The notes beneath the pieces are model-generated. The model had not been told where the DNA came from and made no database searches. It was given only the letters and a program-made list of their open reading frames with translations. Both the position numbers and the translations under genes were made by a program. A stretch of DNA of 38,565 nucleotides from a virus. The stretch's first letter is position 1; each line of letters starts with the position of its first letter. Of this stretch, positions 1 through 38,565 are shown one piece after another. The stretch covers positions 1-38,565 of IMG/VR virus record IMGVR_UViG_3300043449_000735. The stretch is one strand, 5' to 3'.

Positions 1-374
1 TGGTGCCGCTAGGTAAAGATAGGCCCGCTATGCCTGAAGATATTCCTGACTCTAACGGCTGGGAAGAACAGGTAGGTATATCGCTGCAATGCATCAGCGG
101 TAATGATAAAGGATTGGTGGCGCGCTACTCGACTAAGACTAAAGGCGGTGTGCCTGAAGTAAAGCGCATAGCGTATGAGACGGGCATGAACTACAAGACC
201 AACCCGTTGACGCCTGTGCCAATCGTTAAGTTGAAAAGCGCGCATTACAATCACGTTGGCGGTTATGGACGCATCTATAACCCAGTGATCGAAATCGTTA
301 AGTTCGTGAGTAACGATAAAGAGCCTACGGTCGAAGAGGTAGCGGAAGCTCCAGTTCGTCGTCGCAGAGGTTAA
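1..374 (+). CDS. Early protein of unknown function, 3' part (5' end cut by window edge)
   Basis: This is the C-terminal 123 residues, plus part of one codon, of the gene that is complete at 37098-37727. The reading frame enters with the last two bases of an ATG codon and the next codon starts at base 3. I counted 9 base differences from the right-hand copy over 374 bases; eight are synonymous and one changes Asn to Ser (KTNP versus KTSP). The protein ends in a basic tail (RRRRG). It lies between a DUF2800-type nuclease and the polymerase genes in the circular layout, which suggests a replication or recombination accessory role such as ssDNA binding. That role is inferred from position only. 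Confidence 0.85.
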   Translation, partial: VPLGKDRPAMPEDIPDSNGWEEQVGISLQCISGNDKGLVARYSTKTKGGVPEVKRIAYETGMNYKTNPLTPVPIVKLKSAHYNHVGGYGRIYNPVIEIVKFVSNDKEPTVEEVAEAPVRRRRG

Positions 375-380
375 TGAGTC

Positions 381-408
381 GGGGCGCGTAAAGCGCCCCT
401 TCTTATCT
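381..408 (+). terminator. GC-rich hairpin with T-rich tail between early genes
   Basis: A perfect 7-bp stem (GGGGCGC at 381-387, GCGCCCC at 393-399) with loop GTAAA is followed by TTCTTATCT. It sits between the stop codon at 374 and the AGGAGA ribosome site at 410-415 of the next gene. It could be an intrinsic terminator or attenuator inside the operon. The right-hand copy of the locus has a different, longer pair of hairpins at the same place (37725-37790). The same 7-bp stem recurs at 10879-10897. Confidence 0.55.
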
Positions 409-421
409 CAGGAGAAATCAA

Positions 422-1018
422 ATGTTGTTTGTGCCTGCCTATTGGCCGTTCTTTAAGAGCGGCGAACTGAGACGCTTTGACTATACCGCACCCGACACGC
501 CATCGTTTACGTCTGTATTTAGTTACGACAAGGGCAGCGACAGCATGCTCTACAATAATTACGACAGCGCTGGGACGTGGCTGAACAAATGGTTCTATCA
601 ATATCGTCCTGGCTTTGGCGTCGCTGAGTGGCGCGATGATTATCCCGAAGGTAAGAAAGTTGTTCTCAACCCGCCGATAGGCTGGGGCGAGTTTCAGGAA
701 GTTGGATCTGATTATATTGACTATCCTAAGTTTGATTTCTTTAAATGCTGGCCTCCTGCATCAAGCAGCGGTGTGCAGATCGTGCATTTTGAAGAGCACA
801 TATCGCAGATCAATGTGATGGGCGTGTATTACCAAGACGTGATTCAGTTCACCTATCTACAGAACTGGAACGGCAAGCCAGCAACAGGCGCGCGTTACTG
901 GATGGCGCTCGGCGTTGGCCCGATCAAAACGCAGTTCTTAACGCAAGACGCAAAAGATCCAACGAAGATAGAGGAGTCAGTCGTATGGGAAGCGAAGATA
1001 ACGACCGTGAACGGGTAA
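422..1018 (+). CDS. Unknown early phage protein, 198 aa
   Basis: The start is ATG 422, with ribosome site AGGAGA about 7 bases upstream. The protein is rich in Trp, Tyr and Phe, has no signal peptide, membrane segment or recognisable catalytic motif, and looks like a compact globular beta-rich fold. It is repeated, with six substitutions, at 37809-38405. The many synonymous differences between the copies show it is under purifying selection. It lies in the replication operon between the basic-tailed early protein and small coiled-coil proteins, which suggests an early function, but I do not recognise the family. Its last 34 bases overlap the next gene. Confidence 0.85.
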   Translation: MLFVPAYWPFFKSGELRRFDYTAPDTPSFTSVFSYDKGSDSMLYNNYDSAGTWLNKWFYQYRPGFGVAEWRDDYPEGKKVVLNPPIGWGEFQEVGSDYIDYPKFDFFKCWPPASSSGVQIVHFEEHISQINVMGVYYQDVIQFTYLQNWNGKPATGARYWMALGVGPIKTQFLTQDAKDPTKIEESVVWEAKITTVNG

Positions 1019-1314
1019 GAGATATTATTAAACGTCTGTTAAATCGCGCAGTAAATGCTGAGATTATAAAAGAAAAGCCAAACCTTTATTATGACGCAGC
1101 GCATCAAATTGAACGGCTCTTCTCTGATAATGAACGTCTTGAGCGCCTCATATTGGAGCTGAAACAAGAGAATGAGCGGCTGCGTCAATCTTACATTCCC
1201 TTTATGGAAAAGCATAACGAGCTGCGTGACGCGGTTAAGCAGTTGTTTAGGGATAGAACATTCGCAACTTTTGAACAAAATCTATCATGGCTAAAGAGGT
1301 ATATTGAGCAATGA
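985..1314 (+). CDS. Small coiled-coil protein, 109 aa
   Basis: ATG 985 lies within the 3' end of the previous gene, with GAGGAG at 971-976 as ribosome site. The protein is highly charged. Residues of about 45-70 (ERLERLILELKQENERLR region) have clear heptad spacing, indicating a dimeric or trimeric coiled coil. No enzymatic motif is visible. It overlaps the following gene by ATGA at 1311-1314, so translation is probably coupled. The first 64 codons recur at 38372-38565 with one substitution seen (Glu to Gln). Function is unknown. Confidence 0.8.
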   Translation: MGSEDNDRERVRDIIKRLLNRAVNAEIIKEKPNLYYDAAHQIERLFSDNERLERLILELKQENERLRQSYIPFMEKHNELRDAVKQLFRDRTFATFEQNLSWLKRYIEQ

Positions 1315-1487
1315 GTGATGAAGAGACACGACTAAAGCAACTGATGGGCGATTTATTATTCACCATCAAAGAATACTCTGACAAACATGAGAAACCAGAT
1401 GAGATACTTTTTGTTCTTGACCGCATCGTTGACGCTTATCGCACAGCCTTTGAAAGCACAAGAAGTGGAGACGCCAAGATTCACTGA
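1311..1487 (+). CDS. Small helical protein, 58 aa, overlapping the next gene
   Basis: It starts at ATG 1311 in an ATGA overlap with the preceding stop and ends with TGA 1485-1487. The product begins MSDEETRLKQLMGDLLF, is acidic and probably all-helical, with no known motif. Its last 89 to 101 bases are shared, in another frame, with the signal-peptide protein at 1399-1626. Start-stop coupling to the upstream gene is the main reason to believe it. Function is unknown. Confidence 0.6.
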   Translation: MSDEETRLKQLMGDLLFTIKEYSDKHEKPDEILFVLDRIVDAYRTAFESTRSGDAKIH

Positions 1488-1626
1488 GATGAATTACGGC
1501 GAACAGACTTTCATCTACGACCGCAACGGGCGCATGGTCGCTGCGGGCGTAGGCGATGAGTATGGCATGTATTACAGCAACCGTTATGGACAGACGATTG
1601 GAACACGCTATGACGCACCAAAATGA
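1399..1626 (+). CDS. Small exported protein, 75 aa, with signal peptide
   Basis: The N-terminus (MRYFLFLTASLTLIAQPLKA) is a textbook Sec signal peptide: a basic start, a hydrophobic core and a small-residue cleavage site near LKA-QE. The mature part is about 55 residues and rich in Gly, Tyr and Arg (FIYDRNGRMVAAGVGDEYG region). An upstream ATG at 1387 in the same frame is possible, but the start at 1399 gives the cleaner signal sequence. It is read across the 3' end of the 58-aa gene in another frame and ends in an ATGA overlap with the HNH gene. A periplasmic protein made early could act in superinfection exclusion, but that is speculation. Confidence 0.6.
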   Translation: MRYFLFLTASLTLIAQPLKAQEVETPRFTEMNYGEQTFIYDRNGRMVAAGVGDEYGMYYSNRYGQTIGTRYDAPK

Positions 1627-2027
1627 CACGCGGACAGATAAAACCTAAATCAGATGAGCTGCGTATATGCTTAACTTGCAGCGTTATGTTTGTGCCGCAA
1701 GATGAACGGCAACAATATTGTTGTTCTAAATGTCGAAACAATAGTGACGCCAAGCGCATTACAACGCAACGATACCAACAATCGCGGCGAGATAAAATAA
1801 ATGAAATAAAAATTGCCCGTGGGTGTTCCATCTGCGGATATAACGCACATGCCGCTGCGTTAGATTTTAATCATGTGCGCGGCGAAAAGTTATTTAACGT
1901 TAGCCAAGATACTAAGACAGCATGGGATAAAATGCTGGCGGAAATAGAAAAGTGCGACGTCTTATGCGCTAACTGTCATCGCGTACACACTTACGAAAAT
2001 AGACATTGGCATACGAAACGGAAATAA
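1623..2027 (+). CDS. HNH-type endonuclease-like protein, 134 aa
   Basis: It starts at the ATGA overlap at 1623-1626. Two cysteine pairs near the N-terminus (CLTC at about 16-19, CCSKC at about 33-37) look like a zinc-ribbon. The C-terminal half carries a second zinc site (CSIC and CANC) and an HNH-like core: LDFNHVRG supplies the metal-binding Asn-His and CANCHRVHT the final His. This is the usual form of free-standing phage HNH proteins, which nick or cut DNA and often act as homing endonucleases. It sits directly before the polymerase gene, a common homing location. Real target and activity are unknown. Confidence 0.8.
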   Translation: MTRGQIKPKSDELRICLTCSVMFVPQDERQQYCCSKCRNNSDAKRITTQRYQQSRRDKINEIKIARGCSICGYNAHAAALDFNHVRGEKLFNVSQDTKTAWDKMLAEIEKCDVLCANCHRVHTYENRHWHTKRK

Positions 2028-2028
2028 T

Positions 2029-3966
2029 ATGTCTGATATACTTTGGTTAGACTATGAAAGTAGAAGCGAGTGCGATTTAAAAACAGCGGGCGTGTATAAC
2101 TATACATCGCATCCGACTACGGAAATGCTTTGCGCCGCTTACGCTTTCAACAATGAAGATCCGCAACTTTGGTGGCGTAACACTATTATACCAGAACGCA
2201 TTAAGTTACATTTTATTTCTGGTAAACAAATACGCGCGCATAATGCTGCGTTTGATAGACTTTTAACTTGGGACGCGGTGTGCCGAACGTATGGCATATC
2301 AAAACCGGCTCTTACATCTTGGTATTGCACGGCATCGCAGGCGCGCGCTAATTGCGCGCCAGGTAGCCTCGAAGATGTCGCCCGGTTCGCCGGAACAAAT
2401 ATGCGCAAGGATCATCGCGGCAATTACCTAATTAGAAAATGTTGTTTACCACCATTCAGTGACGATCCTATATTATTGCAAGAATTAGGCGAGTATGCGC
2501 TTCAAGACGTGCGTACGATGCGCGCGGCATCTAAAGCGATGCGGGAACTGACAGATGATGAGCTGGCAGATTATCATATTAATGAGCGTATCAATGATCG
2601 CGGCGTCTTGGTTGACGTACCTTTATGCCAAGCAGCGGTTCGATTCGCGGCTGATGAATTACAGGAAATCGAACGCATCGTACGTGAGGTTACGAACGGC
2701 GAGATTACGTCAGTCCGAAGCCCTAAGATGCGACAATGGGTTCAAGATCGTGTTGGCCCCGCAGCCCTCAAGCTCATGGAGCGAGACGACAAGTATAGTA
2801 TCGACAAGACGGCGCGTGCAAATCTATTGGCGATGGACGATCCTGAAGAAGTTCCGCCAAATGTTGCCGACGTTATACAGTGCGCTGATGATCTTTGGGC
2901 GTCTTCTGTAGCAAAGTTCAAACGCCTATTCGATCTTGCCGGCGAGGATCACCGCGTTCGAGGCGCGTTTGTATTCGCAGGCGGCAGCGCAACAGGTCGC
3001 GCTAGTTCTTACGGCGCGCAGGTGCATAACTTTACGCGCGTCTGCGCAGAAGATCCCGACGCTGTACGCCATGCGATGGTGCGCGGACATAAGATCGTGC
3101 CTAAGTTCGGCAAGCGTGTCACTGATGTGCTCAAAGGTATGTTGCGTCCAGCGATGGTTCCCGCACGCGGCCATCAGTTCGTCGTCGCTGATTGGTCGTC
3201 CATAGAAGCCCGTGTTACTCCGTGGTTGTCCAACAACGGCGATGACAAGCTCGCGTTATTTAACACTGGACAAGATGTGTATAAGTTCAACGCGTCAAAA
3301 ACTTTTGGTTGTGCCATAGAAGATGTGACAAAAGACCAACGCCAAGTTGGTAAAGTTCAAGAGTTAGCTTGTGGCTTCGCCGGAGGCGTTGGCGCGTTTG
3401 CTGCGATGGGCCGTGTGTATGGCATTAACATGCCGGAAGACGAAGCCAGACGCATGGTAACTGCGTGGCGTATTGCAAACAAATGGTCAGTGCCGTTCTG
3501 GAATGACATCGAGTTGGCGTACACAAGAGCGCTGAGTCGTCAAGGCGAAATATTTGAAGCCGGCAAGATTAAATACTTGTTTCGAGGTCAGCATCTTTGG
3601 TATGCTTTACCTTCGGGGCGCGTTCTTTGCTATCCCTATGCGCGGTTTGAAGATGACGGCAGTATAACCTACGCCAAAGCATCTTGGAAACCAGCCGCAG
3701 ACGCAAAGGAATGGCCTCGCGCGCGGCTATGGCGCGGGCTTGCATGTGAGAATGTAACCCAAGCAGTTGCAAATGATTTATTAAGGTACAGTCTACGAAA
3801 TTTAAATAATGTTGTGCTTCATGTGCACGACGAAATAGTTGTCGAATCAGACGAACCAGAAATAGCAAGGGAGGCTATGGTTCGTGTGATGACAACGCCG
3901 CCGGATTGGGCGGTTGGATTACCGCTTGCAGTAGAAGCTAATATTATGGGGCGATATGGAAAATAG
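2029..3966 (+). CDS. Family A DNA polymerase with 3'-5' exonuclease domain
   Basis: Replicative polymerase, 645 aa. The N-terminus has an exonuclease I motif (LDYES, Asp and Glu metal ligands near residues 7-9). The C-terminal palm and fingers show motif A (DWSSIEAR, about residue 388), motif B on the O helix (RQVGKVQELACGFAGG, about 438-453, with Phe where many relatives have Tyr) and motif C (HVHDEIVVE, about 598). Length fits phage polymerases that lack the 5'-3' exonuclease domain. The 3' end overlaps the primase-helicase gene by 11 bases. Together with that protein and the nucleases it would carry out phage DNA synthesis. Confidence 0.96.
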   Translation: MSDILWLDYESRSECDLKTAGVYNYTSHPTTEMLCAAYAFNNEDPQLWWRNTIIPERIKLHFISGKQIRAHNAAFDRLLTWDAVCRTYGISKPALTSWYCTASQARANCAPGSLEDVARFAGTNMRKDHRGNYLIRKCCLPPFSDDPILLQELGEYALQDVRTMRAASKAMRELTDDELADYHINERINDRGVLVDVPLCQAAVRFAADELQEIERIVREVTNGEITSVRSPKMRQWVQDRVGPAALKLMERDDKYSIDKTARANLLAMDDPEEVPPNVADVIQCADDLWASSVAKFKRLFDLAGEDHRVRGAFVFAGGSATGRASSYGAQVHNFTRVCAEDPDAVRHAMVRGHKIVPKFGKRVTDVLKGMLRPAMVPARGHQFVVADWSSIEARVTPWLSNNGDDKLALFNTGQDVYKFNASKTFGCAIEDVTKDQRQVGKVQELACGFAGGVGAFAAMGRVYGINMPEDEARRMVTAWRIANKWSVPFWNDIELAYTRALSRQGEIFEAGKIKYLFRGQHLWYALPSGRVLCYPYARFEDDGSITYAKASWKPAADAKEWPRARLWRGLACENVTQAVANDLLRYSLRNLNNVVLHVHDEIVVESDEPEIAREAMVRVMTTPPDWAVGLPLAVEANIMGRYGK

Positions 3967-6259
3967 AATCCTTGACTATGTAGTCGGACTTGCGGAAGCA
4001 GGTGAGACGCCGCTCATAGTGCGGCAAGTGCCAATAGTGCGTAATAACGTACATCTACAGCATTTAGATGGATCGTATAAATATACTTGGCCCGCTTATC
4101 TTCCTACGCATAAGCGTAAGAAAGGCGAAGCTTGGTATATTAATACAGGTTCTTTTATTATCGAGCGCTTTAAAGACGGTAAGGTTAGCGCCGCGTCTGC
4201 CAATTGCGAATACGTGCTTTTTATGATGCTGGACGACATCGGCACAAAAAGCAAAACGCCGCCGCTTGAGCCTACGTGGATAGTTGAGACAAGCCCAGAT
4301 AATTTCCAATGGGTTTACGCATTCAGAGAACAACCAACAACAGGAGAATATTGTGCAGCTATTACAGCGCTGGCCGCAGCCGGTTATACCGATCCAGGCG
4401 CAACTAATGCTGTGCGTAATTGCCGCCTGCCTGGTTCAGTTAATTTAAAACCTGGGCGTGATGCGTTTGAGTGCAAAGAGATCTCTTTTAACCCAAAGCT
4501 AGACTACACGTTACAAGAGATATGTGACGCATGCGGCGTCACGCCGTTAGAGGCTAATACAGCTACCTATCGATCCGTTAGAGTAGAAGACAACGGCGTT
4601 GATAACGTGATGACATGGCTCAACGAGCAAGGGCTTGTCTTATCGCGTCCAAATCCTGAAGGCTGGATGGGCGTTGTCTGCCCTAACAATGCAGCGCATA
4701 CAGACGGCCAGATCGAAGGCCGGTATAGACCGCTGGATCGTTCTTATTGCTGCATGCATGCCCACTGCGATCACATCAACAGCGAAGCGTTTCTTAAATG
4801 GGTCGCTGACAATGGTGGGCCGCGCGAGCATCAAGGCATCAGAGGCGAGCTTATCACTGCCGAATTTAAGGCTATGCATGAAGCTATAAAACCTAACGAG
4901 TTCTTTCCTGATGTAGCATCTGAGCGCGTCGCGCAGGTGGAGCGCGAAGAGGCTGGACGTGTTGAGCGCGGTGACTGGTATGAGCGCTTCGCGTACATCG
5001 TGGATGATGACGCATACTTTGATCTTACGACGCGCAACGAGATCTCGCGCAGTTCTTTCAATGCTATCTTTCGGCATATCAGTTGCGTCTCAGTGCATAA
5101 CGCCAAGCGCCGCATCGAGGCGTCAGTATGCTTTGACGAGAATCGCCAAGAGCACAAAGCAAAACTATTGAAAGGTCTAACCTATGCGGCAGGTGAAAAG
5201 ATCTTGGTGCATAAAGATAATGAAATCTATGGTAATCGATGGCGAGACGCTCGACCGATTTTCACCAGAACAAGCAGAGATATATCACGCTTTACTGCCC
5301 ATTGTGAACGGTTGGTGCCAGATCAAGGCGAACTCGATCATTGCTACGACGTTATGGCTTTTAAGCTCCAACACGCGGACGTTAAAATAAATCACGCCGT
5401 CTTGCATGGCGGCGATGAAGGCTCCGGCAAAGACACGATGTGGGCCCCCTTCATCTGGTCTGTCTGTGGCCCAAATAACAAAAATTGGGGTATTATTGAC
5501 AACGACGGTCTATCGTCGCAGTGGGGCTACCAGCTTGAGAGTGAGATCTTGATCCTTAACGAGCTACGCGAGCCGGAGGCCAAGGAGCGCCGCGCGTTAG
5601 CCAACAAGCTTAAACCTATTATCGCCGCGCCGCCTGACATGCTGCCGATCAATCGTAAGGGTTTACACCCCTATGAGATGGTCAACCGCTTGCTTGTGCT
5701 CGCCTTTACCAACGATCCGATTCCGATCTCTATTCCGTCGCAGGATCGTCGCTGGTTCTGTGTGTGGTCTACCGCGCCGCGTATGGCTCCAGATGAGGCC
5801 CGCGAGATGTGGGACTGGTATCATGCCGGTGGCTTCGAGGCGGTCGCCTCCTGGCTTTACGCGCGCGATGTTAGCCGCTTCAACCCTGCCGCCGCGCCGC
5901 CTATCACTGACTTCAAGCTCTCGCTCGTTGAGCACGGCATGTCTATGGCTGAGAGCTTTATCGTTGAGATGATCAGAGGCCGCAAGGGCGACTTCGCCTT
6001 GGGTGTTATTGCTGGGCCTTTCCATGACATCTGCGGACGCTTGAGCGTTCAGGCCGGCAATGGCATCAAGGTGCCGCAAGCCGCGCTCCTGCATGCGCTC
6101 AAGGAGGCCGGCTGGGTAGACTGCGGTCGCCTGCACTCAGGTAAATATCAGACCAAGCGCCACGTCTTTTGCGCGCCGAACATGCTACAGCATAGCAAGT
6201 CAGACTTGCGTAATATGTGCGAACCAACCCCAACCCCGAACCTACAGGTGGTCAAATGA
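3956..6259 (+). CDS. Primase-helicase fusion (RepB-like primase plus DUF5906-type SF3 helicase)
   Basis: A 767-aa two-part replication protein. Residues of about 1-200 resemble the RepB/archaeo-eukaryotic primase-like family (LDDIGTKS segment, WIVETSPDNFQWVY, NCRLPGSVNLK). A probable zinc motif follows (VVCPNNAAH, then CCMHAHCDH near residues 240-275). The C-terminal half is an SF3/D5-like ATPase: Walker A GGDEGSGKDT with the lysine near residue 492, an ILILNELRE Walker B-like segment, LAFTNDPIPI sensor and a DRRWF arginine-finger candidate. It would unwind DNA and prime for the adjacent polymerase. The stop overlaps the next start in ATGA. Confidence 0.88.
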   Translation: MENRILDYVVGLAEAGETPLIVRQVPIVRNNVHLQHLDGSYKYTWPAYLPTHKRKKGEAWYINTGSFIIERFKDGKVSAASANCEYVLFMMLDDIGTKSKTPPLEPTWIVETSPDNFQWVYAFREQPTTGEYCAAITALAAAGYTDPGATNAVRNCRLPGSVNLKPGRDAFECKEISFNPKLDYTLQEICDACGVTPLEANTATYRSVRVEDNGVDNVMTWLNEQGLVLSRPNPEGWMGVVCPNNAAHTDGQIEGRYRPLDRSYCCMHAHCDHINSEAFLKWVADNGGPREHQGIRGELITAEFKAMHEAIKPNEFFPDVASERVAQVEREEAGRVERGDWYERFAYIVDDDAYFDLTTRNEISRSSFNAIFRHISCVSVHNAKRRIEASVCFDENRQEHKAKLLKGLTYAAGEKILVHKDNEIYGNRWRDARPIFTRTSRDISRFTAHCERLVPDQGELDHCYDVMAFKLQHADVKINHAVLHGGDEGSGKDTMWAPFIWSVCGPNNKNWGIIDNDGLSSQWGYQLESEILILNELREPEAKERRALANKLKPIIAAPPDMLPINRKGLHPYEMVNRLLVLAFTNDPIPISIPSQDRRWFCVWSTAPRMAPDEAREMWDWYHAGGFEAVASWLYARDVSRFNPAAAPPITDFKLSLVEHGMSMAESFIVEMIRGRKGDFALGVIAGPFHDICGRLSVQAGNGIKVPQAALLHALKEAGWVDCGRLHSGKYQTKRHVFCAPNMLQHSKSDLRNMCEPTPTPNLQVVK

Positions 6260-6456
6260 AGCCAGGAGCTATGCATGCCCTAAAAGATCCGTCACGCCTT
6301 ACCAAGGCCGAAGAGAAAATTTATGAGCTTATGAAGCAGGGTTTGACGAGTAAAGAGATAGCTGAGAGAATAGGGTCTGGAGGTGCGGGAGCTATGAACT
6401 GCCGCATCAAGGTTATACGAGAAAAGCTTGCTGCGCGCCTTTTGCCTACTGGTTAG
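6256..6456 (+). CDS. Small LuxR/GerE-type helix-turn-helix protein, 66 aa
   Basis: I chose ATG 6256 because it forms an ATGA overlap with the primase-helicase stop and has AGGTGG at 6245-6250; a longer reading from 6217 is less likely. The pattern LTKAEEKIYELMKQGLTSKE followed by IAERIG and IKVIREKL matches the four-helix GerE-type DNA-binding fold, with no receiver or ligand domain. It may be a transcription regulator controlling early or late promoters of the phage. A target site is not established, but the GACCAA array at 11117-11430 is one candidate. Confidence 0.75.
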   Translation: MKPGAMHALKDPSRLTKAEEKIYELMKQGLTSKEIAERIGSGGAGAMNCRIKVIREKLAARLLPTG

Positions 6457-6520
6457 GGTTAGTCTCTTGTGGATGCTTTTCATTTGGTTCTTTATCGAGA
6501 ACCGAAAGAGGGTTGAGTAA
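6428..6520 (+). CDS. Possible membrane microprotein, 15-30 aa
   Basis: An open frame ends with TAA 6518-6520, overlapping the next ATG as TAATG. It encodes a hydrophobic segment SLLWMLFIWFFIENRKRVE, one membrane helix with a positive tail. Possible starts are TTG 6428 (30 aa) or ATG 6473 (15 aa); neither has a strong ribosome site. A hairpin (GGTTCT 6486-6491 with AGAACC 6498-6503) lies inside. The coupled stop and the membrane-helix pattern support it, but the size makes chance likely. Confidence 0.3.
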   Translation: MLRAFCLLVRVSLLWMLFIWFFIENRKRVE

Positions 6521-6993
6521 TGGCTGACCAGATTTCGCGGCTTTTAAGTAAGGGCAAGCCTTACTATGACATGACCAAAGAAGAGTTCGATGATTTAGCC
6601 AAAGAAAAATTGATGGGCGTGAATTATAACGATGGCGACTTTGGCCTTAACGCTATGTATATGGCTCAACTGGCGCTGGATCGCGGTGTGCCTATGTATG
6701 CGCCCACTGGGCCTAACCTGACCTACAGTGACAAGCAATATCTCGACACGTTCGAGCAACAGCCGCCCACTAATAAGCTTTTTACGCCCGCCCAGGATGT
6801 CGCCGCCCGCGCTGATCTAGCCGCGCGCAAGGCGATGTTTCAGAACGCCCTACGCGGTCAACAGGCGTTCGCTAACCCTGGGGCTGGGCCTCAGTATGGT
6901 ATGGACTATACGCAATACGCTCCCGTCGCGCGCAACAGCATGCTGTCTTATCTACAGCCCTATCTAGAGCGCTTCGGCCTCTATCAAAAATAA
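6520..6993 (+). CDS. Unknown protein, 157 aa, last gene of the early operon
   Basis: ATG 6520 is preceded by GAGGG about 8 bases upstream. The protein is rich in Tyr, Gln, Ala and Pro, with no membrane segment and no recognised motif. The N-terminal part (KPYYDMTKEEFDDLAKE) looks helical; the middle is low-complexity and may be extended. The composition resembles minor virion proteins more than enzymes, yet it sits at the end of the replication operon, directly before a strong hairpin terminator. Function unknown. Confidence 0.75.
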   Translation: MADQISRLLSKGKPYYDMTKEEFDDLAKEKLMGVNYNDGDFGLNAMYMAQLALDRGVPMYAPTGPNLTYSDKQYLDTFEQQPPTNKLFTPAQDVAARADLAARKAMFQNALRGQQAFANPGAGPQYGMDYTQYAPVARNSMLSYLQPYLERFGLYQK

Positions 6994-7023
6994 GCCCTCT
7001 AGCTATGGGGGCAGCTAGAGGGC
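6994..7023. terminator. Bidirectional terminator between converging operons
   Basis: A perfect 11-bp stem (GCCCTCTAGCT 6994-7004 with AGCTAGAGGGC 7013-7023) has an 8-base loop. Read leftward, the stem is followed by TTATTTTTGATAG, a good U-tract, so it should stop the leftward operon. Read rightward it directly follows the stop of the 157-aa gene, but the downstream tract is purine-rich, so termination there may be weaker. Its place between converging operons fits the role. Confidence 0.8.
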
Positions 7024-7118
7024 AGGAGGCTTGCAATACGGCCAAGGGAGGAGGCCATGAGCCACACCCTAACGCATCACGATAAACGCTACAATACCCA
7101 AAATCGATAGCGTTAAAA

Positions 7119-7304
7119 TCAAAACATCGTATCCATGTACTGGACAATCTCTGCTTCTGTCATGTCTTTACCTTTACCCCATTTTGCCCAAAATTGCCAT
7201 AAGGGCTTGTTTACATTCTCGCATGGCTCGTCGCGGGGGATGTCGGGTATGGTGCATTGGAGCGCCTCATATTGCTCCATGAAGTAATCTTTCATTTTAG
7301 ACAT
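7119..7304 (-). CDS. Unknown small protein, 61 aa
   Basis: Last clear gene of the leftward operon. It begins MSKMKDYFMEQYEALQ and ends at TGA 7119. It is acidic at the start, with Trp-rich centre (LWQFWAKWGKGKDM). There is a 9-base gap from the DnaA-like gene stop. No known motif is visible. Function unknown; position in a block of tiny accessory genes suggests host takeover or counter-defence, by context only. Confidence 0.65.
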   Translation of the reverse strand: MSKMKDYFMEQYEALQCTIPDIPRDEPCENVNKPLWQFWAKWGKGKDMTEAEIVQYMDTMF

Positions 7305-7313
7305 AGTAGCACC

Positions 7314-7571
7314 TCAATGATTGTTGTTACTAGGATCACAAAAGCCGATTCTTCGTTCTTCATATCTGATTCCACTTATTATGGTTGTATGGTCGCGTTT
7401 AAAGACGCGCGCTATTTGTGTGTAGGTCTTGTCGGTTTCTTTATGCGCGCGATACATGGCCTTGCGGCGCACTGCTATAACGCGCAGGGTGTTGTTGTAG
7501 TCTATGAGGGTTTCATAACTTAACCCCGCCGCTTTCGCCTCCTCCAATATTATTTGTTTGATTGTTTTCAT
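7314..7571 (-). CDS. Orphan DnaA domain IV-like DNA-binding protein, 85 aa
   Basis: Residues 28-70 match the C-terminal DNA-binding domain of the replication initiator DnaA: IAVRRKAMYRAHKETDKTY is the basic-loop region and VFKRDHTTIISGIR (R59, D60, H61, T62, T63) is the DnaA signature helix that reads DnaA boxes. The AAA+ ATPase and domains I-II are absent; full DnaA is around 450 residues. The short N-terminal helix is not recognised. It could bind DnaA-box-like sites on host or phage DNA, either to recruit the replisome or to block host initiation. It overlaps the preceding gene by 59 bases. Confidence 0.8.
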   Translation of the reverse strand: MKTIKQIILEEAKAAGLSYETLIDYNNTLRVIAVRRKAMYRAHKETDKTYTQIARVFKRDHTTIISGIRYEERRIGFCDPSNNNH

Positions 7572-7776
7572 CGGTCGCCTTCATATTAAATGCAAAATTA
7601 AGAGCGCTTGCTACTGTCGCCAATGCGCGCAAGTCTGCCTGTTGTACGTACAGGCGCATGATCGGCGTTTCTTTAGCGTCGCATTTATAGATAATGACGC
7701 AGCTAGTCTTATCGGTCTTTATGGGCTTTGCTTTCATGCGCCCAGGATGTTCGCAGAATAGGTCAAGGTGTAGCAT
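7513..7776 (-). CDS. Unknown protein, 87 aa
   Basis: It begins at the ATG whose complement is 7774-7776, with GAGG 7 bases upstream on the minus strand. The core (SCVIIYKCDAKETPIMRLYV) is predicted beta-rich and is followed by a helix and an Asn/Gly-rich tail. The 5' end overlaps the 43-aa gene by 14 bases and the 3' end overlaps the DnaA-like gene by 59 bases. Not recognised. A shorter start at MKAKPI is possible. Confidence 0.6.
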   Translation of the reverse strand: MLHLDLFCEHPGRMKAKPIKTDKTSCVIIYKCDAKETPIMRLYVQQADLRALATVASALNFAFNMKATDENNQTNNIGGGESGGVKL

Positions 7777-7894
7777 TGCGCGCCTCTATTTCCCCTTCTA
7801 TCAATTCGCGTCTTGTATCGTCACCCTCACCCTGTAACATCAGCTCAAGCGCTGGGGTTGATAGGCGATAAAGCAAACAGCAAAAATCGTACAT
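7763..7894 (-). CDS. Unknown small protein, 43 aa
   Basis: The frame starts one base after the methyltransferase stop and ends inside the start of the 87-aa gene, the overlap style used throughout this operon. The product begins MYDFCCLLYRLSTPALELM and ends in a charged helical tail. There is no ribosome site of note, so reinitiation after the upstream stop is likely. Function unknown. Confidence 0.55.
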   Translation of the reverse strand: MYDFCCLLYRLSTPALELMLQGEGDDTRRELIEGEIEARNATP

Positions 7895-7895
7895 G

Positions 7896-8450
7896 TTAGC
7901 CCCATTGTTGCGCCATAGCATCGGCTATGCCTTGATATGTCTTTGATCTTTTTTTCCATCGGTCAGGGCCTGGCGACATCTTGTGGATGCGCGCCTCGCG
8001 GCCATCAACGATGTTGGTCGGTTTTAGCTTTGGTAAATTTTTAAGCCATAGACATGTCGATTTAGTCTCGCCATGTCCAAACTGCCACGGCTGCACAATC
8101 TGGTCAGGTTTTCTTATTTTTGAACTAATAACGCTGATAGGGTTTTCTATACATATGCGCGGCGCTGGCGCGTCTATTAACACGCGCACGAAGTCCAGCG
8201 CCTCGCGCTGTTCCTGCTGTTTATCCTTGAACCAGCGCGCGCCACTAACAGCAAGATGCGTGCAAGGCGGGTGTGCTATGATCAAGTCCCAAGGATATAG
8301 TTCTATTATCTCTCTAACATCACATTGCCAATGATAGGATTTATCCTCGCTTTCTGTGGGTAATAAATCGCATGATCTGGCGTCATGTCCTAACGCTCTA
8401 AAAGCGTCGCGCACTATGCCGCTAAATTCACAAGCCACTAGGACGCGCAT
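7896..8450 (-). CDS. Compact C5-cytosine-methyltransferase-like protein, 184 aa
   Basis: I start it at MRVLVACEFSG (start codon complement 8448-8450), preceded by a GAGGGG ribosome site; the longer open frame reads through a separate small gene. VLVACEFSG is an AdoMet-binding motif I, and the following CDLLP supplies the acidic strand-2 end. AHPPCTHLAVSG carries the PPC of C5-methyltransferase motif IV with the catalytic cysteine, and CIENPIS matches motif VI. The usual motif VIII, target-recognition domain and motifs IX-X are not visible, and it is roughly half the usual length. It may modify phage DNA against restriction. Confidence 0.78.
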   Translation of the reverse strand: MRVLVACEFSGIVRDAFRALGHDARSCDLLPTESEDKSYHWQCDVREIIELYPWDLIIAHPPCTHLAVSGARWFKDKQQEQREALDFVRVLIDAPAPRICIENPISVISSKIRKPDQIVQPWQFGHGETKSTCLWLKNLPKLKPTNIVDGREARIHKMSPGPDRWKKRSKTYQGIADAMAQQWG

Positions 8451-8452
8451 AA

Positions 8453-8551
8453 TTAGCCCCTCTCGATTAGGTAAAGTATGGTTATAATGGCGGCGGGTAT
8501 TGCCAGGCTTACACTTGCCGCCAAGCCTATAATGTAAAGCGCTTGCTTCAT
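8453..8551 (-). CDS. Single-pass membrane microprotein, 32 aa
   Basis: Short frame starting MKQALYIIGLAASVSLAIPA and ending IERG, essentially one membrane helix. Its start overlaps the upstream stop (ATGA, 8548-8551) and its stop is two bases from the methyltransferase ATG, so translational coupling at both ends supports it. Function unknown; an inner-membrane effector is possible. Confidence 0.5.
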   Translation of the reverse strand: MKQALYIIGLAASVSLAIPAAIITILYLIERG

Positions 8552-8847
8552 ATGTCCGCCTCATATGCTGCGTCTTCTTCACATGCTTGAAGTAAATGCT
8601 CGTCGTCTATTAATGCGTCATGTATCAGTTTATAAAGCCAATGATCTTGGCTAATATTATACTTCGCTGTTTGGTTAGTAGGATTAATAACAATAGACGT
8701 GATATCGATATCAGTAATCCAGGGTTCGAATATGCCAACATCAGGCTCGGCAGCCGCGATGTTGTAGTCTACGTCAACTTCCCCTGCCGCCATGACGGCA
8801 TAGCCCTTGATCAGTTCAAGCTCATCGAAGTAATATGTAAATTTCAT
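8548..8847 (-). CDS. Unknown acidic protein, 99 aa
   Basis: The start MKFTYYFDELELIKG (complement of 8845-8847) has a strong AAGGGGG ribosome site; a longer reading from 8955 would run through the previous gene. The protein is very acidic, beta-rich in its first two thirds, with a helical acidic C-terminus (LLQACEEDAAYEADI). The strong negative charge recalls DNA-mimic proteins, but no family is recognised. Confidence 0.68.
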   Translation of the reverse strand: MKFTYYFDELELIKGYAVMAAGEVDVDYNIAAAEPDVGIFEPWITDIDITSIVINPTNQTAKYNISQDHWLYKLIHDALIDDEHLLQACEEDAAYEADI

Positions 8848-8857
8848 GTTATCCCCC

Positions 8858-9043
8858 TTAGTCGTTTTCTGCCGATCTTTCCCAATCATAACGCGCGCTA
8901 TGTTGGCGCTCTGCTTCGTTGTCGTACTCTTCCTGCATAGTGTGTAAGGCATCAATTAGATGCCACGGCAAGGGCGCGGGTTGATTGTTTAATATCTTTA
9001 TAAGCGCCTCTACCGCTTCGTGATCTAGTGTTAACTCGATCAT
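8858..9043 (-). CDS. Unknown small helical protein, 61 aa
   Basis: It begins MIELTLDHEAVEALIKIL and ends SAEND, overlapping the upstream gene by ATGA (9040-9043). Sequence is mostly helical and acidic. No motif recognised. The small gap to the next gene contains that gene's AAGGGGG site. Confidence 0.65.
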   Translation of the reverse strand: MIELTLDHEAVEALIKILNNQPAPLPWHLIDALHTMQEEYDNEAERQHSARYDWERSAEND

Positions 9044-9315
9044 TTTAAGCCCTCCAAAAAACGGTAAAGCTTTTCAACGTCATAATTTGTCTCATTGATA
9101 TAGCCGTCATGGAAGGGGCCATAAGGCGCGGTGTAATCGCACTCAGGTAACGAGCTCAACACGATATCAGCGGTAGTGTAAACCGACCCGTTAACCTGAA
9201 TCGCTATAGGTTTATTCTTGCTGTTTGGATACCAAAGTAAAGCATGGACTCTACTTTCGTGAACTGTAAAGCCCGCTTTTTCTGCCATGGCTGTAAGGTC
9301 AGATATTTTAATCAT
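9040..9315 (-). CDS. Unknown small protein, 91 aa
   Basis: It begins MIKISDLTAMAEKAGF and has a mixed alpha/beta pattern with repeated aromatic residues (LWYPNSKNKPIAIQVNG). The start follows the previous stop by one base, with GGGGG upstream, and its end overlaps the 61-aa gene by ATGA. No known family recognised. Confidence 0.68.
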   Translation of the reverse strand: MIKISDLTAMAEKAGFTVHESRVHALLWYPNSKNKPIAIQVNGSVYTTADIVLSSLPECDYTAPYGPFHDGYINETNYDVEKLYRFLEGLK

Positions 9316-9316
9316 T

Positions 9317-9460
9317 TTAGACCCCCTTAACTAACATTTTGAATCTTGGTGCCCATGATGTGACGCAGTCGTCAGCAACCCATAAATAAAGGCCCGTAAA
9401 TATTAAATTCAATTCGTCATTGTAGAATGGCCCATTGTGCCATGCGTCAAAAGTACTCAT
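9317..9460 (-). CDS. Unknown small protein, 47 aa
   Basis: It begins MSTFDAWHNGPFYNDELN and ends KMLVKGV. The start overlaps the stop of the cysteine-rich gene in TAATG, and the stop lies one base before the next ATG, so it fits the coupled chain. The second half may form one amphipathic helix. The content resembles the GPFHDGYINE stretch of the neighbouring 91-aa protein (NGPFYNDELN), hinting at a shared local fold. Function unknown. Confidence 0.6.
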   Translation of the reverse strand: MSTFDAWHNGPFYNDELNLIFTGLYLWVADDCVTSWAPRFKMLVKGV

Positions 9461-10230
9461 TATGCTGCCCTCCCAACGCGGAAGCCGTGTAGATTAATCA
9501 CAATATCTTTTTTGCTATTGCTGCTATTGCCGGCGCATAGGCCGCATTTATCGCAAGATGTGCGCGCCCCGTTTTCTTTGGCGGCGGGGCAACCAATTTC
9601 ATTTGAGGCTTTAACGTCTTTAGATTTTTTGGCTCTGAATGTGCGCCATCCGCAAGCGCTAGCTAAGAGCTGATCGCTCTCGCTCTCACATGAGGCCATG
9701 CATAAGAGCGCGAAAGCCTGGAATCGCGGATCGCGCCATTGGTGACTATAGCCTGTGATTTTTTTAGCTTTTAACGTCGCGGCGCGCCATATCTGGAAGG
9801 GAACAGCAGCAGGGTCGCCATACGTGCCAAGGCGAAAAGCGCTCCCCTCGAATAGCGCGGGCAATAGTGCAGGGTCGTAGTCTACCCCAGGGCGCGCATA
9901 GCGCTTGCGCTCATATGCGCCATAAACACTATAAACGCTCTTTGCTACGTCAACATAGCATTTACCCCCCTTAAATGGTCGCTGGGGACAATCGCCGCAA
10001 ATGCTAGCGTCGCGACCATCTTTTAGTGCAGCTATCGGGTTAACGTCGCTACGTATTATAAATGTCTGCACCATTGCGCCGGTCTTAGCATTGGCGCTTG
10101 TTGCTGCTATCCTGTTTGCAATAGCCACGATAGGCGCGCCATCGATAGCGCTGGGGCCTTCATATAATATAATGCCGGTAAATTGATTGCGCTTTAACGC
10201 AAGGCGCAAGGCGTTTAATTCTTGTATCAT
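9460..10230 (-). CDS. Conserved cysteine-rich phage protein, 256 aa (DUF7227-like)
   Basis: The start MIQELNALRLALKR has a GAAGGG ribosome site. Three cysteine clusters stand out: C78, C81 and C91 (ICGDCPQRP, then KCYV); a middle group (LLCMASCES, SACGW, around residues 175-195); and a late group (IGCPAAKE, SCDKCGLCAG). Conserved-looking blocks include LGTYGDPAAVP and TGYSHQWRDPRF. Ten cysteines in CxxC-like spacing suggest metal or Fe-S binding. I recall this as a widespread phage family of unknown function, possibly DUF7227; the name is uncertain. It is the largest gene of the accessory operon. Confidence 0.72.
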   Translation of the reverse strand: MIQELNALRLALKRNQFTGIILYEGPSAIDGAPIVAIANRIAATSANAKTGAMVQTFIIRSDVNPIAALKDGRDASICGDCPQRPFKGGKCYVDVAKSVYSVYGAYERKRYARPGVDYDPALLPALFEGSAFRLGTYGDPAAVPFQIWRAATLKAKKITGYSHQWRDPRFQAFALLCMASCESESDQLLASACGWRTFRAKKSKDVKASNEIGCPAAKENGARTSCDKCGLCAGNSSNSKKDIVINLHGFRVGRAA

Positions 10231-10270
10231 TAGACTAACCCTTCATAAGGACAAATAGACAAGATGACAC

Positions 10271-10294
10271 TAACACAAATAGTTTATTAGTCAA
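10271..10294 (-). promoter_or_regulatory. Candidate leftward promoter before the cysteine-rich gene
   Basis: The minus strand reads TTGACTAA, one base, AAA, then TGTG and TTA. The same element occurs at 11058-11081, matching at 18 of 24 positions, also upstream of leftward genes. TTGACT fits a -35 hexamer, and the downstream TA-containing part would hold the -10. It overlaps the stop of the 136-aa gene and sits about 40 bases before the next start. Confidence 0.45.
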
Positions 10295-10701
10295 GCGGCC
10301 TCTTTGAAATAAACCGCAAACAAATAAAGAGAATCACTGAAGAATTTTTTATACTTTACTGAATCATCATCAGTATAAAGGCGTTTATATGCGTCGACAC
10401 ATATAACGCCGGCGCGTTTATAAATTGTGTAATGATAGTTTAAATCGCCATGTGCTAGATGATTTGTTGTAAGATATACGCCGCCGCCGCCCTCTTTATT
10501 TGCTGCAACAAAAGCCGCCGCCATGTCATCGGCTTCAAATCGCGCGTCTAATGGATATGGATCGTTTTCATCATGCGCCCATGACTTGGCAATACCGGCG
10601 CGTATAAATTGCGCCGCGCCTTCTGGATAGCCGTCATGGTGTTTGTAAACGCTAAAGCGTTTATTCTCGTCTTTGAAAGTGTAAACAGCTCTAGTTGACA
10701 T
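10291..10701 (-). CDS. Conserved phage protein of unknown function, 136 aa
   Basis: It begins MSTRAVYTFKDENKRFSVYK with an AAGGAG site upstream. The sequence looks like a compact alpha/beta protein: strands at the start, a Gly-rich loop (KEGGGGVYLTTNHLAHGDLN), and a C-terminal FSDSLYLFAVYF helix. I recall similar proteins in other phages but no function. It is followed within its stop by the candidate promoter for the cysteine-rich gene. Confidence 0.7.
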   Translation of the reverse strand: MSTRAVYTFKDENKRFSVYKHHDGYPEGAAQFIRAGIAKSWAHDENDPYPLDARFEADDMAAAFVAANKEGGGGVYLTTNHLAHGDLNYHYTIYKRAGVICVDAYKRLYTDDDSVKYKKFFSDSLYLFAVYFKEAA

Positions 10702-10713
10702 GATATGTGCTCC

Positions 10714-10857
10714 TTAGATTATTGGTTCAATCAATAACATGCTGCCGCGATGCAGGTTCGCATAGCGTATGCCGATCTCGATGGCCTCTTCTCGCGTGGC
10801 GCATATGCCGCTCTCGACTAGCGCGTGATATCTATTTAATACTTGGAATGTATACAT
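10714..10857 (-). CDS. Unknown small protein, 47 aa
   Basis: It begins MYTFQVLNRYHALVESGICA and ends LLIEPII, an alpha-beta-like small protein. A CAGGAAC ribosome site precedes it on the minus strand. The stop lies directly before the AAGGAG site of the next gene. No family recognised. Confidence 0.6.
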   Translation of the reverse strand: MYTFQVLNRYHALVESGICATREEAIEIGIRYANLHRGSMLLIEPII

Positions 10858-10878
10858 GACTTGTGTTCCTGGGATGAG

Positions 10879-10897
10879 GGGGCGCTATGCGCGCCCC
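10879..10897 (-). terminator. GC-rich hairpin at the end of the 44-aa gene
   Basis: A 7-bp stem GGGGCGC (10879-10885) pairs with GCGCCCC (10891-10897), with a 5-base loop. It has the same stem as the hairpin at 381-399. It includes the end of the 44-aa gene and precedes the next gene. No U-tract follows, so it may be an attenuator or an RNA-end stabiliser rather than a full terminator. Confidence 0.4.
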
Positions 10898-11019
10898 GTT
10901 ATTAATCTTAAAGCCAGTCGTAACATCACTAGCTCTTTATTATCCTCTTCGCCTATGCCGTCGCATTCTATTTCTAGAGCGTCGATTCGGGCTTCAATTT
11001 CTTTTTGCGTCATGGTCAT
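10885..11019 (-). CDS. Small helical protein, 44 aa, first gene of the leftward operon
   Basis: It begins MTMTQKEIEARIDALEIECD and ends RLITGRA. Charged and heptad-like, probably one helical hairpin. An AAAGGA ribosome site lies about 11 bases upstream; a second in-frame ATG follows two codons later. It is the first gene downstream of the divergent regulatory region. Confidence 0.55.
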   Translation of the reverse strand: MTMTQKEIEARIDALEIECDGIGEEDNKELVMLRLALRLITGRA

Positions 11020-11053
11020 TTTTGGTCATGTCCTTTCGTGATTCGATGATTAA

Positions 11054-11081
11054 AGCTTATCACACTTTCTTTGTTAGTCAA
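11054..11081 (-). promoter_or_regulatory. Candidate leftward promoter for the accessory operon
   Basis: On the minus strand TTGACT (complement of 11076-11081) is followed after 16 bases by TAAGCT (complement of 11054-11059). The element shares 18 of 24 positions with the one at 10271-10294. It is about 35 bases upstream of the first gene of the leftward operon. Confidence 0.45.
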
Positions 11082-11116
11082 TAACTATTTTGTCAAAAAC
11101 AAAATATTTTTGTTTG

Positions 11117-11430
11117 TTGGTCTTGTTTGGTCACGTTTTGGTTATTGTTTTGGGGTTGAATGACCCAAATGTAAGCGACTAATATTGCGGGCTAAAGTGG
11201 CAGGCTTGGTCTTATTGGTCTTTTTTATATTAACTAGTTAAAAAAAAAATAATGTATACATATATATGTAGGTGTGTATACAATCCTCCATATTTGGCGC
11301 GATTTTTTTCCCGTGACCAAAAGACCAAGACGACCAAGACCTCCCCTTCTCTTGCGCTTCTCTTCCCCCATGTCTACATTCAATATGCCCGCGTGAATGC
11401 AACCACAAAACACAAGACCAAAAAGACCAA
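11117..11430. repeat. Inverted array of nine GACCAA hexamers
   Basis: TTGGTC (the reverse complement) occurs at 11117, 11127, 11206 and 11215. GACCAA occurs at 11315, 11323, 11332, 11416 and 11425. All four left copies point one way and all five right copies the other, in clusters with 8-10-base steps, about one helical turn. The clusters are spaced about 80-90 bases apart. The axis of symmetry falls at about 11270, in the AT-rich palindromic centre. This looks like a protein-binding array; the binding protein is unknown. Confidence 0.8.
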
Positions 11431-11592
11431 GGTCTGAATGTATACTTAGTTTATGTAAACATAATTGACATTGGTTTACATTTGGCTCAGTTGACAATCG
11501 GGAGGGGGGCTGGGCCTTGCGTGGTCTGGGAATATCTACGCAGGGATTACTCAAACTTTTTTTTATTTTAAAAATGTGCTAATAAAGATTCT

Positions 11593-12117
11593 ATGTTTGA
11601 AAGCTTGCCATACGAGCCTCGTAAAATAGAGGCCACAGAGAAGAATCTCGAACTGATCTACGAGGCCGCGCGTAAAGGACTCAAGGGCGACGCGCTCGCG
11701 TTAGCTGCCGGCATGTTGCCGGTTGAGTATCGCCGGCTGGTGCAGTTCGATCCTATTGCTGAGTATGCGGAGATCAAAGGCCGCGCAGATGGCGAGATGG
11801 AGATGGCCGGCGTCTTACGCACAGCCGCGTTAAACGGCGACACTAAAGCAGCGCTTGATATACTAAAGCATGTGCATAAGTGGACTGCGCCACAGTCGAT
11901 GCAGATCCAAGTCGAACAGCGCATATCTATCTTAGCGGCGCTTGAAGAAGCGCAGACCAGAGTTATCGAAGGGCAGGTATTGGATGCAAGTGCCGATTTA
12001 CTCAGCGGAAGAAGAACAGAAGCTGATGGCAACGCTCTGGAGTCCGACGCTCAAGAACGACCCGCTCGCGTTCGTGCGACTGGCCTTCCCATGGAAGAAG
12101 CCTGGGACACCGCTTGA
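11593..12117 (+). CDS. terS: Probable small terminase subunit, 174 aa
   Basis: First gene of the late operon, directly before and overlapping the large terminase. The N-terminal part (LIYEAARKGLKGDALALAAG) suits a helix-turn-helix DNA-recognition domain, followed by acidic helices and a central segment (AALNGDTKAALDILKHVHKW) typical of small terminase subunits. The last roughly 45 residues are encoded in DNA that also encodes the N-terminus of the large subunit. It would recognise the packaging site and activate the large subunit. The assignment relies on position and fold pattern. Confidence 0.72.
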   Translation: MFESLPYEPRKIEATEKNLELIYEAARKGLKGDALALAAGMLPVEYRRLVQFDPIAEYAEIKGRADGEMEMAGVLRTAALNGDTKAALDILKHVHKWTAPQSMQIQVEQRISILAALEEAQTRVIEGQVLDASADLLSGRRTEADGNALESDAQERPARVRATGLPMEEAWDTA

Positions 12118-13510
12118 ACACTTCGAAGGCCCGCGCCAGTGGCAGCGCGAAGTTCTGATCGAGCTGCGCGAGCACATCAAAGCGAACAACGGTAAGATAG
12201 ACTTCGAGACATTGCGGCTTGCAGTCAGTTCAGGGCGCGGAATCGGTAAGTCTGCCCTCGTAAGCTGGCTAACAATCTGGATGCTGACGACAAGAATAGG
12301 TTCTACCACGATAGTTTCAGCTAACTCAGAGGCGCAGCTCCGCAGCGTCACCTGGGCTGAGATCACCAAGTGGCTGAGTATGTCGATACACAGTCACTGG
12401 TTCGAGGTATCCGCCACACGGGTGCTACCGGCGAAGTGGATAGCGGAGCTGGTCGAGCGGGATCTAAAACTAGGAACGCGCTATTGGAGCGTAGAAGGGC
12501 GGTTGTGGAGTGCAGAGAATCCAGATTCCTACGCTGGCGTGCATAACTTCGCGGGTGTCATGCTGGTATTCGATGAGGCGAGCGGAATTGATGATAGTAT
12601 CTGGTCAGTTGCAGCGGGCTTTTTTACGGAAAATACCCCTAATCGCTTTTGGTTGTGCTTCAGCAACCCCCGTCGTAACTCTGGTTACTTTTATGAGTGT
12701 TTTAACTCCAAGCGAGACTTTTGGCGAAATAAAATTGTCGATGCCCGCTCCGTCGAAGGCACGGATAAGGCCGTATACCAACAGATCATTGACGAGTATG
12801 GCCCCGATTCAAGCGCAGCCCACGTCGAGGTCTACGGTCAGTTCCCCAACGCCAGCGACGACCAGTTCATCGGAAACGCGCTGGTTGACGAGGCAATGGA
12901 ACGTCCCGCTATATCCGACCAGTCCGCGCCCATCGTGGTCGGAGTGGATCCAGCACGCTTTGGTGCCGACGCTACCGTCATCGCCATAAGGCAAGGCCGC
13001 GACATACTGAGCATCCGACGACACCGTGGCGACGACACAATGGAAGTTGTAGGCCGCGTGATCGACGTGATCGAAGAATATAAGCCTGCGCTGGTCGTGA
13101 TCGACGAGGGCGGACTCGGCGCAGGCGTCGTGGATAGGTTGAAGGAGCAACGCTACAAGGTGCGCGGTGTGAACTTCGGCAATAAGAGCACAAAGCCCAT
13201 GATGTATGGCAACAAGCGCGCTGAGATGTGGGGCGCGATGAAGGACTGGCTGAAGGACGCGAGCATACCCAAGGATCGCTATCTGAAGTCAGACCTGATC
13301 GGGCCTATGATGAAGCCGGACTCGAAGGGAACGATATTCTTAGAGTCCAAGAAAGACATGAAGTCGAGAGGTCTAGCCTCACCTGACGCGGCGGACGCCA
13401 TAGCGGTGACGTTCGCATTTCCTGTCGCCAGACGCGAGCAACGAGTAGACAACCAGCGCCGCGTCAGCTATGGTCAAGGCTCCGCATCGTCTGGTTGGAT
13501 GGCTTCATAA
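11984..13510 (+). CDS. terL: Large terminase subunit (packaging ATPase and nuclease)
   Basis: I use ATG 11984 (508 aa); the open frame extends to a TTG at 11942. The N-terminal ATPase has Walker A SSGRGIGKS (residues 82-90), Walker B VMLVFDEASG, and a CFSNPRRNSG coupling segment. The C-terminal RNase H-like nuclease has VGVDPARFGADAT, VVIDEGGLGAG and a final SPDAADAIAV acidic motif. It powers DNA translocation into the procapsid and cuts the concatemer. The 134-base overlap with the small subunit in another frame is unusually long. Confidence 0.95.
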   Translation: MQVPIYSAEEEQKLMATLWSPTLKNDPLAFVRLAFPWKKPGTPLEHFEGPRQWQREVLIELREHIKANNGKIDFETLRLAVSSGRGIGKSALVSWLTIWMLTTRIGSTTIVSANSEAQLRSVTWAEITKWLSMSIHSHWFEVSATRVLPAKWIAELVERDLKLGTRYWSVEGRLWSAENPDSYAGVHNFAGVMLVFDEASGIDDSIWSVAAGFFTENTPNRFWLCFSNPRRNSGYFYECFNSKRDFWRNKIVDARSVEGTDKAVYQQIIDEYGPDSSAAHVEVYGQFPNASDDQFIGNALVDEAMERPAISDQSAPIVVGVDPARFGADATVIAIRQGRDILSIRRHRGDDTMEVVGRVIDVIEEYKPALVVIDEGGLGAGVVDRLKEQRYKVRGVNFGNKSTKPMMYGNKRAEMWGAMKDWLKDASIPKDRYLKSDLIGPMMKPDSKGTIFLESKKDMKSRGLASPDAADAIAVTFAFPVARREQRVDNQRRVSYGQGSASSGWMAS

Positions 13511-13761
13511 TGGTATCGTTATCGGTAGGCCGTGGCGAGAAACTGTCCACGAAGGCTGGCGCTGGGTTGACCGCTAAAGGTCGTGCTAAGTATAACAAGG
13601 CCACGGGTAGCAAGCTGAAAGCACCTGCACCTAATCCTAAATCTGAGGCTGACAAGGGCCGTAAAGCGAGCTTCTGCGCGCGTATGGGCGGCGTCGTGGC
13701 TAAGTCTAAGAACGCTGAACGCGCTAAAGCATCTATGAAGAGGTGGAACTGTGGCAAGTAA
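13510..13761 (+). CDS. Small basic conserved phage protein, 83 aa (DUF6321-like)
   Basis: It starts in a TAATG overlap with the terminase stop. Rich in Lys, Arg, Ala and Gly, with the recognisable blocks KAGAGLTAKGRAKYNKATGS and SFCARMGG, ending KRWNCGK. I recall similar proteins next to terminase or portal genes of many phages, possibly called DUF6321. The charge suggests nucleic-acid binding. First of three consecutive basic genes. Confidence 0.75.
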   Translation: MVSLSVGRGEKLSTKAGAGLTAKGRAKYNKATGSKLKAPAPNPKSEADKGRKASFCARMGGVVAKSKNAERAKASMKRWNCGK

Positions 13762-13906
13762 GCCTGGGCTATACGCCAACATACACGCAAAGAAAGCACG
13801 CATTGCAGCCGGATCGGGCGAGAAGATGCGTAAGCCAGGTGCCAAAGGCGCACCAACAGCTAAAGCGTTTGTTAGATCCGCAAAAACAGCTAAAGGAAAA
13901 CGCTGA
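13751..13906 (+). CDS. Small basic conserved phage protein, 51 aa, GTG start
   Basis: GTG 13751 overlaps the previous gene by 11 bases, with AGAGGTGG upstream. The product contains KPGLYANIHAKKARIAAGSG and EKMRKPGAKGAPTAKAF, a short conserved pattern I recall in phage packaging regions. Very basic, no acidic stretch; probably disordered until it binds nucleic acid or protein. The stop overlaps the next ATG. Confidence 0.7.
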   Translation: MASKPGLYANIHAKKARIAAGSGEKMRKPGAKGAPTAKAFVRSAKTAKGKR

Positions 13907-14067
13907 TGCCGTTAGTCAAATCATCATCTAAGAACGCCATGCGTAAGAACATATCCGCAGAAATAAAAAGCGGAAAAAAACCGGCTCAAGCCGTTGCAAT
14001 CGCGTATTCAGTAAAGCGTGCAGCGGCTAAAAAAGGCGGCATGAACAAGAAAAGCGGTAAATGCTAA
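13906..14067 (+). CDS. Small basic protein, 53 aa
   Basis: The TGATG overlap at 13904-13908 couples it to the gene before. I count 12 Lys and 2 Arg against one Glu. The core AQAVAIAYSVKRAAAKKGG is a helical motif I recall in other small phage proteins. The likely role is DNA or RNA binding, perhaps in condensation during packaging. The stop overlaps the HNH gene by 7 bases. Confidence 0.68.
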   Translation: MPLVKSSSKNAMRKNISAEIKSGKKPAQAVAIAYSVKRAAAKKGGMNKKSGKC

Positions 14068-14624
14068 TCTACGATGTTGGCATACCATGCCGCAAAGGCC
14101 ACACAACGGGCCGATATACGGTAAGCCACAAATGCGTCCAATGCGCTAAAGATGCTGCTTTGGCGTGGAATAAAGCTAACCCTGAACGTTACAAAGAAAT
14201 AAAAAAGAAAAGCCGCGATCCTGCTAAAGAATCAGAACGCTATCGTAAATGGCGGCTTAAAAATCCTGATAAAGTAAAAGCCAAAAACGCTAATTGGCAA
14301 ACTAAAAATTGGGATAAATATCTGGATATATCCTCTAGGTGGAAAAATCGTAACCGAGGGCATGTAAACGCTAAAACGAAAGAACGGCGGCTATCCCAGA
14401 TACAACGCACACCGAAATGGCTGACAGATCAAGATTTTGCTGATATAGAGAAATTCTATGATTTGGCCCATGAACTTTCACAGGCTTACGGCTTTCCTTG
14501 GCATGTGGATCATATTATACCGCTTCAAGGTAAGATTATTTCGGGATTGCATGTAGTAGATAATCTTCAAATTATGCCGGGGTCTGAGAACTCTCGGAAA
14601 GGTAATAGATTCTATGGCTGCTAG
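14061..14624 (+). CDS. Free-standing HNH homing endonuclease, 187 aa
   Basis: An N-terminal zinc-knuckle (IPCRKGH and CVQCAKD, residues 9-30) is followed by a long basic helix rich in Lys, Arg and Trp. The C-terminal HNH core is clear: HVDHIIPLQG supplies two metal and catalytic histidines, and VVDNLQIMPGSENSRKG is the Asn-containing end. It overlaps the genes on both sides by 7 and 11 bases, so its insertion left the flanking frames intact. Such enzymes cut intron- or gene-lacking alleles in related phages and spread by repair. Confidence 0.88.
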   Translation: MLIYDVGIPCRKGHTTGRYTVSHKCVQCAKDAALAWNKANPERYKEIKKKSRDPAKESERYRKWRLKNPDKVKAKNANWQTKNWDKYLDISSRWKNRNRGHVNAKTKERRLSQIQRTPKWLTDQDFADIEKFYDLAHELSQAYGFPWHVDHIIPLQGKIISGLHVVDNLQIMPGSENSRKGNRFYGC

Positions 14625-16755
14625 TGATGTAGAGGGTGCGGGAAAAGTCTCTGATAGTCCAGACTCTGATCGTTTGGCTACTATGCGCCATCGTTTTACC
14701 GTTGCTTCAGCCGCGTATAGCGATTCAAGGGAAGACGAATTAGACGATCTTCGCTTCATGGCTGGTAGTCCTGATAATAGTTGGCAATGGCCGAGTGACG
14801 TGTTGGCAACCAGAGGCGCGGTGCAGGGTCAGACGACCAACGCGCGGCCATGCCTGACGATTAACAAGCTGCCACAGCATGTTAGGCTGGTAACAAATGA
14901 ACAACGACAGAACCGCCCCTCCGGCAAAGTCATCCCAGCGGACGATAAAGCCGACGTTGCGGTCGCAGAGATCTTTCAAGGTATCGTTAGACACATCGAA
15001 TACCTATCCGACGCGGACGTTGCATATGATACAGCCTGCGACAATCAAGTTACCTACGGAGAAGGTTATATCCGAATCCTTACGGAATATTGCCGCGAAG
15101 ACTCGTTTGACCAAGACCTGAAGATCGGTCGCGTCCGTAACAGCTTCAGCGTCTATATGGATCCAATGATCCATGACCCATGCGGATCTGACGCCGAGTG
15201 GTGCTTCATAACGGAAGACATCCCTAAAGAAGAGTATGAGCGCCTTTACCCTGACGCGCTGCCTATTAGCGTAATGATGTCGCAAGGCGTTGGCGATCAA
15301 TCACTCAGCATGTGGATGAGTCAAGAAACCGTCCGTATTGCTGAGTATTTTTATATTGAGCACCAAAAAAAGAAGCTCAATCTCTACCCCGATAATATAA
15401 CGGCTTTTGAGGGTTCGCCACAGGACAAGCAGCTCAAGTTGTTGTACGGAAAACCTCTGCGTTCGCGCACTAGCGAACACCGTCAGGTCAAGTGGCTGAA
15501 GACGAACGGCTTTGAGGTGTTAGAGGAGCGCGATTGGGCGGGTAAATGGATCCCTGTCATCCGCGTGGTGGGTAACGAGTTTGAAGTAGACGGTCAGCTC
15601 TACATCAGCGGGCTAGTGCGTAACGCGAAAGACGCGCAGCGCATGTATAACTATTGGGTCAGCCAAGAGGCAGAGATGCTGGCGCTGGCTCCGAAAGCGC
15701 CATTTATTGGATATGGAGGCCAGTTTGAAGGATACGAAACAAACTGGAAAACCGCCAATACGAACAACTGGCCTTACCTCGAAGTCAACCCAGACGTCAC
15801 CGACGGGAATGGATCTCCTCTTCCATTACCTGAACGCGCGCAGCCGCCTATGGCGCAAACCGGCCTTATCCAAGCCAAAGTGGGCGCTGGGGAAGATATC
15901 AAAGCCACCACGGGTCAATACGACAGTTCAATTGGTGCGACCAGTAACGAAAGGACAGGTCGTGCGATTCTGGCTCGGCAAAACCAGGGCGATACATCCA
16001 CATATCACTACGTGGACAATCTCGCGCGAGCGGTTCGATATACGACAAGACAGTTAGTCGATCTGATCCCTAAGATCTATGACACGGAACGCGTGGCGCG
16101 CATCGTCGGACTCGACGGCGAAGTGGATATGGTGAAAATCAATCCAAATCAACCAGAGCCAGTCCGCGTTATCAAGGATCCGATCACAGGTCTGGATATT
16201 GAGAAGATCTACAATCCGTCCATTGGTATCTATGACGTAGTTGTAACGACCGGCCCAAGTTACGCGACCAAGCGCCAAGAGGCGATGGAAGCGATGCAAA
16301 TGATCTTGCAGACTAACCCGCAGCTTTGGGCTGTGGCGGGCGACTTGTTCATCAAGAACATGGACTGGCCTGGGGCGCAGGAAATGGCGGCGCGCTTTGC
16401 CAAGACGCTCGATCCGAAGGTTCTGGACAACACAGATGAGTCGCCAGAGGCGCAGATGATGCGCGCTCAGATGAACGAGATGGCGAACCAGATGGAACAG
16501 ACCACCGCCATGATCCAGCAACTGCAACAGTCGTATGATATGCAGAAACTGGCGATTGACGAGCAGAACACGCAGATCAAGGCGTATGACGCTGAAACGA
16601 AACGCATACAGGCCACGTCTGCAAACATGACACCTGAACAAATTCAGGATATTGTCATGGGGACGGTAGCGGCGGCAATGGATACAGGTGATCTTGTGCG
16701 CGGAAACCAGCCAATACGGCAGGAAGAACAGCCCCAAATACCAGGATTAATGTGA
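14614..16755 (+). CDS. P22-like portal protein, 713 aa
   Basis: The length and pattern fit P22 gp1-like portals: an N-terminal clip and wing region with NARPCLTINKLPQHVRLVTN, PADDKADVAVAE, and YMDPMIHDPCGSDAEWCF, and a central TGQYDSSIGATSNERTGRA segment. The C-terminal 120 residues are Gln- and Met-rich helices (ANQMEQTTAMIQQLQQSYDM), as in the long barrel of P22 portals. The dodecamer would sit at the packaging vertex, contacting the terminase and later the gp4-like protein. ATG 14614 lies in the HNH 3' end. Confidence 0.92.
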   Translation: MAASDVEGAGKVSDSPDSDRLATMRHRFTVASAAYSDSREDELDDLRFMAGSPDNSWQWPSDVLATRGAVQGQTTNARPCLTINKLPQHVRLVTNEQRQNRPSGKVIPADDKADVAVAEIFQGIVRHIEYLSDADVAYDTACDNQVTYGEGYIRILTEYCREDSFDQDLKIGRVRNSFSVYMDPMIHDPCGSDAEWCFITEDIPKEEYERLYPDALPISVMMSQGVGDQSLSMWMSQETVRIAEYFYIEHQKKKLNLYPDNITAFEGSPQDKQLKLLYGKPLRSRTSEHRQVKWLKTNGFEVLEERDWAGKWIPVIRVVGNEFEVDGQLYISGLVRNAKDAQRMYNYWVSQEAEMLALAPKAPFIGYGGQFEGYETNWKTANTNNWPYLEVNPDVTDGNGSPLPLPERAQPPMAQTGLIQAKVGAGEDIKATTGQYDSSIGATSNERTGRAILARQNQGDTSTYHYVDNLARAVRYTTRQLVDLIPKIYDTERVARIVGLDGEVDMVKINPNQPEPVRVIKDPITGLDIEKIYNPSIGIYDVVVTTGPSYATKRQEAMEAMQMILQTNPQLWAVAGDLFIKNMDWPGAQEMAARFAKTLDPKVLDNTDESPEAQMMRAQMNEMANQMEQTTAMIQQLQQSYDMQKLAIDEQNTQIKAYDAETKRIQATSANMTPEQIQDIVMGTVAAAMDTGDLVRGNQPIRQEEQPQIPGLM

Positions 16756-16756
16756 A

Positions 16757-17119
16757 ATGAGCTGCGCTGACCTTATTGGACACCTGTTTCTAGCCCGCGA
16801 TGTGACTCATAGCGTGCATTTGAACACCCGCTCTTATGCAAAACATAAGGCTTTGGGTAAGTTTTATGAGAATATCATCGGTTTAGCGGATGATTTAGCG
16901 GAAAGTTATCAAGGCAGACACGGCCTAATCGGGCCAATTACGCTCCATTCGGCTAAAAAAACGTCCAATGTGACAGAATTTCTCGAAGATTCGCTGAAAG
17001 ATGTTGAGGAATTGCGGTATAAGGTCTGTGATAAGGACGAAACGGCAATCCAAAACATTATCGACGAGATTATAGGGCTTTATTTACGCACTTTATATAA
17101 ACTCAAATTTTTGGCCTAA
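16757..17119 (+). CDS. Helical ferritin/Dps-like phage protein, 120 aa (DUF5856-like)
   Basis: One base after the portal stop. The sequence is predicted as four helices; HLFLARDVTHSVHLNTRSYA and FYENIIGLADDLAESYQG look like the His/Glu pattern of Dps-like proteins. I recall DUF5856 for this family, from memory. The usual ferroxidase ligands are not clear enough to assert activity. A DNA-protecting or virion role is conceivable; otherwise unknown. Confidence 0.7.
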   Translation: MSCADLIGHLFLARDVTHSVHLNTRSYAKHKALGKFYENIIGLADDLAESYQGRHGLIGPITLHSAKKTSNVTEFLEDSLKDVEELRYKVCDKDETAIQNIIDEIIGLYLRTLYKLKFLA

Positions 17120-17122
17120 ACC

Positions 17123-17527
17123 ATGCCTACAGCAAGCTATGTAAAGTTCCAGCCCGCCATCGAAAACCTGTTTGAAGGTATCAACGCAGGGTCTGATTCG
17201 TGGGCTATTAAGCTCGCCACCGGCGTAAACGCTGCGGCTGGCACGATCACAGAAGTCGCCAACGGCAACGGTTACACAACAGGCGGTAACGCAGCCTCTG
17301 TCACGTCAGCCTCGCAGACTGGCGGCACGTTCAAGTTGGTTCTGGGCAGTCCGTCCACATGGACGGCTACGGGCGCTGGGTTTTCATTCCAATATGCGGT
17401 TCTTGTGGACACAACGACAAGCACGAACGTCGCCTATTGGGATTATGGTTCTAGTCAGACGGTTGCGGCTGGCGAAACTGTCACGGTAACGCTTGATGCT
17501 GTAAATGGCGTCTTCCAGGCGACATAA
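17123..17527 (+). CDS. Minor structural protein, beta-rich, 134 aa
   Basis: Composition is dominated by Thr, Ala, Gly, Ser and Val, typical of beta-sandwich virion proteins. It begins MPTASYVKFQPAIENLFEG and has a VAAGETVTVTLDAVNGVFQA end strand. It sits between portal and fibre genes. It could be a decoration or head-fibre protein. No catalytic motif. Confidence 0.7.
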   Translation: MPTASYVKFQPAIENLFEGINAGSDSWAIKLATGVNAAAGTITEVANGNGYTTGGNAASVTSASQTGGTFKLVLGSPSTWTATGAGFSFQYAVLVDTTTSTNVAYWDYGSSQTVAAGETVTVTLDAVNGVFQAT

Positions 17528-17931
17528 TGTCAGACAATCGCTTACTTTTAACAGAAAGCGGTAATTTTTTAGTTACAGAATCTGGCGACTACATAATTGC
17601 AGTTGTTCAGTATCTTGTAACGGCGACTAATGGCTCTTACACGGTCACAGGCCAATCGGCCACGCTGCTAAAAAGTAAGAGCGTATCGGCAAGTTATGGG
17701 ACGTATAGCGTAACAGGACAAACCGCTAATTTAGTTAAAGGCCGTGTTCTTACGCCAGAATATGGGTCTTATTTGGTAACAGGTCAGTCAGCGTCATTGG
17801 TCTACGGACGCACGATTCTTGCGCTGAATGGGGTCTATTCAATCACAGGTTATGATGCTAACATCGTGTGGGATTCTAACGCACAAAAGTATATAGAGCT
17901 TAGATCGTTTACGGAACGAAGGAGAATGTGA
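17527..17931 (+). CDS. Protein with four tandem 22-residue beta repeats, 134 aa
   Basis: It starts at a TAATG overlap. An N-terminal doublet (LLLTESGNFLVTESGDYII) is followed by four repeats of about 22 residues, each with a Gly-x-Tyr-x-Val-Thr-Gly-Gln core: GSYTVTGQSATL, GTYSVTGQTANL, GSYLVTGQSASL, GVYSITGYDANI. These form a solenoid-like or trimeric fibre pattern. It ends in a basic tail (FTERRRM). The TESG motif recurs in the gp10-like protein, residues about 410-435, hinting at shared binding. Probably a virion or fibre component. Confidence 0.7.
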   Translation: MSDNRLLLTESGNFLVTESGDYIIAVVQYLVTATNGSYTVTGQSATLLKSKSVSASYGTYSVTGQTANLVKGRVLTPEYGSYLVTGQSASLVYGRTILALNGVYSITGYDANIVWDSNAQKYIELRSFTERRRM

Positions 17932-17932
17932 G

Positions 17933-18241
17933 TTGGCTACTACCCTTAAAGCGATCACCTCATGCTTGGGGTATCAGCAAATCACATCTTTGAGCGCGGC
18001 TTCGGGGCTGACAGTGCCTTCGATTGACCCGTCTACAGGATTGACCGTCAAGGCTAATTTTGCGTTGATTACCCCTGAGACTCAGGGCGTGCGCTGGCGC
18101 GATGATGGCACGGCTCCTACGGCTTCGGTTGGTATGCCGCTTGCGGCAGGCGTAACGCTTCAATATGACGGTGATCTGAGCAAGATCAAATTTATTGAGC
18201 AAACCGCCAGCGCTAAACTCAATATTAGTTATTACGTCTGA
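17933..18241 (+). CDS. Minor structural protein, 102 aa, TTG start
   Basis: TTG 17933 has an ideal AAGGAG site at 17919-17924, so the rare start is well supported. The product is beta-rich; ETQGVRWRDDGTAPTASVGM with AAGVTLQYDGDLSKIKFIEQ is a pattern I recall in phage head-tail or decoration proteins. Function is not established. Confidence 0.72.
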   Translation: MATTLKAITSCLGYQQITSLSAASGLTVPSIDPSTGLTVKANFALITPETQGVRWRDDGTAPTASVGMPLAAGVTLQYDGDLSKIKFIEQTASAKLNISYYV

Positions 18242-18248
18242 GGCTGAC

Positions 18249-18731
18249 ATGAATATTTCAAACGATTCCCCGTCAATGGATTACGTCCAGTATTTTACGA
18301 AACAGCTTCCGCAAGATCTAGCCAAGATGGCGGCTCTTAGAGACGAGCTGGCGACCCGTCAGGGCGCGCTGTCGGCGGCTGAAGCGGCTATTGCTGACCG
18401 TGAGAAAGCTAAAGAAGAACTGGCTAACGCTAAGTTGCAGGCAGCTCAAATTCTGTCTGATGCAGACAAGAAGAACAGCGAGTCTAAGATAAAGGCCGCA
18501 GATTTAGACGCCAGAGACAAGCTGACAGCGGCTAATGAAGCCAACTTCGCTAAATCCGTCAGCATTAAAGAAGCTGAGATCGCTAAAGCTGAGTCAGTTA
18601 TAGCATCTTGGAACGCCGATTTATCCGCCCTCGAAGCAAAATTGGCAGACAAATCAAGCAAACTAGACTCAGATCGCGCGGCATTAGAAGCTAGAATCAA
18701 AGCCTTCCAAGACCGCGTTTCATCCTTCTAA
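18249..18731 (+). CDS. Coiled-coil protein, 160 aa
   Basis: I start at ATG 18249 with GAGG upstream, not at the longer 18195 reading, which runs through the previous gene. Residues of about 30-155 are almost entirely Ala/Glu/Lys/Asp-rich heptads (AEAAIADREKAKEELANAKL), a long coiled coil. It lies immediately before the S74-type fibre and could be a trimerising adaptor or shaft. No enzymatic motif. Confidence 0.78.
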   Translation: MNISNDSPSMDYVQYFTKQLPQDLAKMAALRDELATRQGALSAAEAAIADREKAKEELANAKLQAAQILSDADKKNSESKIKAADLDARDKLTAANEANFAKSVSIKEAEIAKAESVIASWNADLSALEAKLADKSSKLDSDRAALEARIKAFQDRVSSF

Positions 18732-18742
18732 GGGTTATTTAA

Positions 18743-19882
18743 ATGGCCGACGTAAAGATTTCAGCCCTTCCGAGCGCCACAACACCCCTTGCAGGCACGG
18801 AAGTCCTTCCGATAGTTCAGTCGGCCACGACAGACCAAGTTTCTGTAGCTAACCTGACCGCAGGCCGCGCAGTCTCTGCCGCCAGCCTGACGCTGACCAC
18901 GACACCCCTATCTGTAGCAAACGGCGGCACTGGCCTCACCTCGTTGACGGCTGGACGCATACCATATGGCGCTGGAACGAGTGCGTTTAGTTCGAGCAAT
19001 GGGCTGACTTTTGGTGCTTCTACATGGGGAACCGCTGCTAATTCTGTATTGCAGTTAGCGGGAACTAACGGCAGTTATCCGGGCCGTGGCAGCGCATTTA
19101 CGCTTGCCAGTCAAGATGGATTAAGCAATGTATCCATTGCCAATGATACAGGTTCTCAAGCGCTTCAATTTTACATTGGAACGTCTGAGAAAATGCGCAT
19201 CACCTCCACCGGCACAGTAAATATAGTCGGTGCAGGAACGGCAGGTTCAACTCAAGCTGTGTCGCTTAACGGCAGTGCGCCAATTAACTCTATGGTGCTG
19301 GATGCCAGCGGAAACCTGCTGGTTGGGACGACAACAGCAGACGCTAAATTCTACGTTGTCAATGGCACAGCTTCAAAAACAGCATTTCGGATAAACGGCG
19401 TTTCTGGCGCTCAAGCTCTTTTTGACTTCAACGGTGGCGGTGCTAACTATATTGATGCAGATAGTCATAACTTCCGAAGTAAAGCCGGAGCAGATTGGGT
19501 CACTATATCCGAAACACTAGCTGGCGTTGGAAATAGAACAGTATATTCCACAGCCGCAGGCGTTTTAACTAACTCAAGTTCTGACTTGACGCTGAAAACT
19601 AACATTATTCCAGTTTCATACGGCCTTTCTACCGTAATGCAATTAAATCCTATCAAATTTAATTGGAAAGACACGGATAAAATGGGCGCGCAAAGCGAAA
19701 TTGGCTTTGGCGCGCAGGATATGCAGGAAGTTGTTCCAGAAATTGTAGGAACAAATGGTGACGGAACTTTATCGGTAGATTATCCCAAGCTAACAGCCGT
19801 TTTAGCCAAAGCCATCCAAGAACTTTCCGCAAAGAACGACGCACTAGAAGCGCGCATAGCCGCTGTAGAAGGAATTGCATAA
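18743..19882 (+). CDS. Tail fibre/spike with S74 self-cleaving chaperone domain, 379 aa
   Basis: AAGGG is the ribosome site. The N-terminal part has VADVKISALPSATTPLAG-like linker repeats (MADVKISALPSATTPLAGTE), then VANGGTGLTSL fibre motifs. The C-terminal ~100 residues form an intramolecular chaperone auto-processing domain: SSSDLTLKTNI holds the Ser-Asp dyad (about residue 278), followed by NPIKFNWKD, IGFGAQDMQEVVPEIV and a final coiled-coil (AIQELSAKNDALEARIAAVE). The trimer folds and then cuts the domain off. It would contact the host surface. Confidence 0.88.
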   Translation: MADVKISALPSATTPLAGTEVLPIVQSATTDQVSVANLTAGRAVSAASLTLTTTPLSVANGGTGLTSLTAGRIPYGAGTSAFSSSNGLTFGASTWGTAANSVLQLAGTNGSYPGRGSAFTLASQDGLSNVSIANDTGSQALQFYIGTSEKMRITSTGTVNIVGAGTAGSTQAVSLNGSAPINSMVLDASGNLLVGTTTADAKFYVVNGTASKTAFRINGVSGAQALFDFNGGGANYIDADSHNFRSKAGADWVTISETLAGVGNRTVYSTAAGVLTNSSSDLTLKTNIIPVSYGLSTVMQLNPIKFNWKDTDKMGAQSEIGFGAQDMQEVVPEIVGTNGDGTLSVDYPKLTAVLAKAIQELSAKNDALEARIAAVEGIA

Positions 19883-20211
19883 TGAGCAACACATATACGT
19901 GGCAAATCTCTCAACTAGAGTGCTATCCACAACACGACAACCACACGGACGTTGTGTTCATTGTTCACTGGAGACGTCAAGCGACAGACGGCACACACTT
20001 CGCTGACACATACGGCTCACAATCCGTAACGCTAGACCCAGACGCTCCATTCACAGCCTATGCTGACTTAACAGAAGCACAGGTCATTGGTTGGCTTGAG
20101 GATGCTTTTGGCGAAGAGCAGTTAGCTGCACAAGTCGCTGCGCTTGATAAGCAGATTGAGGATCAGATTAACCCGCCGGTCATTCGACCACCCCTTCCTT
20201 GGAGTAATTAA
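19882..20211 (+). CDS. Conserved phage protein downstream of the fibre, 109 aa (DUF7936-like)
   Basis: TAATG-coupled to the fibre gene. The N-terminal domain (YTWQISQLECYP, DVVFIVHWRRQATDGTHFAD) looks like a small beta-sandwich, followed by a helix (WLEDAFGEEQLAAQVAALDK) and a Pro-rich end. I recall related proteins after phage fibre genes, possibly DUF7936 (uncertain). It may be a fibre-assembly chaperone or adaptor. Confidence 0.68.
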   Translation: MSNTYTWQISQLECYPQHDNHTDVVFIVHWRRQATDGTHFADTYGSQSVTLDPDAPFTAYADLTEAQVIGWLEDAFGEEQLAAQVAALDKQIEDQINPPVIRPPLPWSN

Positions 20212-20366
20212 TGTTCACGGTTGAAGAATTGAATAAACTTTTGCAAATGCTTGACTTGGCGACTAAAGCTGGCGGTTTGGCTGTAGCGAATGAAGCGCTA
20301 CCTTTAGCAGTCAAGATTCAAGAAGTAGCAAAAGGTCTTGTTGACGGAAAGTCAACAGAAGAGTAA
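20211..20366 (+). CDS. Small helical protein, 51 aa
   Basis: It starts in a TAATG overlap. The product begins MFTVEELNKLLQMLDLATKA and ends VDGKSTEE; mostly two amphipathic helices, acidic. I recall small proteins of this type between fibre and scaffold genes. Function unknown. Confidence 0.6.
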   Translation: MFTVEELNKLLQMLDLATKAGGLAVANEALPLAVKIQEVAKGLVDGKSTEE

Positions 20367-20412
20367 ATTAACTTAACCGACTAGCCGGATAGCTAGGAAG
20401 ATAGGAGTTCGC

Positions 20413-21195
20413 GTGAGCGACGAGGATCTCGCTACAGCGGAGATGAGCACCGCGCCAGAGTTGGAAGCTACGGTGGCCCCAACGACTGAGGAAAATAAAC
20501 CGGAAGAACAACCGCCCGAAAAGATGTTCACTCAAAAAGAGTTGGACGCTCTGATCGACAAGCGGTTTCGCAAAGAGAAGCTGAATGCGGCTAAAGCAGC
20601 CCAAGAGTTAGCTCAACTTCAGGCTGAGATGCAGGCTAGATCTGCGGCTCCGCCAGCGCCAGATGACTTTGAGAACGCTCAAGCCTATGCGGAAGCATTG
20701 GCCGAGCAAAAAGCTCAACAGCTCATGTTGCGTAGAGAAGCAGAGCGACAACAAACGGCTGTTCTTGAGGCATATCAAGACCGAGAGGAAGATGCTCGGA
20801 GCAAGTATGATGACTTTGAACAGGTCGCATACAACCCGAATCTTCCCGTAACGGACTATATGGCTCAAGCGATTCAGGCGTCCGATATTGGCCCCGATGT
20901 GATCTATCACCTCGGATCCAACCCAAAGGAAGCCCATCGTATAGCCAATTTACCGCCGATCTTGCAAGCAAAGGAGATCGGTAGAATCGAAGCCAAATTG
21001 GCGGCTGATCCACCGACAAAACGCACTTCAACTGCGCCAGCTCCTCTTGCTCCTGTCACGGCTACTCGGTCAAGCTCCGGCCCTAGATATGATACGACAG
21101 ACCCACGGTCTACAAAGTCGATGTCAACGTCAGAATGGATTGAAGCCGAACGGTTGCGACAGATCAAGAAGTGGGAAGCGCAACACCGTAGGTAA
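20413..21195 (+). CDS. Scaffolding protein, 260 aa, GTG start
   Basis: GTG 20413 has AGGAG about 6 bases upstream. The protein is highly charged and Ala/Glu/Gln-rich, predicted as mostly coiled (KLNAAKAAQELAQLQAEMQA), with acidic N-terminal disordered part and a basic helical end (SEWIEAERLRQIKKWEAQHR). In P22-like phages a basic C-terminal helix-turn-helix of the scaffold binds coat; this one has that form. It lies directly before the coat gene. It would direct procapsid assembly and leave before DNA fills. Confidence 0.85.
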   Translation: MSDEDLATAEMSTAPELEATVAPTTEENKPEEQPPEKMFTQKELDALIDKRFRKEKLNAAKAAQELAQLQAEMQARSAAPPAPDDFENAQAYAEALAEQKAQQLMLRREAERQQTAVLEAYQDREEDARSKYDDFEQVAYNPNLPVTDYMAQAIQASDIGPDVIYHLGSNPKEAHRIANLPPILQAKEIGRIEAKLAADPPTKRTSTAPAPLAPVTATRSSSGPRYDTTDPRSTKSMSTSEWIEAERLRQIKKWEAQHRR

Positions 21196-21202
21196 TTAAA
21201 TC

Positions 21203-22399
21203 ATGTCTAATTCGATTTTAACAATCGACATGATTACTCGCAAGGCTCTTGAAATCCTTGAGAATAGTCTTGTCCTCACCCGCACTGTAAACCGCCAATA
21301 TGACGACTCTTTCGCTGTAGAAGGCGCTAAGATCGGCTCAACGCTGCGCATCCGTCTTCCTGACCGCGCATTGGTTACGGACGGCGCTGCCCTTCAGGTT
21401 CAGGACGACAACGAGCAATACACCACGCTCACTGTCTCCAGCCAGAAGCACATCGGCGTGAACTTTACGACCGCCGAACTGACGATGCAGTTGGACGACT
21501 TCGCTGAACGTGTTCTGAAGCCTCGTATTTCGCAGCTCGCGTCTTCTATCGACGCCGACGTTGCGAACAGCTTCAAATACATCGGCAACTCGGTCGGCAC
21601 CCCAGGCACCACGCCTGCTACGTCGCTCGTCCTGTTGCAGGCCCAGCAAAAGCTCAACGAAAACGCCGCAGTCATGCAGCCTCGCTATGCCACGGTTAAC
21701 CCAGCCGCTAACGCTGCGTTGATAGAAGGCATGAAAGGTCTGTTCAACCCTGTGTCGGCTATCTCGAAGCAGTTCAAGAACGGCATGTTTGGTGAAGGCA
21801 TCCTCGGCTACGACGAGCTGAATATGTCTCAGTCGATCAAGCAGTTCACGACCGGCTCACGCACCGGCACTGTAACTGTTAACGCGACTGTCACGACCGA
21901 AGGTTCAACGACTGTTGTTCTAACGGGCCTCGGCTCAACGACGATCAAAACTGGCGACGTATTCACCATTGGTAGCGTCTTTGCGGTCAACCCACAGACC
22001 CGTGAGTCAACCGGCTCGCTGTATCAGTTCGTGGCTCTTGCTGACGTTACGGCGTCAACGACGGCTTCGGTCACTGTCCCTGCGATGTATTCGGCTACTC
22101 AGGCTCTCGCTACGGTTGACGCTCTGCCGGTTTCCGGCGCGGCTGTCACGTTCCTCGGCGCTGCTTCTACGCAGTATCCACAGAACTTGATCTATCACCG
22201 TGATGCGATCAGCTTCGCTACCGCCGACCTTCTGCTTCCGCAGGGCGTCGATATGGCAAGCCGTCAGGTTCACAATGGCATCAGCTTACGCGTTGTTCGT
22301 CAGTATGACATCAACAACGACCGTCTGCCTTGCCGTATTGACGTGCTCTATGGCTACAGCGTGATTCGTCCGCAGATGGCCGTTCGCCTTTGGGGCTAA
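21203..22399 (+). CDS. Major capsid protein, P22 coat type, 398 aa
   Basis: Length and N-terminal pattern (MSNSILTIDMITRKALEILE, then LRIRLPDRALVTDGAALQVQ) fit the P22 gp5 coat family with an HK97 fold. An inserted Thr/Val/Gly-rich stretch (about residues 215-290) may be the I-domain-like telokin insertion. It follows the scaffold and is followed by a strong terminator, as expected for the most abundant virion protein. Codon choice (frequent GAC, AAC, CTC) is more biased than in nearby genes, consistent with high expression. Confidence 0.93.
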   Translation: MSNSILTIDMITRKALEILENSLVLTRTVNRQYDDSFAVEGAKIGSTLRIRLPDRALVTDGAALQVQDDNEQYTTLTVSSQKHIGVNFTTAELTMQLDDFAERVLKPRISQLASSIDADVANSFKYIGNSVGTPGTTPATSLVLLQAQQKLNENAAVMQPRYATVNPAANAALIEGMKGLFNPVSAISKQFKNGMFGEGILGYDELNMSQSIKQFTTGSRTGTVTVNATVTTEGSTTVVLTGLGSTTIKTGDVFTIGSVFAVNPQTRESTGSLYQFVALADVTASTTASVTVPAMYSATQALATVDALPVSGAAVTFLGAASTQYPQNLIYHRDAISFATADLLLPQGVDMASRQVHNGISLRVVRQYDINNDRLPCRIDVLYGYSVIRPQMAVRLWG

Positions 22400-22404
22400 T
22401 AAGC

Positions 22405-22440
22405 GACGGGTCTTTAGACCCGTCCTTTCCTATCTTTTTT
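22405..22440 (+). terminator. Intrinsic terminator after the coat gene
   Basis: An 8-bp perfect stem (GACGGGTC 22405-22412, loop TTTA, GACCCGTC 22417-22424) is followed by a T-rich tract ending in TTTTTT at 22435-22440. It lies immediately after the coat stop and would partly stop transcription, lowering expression downstream. Confidence 0.9.
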
Positions 22441-22452
22441 GGAGTTTAACCC

Positions 22453-22932
22453 ATGACAACTACTCAGAACGCGGCTTATCCGCTTGAGACGTTTGGCCCT
22501 TACGGCGCTATTCCGCAGGGCACTGGCGGCTATCAGTTTTCCGCAGGTGATCGCGGTGAACCTTTGATCCGCGCACAGGCAGCTTCGGCTGATCTGACCG
22601 GCGCAACTGTTACGATTACGGCGGCTAATCTTTCCGCTGGTATCGTGACGATTGATTCCGGCGGAACCGACGCTGGCACCTACACGTTCCCAACAGGCGC
22701 GTTGATCGACGCCGCTTTCCCAAGCGTCGCTGTCAACACTAGCTTTGACGTTAGCTTTATCAACATTGGCGACAATGCTGCTAACGACGTGACGTTTGGC
22801 GCTGGCACGGGCAACAGCATCGTAGGCAGTGCGGTTCTTATCGACAATGCTACAACGACAAATGCCTCATCGGCTATCTTCCGTTTCCGTAAAACCGGCA
22901 CGGCTGCATACTCGATCTACCGCATCGCGTAA
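22453..22932 (+). CDS. Beta-rich head decoration or fibre protein, 159 aa
   Basis: ATG 22453 has a GGAG site at 22441. The N-terminal part (GPYGAIPQGTGGYQFSAGDR) is loop-like and the rest is Gly/Thr/Ala-rich beta strands. Located right after the coat gene, where decoration proteins usually sit. No catalytic motif. A bacteriophage head-fibre-like fold is plausible but unproven. Confidence 0.7.
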   Translation: MTTTQNAAYPLETFGPYGAIPQGTGGYQFSAGDRGEPLIRAQAASADLTGATVTITAANLSAGIVTIDSGGTDAGTYTFPTGALIDAAFPSVAVNTSFDVSFINIGDNAANDVTFGAGTGNSIVGSAVLIDNATTTNASSAIFRFRKTGTAAYSIYRIA

Positions 22933-22947
22933 CCATAGGAGAGGGCA

Positions 22948-23385
22948 ATGCCTAACACTAAACCTGTCGGCGTTGCCTTCTCTGATCCCGAACTCGTGGC
23001 TGGCACAACCATCACGGGCGCGACGATCAGTGGAGGCACTGTTTCCGCTACGGACATTACGACTACGGGCGGTCTTTATCTAAAGACAGCTACTGTTGCA
23101 GCAACTGGTTCAACACAATCTGACGCAGCTTCAATATCAGACGGTCTTACGCTTGTGACAGCGGCTGACGCTACTAAAGGCGTTAAACTTCCAGCGGCTA
23201 TTGCGGGCCGCACGGTCATCATTAAAAATGGCGCAGCCGCTATTTTGAAGGTATGGCCTGCTACGGGCGACGGCATCAACGCAATCACGGTTGATTCTAA
23301 CTATGTGCTTGCAGCCAATACTTCTTCGTTGCTCATCGCTTATGACGCGACGACTTGGTATTCTGTCCCGCTGCTCGCTTCTTAA
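22948..23385 (+). CDS. Beta-rich minor virion protein, 145 aa
   Basis: AGGAGAGG precedes the ATG. The protein is repetitive in Thr, Ala, Gly and Ile (ITGATISGGTVSATDITTTG), a short fibre-like stretch, then a compact domain (GRTVIIKNGAAAILKVWPAT). I recall similar proteins beside coat genes. Function probably decoration. A hairpin terminator follows. Confidence 0.7.
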   Translation: MPNTKPVGVAFSDPELVAGTTITGATISGGTVSATDITTTGGLYLKTATVAATGSTQSDAASISDGLTLVTAADATKGVKLPAAIAGRTVIIKNGAAAILKVWPATGDGINAITVDSNYVLAANTSSLLIAYDATTWYSVPLLAS

Positions 23386-23390
23386 TATAT

Positions 23391-23418
23391 AGCGGCCTAC
23401 GGGCCGCTGTATTTCTTT
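23391..23418 (+). terminator. Hairpin terminator after the decoration gene
   Basis: A 7-bp stem (AGCGGCC 23391-23397, loop TACG, GGCCGCT 23402-23408) is followed by GTATTTCTTT. It stands between the head-decoration and tail genes, so it could divide the late operon into differently expressed parts. Confidence 0.75.
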
Positions 23419-23430
23419 AGAAAGTAACAA

Positions 23431-23634
23431 ATGGCTGTTATTTATTTGAAACACCCCGAACATGGGGTTAAAGTGGCGTGTCTCGACCTAGAGGCCGAAG
23501 CCGATATTGAGAACGGCTGGGAGAGGTTCGACCCAAATGACGACATACAGTTGCTATCAACAGATAACGGGCGCGATGAGGCTCCTCGGAGTGTTAGCCG
23601 AAGGCGAAACGCCCTCGTCAGAGACAGCGAATGA
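23431..23634 (+). CDS. Small conserved phage protein, 67 aa, overlapping the gp4-like gene
   Basis: It begins MAVIYLKHPEHGVKVACLDL and contains a conserved HPEHG-KV and NGWERF pattern I recall in phage proteins near tail genes. The end is basic (SVSRRRNALVRDSE) and its last 98 bases are read in another frame as the start of the gp4-like gene. Function unknown. Confidence 0.65.
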   Translation: MAVIYLKHPEHGVKVACLDLEAEADIENGWERFDPNDDIQLLSTDNGRDEAPRSVSRRRNALVRDSE

Positions 23635-24253
23635 CGCGCTCTTTGCGCTGAACCAAATGATCGACAGTTGGAATACCGAACGACTGTCGGTGTTCTCAAC
23701 CCAAGATCAAGTATTCAACTGGCCGTCAGGGGAGCGCAACCGCACGCTAGGCCCGACCGGCAACTTCGTGGGCGAGCGCCCTGTATTGCTGGACGACGCG
23801 ACTTACTTCCGCGACCCGCAAACCAATGTGTCTTACGGCATTAAATTTATCAATCAGCAACAGTATGACGGCATTGCGGTCAAGACCGTAACGTCTACTT
23901 ACCCACAGGTCATATTCACCAATATGACCTACCCAAACATTGATATGGTCATTTATCCAGTCCCTTTAAGACTGTTAGAATGGCATTTTATTTCAGTTCA
24001 GAAACTAACTGAGCCTGCGCTTCTTTCGACAGAAATGTCTTTCCCGCCCGGTTATCTGCGGGCGTTCCGATACAATCTGGCTTGCGAGTTGGCCCCTGAG
24101 TTTGGCGTTGAGCCATCGCCGACGGTCAGCCGTATTGCAATGTATAGCAAGCGCAATCTGAAGCGCATCAATAACCCTGACGATATTATGGCTCTGCCTT
24201 ACAGCATTGTTGGCACACGCCAGCGCTATAATATTTACGCAGGGAATTACTGA
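23537..24253 (+). CDS. P22 gp4-like tail accessory protein, 238 aa
   Basis: I start at ATG 23537 (MTTYSCYQQITGAMRLLGVL) after a GGGAGAGG site; the longer reading to 23507 is unlikely. The helical beginning with ETPSSETANDALFALNQMID and the FNWPSGERNRTLGPTG block match the gp4-like family of head-tail connector proteins, which bind below the portal. P22 gp4 also has muramidase activity, but I cannot identify a catalytic residue here. It ends in a TGATG overlap with the gp10-like gene, the same order as in P22. Confidence 0.86.
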   Translation: MTTYSCYQQITGAMRLLGVLAEGETPSSETANDALFALNQMIDSWNTERLSVFSTQDQVFNWPSGERNRTLGPTGNFVGERPVLLDDATYFRDPQTNVSYGIKFINQQQYDGIAVKTVTSTYPQVIFTNMTYPNIDMVIYPVPLRLLEWHFISVQKLTEPALLSTEMSFPPGYLRAFRYNLACELAPEFGVEPSPTVSRIAMYSKRNLKRINNPDDIMALPYSIVGTRQRYNIYAGNY

Positions 24254-25806
24254 TGGTCGCAACGCCTATCCTCGGCTCTAGTTATGTCACCCGCAGTCCA
24301 AATGCGGCTGACAACCGAATGATTAATCTTTTTCCAGAGGTTATACCCGAAGGCGGAAAAACCGCCGCATGGCTTCAGCGTGCGCCAGGATTACGTTTGC
24401 TTGCCCGCGTTGGGTCAGGGCCGATCCGAGGTCTTTGGACGTTTGCCGATCCAAACACAGCCGTTCCTTACGGCTATGTCGTATCAGGAACTAAGCTCTA
24501 TAAATTAGCCTCTGACTGGACTTTTACGGAGCTTGGCACCGTTGTTGGCACGGGGCAAGTCAACATGGTCGATAACGGCACGCAGCTTTATATCGCTGCG
24601 GGCGCAAAAGGTTATATCTACAACGCCAACACAAACGTCTTTGCGGAGATACTTGATGTCGATTTTTATGGGGCAGTTGGTGTCGGTTTTCTGGATGGTT
24701 ACTTTGTTTATAATGAACCAAACAGCCAGAACATTTGGGTTTCCTCCCTTAACGACGGCACGGCGGTAGATCCGACAGACTACGCCAGTATTGACGGCTC
24801 GCCAGATAATCTTGTTACGTTGCTTGTCGATCACCGCGAAGTCTGGTGCTTTGGCTCTAACTCTGTCGAGGTCTGGTATAACGCAGGTCTTCCGACATTT
24901 CCGCTCGCACGTATTCAAGGCGCGTTCAACGAAATCGGGTGTCTTGCCGCTTACTCTGTCGCCAAGCTCGACAATGGTATTTTCTGGCTTGGATCTGACG
25001 CGCGCGGTAATGGCATCGTCTATCGGTCAAAAGGCTACTCAGGCGAGCGCGTCTCGACGCACGCTGTTGAATGGCAGATCCAGCAATACACTAATCTTTC
25101 AGATGCTGTCGGCTATACTTATCAACAGGACGGCCACAGTTTCTATGTCCTGAACTTTCCGACCGCTGATACAACATGGGTTTACGACGTAGCCACGCAG
25201 GTCTGGCATGAGCGGGCGGGCTGGGAGAATGACGCCTTCACCCGCACTCGCGGTAACTGCCAGATGAACTTTAACAACACGATTGTCATCGGAGACTATC
25301 GTGTTGGTGAATTATATGCCTACGATCCTAACGTCTATTCAGAAGCAGGCACGATTCAAAAGTGGCTCCGCTCTTGGCGCGCGTTACCAACAGGTCAGAA
25401 CAATCTAACCCGCACAACGCAACATAGTCTTCAGTTAGATTGTCAAGCGGGCGTTGGTCTTGAAGGTGTTGATTATCAGTATTTAGATGGTTTGTTTCTC
25501 ATAACGGAGAGCGGCGACCGACTCCTTACGGAATCTAATGATTTTATCATAACGCAAGGCGCTCCGCTTGCCCCAGGCGTTGACCCGCAAGTCATGCTGC
25601 GCTGGTCGGATGATGGCGGCCATACGTGGTCTAACGAGCACTGGAAATCTATGGGCCGTATAGGCCAGACAGGCTACCGAACGATCTGGCGGCGGCTTGG
25701 CATGACGTTAAAATTGCGTGATCGGGTGTATGAGATCTCTGGCACTGATGCGGTTAAGATCGCTGTCATGGGCGCAGAACTGCACATGAGCCCGACCAAT
25801 GCCTGA
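24253..25806 (+). CDS. P22 gp10-like tail (packaged DNA stabilisation) protein, 517 aa
   Basis: The start overlaps the gp4-like stop. Beta-propeller-like content: repeated Gly-rich strands with Trp and Tyr (GSYVTRSPNAADNRMINLFP, AAWLQRAPGLRLLARVGSGP, LVDHREVWCFGSNSVEVW). Length (P22 gp10 is 472 aa) and order gp4-gp10 support the call. It would form the hub between portal ring and needle. Near its end it carries an inserted-looking doublet LFLITESGDRLLTESNDFII, like the N-terminus of the 17527-17931 protein. Confidence 0.87.
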   Translation: MVATPILGSSYVTRSPNAADNRMINLFPEVIPEGGKTAAWLQRAPGLRLLARVGSGPIRGLWTFADPNTAVPYGYVVSGTKLYKLASDWTFTELGTVVGTGQVNMVDNGTQLYIAAGAKGYIYNANTNVFAEILDVDFYGAVGVGFLDGYFVYNEPNSQNIWVSSLNDGTAVDPTDYASIDGSPDNLVTLLVDHREVWCFGSNSVEVWYNAGLPTFPLARIQGAFNEIGCLAAYSVAKLDNGIFWLGSDARGNGIVYRSKGYSGERVSTHAVEWQIQQYTNLSDAVGYTYQQDGHSFYVLNFPTADTTWVYDVATQVWHERAGWENDAFTRTRGNCQMNFNNTIVIGDYRVGELYAYDPNVYSEAGTIQKWLRSWRALPTGQNNLTRTTQHSLQLDCQAGVGLEGVDYQYLDGLFLITESGDRLLTESNDFIITQGAPLAPGVDPQVMLRWSDDGGHTWSNEHWKSMGRIGQTGYRTIWRRLGMTLKLRDRVYEISGTDAVKIAVMGAELHMSPTNA

Positions 25807-26404
25807 TGTAGTTAATAACACACAGATACCGGCAGCTCGCGTTTTGATATGGGACGCGGTAACTAACTTTGTTACCCGTGAATGGTATCGTTGGTTTTTT
25901 AACATATATACGGCTGTTGAAGCCGGCCGACGATATGGGTCATTTTATAGCACAACGACTTTTACGCCTGCCGCTATAAATACAGCATACGCGCTCACTT
26001 TTAATAACACTTTTAAACGCGCCGATAATTCTGACCTGACCTATGGTGTTTATATAGGCACGCCAACGTCACGTATTTATGTAGACAATACAGCCACTTA
26101 CAATTTTCAGTTTTCCGCGCAGCTCAAGCAAACATCTGGCGGCACGCATAATATTTATATCTGGCCCCGCGTTAACGGTGTTACCGTAAGCGATTCCGCT
26201 ACGCAGATTACTTTAGGCGGTGGTGCTAATGCGGCCACTGTTGCGGCATGGAATTTCGTGCTAAACCTTCAGCTAGGTGATTATTTTGAGCTGATTTATT
26301 CAGTTGATAGCACGAATATTACGATCCCGTATGTAGCTGCTTCTAGTCCTGTTCCCGCAATTCCTTCGGTCATTTTGACCGTAACAAGTAGTGTAGGTGG
26401 TTAA
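25799..26404 (+). CDS. Tail needle or fibre protein with TNF/C1q-like knob, 201 aa
   Basis: It overlaps the gp10-like gene by 8 bases, where P22 carries the gp26 tail needle. The N-terminal ~45 residues (WYRWFFNIYTAVEAG) would bind the tail hub; the rest (YGSFYSTTTFTPAAINTAYA, SRIYVDNTATYNFQFSAQLK, GDYFELIYSVD) is a jelly-roll pattern I associate with trimeric TNF-like knobs in podovirus tail tips. Unlike P22 gp26 there is no long helical shaft. It probably plugs the tail or binds the host surface. Confidence 0.75.
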   Translation: MPDVVNNTQIPAARVLIWDAVTNFVTREWYRWFFNIYTAVEAGRRYGSFYSTTTFTPAAINTAYALTFNNTFKRADNSDLTYGVYIGTPTSRIYVDNTATYNFQFSAQLKQTSGGTHNIYIWPRVNGVTVSDSATQITLGGGANAATVAAWNFVLNLQLGDYFELIYSVDSTNITIPYVAASSPVPAIPSVILTVTSSVGG

Positions 26405-27607
26405 ATGGCTGTTCTTACGCCAGTTGCTAAGATGCAATTCCTTGACGCGACAGGCGCTCCGCTTGTTGGCGGTCTTCTTTATACTTACGCTGCGGGCACA
26501 ACAACGCCTCAAGCGAGCTATACGGACTCGACAGGTGCTACGGCTAACACTAACCCTGTTGTCCTAGACGCGCGCGGCGAAGCGAATATTTGGCTGGCGT
26601 CTGCGACGTATAAATTTAAACTTGCGTCTTCAGATAATACTGAGCTTTGGACGGTTGATAATATCTCCGCGCCTACCTCGGCGCTGTCGCCTGTGTTGTC
26701 AGGCAACGTGACGATTGACTCTAACTCGGCTGGCCCTGCGCTTAAGATCACACAGACAGGCACCGGCCCTGTGTTGCGCGTGCAGGACAGCGTAGATCCT
26801 GACGTTACGCCTTTTATTATTGACTCTACAGGTCAGGTGGGTCTTGGAACGCAGTCGCCGTCAACAGCTTTTGACGTTAATGATGGCGTCATTCAGCTAT
26901 CCAGTAGCGGCGTGTCGCGCACGACTATATCGGCAGACGCGTCTAACTCGACAATAAACTCGCCAAGCACACGCGGGCTTATTCTCTCAACTGGCGGCAC
27001 GCCACGGATTACTGTAGCGAGCGGCGGCGGCACGACATTATCGGGCGCGCTGACAGTATCGTCAGGCGGGGCGGCGATTACGGGCAATAGCTCTGTCACC
27101 GGCACGCTTACGGCGACATCTTTTGTCGGCCCTTGGGCTAATATTCCTGCGGGAACCGTTATGCTGTTTGTGCAAACAGCGGCTCCGACAGGCTGGACAA
27201 AATCAACAGCGCATGACAACAAGGCGCTCCGTGTCGTGTCTGGCGCAGCTTCGTCAGGCGGTTCAGTCGCTTTTACAACTGCTTTTGCTTCTCAAGGCGT
27301 CAGCGGCACGGTTGGTAGCTATACGCTGACAACAGCCGACATACCGTCACATACGCACACGGCTACCGTTACAGACCCAGGCCACGCACATACGATTACT
27401 ACGGGATCAAGACTTGGCGATGGCGCCGGTGCAGATTATTGGGTTGCTGGAAGCGGTATAACCAGAAATGCTAACTCAAATACCACAGGTATCACCGTTG
27501 CTAACTCATCAACGGGCGGTGGCGGCGGCCACAACCATACTTTTACCGGCACGGCGATCAATCTTGCTGTTCAGTATGTAGACGTTATCATTGCAACGAA
27601 AGATTAA
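26405..27607 (+). CDS. Tail fibre with C-terminal tail-collar domain, 400 aa
   Basis: ATG 26405 directly follows the previous stop. The N-terminal ~85 residues (AKMQFLDATGAPLVGGLLYT, TTPQASYTDSTGATANTNPV) are a common phage fibre head domain. A beta-helical middle follows, and then a collar domain (PAGTVMLFVQTAAPTGWTKS, with SHTHTATV, GHAHTI and GHNHTF). The HxH pairs look like metal-ligand sites seen in trimeric fibre tips. It is likely a receptor-binding fibre. Confidence 0.86.
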   Translation: MAVLTPVAKMQFLDATGAPLVGGLLYTYAAGTTTPQASYTDSTGATANTNPVVLDARGEANIWLASATYKFKLASSDNTELWTVDNISAPTSALSPVLSGNVTIDSNSAGPALKITQTGTGPVLRVQDSVDPDVTPFIIDSTGQVGLGTQSPSTAFDVNDGVIQLSSSGVSRTTISADASNSTINSPSTRGLILSTGGTPRITVASGGGTTLSGALTVSSGGAAITGNSSVTGTLTATSFVGPWANIPAGTVMLFVQTAAPTGWTKSTAHDNKALRVVSGAASSGGSVAFTTAFASQGVSGTVGSYTLTTADIPSHTHTATVTDPGHAHTITTGSRLGDGAGADYWVAGSGITRNANSNTTGITVANSSTGGGGGHNHTFTGTAINLAVQYVDVIIATKD

Positions 27608-27609
27608 AC

Positions 27610-27870
27610 ATGGAGCTGAAGAACGGAACTTTTTGTCCTTTAATCAAGAAAGATTGCGTGCAACTTAAGTGCGCGTGGTTTACGCTTCTCAGGGGCACAA
27701 ACCCCAACACGGGCAAAGAGGTAGACGAATGGATGTGCGCTGTGACGGCGCTACCTATGCTACAGATCGAAGTCGCCAAAGAAGTGCGCCAAGGCGCTGC
27801 GGCAACTGAGTCTTTCCGTAATGAAGTGGTTGGTATATCATCGCAACAATATTTGACCAACGGGAATTAA
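27610..27870 (+). CDS. Small conserved cysteine-containing protein, 86 aa
   Basis: Two bases after the fibre stop. The N-terminal CPLIKKDCVQLKCAWF and later WMCAV supply four cysteines in a CxxxxxCxxxxC + C arrangement, suited to a zinc or Fe-S site. I recall this small family in many phages in a similar location. Role unknown; ejection or assembly is possible by position. Confidence 0.68.
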   Translation: MELKNGTFCPLIKKDCVQLKCAWFTLLRGTNPNTGKEVDEWMCAVTALPMLQIEVAKEVRQGAAATESFRNEVVGISSQQYLTNGN

Positions 27871-27873
27871 AAA

Positions 27874-29088
27874 ATGGCTTTACCAATGCTCGCGGCGCTC
27901 ATGGGGGGCCAAGCTCTAGGCAGTATTGCCAGCGGCTATTTTGGCTCTCAAGCCGCCGGAAAAGCCTCCGCCGCTCAAAGTCAGGCCGCTACTTTATCAT
28001 CGCTTATTCAAGCGCAGCAAGCCGAACAGGCGCGGCAAGACATTCTTCGCGGTCAAAGTCAAGCGGCTACCGCGCTTAGAGAAGCGCAGGCTCCGACTCT
28101 TGAGTCGCTCAGAACTTCTTCGCAGCAAGCTCAAGATCTATTGCGTGGCGGCACAACCGCTGCATCGCAAGAACTACAGACCGCGCGTCAGGCGGCTATT
28201 GACCCTCTTTTACAGTCGCAGCGTCAAGGACTTGGCGCGCTTCGCGGCGCGTATGGTCAACAATATGGGTATCAACAACCATATTTAAGCACAGGCGGCG
28301 CAGCGCAGAATCAGCTTGCTACGCTATTAGGCGTTGGCGGCGATACGAGCATGACGGGCTACGGCTCATATGCTCGGCAGCCGACACTTGCTGAACTTCA
28401 GATGGATCCTGGCTATGATTTCCGTCGTCAGCAAGGCGAACAGGCTTTACAGCGCTCTATAGCGGCAGGGCTTGGCGGCGCGAGTCGTGGCGGCGGCGCG
28501 CTTAAGTCGATGGCTGATTATAGCCAAGGGCTTGCCAGCCAAGAATACGGCAATGCCTACAATCGGTTTATGGCTAACCGCGCGCAAGCGATGCAGGCGT
28601 TGCAAGGTATGGGCGCTCAAGGTCAAGGCGCGGCGAATGTCATGGCTAACGCAGCCGGTAATCTTGGCACAGGTGCAGCGGGTATTTATGGTAATACTGG
28701 CGCAAACATAAGCAATATCCAGAGTGCGACAGGTCAGAATCTGGCTAATCTTCAAGCGCAGCAAGGCACGAACCTCGCGGCTAATGTTATGGGCACAGGT
28801 CAAAACGTGGCTAACGTTTACTCTGGCTTGGGAACTAACCTTGCTAACGTCTACACCGGCACCGCACCTCAGTTGGCTAACATCAACTTAGGCGTTGGTC
28901 AGGCTCTCGGCACAGGTCTTGAGAACGCAGCGCAGGCTCGCGCGTCCGGCTATATGGGCGGTGCATCAGTGTTAGGGCAGGCACTTCAAGGTGTAGCTAA
29001 TACACCCATGAACGCAATGATGGCGTATGGTATGTATAATCGCTACAACCCGCGCGATGGCATGTCTTACGGCCCACAACTAGATTAG
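27874..29088 (+). CDS. Ejection/internal virion protein with 11-residue repeats, 404 aa
   Basis: Start ATG 27874. The N-terminal MALPMLAALMGGQALGSIAS is hydrophobic and Gly-rich, as in membrane-inserting ejection proteins. The middle is Gln/Ala-rich helical. Residues of about 270-355 hold a run of 11-residue repeats such as GTGQNVANVYS, GLGTNLANVYT and GTAPQLANINL. Such hendecads favour parallel or tube-like helix bundles. In P22-like phages this operon position encodes proteins injected with the DNA. Confidence 0.78.
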   Translation: MALPMLAALMGGQALGSIASGYFGSQAAGKASAAQSQAATLSSLIQAQQAEQARQDILRGQSQAATALREAQAPTLESLRTSSQQAQDLLRGGTTAASQELQTARQAAIDPLLQSQRQGLGALRGAYGQQYGYQQPYLSTGGAAQNQLATLLGVGGDTSMTGYGSYARQPTLAELQMDPGYDFRRQQGEQALQRSIAAGLGGASRGGGALKSMADYSQGLASQEYGNAYNRFMANRAQAMQALQGMGAQGQGAANVMANAAGNLGTGAAGIYGNTGANISNIQSATGQNLANLQAQQGTNLAANVMGTGQNVANVYSGLGTNLANVYTGTAPQLANINLGVGQALGTGLENAAQARASGYMGGASVLGQALQGVANTPMNAMMAYGMYNRYNPRDGMSYGPQLD

Positions 29089-29097
29089 GTGATTTTA

Positions 29098-30684
29098 ATG
29101 CCTGTTCGTTATGACATTGCTTCTATGGTGCCGCAGATCAGCGGCGGCGGGGCTATCGACCCGTTGAACTATATGGCTCAAATGCGCCAGCAAGAGATGG
29201 CTGACGCTCAACTGAATCAAATGGCATTGCGCGGAAAATATCAAGATTTGGCAGCGCAGCGTGCGGCGGAAGCATCGCAGCTTCAGGCTGTAAAAGAACA
29301 GCGTATGACTGAAGAGTCTGATATTAGAAAACAAGCGGAACAAGAAAAATTACTTGCGAGCAAACTTAATCGTGTTTTTTCGGCATTAGGCCCGACAGCT
29401 AGCCAAGAAGAATATTTAAAAGTAACAAATCGCTTTAATAAAGATGACCCTGAATTTGCTGATTGGTTGCGTAGCCAACAGTGGAACGAAGATCTTTATA
29501 ACAGATTGACAGTTCCTGCCGAAAAATTGGCTGAACGTAAATATGAAAAAGGCCCAGAAGGAACAGGAACCTATATTGAATCCGGCATAGGCCGCGCGCC
29601 AAAATATATATTTCCTACGGATCCTGAACAACAGCGCATAATGGGACGCGAAGGCACGGGTAGAAACCCTATGTCTAGCGCGCAAGGCGTAGGACAGTTT
29701 ATAGATAGCACTTTCGTTGATACTTATCGTAAGACTTTTCCTGACCAAGCTAGAAGTCTTACTGAAGGTCTACCAGAAGATAGAGCCAAAGCACGTATTC
29801 TCGCGCAACGCGGCACAATGATAGACGCCCAAACGCCTATTGAAGTGCCTATGATGAATACATTTACGCGCGAAAATAAGAACGCGCTATCAAGAGCTAA
29901 TCTTGACCCGACGCTAGGAAACACGCGCCTAGCGCATTTCTTAGGCGCTGGCGGCGCGATTAATGTTCTTAAAGCTAATCCTAATACGCCGGTTGAAAGT
30001 CTGGTTTCGCAAGAAGCTATTCAGGCAAATCCAACGGTTCTTAAAGGTAAGACCGCAGGCGAAGTCTCTGCGTGGGCTAACAAGCAGATGGAAGGCGGCA
30101 TCACGCCAACTAAACTAGAGCCGTTAGGATCTACCAAACGCGCGGCACAAGATGGCGCGTTAGAAATCTTGACTGATATTGATTTAGACCCCGCAGGCGA
30201 TGACAGAATATCTAAGTTAATATTACAATCTACAAGCGGCGGTCTTCAGAAAGCTGTTGCCGGTGCGGTTGAATACGCTACTGGCGAAGCTACTCCCGGT
30301 ATGGAAGCTATCTCGCAATTAGAGACTTTTGCAAATAGTGCGGTATTAAAACAATTAGGCGGTAAGTTAGGCGGTAACATATCGGATACCGACCGTAAAT
30401 TTATCGAAAAAACTATGGCTGATATAGCTAATCCTGCGATAGGCGCAAACGCGCGTTTAAAAGGATGGCAAGAAGTCAAGCGTCGTCTAGCTAAATACGC
30501 CGACGTAGAACTACCATCGGCACCGACGCGCGGTAAAGCAGGCGAATCAATGGCGCAAGCTCCGGCTAAGTCTGTATCCGCGCCGCCAGCCGCCGTTGAG
30601 TATCTTCGCAGCAACCCAAATTTATCGTCAGCTTTTGATGCTAAATATGGCGCAGGCGCAGCCGCTAGTATATTAGGACGTTAA
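29098..30684 (+). CDS. Internal virion protein with lytic transglycosylase-like motif, 528 aa
   Basis: ATG 29098 has AGGTG at 29086-29090; a GTG at 29089 is an alternative. The N-terminal 130 residues are coiled (MRQQEMADAQLNQMALRG). At about residue 184 a soluble-transglycosylase pattern appears: GREGTGRNPMSSAQGVGQFI, with Glu as catalytic candidate and the typical GxGQF. A second helical region and an Ala/Pro-rich end follow. It would open a passage in peptidoglycan during DNA entry, together with the proteins on either side. Confidence 0.78.
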   Translation: MPVRYDIASMVPQISGGGAIDPLNYMAQMRQQEMADAQLNQMALRGKYQDLAAQRAAEASQLQAVKEQRMTEESDIRKQAEQEKLLASKLNRVFSALGPTASQEEYLKVTNRFNKDDPEFADWLRSQQWNEDLYNRLTVPAEKLAERKYEKGPEGTGTYIESGIGRAPKYIFPTDPEQQRIMGREGTGRNPMSSAQGVGQFIDSTFVDTYRKTFPDQARSLTEGLPEDRAKARILAQRGTMIDAQTPIEVPMMNTFTRENKNALSRANLDPTLGNTRLAHFLGAGGAINVLKANPNTPVESLVSQEAIQANPTVLKGKTAGEVSAWANKQMEGGITPTKLEPLGSTKRAAQDGALEILTDIDLDPAGDDRISKLILQSTSGGLQKAVAGAVEYATGEATPGMEAISQLETFANSAVLKQLGGKLGGNISDTDRKFIEKTMADIANPAIGANARLKGWQEVKRRLAKYADVELPSAPTRGKAGESMAQAPAKSVSAPPAAVEYLRSNPNLSSAFDAKYGAGAAASILGR

Positions 30685-32502
30685 ATGGCTAATCCATTTG
30701 ATCAATTTGACGATACTAATCCTTTCGATCAATTTGACGAAAAGAAATTCCGTTTTGCGTCGCCTGAAACTGAACAGGCAGGCGTAGGCGCGCTTGGCCG
30801 TTTAGGGCAGGCTACCGAAGAGTTTTTTACCAAACCAGTAGCGCCAGCGCCTGCCGCTGTGCAGGCCCAAGGTTATGATCCATTAGCCGAATACGCAGGC
30901 CGCGTAGCTGGAAACCTACCCCGCGACGTTACGCAAAGCGCCGCTGGTTTTACGCCCGAAGCCTTATCTGCTACAGGCGCGGCTTTACGTGATCGGCCAT
31001 TACAAACCTTATCTCAAGCCGGTGGCGCGGCGTTACGTGGTGTTGGACAATTTGTTCAACATCCGTTTGAGACATTTGCCGAAAATCCTTTTTCGACGGT
31101 AACAGGTTTACAAGGTGCATCGCTGTTACGCACGCCGACACAGATGGCGGCAAACGCTTTAGCACAGGCCGCGTATCCAAAAGTCCGTGCCGCGGTGTCG
31201 CCTACCAACCGTATGATTTATGACGTGTTTGGCGCGCCACAAATATCAGAGGCGCTGACACAAGCCGCTCCGGGCATGACAGTGCCACAAGCATTAGCCG
31301 ATATAAATGCGCCAAGAGCACAAGCTGTTGCAAGACAGGCGCGCGAACTTTTACCAGAAGAGACTCGCGCTGCTACGATGGCGCAGGAAGAGGCCCGCGC
31401 GGCTCAACTAGGCGGGATTGCAGGAACGCCAGAAGATATAGCGGCAGCTAAATCAGCTAGAGATGTTGAAGCTGCGCTTAACTATAATAGGGCGTTCAAA
31501 CAAGTTATGACTGAAACGCCTGAGTTAACGTCCATAATGGACAGGCCGTCAATGGAGACAGCTTTTAGTCGCGCGGCGCAAATAGCTGAAGAACGCGCAC
31601 AGCCTTTTCAGATAGGTAGAACTAAACCGGCTGAAGTAACTGAGTCTAAGATTCTAGACGAGTTTGGACGACCCGTTCAGAAATTCACGCCCGCTGAAAT
31701 AGCTAAATATCCTATGCAAAGTCTTCATTATGTGAAGATGGCGTTAGACGATATGGTTCGCAGCCCAAAAGATTTTGGTATTGGCGCGGCTGAAGTATCG
31801 GCTATTCGAGATACGCGGAAACAATTTATATCGCAGTTAGAAAACAATTCTAATTATGCGACGGCAAGAGCTACATACGCCGCGCAAAGCGTGCCGATAA
31901 ATAAAATGCAAGTGGCGCAAGAACTTGTCAAATCGGTAACAGATCCGCTTACGGAAGGGCTAACACGCGGCGGTATGTTTGCGCGTGCGATTGAGGAAGC
32001 CCCCAAGACAATTAAGCGTTCTACAGGGCAAGAATTTTTTAAAGAACTAAATGAAATATTCTCGCCTGAAGAGATGAAAGTTGTAAACGGTGTCCGCGAT
32101 GAATACCGGCGCACAAAATTAGCTGATGAACAAGCGCGTCTTGGCGCTAAAGCTGCGCCAGAGGTTGAAGAGTTAGCGTCGGCTAAGATTTCATCCGCGC
32201 TTAACATACCATTTCTTGACCGAACTTGGACTATTGCCAACACGTTAATTAGACGCTCGCTTGGTAAGATAGATGAAAACTTAGCGGTAAAGATCGGCAT
32301 GATGATGCAAGATCCGGCTGAGTTAAATAAAGCCATTACAAAAGCTAAAGATTACTATGCTAGGACTGAAAAAGGCGCGGCGGCTATAAAAGAAGGCCAA
32401 CGAAAAACAGTTCAGGCAATACCCAGAAAAGCAATCTCTGGCGCTGTTAGCTTCCAAAATGTAATGGCTCCGCAACAGAATCAAAATGCGATGGCGAGAT
32501 GA
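30685..32502 (+). CDS. Large internal virion/ejection protein, 605 aa
   Basis: It begins with a near-perfect doublet: NPFDQFDD then NPFDQFDE (residues 3-19). The rest is helical, Ala/Glu/Arg-rich with several amphipathic stretches (ESLSATGAALRDRPLQTL-like helices) and a conserved-looking segment MIYDVFGAPQISEALTQAAP. No catalytic motif. Its position at the end of the ejection block and its size fit a P22 gp16/gp20-like pilot protein. ATGA overlap with the next gene. Confidence 0.75.
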   Translation: MANPFDQFDDTNPFDQFDEKKFRFASPETEQAGVGALGRLGQATEEFFTKPVAPAPAAVQAQGYDPLAEYAGRVAGNLPRDVTQSAAGFTPEALSATGAALRDRPLQTLSQAGGAALRGVGQFVQHPFETFAENPFSTVTGLQGASLLRTPTQMAANALAQAAYPKVRAAVSPTNRMIYDVFGAPQISEALTQAAPGMTVPQALADINAPRAQAVARQARELLPEETRAATMAQEEARAAQLGGIAGTPEDIAAAKSARDVEAALNYNRAFKQVMTETPELTSIMDRPSMETAFSRAAQIAEERAQPFQIGRTKPAEVTESKILDEFGRPVQKFTPAEIAKYPMQSLHYVKMALDDMVRSPKDFGIGAAEVSAIRDTRKQFISQLENNSNYATARATYAAQSVPINKMQVAQELVKSVTDPLTEGLTRGGMFARAIEEAPKTIKRSTGQEFFKELNEIFSPEEMKVVNGVRDEYRRTKLADEQARLGAKAAPEVEELASAKISSALNIPFLDRTWTIANTLIRRSLGKIDENLAVKIGMMMQDPAELNKAITKAKDYYARTEKGAAAIKEGQRKTVQAIPRKAISGAVSFQNVMAPQQNQNAMAR

Positions 32503-32768
32503 CACCGATGGCTGAATATCAAGTGTTTTTTGATGTGGCCGTTGGAATCATCGGCGTCCTAGGCGGATGGGTATTAAATACCGTCTGGGGCGCTGTCAAA
32601 GATTTGCAAGAAGCCGATAAGGATCTGGCCGAAAAGGTTGGTGAAATCGAGGTGCTTGTTGCTGGTCGTTACATCACACGCGAAGAATTTAATACCGTGC
32701 TAAATCAAGTGTTTGCAAAACTTGACACCATTCGAGATCTTGTAAGCCAGAAAGCAGACCGGCGATGA
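32499..32768 (+). CDS. Membrane-anchored coiled-coil protein, holin-class candidate, 89 aa
   Basis: It starts in an ATGA overlap; ATG 32508 is an alternative. Residues of about 8-28 form one membrane helix (FFDVAVGIIGVLGGWVLNTV), followed by an acidic coiled-coil (DLQEADKDLAEKVGEIEVLV) and a second helix. Similar proteins commonly precede GH108 endolysins. A class III-like holin or lysis accessory is plausible; other membrane-adaptor roles cannot be excluded. It overlaps the endolysin gene by ATGA. Confidence 0.65.
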   Translation: MTPMAEYQVFFDVAVGIIGVLGGWVLNTVWGAVKDLQEADKDLAEKVGEIEVLVAGRYITREEFNTVLNQVFAKLDTIRDLVSQKADRR

Positions 32769-33268
32769 AAGAGAATTATCCACAGGCGCTTAAGCAGGTT
32801 CTCAAATATGAGGGCGGCTACGTTGACCATCCAAAAGATCCAGGCGGCCCGACGAATAAGGGCGTTACGCAAGCGGTCTATGACAGTTGGCGTAAATCAC
32901 AGAATCTCCCAACGCAAAGCGTGCGCGCTATTGCTGATTCGGAAGTTGCGGCGATTTACAAGAACCTCTATTGGGATCGTGTTTCTGGAGATAATTTGCC
33001 CGACGGCGTTGATTTTGCTGTGTTCGACTTTGCTGTCAATTCAGGCGTAAGCCGCGCAGCTAAGACACTTCAGGCCGTTGTCGGCGTTACACAAGACGGC
33101 GTGATCGGCCCTGCTACTATTCAAGCCACCAAGACTTACGTTGCTATGTCCGTCACGAACAAGCGGCTAGCGTTTATGCAGTCGCTGTCGATCTGGTCTA
33201 CGTTTGGCAAAGGCTGGTCTGCACGTATCGCTGACGTTAAAGCGCAGATACTCTCGCTTGTTGGATAG
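32765..33268 (+). CDS. GH108-type endolysin (N-acetylmuramidase), 167 aa
   Basis: The N-terminus KYEGGYVDHPKDPGGPTNKG is the family signature; Glu16 of EGGY is the catalytic candidate. The C-terminal domain (SGVSRAAKTLQAVVGVTQDG, VIGPATIQA) is a peptidoglycan-binding domain of the PG_binding_3 type. No signal peptide, so it needs a holin to reach the cell wall. The first codons contain a perfect DnaA-box sequence TTATCCACA (32776-32784), perhaps by chance. Confidence 0.93.
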   Translation: MKENYPQALKQVLKYEGGYVDHPKDPGGPTNKGVTQAVYDSWRKSQNLPTQSVRAIADSEVAAIYKNLYWDRVSGDNLPDGVDFAVFDFAVNSGVSRAAKTLQAVVGVTQDGVIGPATIQATKTYVAMSVTNKRLAFMQSLSIWSTFGKGWSARIADVKAQILSLVG

Positions 33269-33362
33269 AATTGTATATATCGTCGCGGTTGCCGCTTCGA
33301 TTTCATACGGTGCAAAACTAGCATTTATGCTTGGCATTTATTTTAGGAGGACACTCGAATGA
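33258..33362 (+). CDS. Possible TTG-initiated membrane microprotein, 34 aa
   Basis: An open frame from TTG 33258, inside the endolysin 3' end, to TGA 33360-33362 overlaps the next ATG as ATGA. It encodes DRIVYIVAVAASISYGAKLA followed by FMLGIYFRRTLE: one membrane segment with a basic tail. No clear ribosome site. The ATGA coupling and lysis location argue for it; the size argues against. Confidence 0.35.
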   Translation: MLDRIVYIVAVAASISYGAKLAFMLGIYFRRTLE

Positions 33363-33520
33363 TTAAGAATTGGAAAACCACGATCCCTGGCGTCATTACT
33401 CTTATCGGCGTCCTCTTCAACGCTTGGCAAACCAAAACGCTCGACTGGTCTTCGCTTCAGGCTGCGCTCGTCGCTATTGGTCTTATCGGCGCTAAAGATT
33501 TTAACGTCACGGGCGCATGA
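33359..33520 (+). CDS. Putative small holin, 53 aa
   Basis: ATG 33359 has an ideal AGGAGG site at 33345-33350, the strongest in this block. The protein has two hydrophobic stretches (IPGVITLIGVLFNAW and LQAALVAIGLIGA) separated by a polar KTLDWSS turn, suiting a two-helix membrane hairpin. It sits between endolysin and spanins and overlaps the Rz start by ATGA. Holin is inferred from topology and place. Confidence 0.65.
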   Translation: MIKNWKTTIPGVITLIGVLFNAWQTKTLDWSSLQAALVAIGLIGAKDFNVTGA

Positions 33521-33729
33521 CAACTGCTATCTTAATTGGCTTATTTTTAACGGTGCTCTATGGCGGCGTTAAAATGTTAATCGCTGACGCTTATGATCGA
33601 GGCCGGCGCGAGGAAGTTGTGCGTCGCATGGATCTTGCGGCTAAGTTAAAAGAAAGACAGACTAATGTCGTTATGGCCCCAAAAACCGTTGACGATACTA
33701 TTTCTGATCTCAACAACGGCACTTTCTAG
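33517..33729 (+). CDS. Rz: Rz-like inner-membrane spanin, 70 aa
   Basis: One N-terminal membrane helix (AILIGLFLTVLYGGVKMLI) is followed by a charged periplasmic helix (DRGRREEVVRRMDLAAKLKE). It is shorter than typical Rz (around 150 aa) but its gene contains the start of the lipoprotein Rz1 in another frame, the hallmark arrangement. It would join Rz1 to span the periplasm and fuse the membranes at lysis. Confidence 0.72.
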   Translation: MTTAILIGLFLTVLYGGVKMLIADAYDRGRREEVVRRMDLAAKLKERQTNVVMAPKTVDDTISDLNNGTF

Positions 33730-33886
33730 TTGCCAGACAGTCAGGGAAGGGTCATGCCCTCCCCTGGCTCAATACTCAGTCGCTCAACAGCGCGCTGTTG
33801 CCGCTGAACTGCGGCGGCTCCGTGGAACCGAAACGGCTCAGTTTATCATCGATTACGGCAAGCTCCGCGCGGCGTGTAGACTTTAG
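33665..33886 (+). CDS. Rz1: Rz1-like outer-membrane lipoprotein spanin, 73 aa
   Basis: A signal sequence (LTILFLISTTALSSC) ends in lipobox LSSC with lipidated Cys23. The mature part is about 51 residues. The gene starts 65 bases before the Rz stop in another frame and extends 157 bases past it. Its last 111 bases are antisense to the 3' end of the DUF6378-like gene. With Rz it completes the spanin complex and indicates an outer membrane in the host. Confidence 0.75.
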   Translation: MSLWPQKPLTILFLISTTALSSCQTVREGSCPPLAQYSVAQQRAVAAELRRLRGTETAQFIIDYGKLRAACRL

Positions 33887-34228
33887 CGGTTCGATCTTAG
33901 CTGGCTTCAGCTCAGTCCGCTTCTTGTATCCGATGTTCGCGCCGGTATCAGCTTTCTGCGCTATGTAGTCCGCAGCAAACTGCGCTGCAAACGCTTCATA
34001 GTTCATAGCGTCTACGCGGCTATCAAGATGCGTAGGATCATTAAACGCCCGCGCATTCTTAACGCAAACCATAATAATCGCCACCTCAAACGGATGGATG
34101 TCGCGCCCCAATCGCAACGATGCCAAGTCCGCTATAAGCTGGAAATTATTCTCGATGCCGCCATACGTTTCACCGCGTTCGGCGATGATATCAGCGGCCT
34201 GTCTTAGAAGATCGGTAGGTGTATGCAT
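33776..34228 (-). CDS. DUF6378-like conserved phage protein, 150 aa
   Basis: It begins MHTPTDLLRQAADIIAERGE and has the block RGETYGGIENNFQLIADLAS with a later VKNARAFNDPTHLDSRVDAM, which I recall as DUF6378 of phages. The fold is helical, with conserved acidic residues reminiscent of MazG-like nucleotide pyrophosphohydrolases, but I cannot confirm activity. The C-terminal ~40 residues are basic and overlap Rz1 on the other strand. Confidence 0.75.
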   Translation of the reverse strand: MHTPTDLLRQAADIIAERGETYGGIENNFQLIADLASLRLGRDIHPFEVAIIMVCVKNARAFNDPTHLDSRVDAMNYEAFAAQFAADYIAQKADTGANIGYKKRTELKPAKIEPLKSTRRAELAVIDDKLSRFGSTEPPQFSGNSALLSD

Positions 34229-34397
34229 CTTTCAACAATTCCTCTCTTTCGCGCAACACTCGCAGAATGTTGTAGCGTTGATGCAAGCGGGTCATAATAA
34301 AAGCGCGCCGCCCATTCGCGCGTTCATCCTGAAGCAGATCATAAATCTCCTTCTCGGATAAATCGGGTAATTTCTCGTTCAGTTCATGCCAGTGCAT
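34191..34397 (-). CDS. Small helical conserved protein, 68 aa
   Basis: It begins MHWHELNEKLPDLSEKEIYD and is mostly helical and highly charged (LHQRYNILRVLREREELLKD). Overlaps both neighbours (19 and 38 bases). I recall similar small proteins beside SNF2-type phage helicases. Possibly a helicase partner or regulator; unproven. Confidence 0.68.
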   Translation of the reverse strand: MHWHELNEKLPDLSEKEIYDLLQDERANGRRAFIMTRLHQRYNILRVLREREELLKDAYTYRSSKTGR

Positions 34398-35671
34398 AAT
34401 TCCTCCAACGCCAGTTCGGACATGGAGCGCTTGTCTCTTAGCGCGGTTTGGATCTTTTCATCGATGGTGTTAGCACAAATAATATTGTAGCACCAGACAT
34501 CTTTTGTTTGCCCGCTGCGATGCAAGCGCCCGATGGTTTGCTCATACAGTTCTAGCGACCACGGCAGCGACAAAAAGATAATCTTGTTGCCGCCGAACTG
34601 TAGGTTCAGCCCATGACCGGCGGACTTGGGGTGAATCGCTAATAGCTCGAGTTCACCTTTGTTCCACTTGTCCACAGCCTGTGGATCGTCCATAGTGGAG
34701 AGTTGTGGATAACATCTTTTAAGTTCTGCTAACTCTTCTTTGTAGTTATAAACAATGATCGTGTTCGCTCGTTGATTTTCTTCGAGTATTTCATCCAACA
34801 GATCAAACTTATGGGATCCGATCCATTCCGGCTTATCCAGTCCGTATATGAATCCGCTTGCGAGTTGTTGAAGCTTCTGCGTTACGACCGCCGCTGTCGG
34901 CGCTGTGATGGTTTGCCCCAGTTCTAGGACAAACTCTCGTTTCATCTTGTTGTACGGCTCCATATCCATTGTACAACGCATGTCAACGACATGTAGCTCC
35001 GGCAGCTTGTCCTTATACTCGCCGGCCTCTAGCACATATGTCGCCGGCTTGATCGTCGCCATTACGCTCGGCAGCGCATTAGGTAACGGCACCCATTGCT
35101 GATATTCGCGGTTCAAGCAGTAAAAATACTGTTGCAGGAACGCGCCTTTGCTGCGGCCTAGCAGCTTTTGATCAACGACCTTGCACTGGCCGAACACGTC
35201 CTCCAGGCCGTTAGACGTAAACGAACCAGTCAAGCCCCAGCGTATGTGGAAGCTGTCAAGTATTTTCAACAAATGCTTGAACCTTTTTCCACTGGGATTC
35301 TTGAGCCGCGTCAGCTCATCAAACACAACAGCGTCAAAGCCGGTAGGATCTATAGACGGGATGTTGTCATAGTTGATTACGACTACATCCGCTTCGCTTT
35401 CAAACGCTTCTCGGCGCTGCGCTGGCGTGCCAACAGCTACAGCGATGGGCATTTCAGGTGCCCACTTCGGCCCTTCGACAGGCCACACGTCGGTGCAGAC
35501 GCGCTTGGGCGCGAGCACTAACCAGCGCTGCACAAAGCCCTTTTCAAGCATGTCGCGCATAGCTGTTAATGTTATTGCAGTCTTTCCCGCGCCTACTGGC
35601 GCAAGGATCATAGCGCGGTTTTTACAGAATAAAAAATCCGCTGCTTCATCCTGATATGGTCGTAATTTCAC
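34379..35671 (-). CDS. SNF2-type superfamily 2 DNA helicase/translocase, 430 aa
   Basis: It begins MKLRPYQDEAADFLF, with Q-motif-like RPYQ. Walker A is APVGAGKT (residues 24-31), Walker B VVFDELTRLKN (about 115-125), motif III GLTGSFTSNG, and motif VI QTIGRLHRSGQTKD in the C-terminal RecA lobe. It translocates on double-stranded DNA and probably helps recombination or replication restart. It overlaps the VRR-NUC gene by 26 bases. The gene contains a perfect DnaA-box (complement at 34705-34713), perhaps by chance. Confidence 0.93.
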   Translation of the reverse strand: MKLRPYQDEAADFLFCKNRAMILAPVGAGKTAITLTAMRDMLEKGFVQRWLVLAPKRVCTDVWPVEGPKWAPEMPIAVAVGTPAQRREAFESEADVVVINYDNIPSIDPTGFDAVVFDELTRLKNPSGKRFKHLLKILDSFHIRWGLTGSFTSNGLEDVFGQCKVVDQKLLGRSKGAFLQQYFYCLNREYQQWVPLPNALPSVMATIKPATYVLEAGEYKDKLPELHVVDMRCTMDMEPYNKMKREFVLELGQTITAPTAAVVTQKLQQLASGFIYGLDKPEWIGSHKFDLLDEILEENQRANTIIVYNYKEELAELKRCYPQLSTMDDPQAVDKWNKGELELLAIHPKSAGHGLNLQFGGNKIIFLSLPWSLELYEQTIGRLHRSGQTKDVWCYNIICANTIDEKIQTALRDKRSMSELALEELCTGMN

Positions 35672-35933
35672 AGGCCCACCTATCGACTTGCTCTTTATTC
35701 CACAGACATGCGTAGCGCTGATTCATACGCTTCATGTCTTGTGCAAACACTTTCTGAAGCGCCGACAACTTGCCGCCGCTCGTTTTCAATTCGATGAACC
35801 ACGTCTCGCCGTTTGGTAAACAGACGATGCGATCACTCACCCCACGATGTGATAGTGAATTGAATTTGTAGGCTTCTCCGTCCATAGCGCGGACGGTTTT
35901 AACCAAATATTGCTCGATTTCTGATTCGTTCAT
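35646..35933 (-). CDS. VRR-NUC-type nuclease, 95 aa
   Basis: I start at MNESEIEQYLVKTVRAMDGE (complement of 35931-35933); the longer frame to 36002 would run over the divergent gene start. The PD-(D/E)XK core is clear: GVSDRIVCLP with D34, then ETWFIELKTSGGK with E48 and K50, followed by LSALQ. A stand-alone VRR-NUC domain, probably cutting branched DNA with the SNF2 helicase. No ribosome site is seen before this start, so it may be leaderless or start elsewhere. Confidence 0.85.
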   Translation of the reverse strand: MNESEIEQYLVKTVRAMDGEAYKFNSLSHRGVSDRIVCLPNGETWFIELKTSGGKLSALQKVFAQDMKRMNQRYACLWNKEQVDRWACEITTISG

Positions 35934-35943
35934 AAAAAAGTTA

Positions 35944-35970
35944 TTGCATAAACAAAAAAAGTTGTCTAGT
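35944..35970 (+). promoter_or_regulatory. Candidate rightward early promoter
   Basis: TTGCATAAACAAAAAAAG (35944-35961) followed by TTGTCTAGT resembles the two leftward elements at 11058-11081 and 10271-10294 if one base is gapped: TTG, TAA, CAAA, AAAG and TA are shared. It lies about 26 bases before the start of the first gene of the replication operon. Confidence 0.4.
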
Positions 35971-35995
35971 GTGATTCGCATAAGGGAGACATTAA

Positions 35996-37093
35996 ATGGC
36001 ACATTCTACTATCGTCGGGGGTTCTTCAGCAAAGCGCGTTAAAAATTGCCCTGGCAGTGTTGCATTAGTTACCAAAGTTCCGCCAAAGCCGTCGTCATCA
36101 TACGCTGAAGAAGGCACGTTCCTGCATGAGTGCATGGAGCGTATACTTAACGGCGAATCAATTGATACGTTTACCGACGCGACTGAGGAACAGCTCAATG
36201 AGAAATTACGGCCTGCATTCGCGGCGCTCGATGAGATCGATCCAGACGGAAAGCTTGAGTTCCAGACCGAAGTTCACGTCGCGTTTCCTGAACCATTGCA
36301 GGAAGTATTTGGATCTTGCGACGTTGTGGGGCGTCGCGGTGATACTGCTATTATTCTTGATTGGAAGTTCGGCAGCGGCGTCTGGGTTGACGCAGAAGAA
36401 AACGATCAGCTCATGTTCTACGCAGCCGCAGCTATGCACACAGAGAACTGCCGCTGGGCCTTTGAAGGCGTCAACAAAATTGAATGTATCATCGTCCAGC
36501 CCCCTCACGTCAAAATCTGGCAAACAACCCCAGGACGCATCAAAAACTTTGAGCGTGAATTGGTGCGTGCTATTCATTCTGCCATGCGTGAAGACGCCCC
36601 TCTAAAGAAGGGTGATCATTGTCGCTGGTGCGCTGCCAAAGCTATCTGTCCTTTGATGAATGGCGAAGCTAAACGCGCCGTAAAGACGCAACTTGATAAC
36701 CTGCCGGATCTTTCAGATGCTCTTAAACTTGCTGATTTACTTGAGCCGTGGATTAAGGATGTGCGAGACCTTGCTCTTCGCGCTATGGAAGATGGAAAAG
36801 AAATCGCAGATTTTAAATTGGTCTCAAAACGAGCAACACGCCAATGGGTTGATGCTGAAGGAGCGCGAGAAGCTCTTGAGCAAATGGGACTGGATATGTC
36901 GGAATTGATGGAGACGAAGCTCTTATCGGTAGCGCAAGCGGAAAAGGTGTTGAAAAAGCACAAGCTCGCTTTACCGAAAGATCATGTTGTGTCCATCTCA
37001 TCGGGCAACACAATCGCGCCAAGGACTGATCCAAGGCCGGCTGTGTCGCAACTCGGCCAGGATCTTCTGGCTTTTAGCAAAATGGAAAGATGA
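35996..37093 (+). CDS. DUF2800-type PD-(D/E)XK exonuclease, 365 aa
   Basis: GGGAGA precedes the ATG. The N-terminus SYAEEGTFLHECMERI holds H44 of the Cas4/RecB-like nuclease; D109 (FGSCDVVGRR) and D122-x-K124 (IILDWKFGSG) complete the core. A late CRWCAAKAICP may bind Fe-S with C18. DUF2800 proteins usually stand with phage polymerase and recombination genes. It would resect DNA ends for recombination. First gene of the replication operon. Confidence 0.88.
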   Translation: MAHSTIVGGSSAKRVKNCPGSVALVTKVPPKPSSSYAEEGTFLHECMERILNGESIDTFTDATEEQLNEKLRPAFAALDEIDPDGKLEFQTEVHVAFPEPLQEVFGSCDVVGRRGDTAIILDWKFGSGVWVDAEENDQLMFYAAAAMHTENCRWAFEGVNKIECIIVQPPHVKIWQTTPGRIKNFERELVRAIHSAMREDAPLKKGDHCRWCAAKAICPLMNGEAKRAVKTQLDNLPDLSDALKLADLLEPWIKDVRDLALRAMEDGKEIADFKLVSKRATRQWVDAEGAREALEQMGLDMSELMETKLLSVAQAEKVLKKHKLALPKDHVVSISSGNTIAPRTDPRPAVSQLGQDLLAFSKMER

Positions 37094-37097
37094 CAAA

Positions 37098-37727
37098 ATG
37101 ACAGACTTTGCAAACTTACCTGCGGTAGCCGATTTAGCATCAGCTCTCGAAAAGTTCTCAGCGGGTTCAACGCTGGGCGCTAGAGAGGTGTATCTAAAGA
37201 TGGATAAAACAGGTCATTGGGTCTACGGCGCAGATCAAACAGAGATCGAGCCTGACTCATTGTGGGCTATCAACCCGTTTTCTTTTGTTGAGGGCTACGT
37301 ATGCTGGGGCGCGCAAAACACGCCTAGCATGGGTAAACTTCTCGGCGAAGTAATGGTGCCGCTAGGTAAAGATAGGCCCGCTATGCCTGAAGATATTCCT
37401 GACTCTAACGGCTGGGAAGAACAGGTAGGTATATCGCTGCAATGCATCAGCGGTAATGATAAAGGATTGGTGGCGCGCTATTCGACTAAGACTAAAGGCG
37501 GTGTGCCTGAAGTTAAGCGCATAGCGTATGAGACGGGCATGAACTACAAGACCAGCCCGTTGACGCCTGTGCCAATCGTTAAGTTGAAAAGCGCACACTA
37601 CAATCACGTTGGCGGTTATGGACGCATCTATAACCCAGTGATCGAGATTGTTAAGTTCGTGAGTAACGATAAAGAGCCCACGGTCGAAGAGGTAGCGGAA
37701 GCTCCAGTTCGTCGTCGCAGAGGATAA
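37098..37727 (+). CDS. Early protein of unknown function, complete, 209 aa
   Basis: ATG 37098 lies four bases after the nuclease stop; a longer open frame from 36984 runs over the nuclease and is unlikely. The central part has LWAINPFSFVEGYVCWGAQN and GKLLGEVMVPLGKDRPAMPE; the C-terminus is acidic, then basic (RRRRG). The arrangement nuclease - this gene - polymerase resembles phage cassettes in which a ssDNA-binding protein (such as DUF2815) takes this place. I cannot assign that fold by eye. The 3' part recurs at 1-374. Confidence 0.8.
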   Translation: MTDFANLPAVADLASALEKFSAGSTLGAREVYLKMDKTGHWVYGADQTEIEPDSLWAINPFSFVEGYVCWGAQNTPSMGKLLGEVMVPLGKDRPAMPEDIPDSNGWEEQVGISLQCISGNDKGLVARYSTKTKGGVPEVKRIAYETGMNYKTSPLTPVPIVKLKSAHYNHVGGYGRIYNPVIEIVKFVSNDKEPTVEEVAEAPVRRRRG

Positions 37728-37790
37728 TCACAGCGCTTTGGCCCGTTGTGATTACAGGTGGGGTGGTGGACTGCGAACAGCCACCCCACC
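37725..37790 (+). promoter_or_regulatory. Two consecutive hairpins in the alternative intergene
   Basis: Hairpin one pairs TAATCACA (37725-37732, including the stop codon) with TGTGATTA (37747-37754). Hairpin two pairs GGTGGGGTGG (37757-37766) with CCACCCCACC (37781-37790), a perfect 10-bp stem. No U-tract follows, so they look more like attenuators or RNA-protecting structures than simple terminators. The left copy has a single different hairpin instead (381-399). Confidence 0.55.
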
Positions 37791-37808
37791 GACTTTAGGA
37801 GAAATCAA

Positions 37809-38405
37809 ATGTTATTTGTGCCTGCCTATTGGCCGTTCTTTAAGAGCGGCGAACTGAGACGCTTTGACTATACCGCACCTGACACACCGTCGTTTACGTC
37901 TGTGTTTAGTTATGACAAGGGCAGCGACAGCATGCTCTACAATAACTACGACAGCGCCGGAACGTGGTTGAATAAATGGTTCTATCAATATCGTCCTGGC
38001 TTTGGTGTCGCTGAGTGGCGCGATGATTACCCAGGCAATAAGAAGGTTGTTCTCAACCCGCCGATAGGCTGGGGCGAGTTTCAAGAAGTTGGGTCTGATT
38101 ATATCAACTATCCTAAGTTTGATTTCTTTAAATGCTGGCCTCCTGCATCAAGCAATGGTGTGCAGATCGTGCATTTTGAAGAACACATCTCACAGATCAA
38201 CGTGCTTGGCGTTTATTATCAAGACGTGATTCAGTTCACCTATCTACAGAACTGGAACGGCAAGCCAGCAACAGGCGCGCGTTACTGGATGGCGCTCGGT
38301 GTTGGGCCGATCAAGACGCAATTCTTAACGCAAGATGCAAAAGATCCAACGAAAGTAGAGGAGTCAGTCGTATGGGAAGCGAAGATAACGACCGTGAACG
38401 GGTAA
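37809..38405 (+). CDS. Unknown early phage protein, 198 aa, second allele
   Basis: ATG 37809 has AGGAGA upstream, identical in place to the left copy; a longer frame from 37758 exists but crosses the hairpins. It differs from the 422-1018 product at six residues: Glu-Gly to Gly-Asn before KKVV, Asp to Asn in YINYPK, Ser to Asn in SSNG, Met to Leu in INVLG, Ile to Val in KVEES. Same unknown family. The 3' end overlaps the coiled-coil gene. Confidence 0.85.
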   Translation: MLFVPAYWPFFKSGELRRFDYTAPDTPSFTSVFSYDKGSDSMLYNNYDSAGTWLNKWFYQYRPGFGVAEWRDDYPGNKKVVLNPPIGWGEFQEVGSDYINYPKFDFFKCWPPASSNGVQIVHFEEHISQINVLGVYYQDVIQFTYLQNWNGKPATGARYWMALGVGPIKTQFLTQDAKDPTKVEESVVWEAKITTVNG

Positions 38406-38565
38406 GAGATATTATTAAACGTCTGCTAAATCGCGCAGTAAATGCTCAGATTATAAAAGAAAAGCCAAACCTTTATTATGACGCAGCGCATCAAATTGAA
38501 CGGCTCTTCTCTGATAATGAACGTCTTGAGCGCCTCATATTGGAGCTGAAACAAGAGAATGAGCG
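38372..38565 (+). CDS. Small coiled-coil protein, 5' part (cut by window edge)
   Basis: Same start and GAGGAG ribosome site as the complete copy at 985-1314. 64 full codons remain before the window ends. One substitution is seen (AQII versus AEII). It shows that the window runs on into the second copy without a defined end site. Confidence 0.85.
   Translation, partial: MGSEDNDRERVRDIIKRLLNRAVNAQIIKEKPNLYYDAAHQIERLFSDNERLERLILELKQENE

Follow-up and report, generated by a model that had tools for sequence, protein, structure and literature searches.

An inverted array of paired words beside the packaging genes of a freshwater phage as its probable replication origin, with a VapE-like primase-helicase as the predicted reader

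The window, which is the whole 38,565-bp stretch of DNA analysed here and the full virus record of a freshwater phage, carries an inverted array of paired short words around an AT-rich core. Our sequence comparisons indicate that this array, next to the packaging genes, is most likely the place where copying of the phage DNA starts. We put at roughly 0.8 the probability that it is the phage's replication origin, of the kind that is served by a self-loading helicase, and that it is read by the C-terminal winged helix of a VapE-like protein. The array, its conserved layout in relatives, the changing word and the covariation of the word with the predicted wing are seen directly in the sequences compared.

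The features to which the text refers are as follows (window coordinates).

3956–6259, + strand: VapE-like replication initiator of 767 aa (Pfam, Foldseek, AlphaFold, covariation), the predicted word reader
6128–6157, + strand: codons of the predicted wing tip, residues 725–734 (RLHSGKYQTK), of which columns 727, 729 and 732 covary with the word
7314–7571, – strand: DnaA_C-like HTH protein (Pfam), considered and rejected as a general reader
10885–11019, – strand: 44-aa leftward ORF that has its start codon(s) within the outermost left pair
11012–11029, – strand: outermost left pair, ATGACCAT (11012–11019) and ATGACCAA (11022–11029)
11117–11134, – strand: left distal pair, AAGACCAA (11117–11124) and GTGACCAA (11127–11134)
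11206–11222, – strand: left proximal pair, two copies of AAGACCAA, 9 bp start to start
11223–11312, no strand: AT-rich core, the predicted melting region, with the palindrome TGTATACA twice, at 11253 and 11275
11313–11337, + strand: right proximal triple, GTGACCAA, AAGACCAA and ACGACCAA
11414–11430, + strand: right distal pair, two copies of AAGACCAA
11593–12117, + strand: gene in the terS position, adjoining the array and named only by its place before the large terminase gene

The word GACCAA occurs at 28 sites genome-wide (expected, 14.3 ± 3.4), a count that none of the shuffles attained. Ten of these sites lie inside 11022–11430, five reversed to the left of the core and five forward to its right, and they are grouped as pairs or one triple with a spacing of 8–10 bp, flanking the AT-rich core. 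An earlier note on this DNA had described four left and five right copies, all facing consistently. The facing is borne out, since the left copies are all reversed and the right copies all forward, and the nine positions are exact (starts at 11117, 11127, 11206 and 11215 on the – strand, and at 11315, 11323, 11332, 11416 and 11425 on the + strand), but the count was too low, as there are five plus five exact sites. The additional exact site at 11022 (–) and a one-mismatch partner at 11012 (–) form a third left pair, which is also present in the related loci L010, L013 and L014. Arrays were located with a finder that takes 7-mers with at most one mismatch in pairs 7–12 bp apart, reversed on the left and forward on the right; this version was preferred to an exact 6-mer version, which overlooked degenerate arrays. 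By its definition the window core measures 92 bp (about 90 bp) and is 74% A+T, and the score for an orientation-switching paired array is 13.5 in the window versus a maximum of 7.5 among 120 block-shuffled loci. The array also folds strongly as a single strand (z –5.7) because its sites are in inverted orientation; a cruciform was considered and rejected, as the spacing of the arms differs between relatives.

Relatives were collected from IMG/VR with TerS as the query (80 loci) and with VapE as the query (about 300 more), and about 75 good arrays were found among them, 54 of which are non-redundant. The nearest annotated record, MW202483.1, is a complete podovirus from Manatee Spring and a close relative with portal, coat, tail and large terminase genes. 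In the relatives that cover this place, the arrays consist of pairs spaced 8–12 bp, left reversed and right forward, and lie just upstream of terS. The earlier note had proposed a check for kept spacing in related phages, and array, orientation and pairing do persist in the close relatives. Over the 54 non-redundant arrays, neighbouring sites on one strand are spaced 8–9 bp in 234 cases and 10–12 bp in 60, and the core has a median length of 92 bp (80–108 bp from the 10th to the 90th percentile); the AT-rich core of relatives spans 73–148 bp overall. Distant relatives keep the same layout with another word. The words include GACCAA, GACCAT, GACTAT, GACGAT, GACCCA, CCCTAA, TGTCCACA, TGCCCACA, TTGACAAT and others, and different words can be superimposed around a single near-invariant C. 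Loci with ambiguous word registers (GCCTAA, CGCATAA, ACCGCC, TTGCCTA and others) were excluded from the column scans described below. In some VapE-bearing relatives, for example L071 and L076, the one-mismatch finder gave no array above threshold. In L153, a head-to-tail run of TGACCCA with 19 right-hand sites (13113–13284) stands in place of the pairs.

The VapE-like protein contains a RepB_primase domain (residues 83–167) and a DUF5906/SF3 helicase domain (483–599) according to Pfam, and a C-terminal winged helix is predicted by AlphaFold at about residues 664–739. In this model (mean pLDDT 85), residues 664–739 follow the order helix–strand–helix–helix–strand–wing–strand, with residues 727–734 modelled as the wing tip between two strands. 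In Foldseek, the whole model matches the NrS-1 primase-helicase best (6k9c, E 8e-15), and further matches are poxvirus D5/E5, the ASFV PrimPol and the SaPI5 primase-helicase / PriRep1; matches of the helicase part include 7ola and 7pds. A phmmer match to NrS-1 was obtained at 7.7e-4. By comparison, the isolated C-terminal domain gave no match in Pfam or PDB sequence searches and nothing significant in Foldseek (best E 0.08). VapE is present in every TerS-fetched locus that covers its place. It is also the sole family found between its own start and the array in 75 of the 75 array loci, antisense ORFs aside, a count that is partly by construction since many loci were fetched with VapE; the next real family in this interval is the DnaA-like protein, in 34 of the 75. 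The distance from the vapE stop to the outermost array site is about 4.8 kb in the window and roughly 1.5–5.4 kb in relatives.

Inspection of the first loci by eye showed that a short part of the VapE C-terminus varied with the word. We then compared all variable VapE columns with the word in a column scan corrected for overall divergence, in which H727, Q732 and G729 took ranks 1–3 of 238 variable columns. As pairwise correlations of this kind are only partly free of shared ancestry, a hold-out set and a comparison of close pairs served as safeguards. In the hold-out set, 39 loci that were collected only once the patch had been recognised, columns 732, 727 and 729 were the top three of 423 variable columns (r 0.63, 0.62 and 0.56, respectively; next column 0.32), whereas in the first 15 loci alone column 728 came top and 727 eleventh. 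Among pairs with a helicase distance below 0.2, those with different words have a wing distance of 0.65, as compared with 0.19 in the remaining C-terminus, and those with the same word have 0.14 in both parts. L062 and L283, for example, are only 2% apart in the helicase yet 38% apart in the wing, and their word core differs mainly by one letter (GACGAT and GACTAT).

Specific wing types accompany specific words. The wing R[LI]KSR..D goes with TGTCCACA, R[VI]AS....S with GACCCA, SV[AG]T.E.QT with CCCTAA, and LC[SC]S...K with most GACGAT arrays. T732 recurs together with GACTAT in separate lineages (L021; L079, L052 and L283; L218 and L225), but the word is not determined by residue 732 on its own, because L060 and L253 combine K732 with GACTAT. 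L391, a later find of the genome scan, has a wing of the TGTCCACA type, and a TGTCCAC array is indeed present. Since changes of the word accompany changes of the wing loop in these sequences, the word is probably read by the phage's own VapE-like primase-helicase. The recognition helix (residues 708–717) is comparatively conserved; therefore, the wing rather than helix 3 appears to be the main carrier of changes in specificity.

From these comparisons we infer DNA binding at the array, melting of the core, two-sided helicase loading and replication start. The C-terminal winged helix of the VapE-like primase-helicase would bind the paired 8-bp words that flank the AT-rich core, and the inverted layout would load helicase assemblies at both sides of the core. 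The core would melt, and the fused RepB-type primase together with the phage DNA polymerase would begin synthesis. Base specificity would reside mainly in the wing loop (residues 725–732), such that changes of the word go with changes of the wing. GC skew gives no support either way, because the cumulative curve has its minimum near 11 kb, where the genes also switch strand.

The earlier note had left the choice between an origin with iterons, a looping operator and a packaging site, and had named the LuxR-type protein, the DnaA-like protein and TerS as binders to be tried. The origin is the one of these options that the evidence favours. The three named proteins are poor candidates for the reader, and the VapE-like primase-helicase, which does follow the word, was absent from that list. 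A looping operator common to divergent operons, with a LuxR-like, DnaA-like or other protein as repressor or activator, would suit the place of the array, which has leftward early genes on one side and rightward late genes on the other, as well as the overlap of its outermost left pair with the start codon of the 44-aa ORF, and a combined use as origin and operator is possible. We nevertheless consider an operator very improbable, in that no candidate regulator is common to all array-bearing phages, promoter-like sites are at chance (3 found versus 2.6 expected), and an origin accounts better for inner sites that enclose an AT-rich core whose length is conserved. The LuxR-like protein was rejected as the reader, as it is present in some groups only and missing from many array-bearing relatives. 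It is extremely improbable that the array is an origin whose reader is host DnaA or the phage's DnaA_C-like protein. Near relatives commonly have the DnaA-like protein, and a DnaA-box-like word, TATCCACA, is found in L227 and L236, but of the 79 array loci that extend from VapE to the array about half lack the protein, and all listed loci with the DnaA-box-like word are without it. In addition, its RDH[TS]T recognition helix is nearly constant, with few exceptions, whatever the word, and its columns show weak association with the word. The exact DnaA box TTATNCACA, as expected in an origin of the DnaA/oriC type, is absent from 11000–11600, and one-mismatch boxes are at chance level genome-wide.

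Sites for packaging, pac sites, often lie near terS. The array adjoins the terS-position gene, just upstream of it or at its start, in 52 of the 52 non-redundant loci covering that place, which agrees in location with a packaging (pac/cos) site, whose repeats would be bound by TerS to start DNA packaging. By comparison, the word does not change along with TerS as the sequence of a pac site would. L101 and L102 have TerS proteins that are 97% identical and the words TTGTCCACA and ATGACCCA, respectively, and L034 and L052 combine 98% identity with GACGAT and GACTAT. Conversely, the word is retained in wing-identical pairs whose TerS differs by more than 35%, with a mean word distance of 1.1 versus 3.8, and the best correlation of a TerS column is 0.23, as compared with 0.51 for VapE column 727. 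TerS was thus rejected as the word reader, near-identical TerS proteins being found with completely different words, and we regard a packaging site as highly unlikely. Searches of the terS-position gene against Pfam and PHROG gave no match.

The closest known systems to the putative VapE-read origin are the SaPI/PICI Rep origins and P4 alpha. SaPIs and Gram-negative PICIs carry an AT-rich region flanked by two iteron sets, Rep/Pri-Rep and ori replicate a plasmid (SaPIs/PICIs), and according to a 2018 description PICIs have this layout in common with one another and with 'no other known bacterial replicon' (PMC6092414). The C-terminal domain of SaPI Rep and SCCmec Cch2 binds iterons (PMC7581432). 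The SaPI/PICI initiator is a self-loading helicase that may be fused to a primase and that binds DNA with its C-terminal domain. The VapE of the window resembles it in the helicase part, by DUF5906 and by Foldseek, whose matches include the SaPI5 primase-helicase and PriRep1, and would likewise be self-loading; its putative DNA-binding domain, the winged helix, is seen in the model only. However, the SaPI origin lies directly downstream of the initiator gene, whereas that proposed for the window is about 5 kb away, next to terS, and SaPIs/PICIs are satellites whereas the window is an ordinary phage of 38 kb that carries virion and terminase genes itself. The word diversity and wing covariation further set the window phage apart, and we found no published description of such diversity with wing covariation. 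By analogy, the arrangement would function like SaPI/PICI replicons yet is not a PICI replicon, given these virion genes and the distance of about 5 kb to the initiator gene.

P4 alpha binds its origin repeats via a C-terminal winged helix, according to the part of PMC4234260 that cites Yeo 2002. Like the window protein, for which the winged helix is predicted, it combines primase, SF3 helicase and C-terminal winged helix in one chain, but its primase is of the bacterial Toprim type whereas that of the window is of the RepB type, and the window protein is therefore not a P4-alpha member. The C-terminal domain of the window protein has no sequence match to any PDB chain. In SCCmec Cch2, which is likewise a self-loading helicase, the isolated C-terminal domain binds origin repeats (PMC7581432), but the origin consists of three direct repeats and the primase is separate, as compared with the inverted paired array around a core in the window. 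pRN1 ORF904 also joins primase, SF3 helicase and C-terminal winged helix (PMC4234260), and its origin is a stem-loop without iterons. NrS-1 primase-polymerase offers the best fold match of the helicase half; as a difference, the window phage has a separate family A DNA polymerase.

More tentatively, and with somewhat less than even confidence, we suggest that this large environmental phage family uses one origin design in which the 8-bp keyword and the wing loop of the initiator change together through a few substitutions, amounting to a residue-to-base code and to compatibility groups. Proposed examples of the code are Q732 with CCAA, D732/K727 with GTCCAC, T732 with GACTAT and K732 with GACGAT. 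If so, co-circulating phages would be sorted into replication-compatibility groups by their word, and a change of word might allow escape from satellites or competing phages that hijack the initiator. To our knowledge, what is understood of origin recognition by self-loading replicative helicases comes from a small number of satellites and plasmids. The phages compared here would add dozens of naturally matched origin/initiator pairs with many words, and origin specificity could therefore be read from sequence and tested by swaps of a few residues. The PICI-type layout would also be placed into ordinary, abundant environmental phages, and the array search would offer a route to automatic origin finding in them.

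Several further observations were made around the array. Many near relatives have a second palindromic motif (TGTATACA / TGTAAACA) in their core and right flank, irrespective of the word (window 11253, 11275 and 11437–11466; L002 10200–10600), and MW202483.1 has about 12 GTTTAC copies in the region of the core and right flank. The block between array and terS (window 11437–11592) contains TTTATGTAAACAT, GGGAGGGGGGCTGGGCC, ATCTACGCAGGGATTAC and a T-rich stretch and is recognisably conserved in relatives with a TerS identity of only 73–77%; it is a candidate cos/pac site or late promoter. An annotated homing-endonuclease-like gene is inserted between the putative origin region and terS in L002 (10712–11158), and L034 and L038 have an inserted coding-looking stretch upstream of terS. 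The protein at 7314–7571 is a small stand-alone DnaA domain-IV-like protein with an intact RDHTT helix, found in about half of the relatives, and might target host DnaA boxes. The genome scan returned few relatives, nearly all of them fragments binned with freshwater MAGs, Rhodoferax for example, and this does not settle the host. The VapE relatives L386 and L391 (Rhodoferax MAG contigs), L388 and L389 fall in freshwater betaproteobacterial bins, a possible hint at the host.
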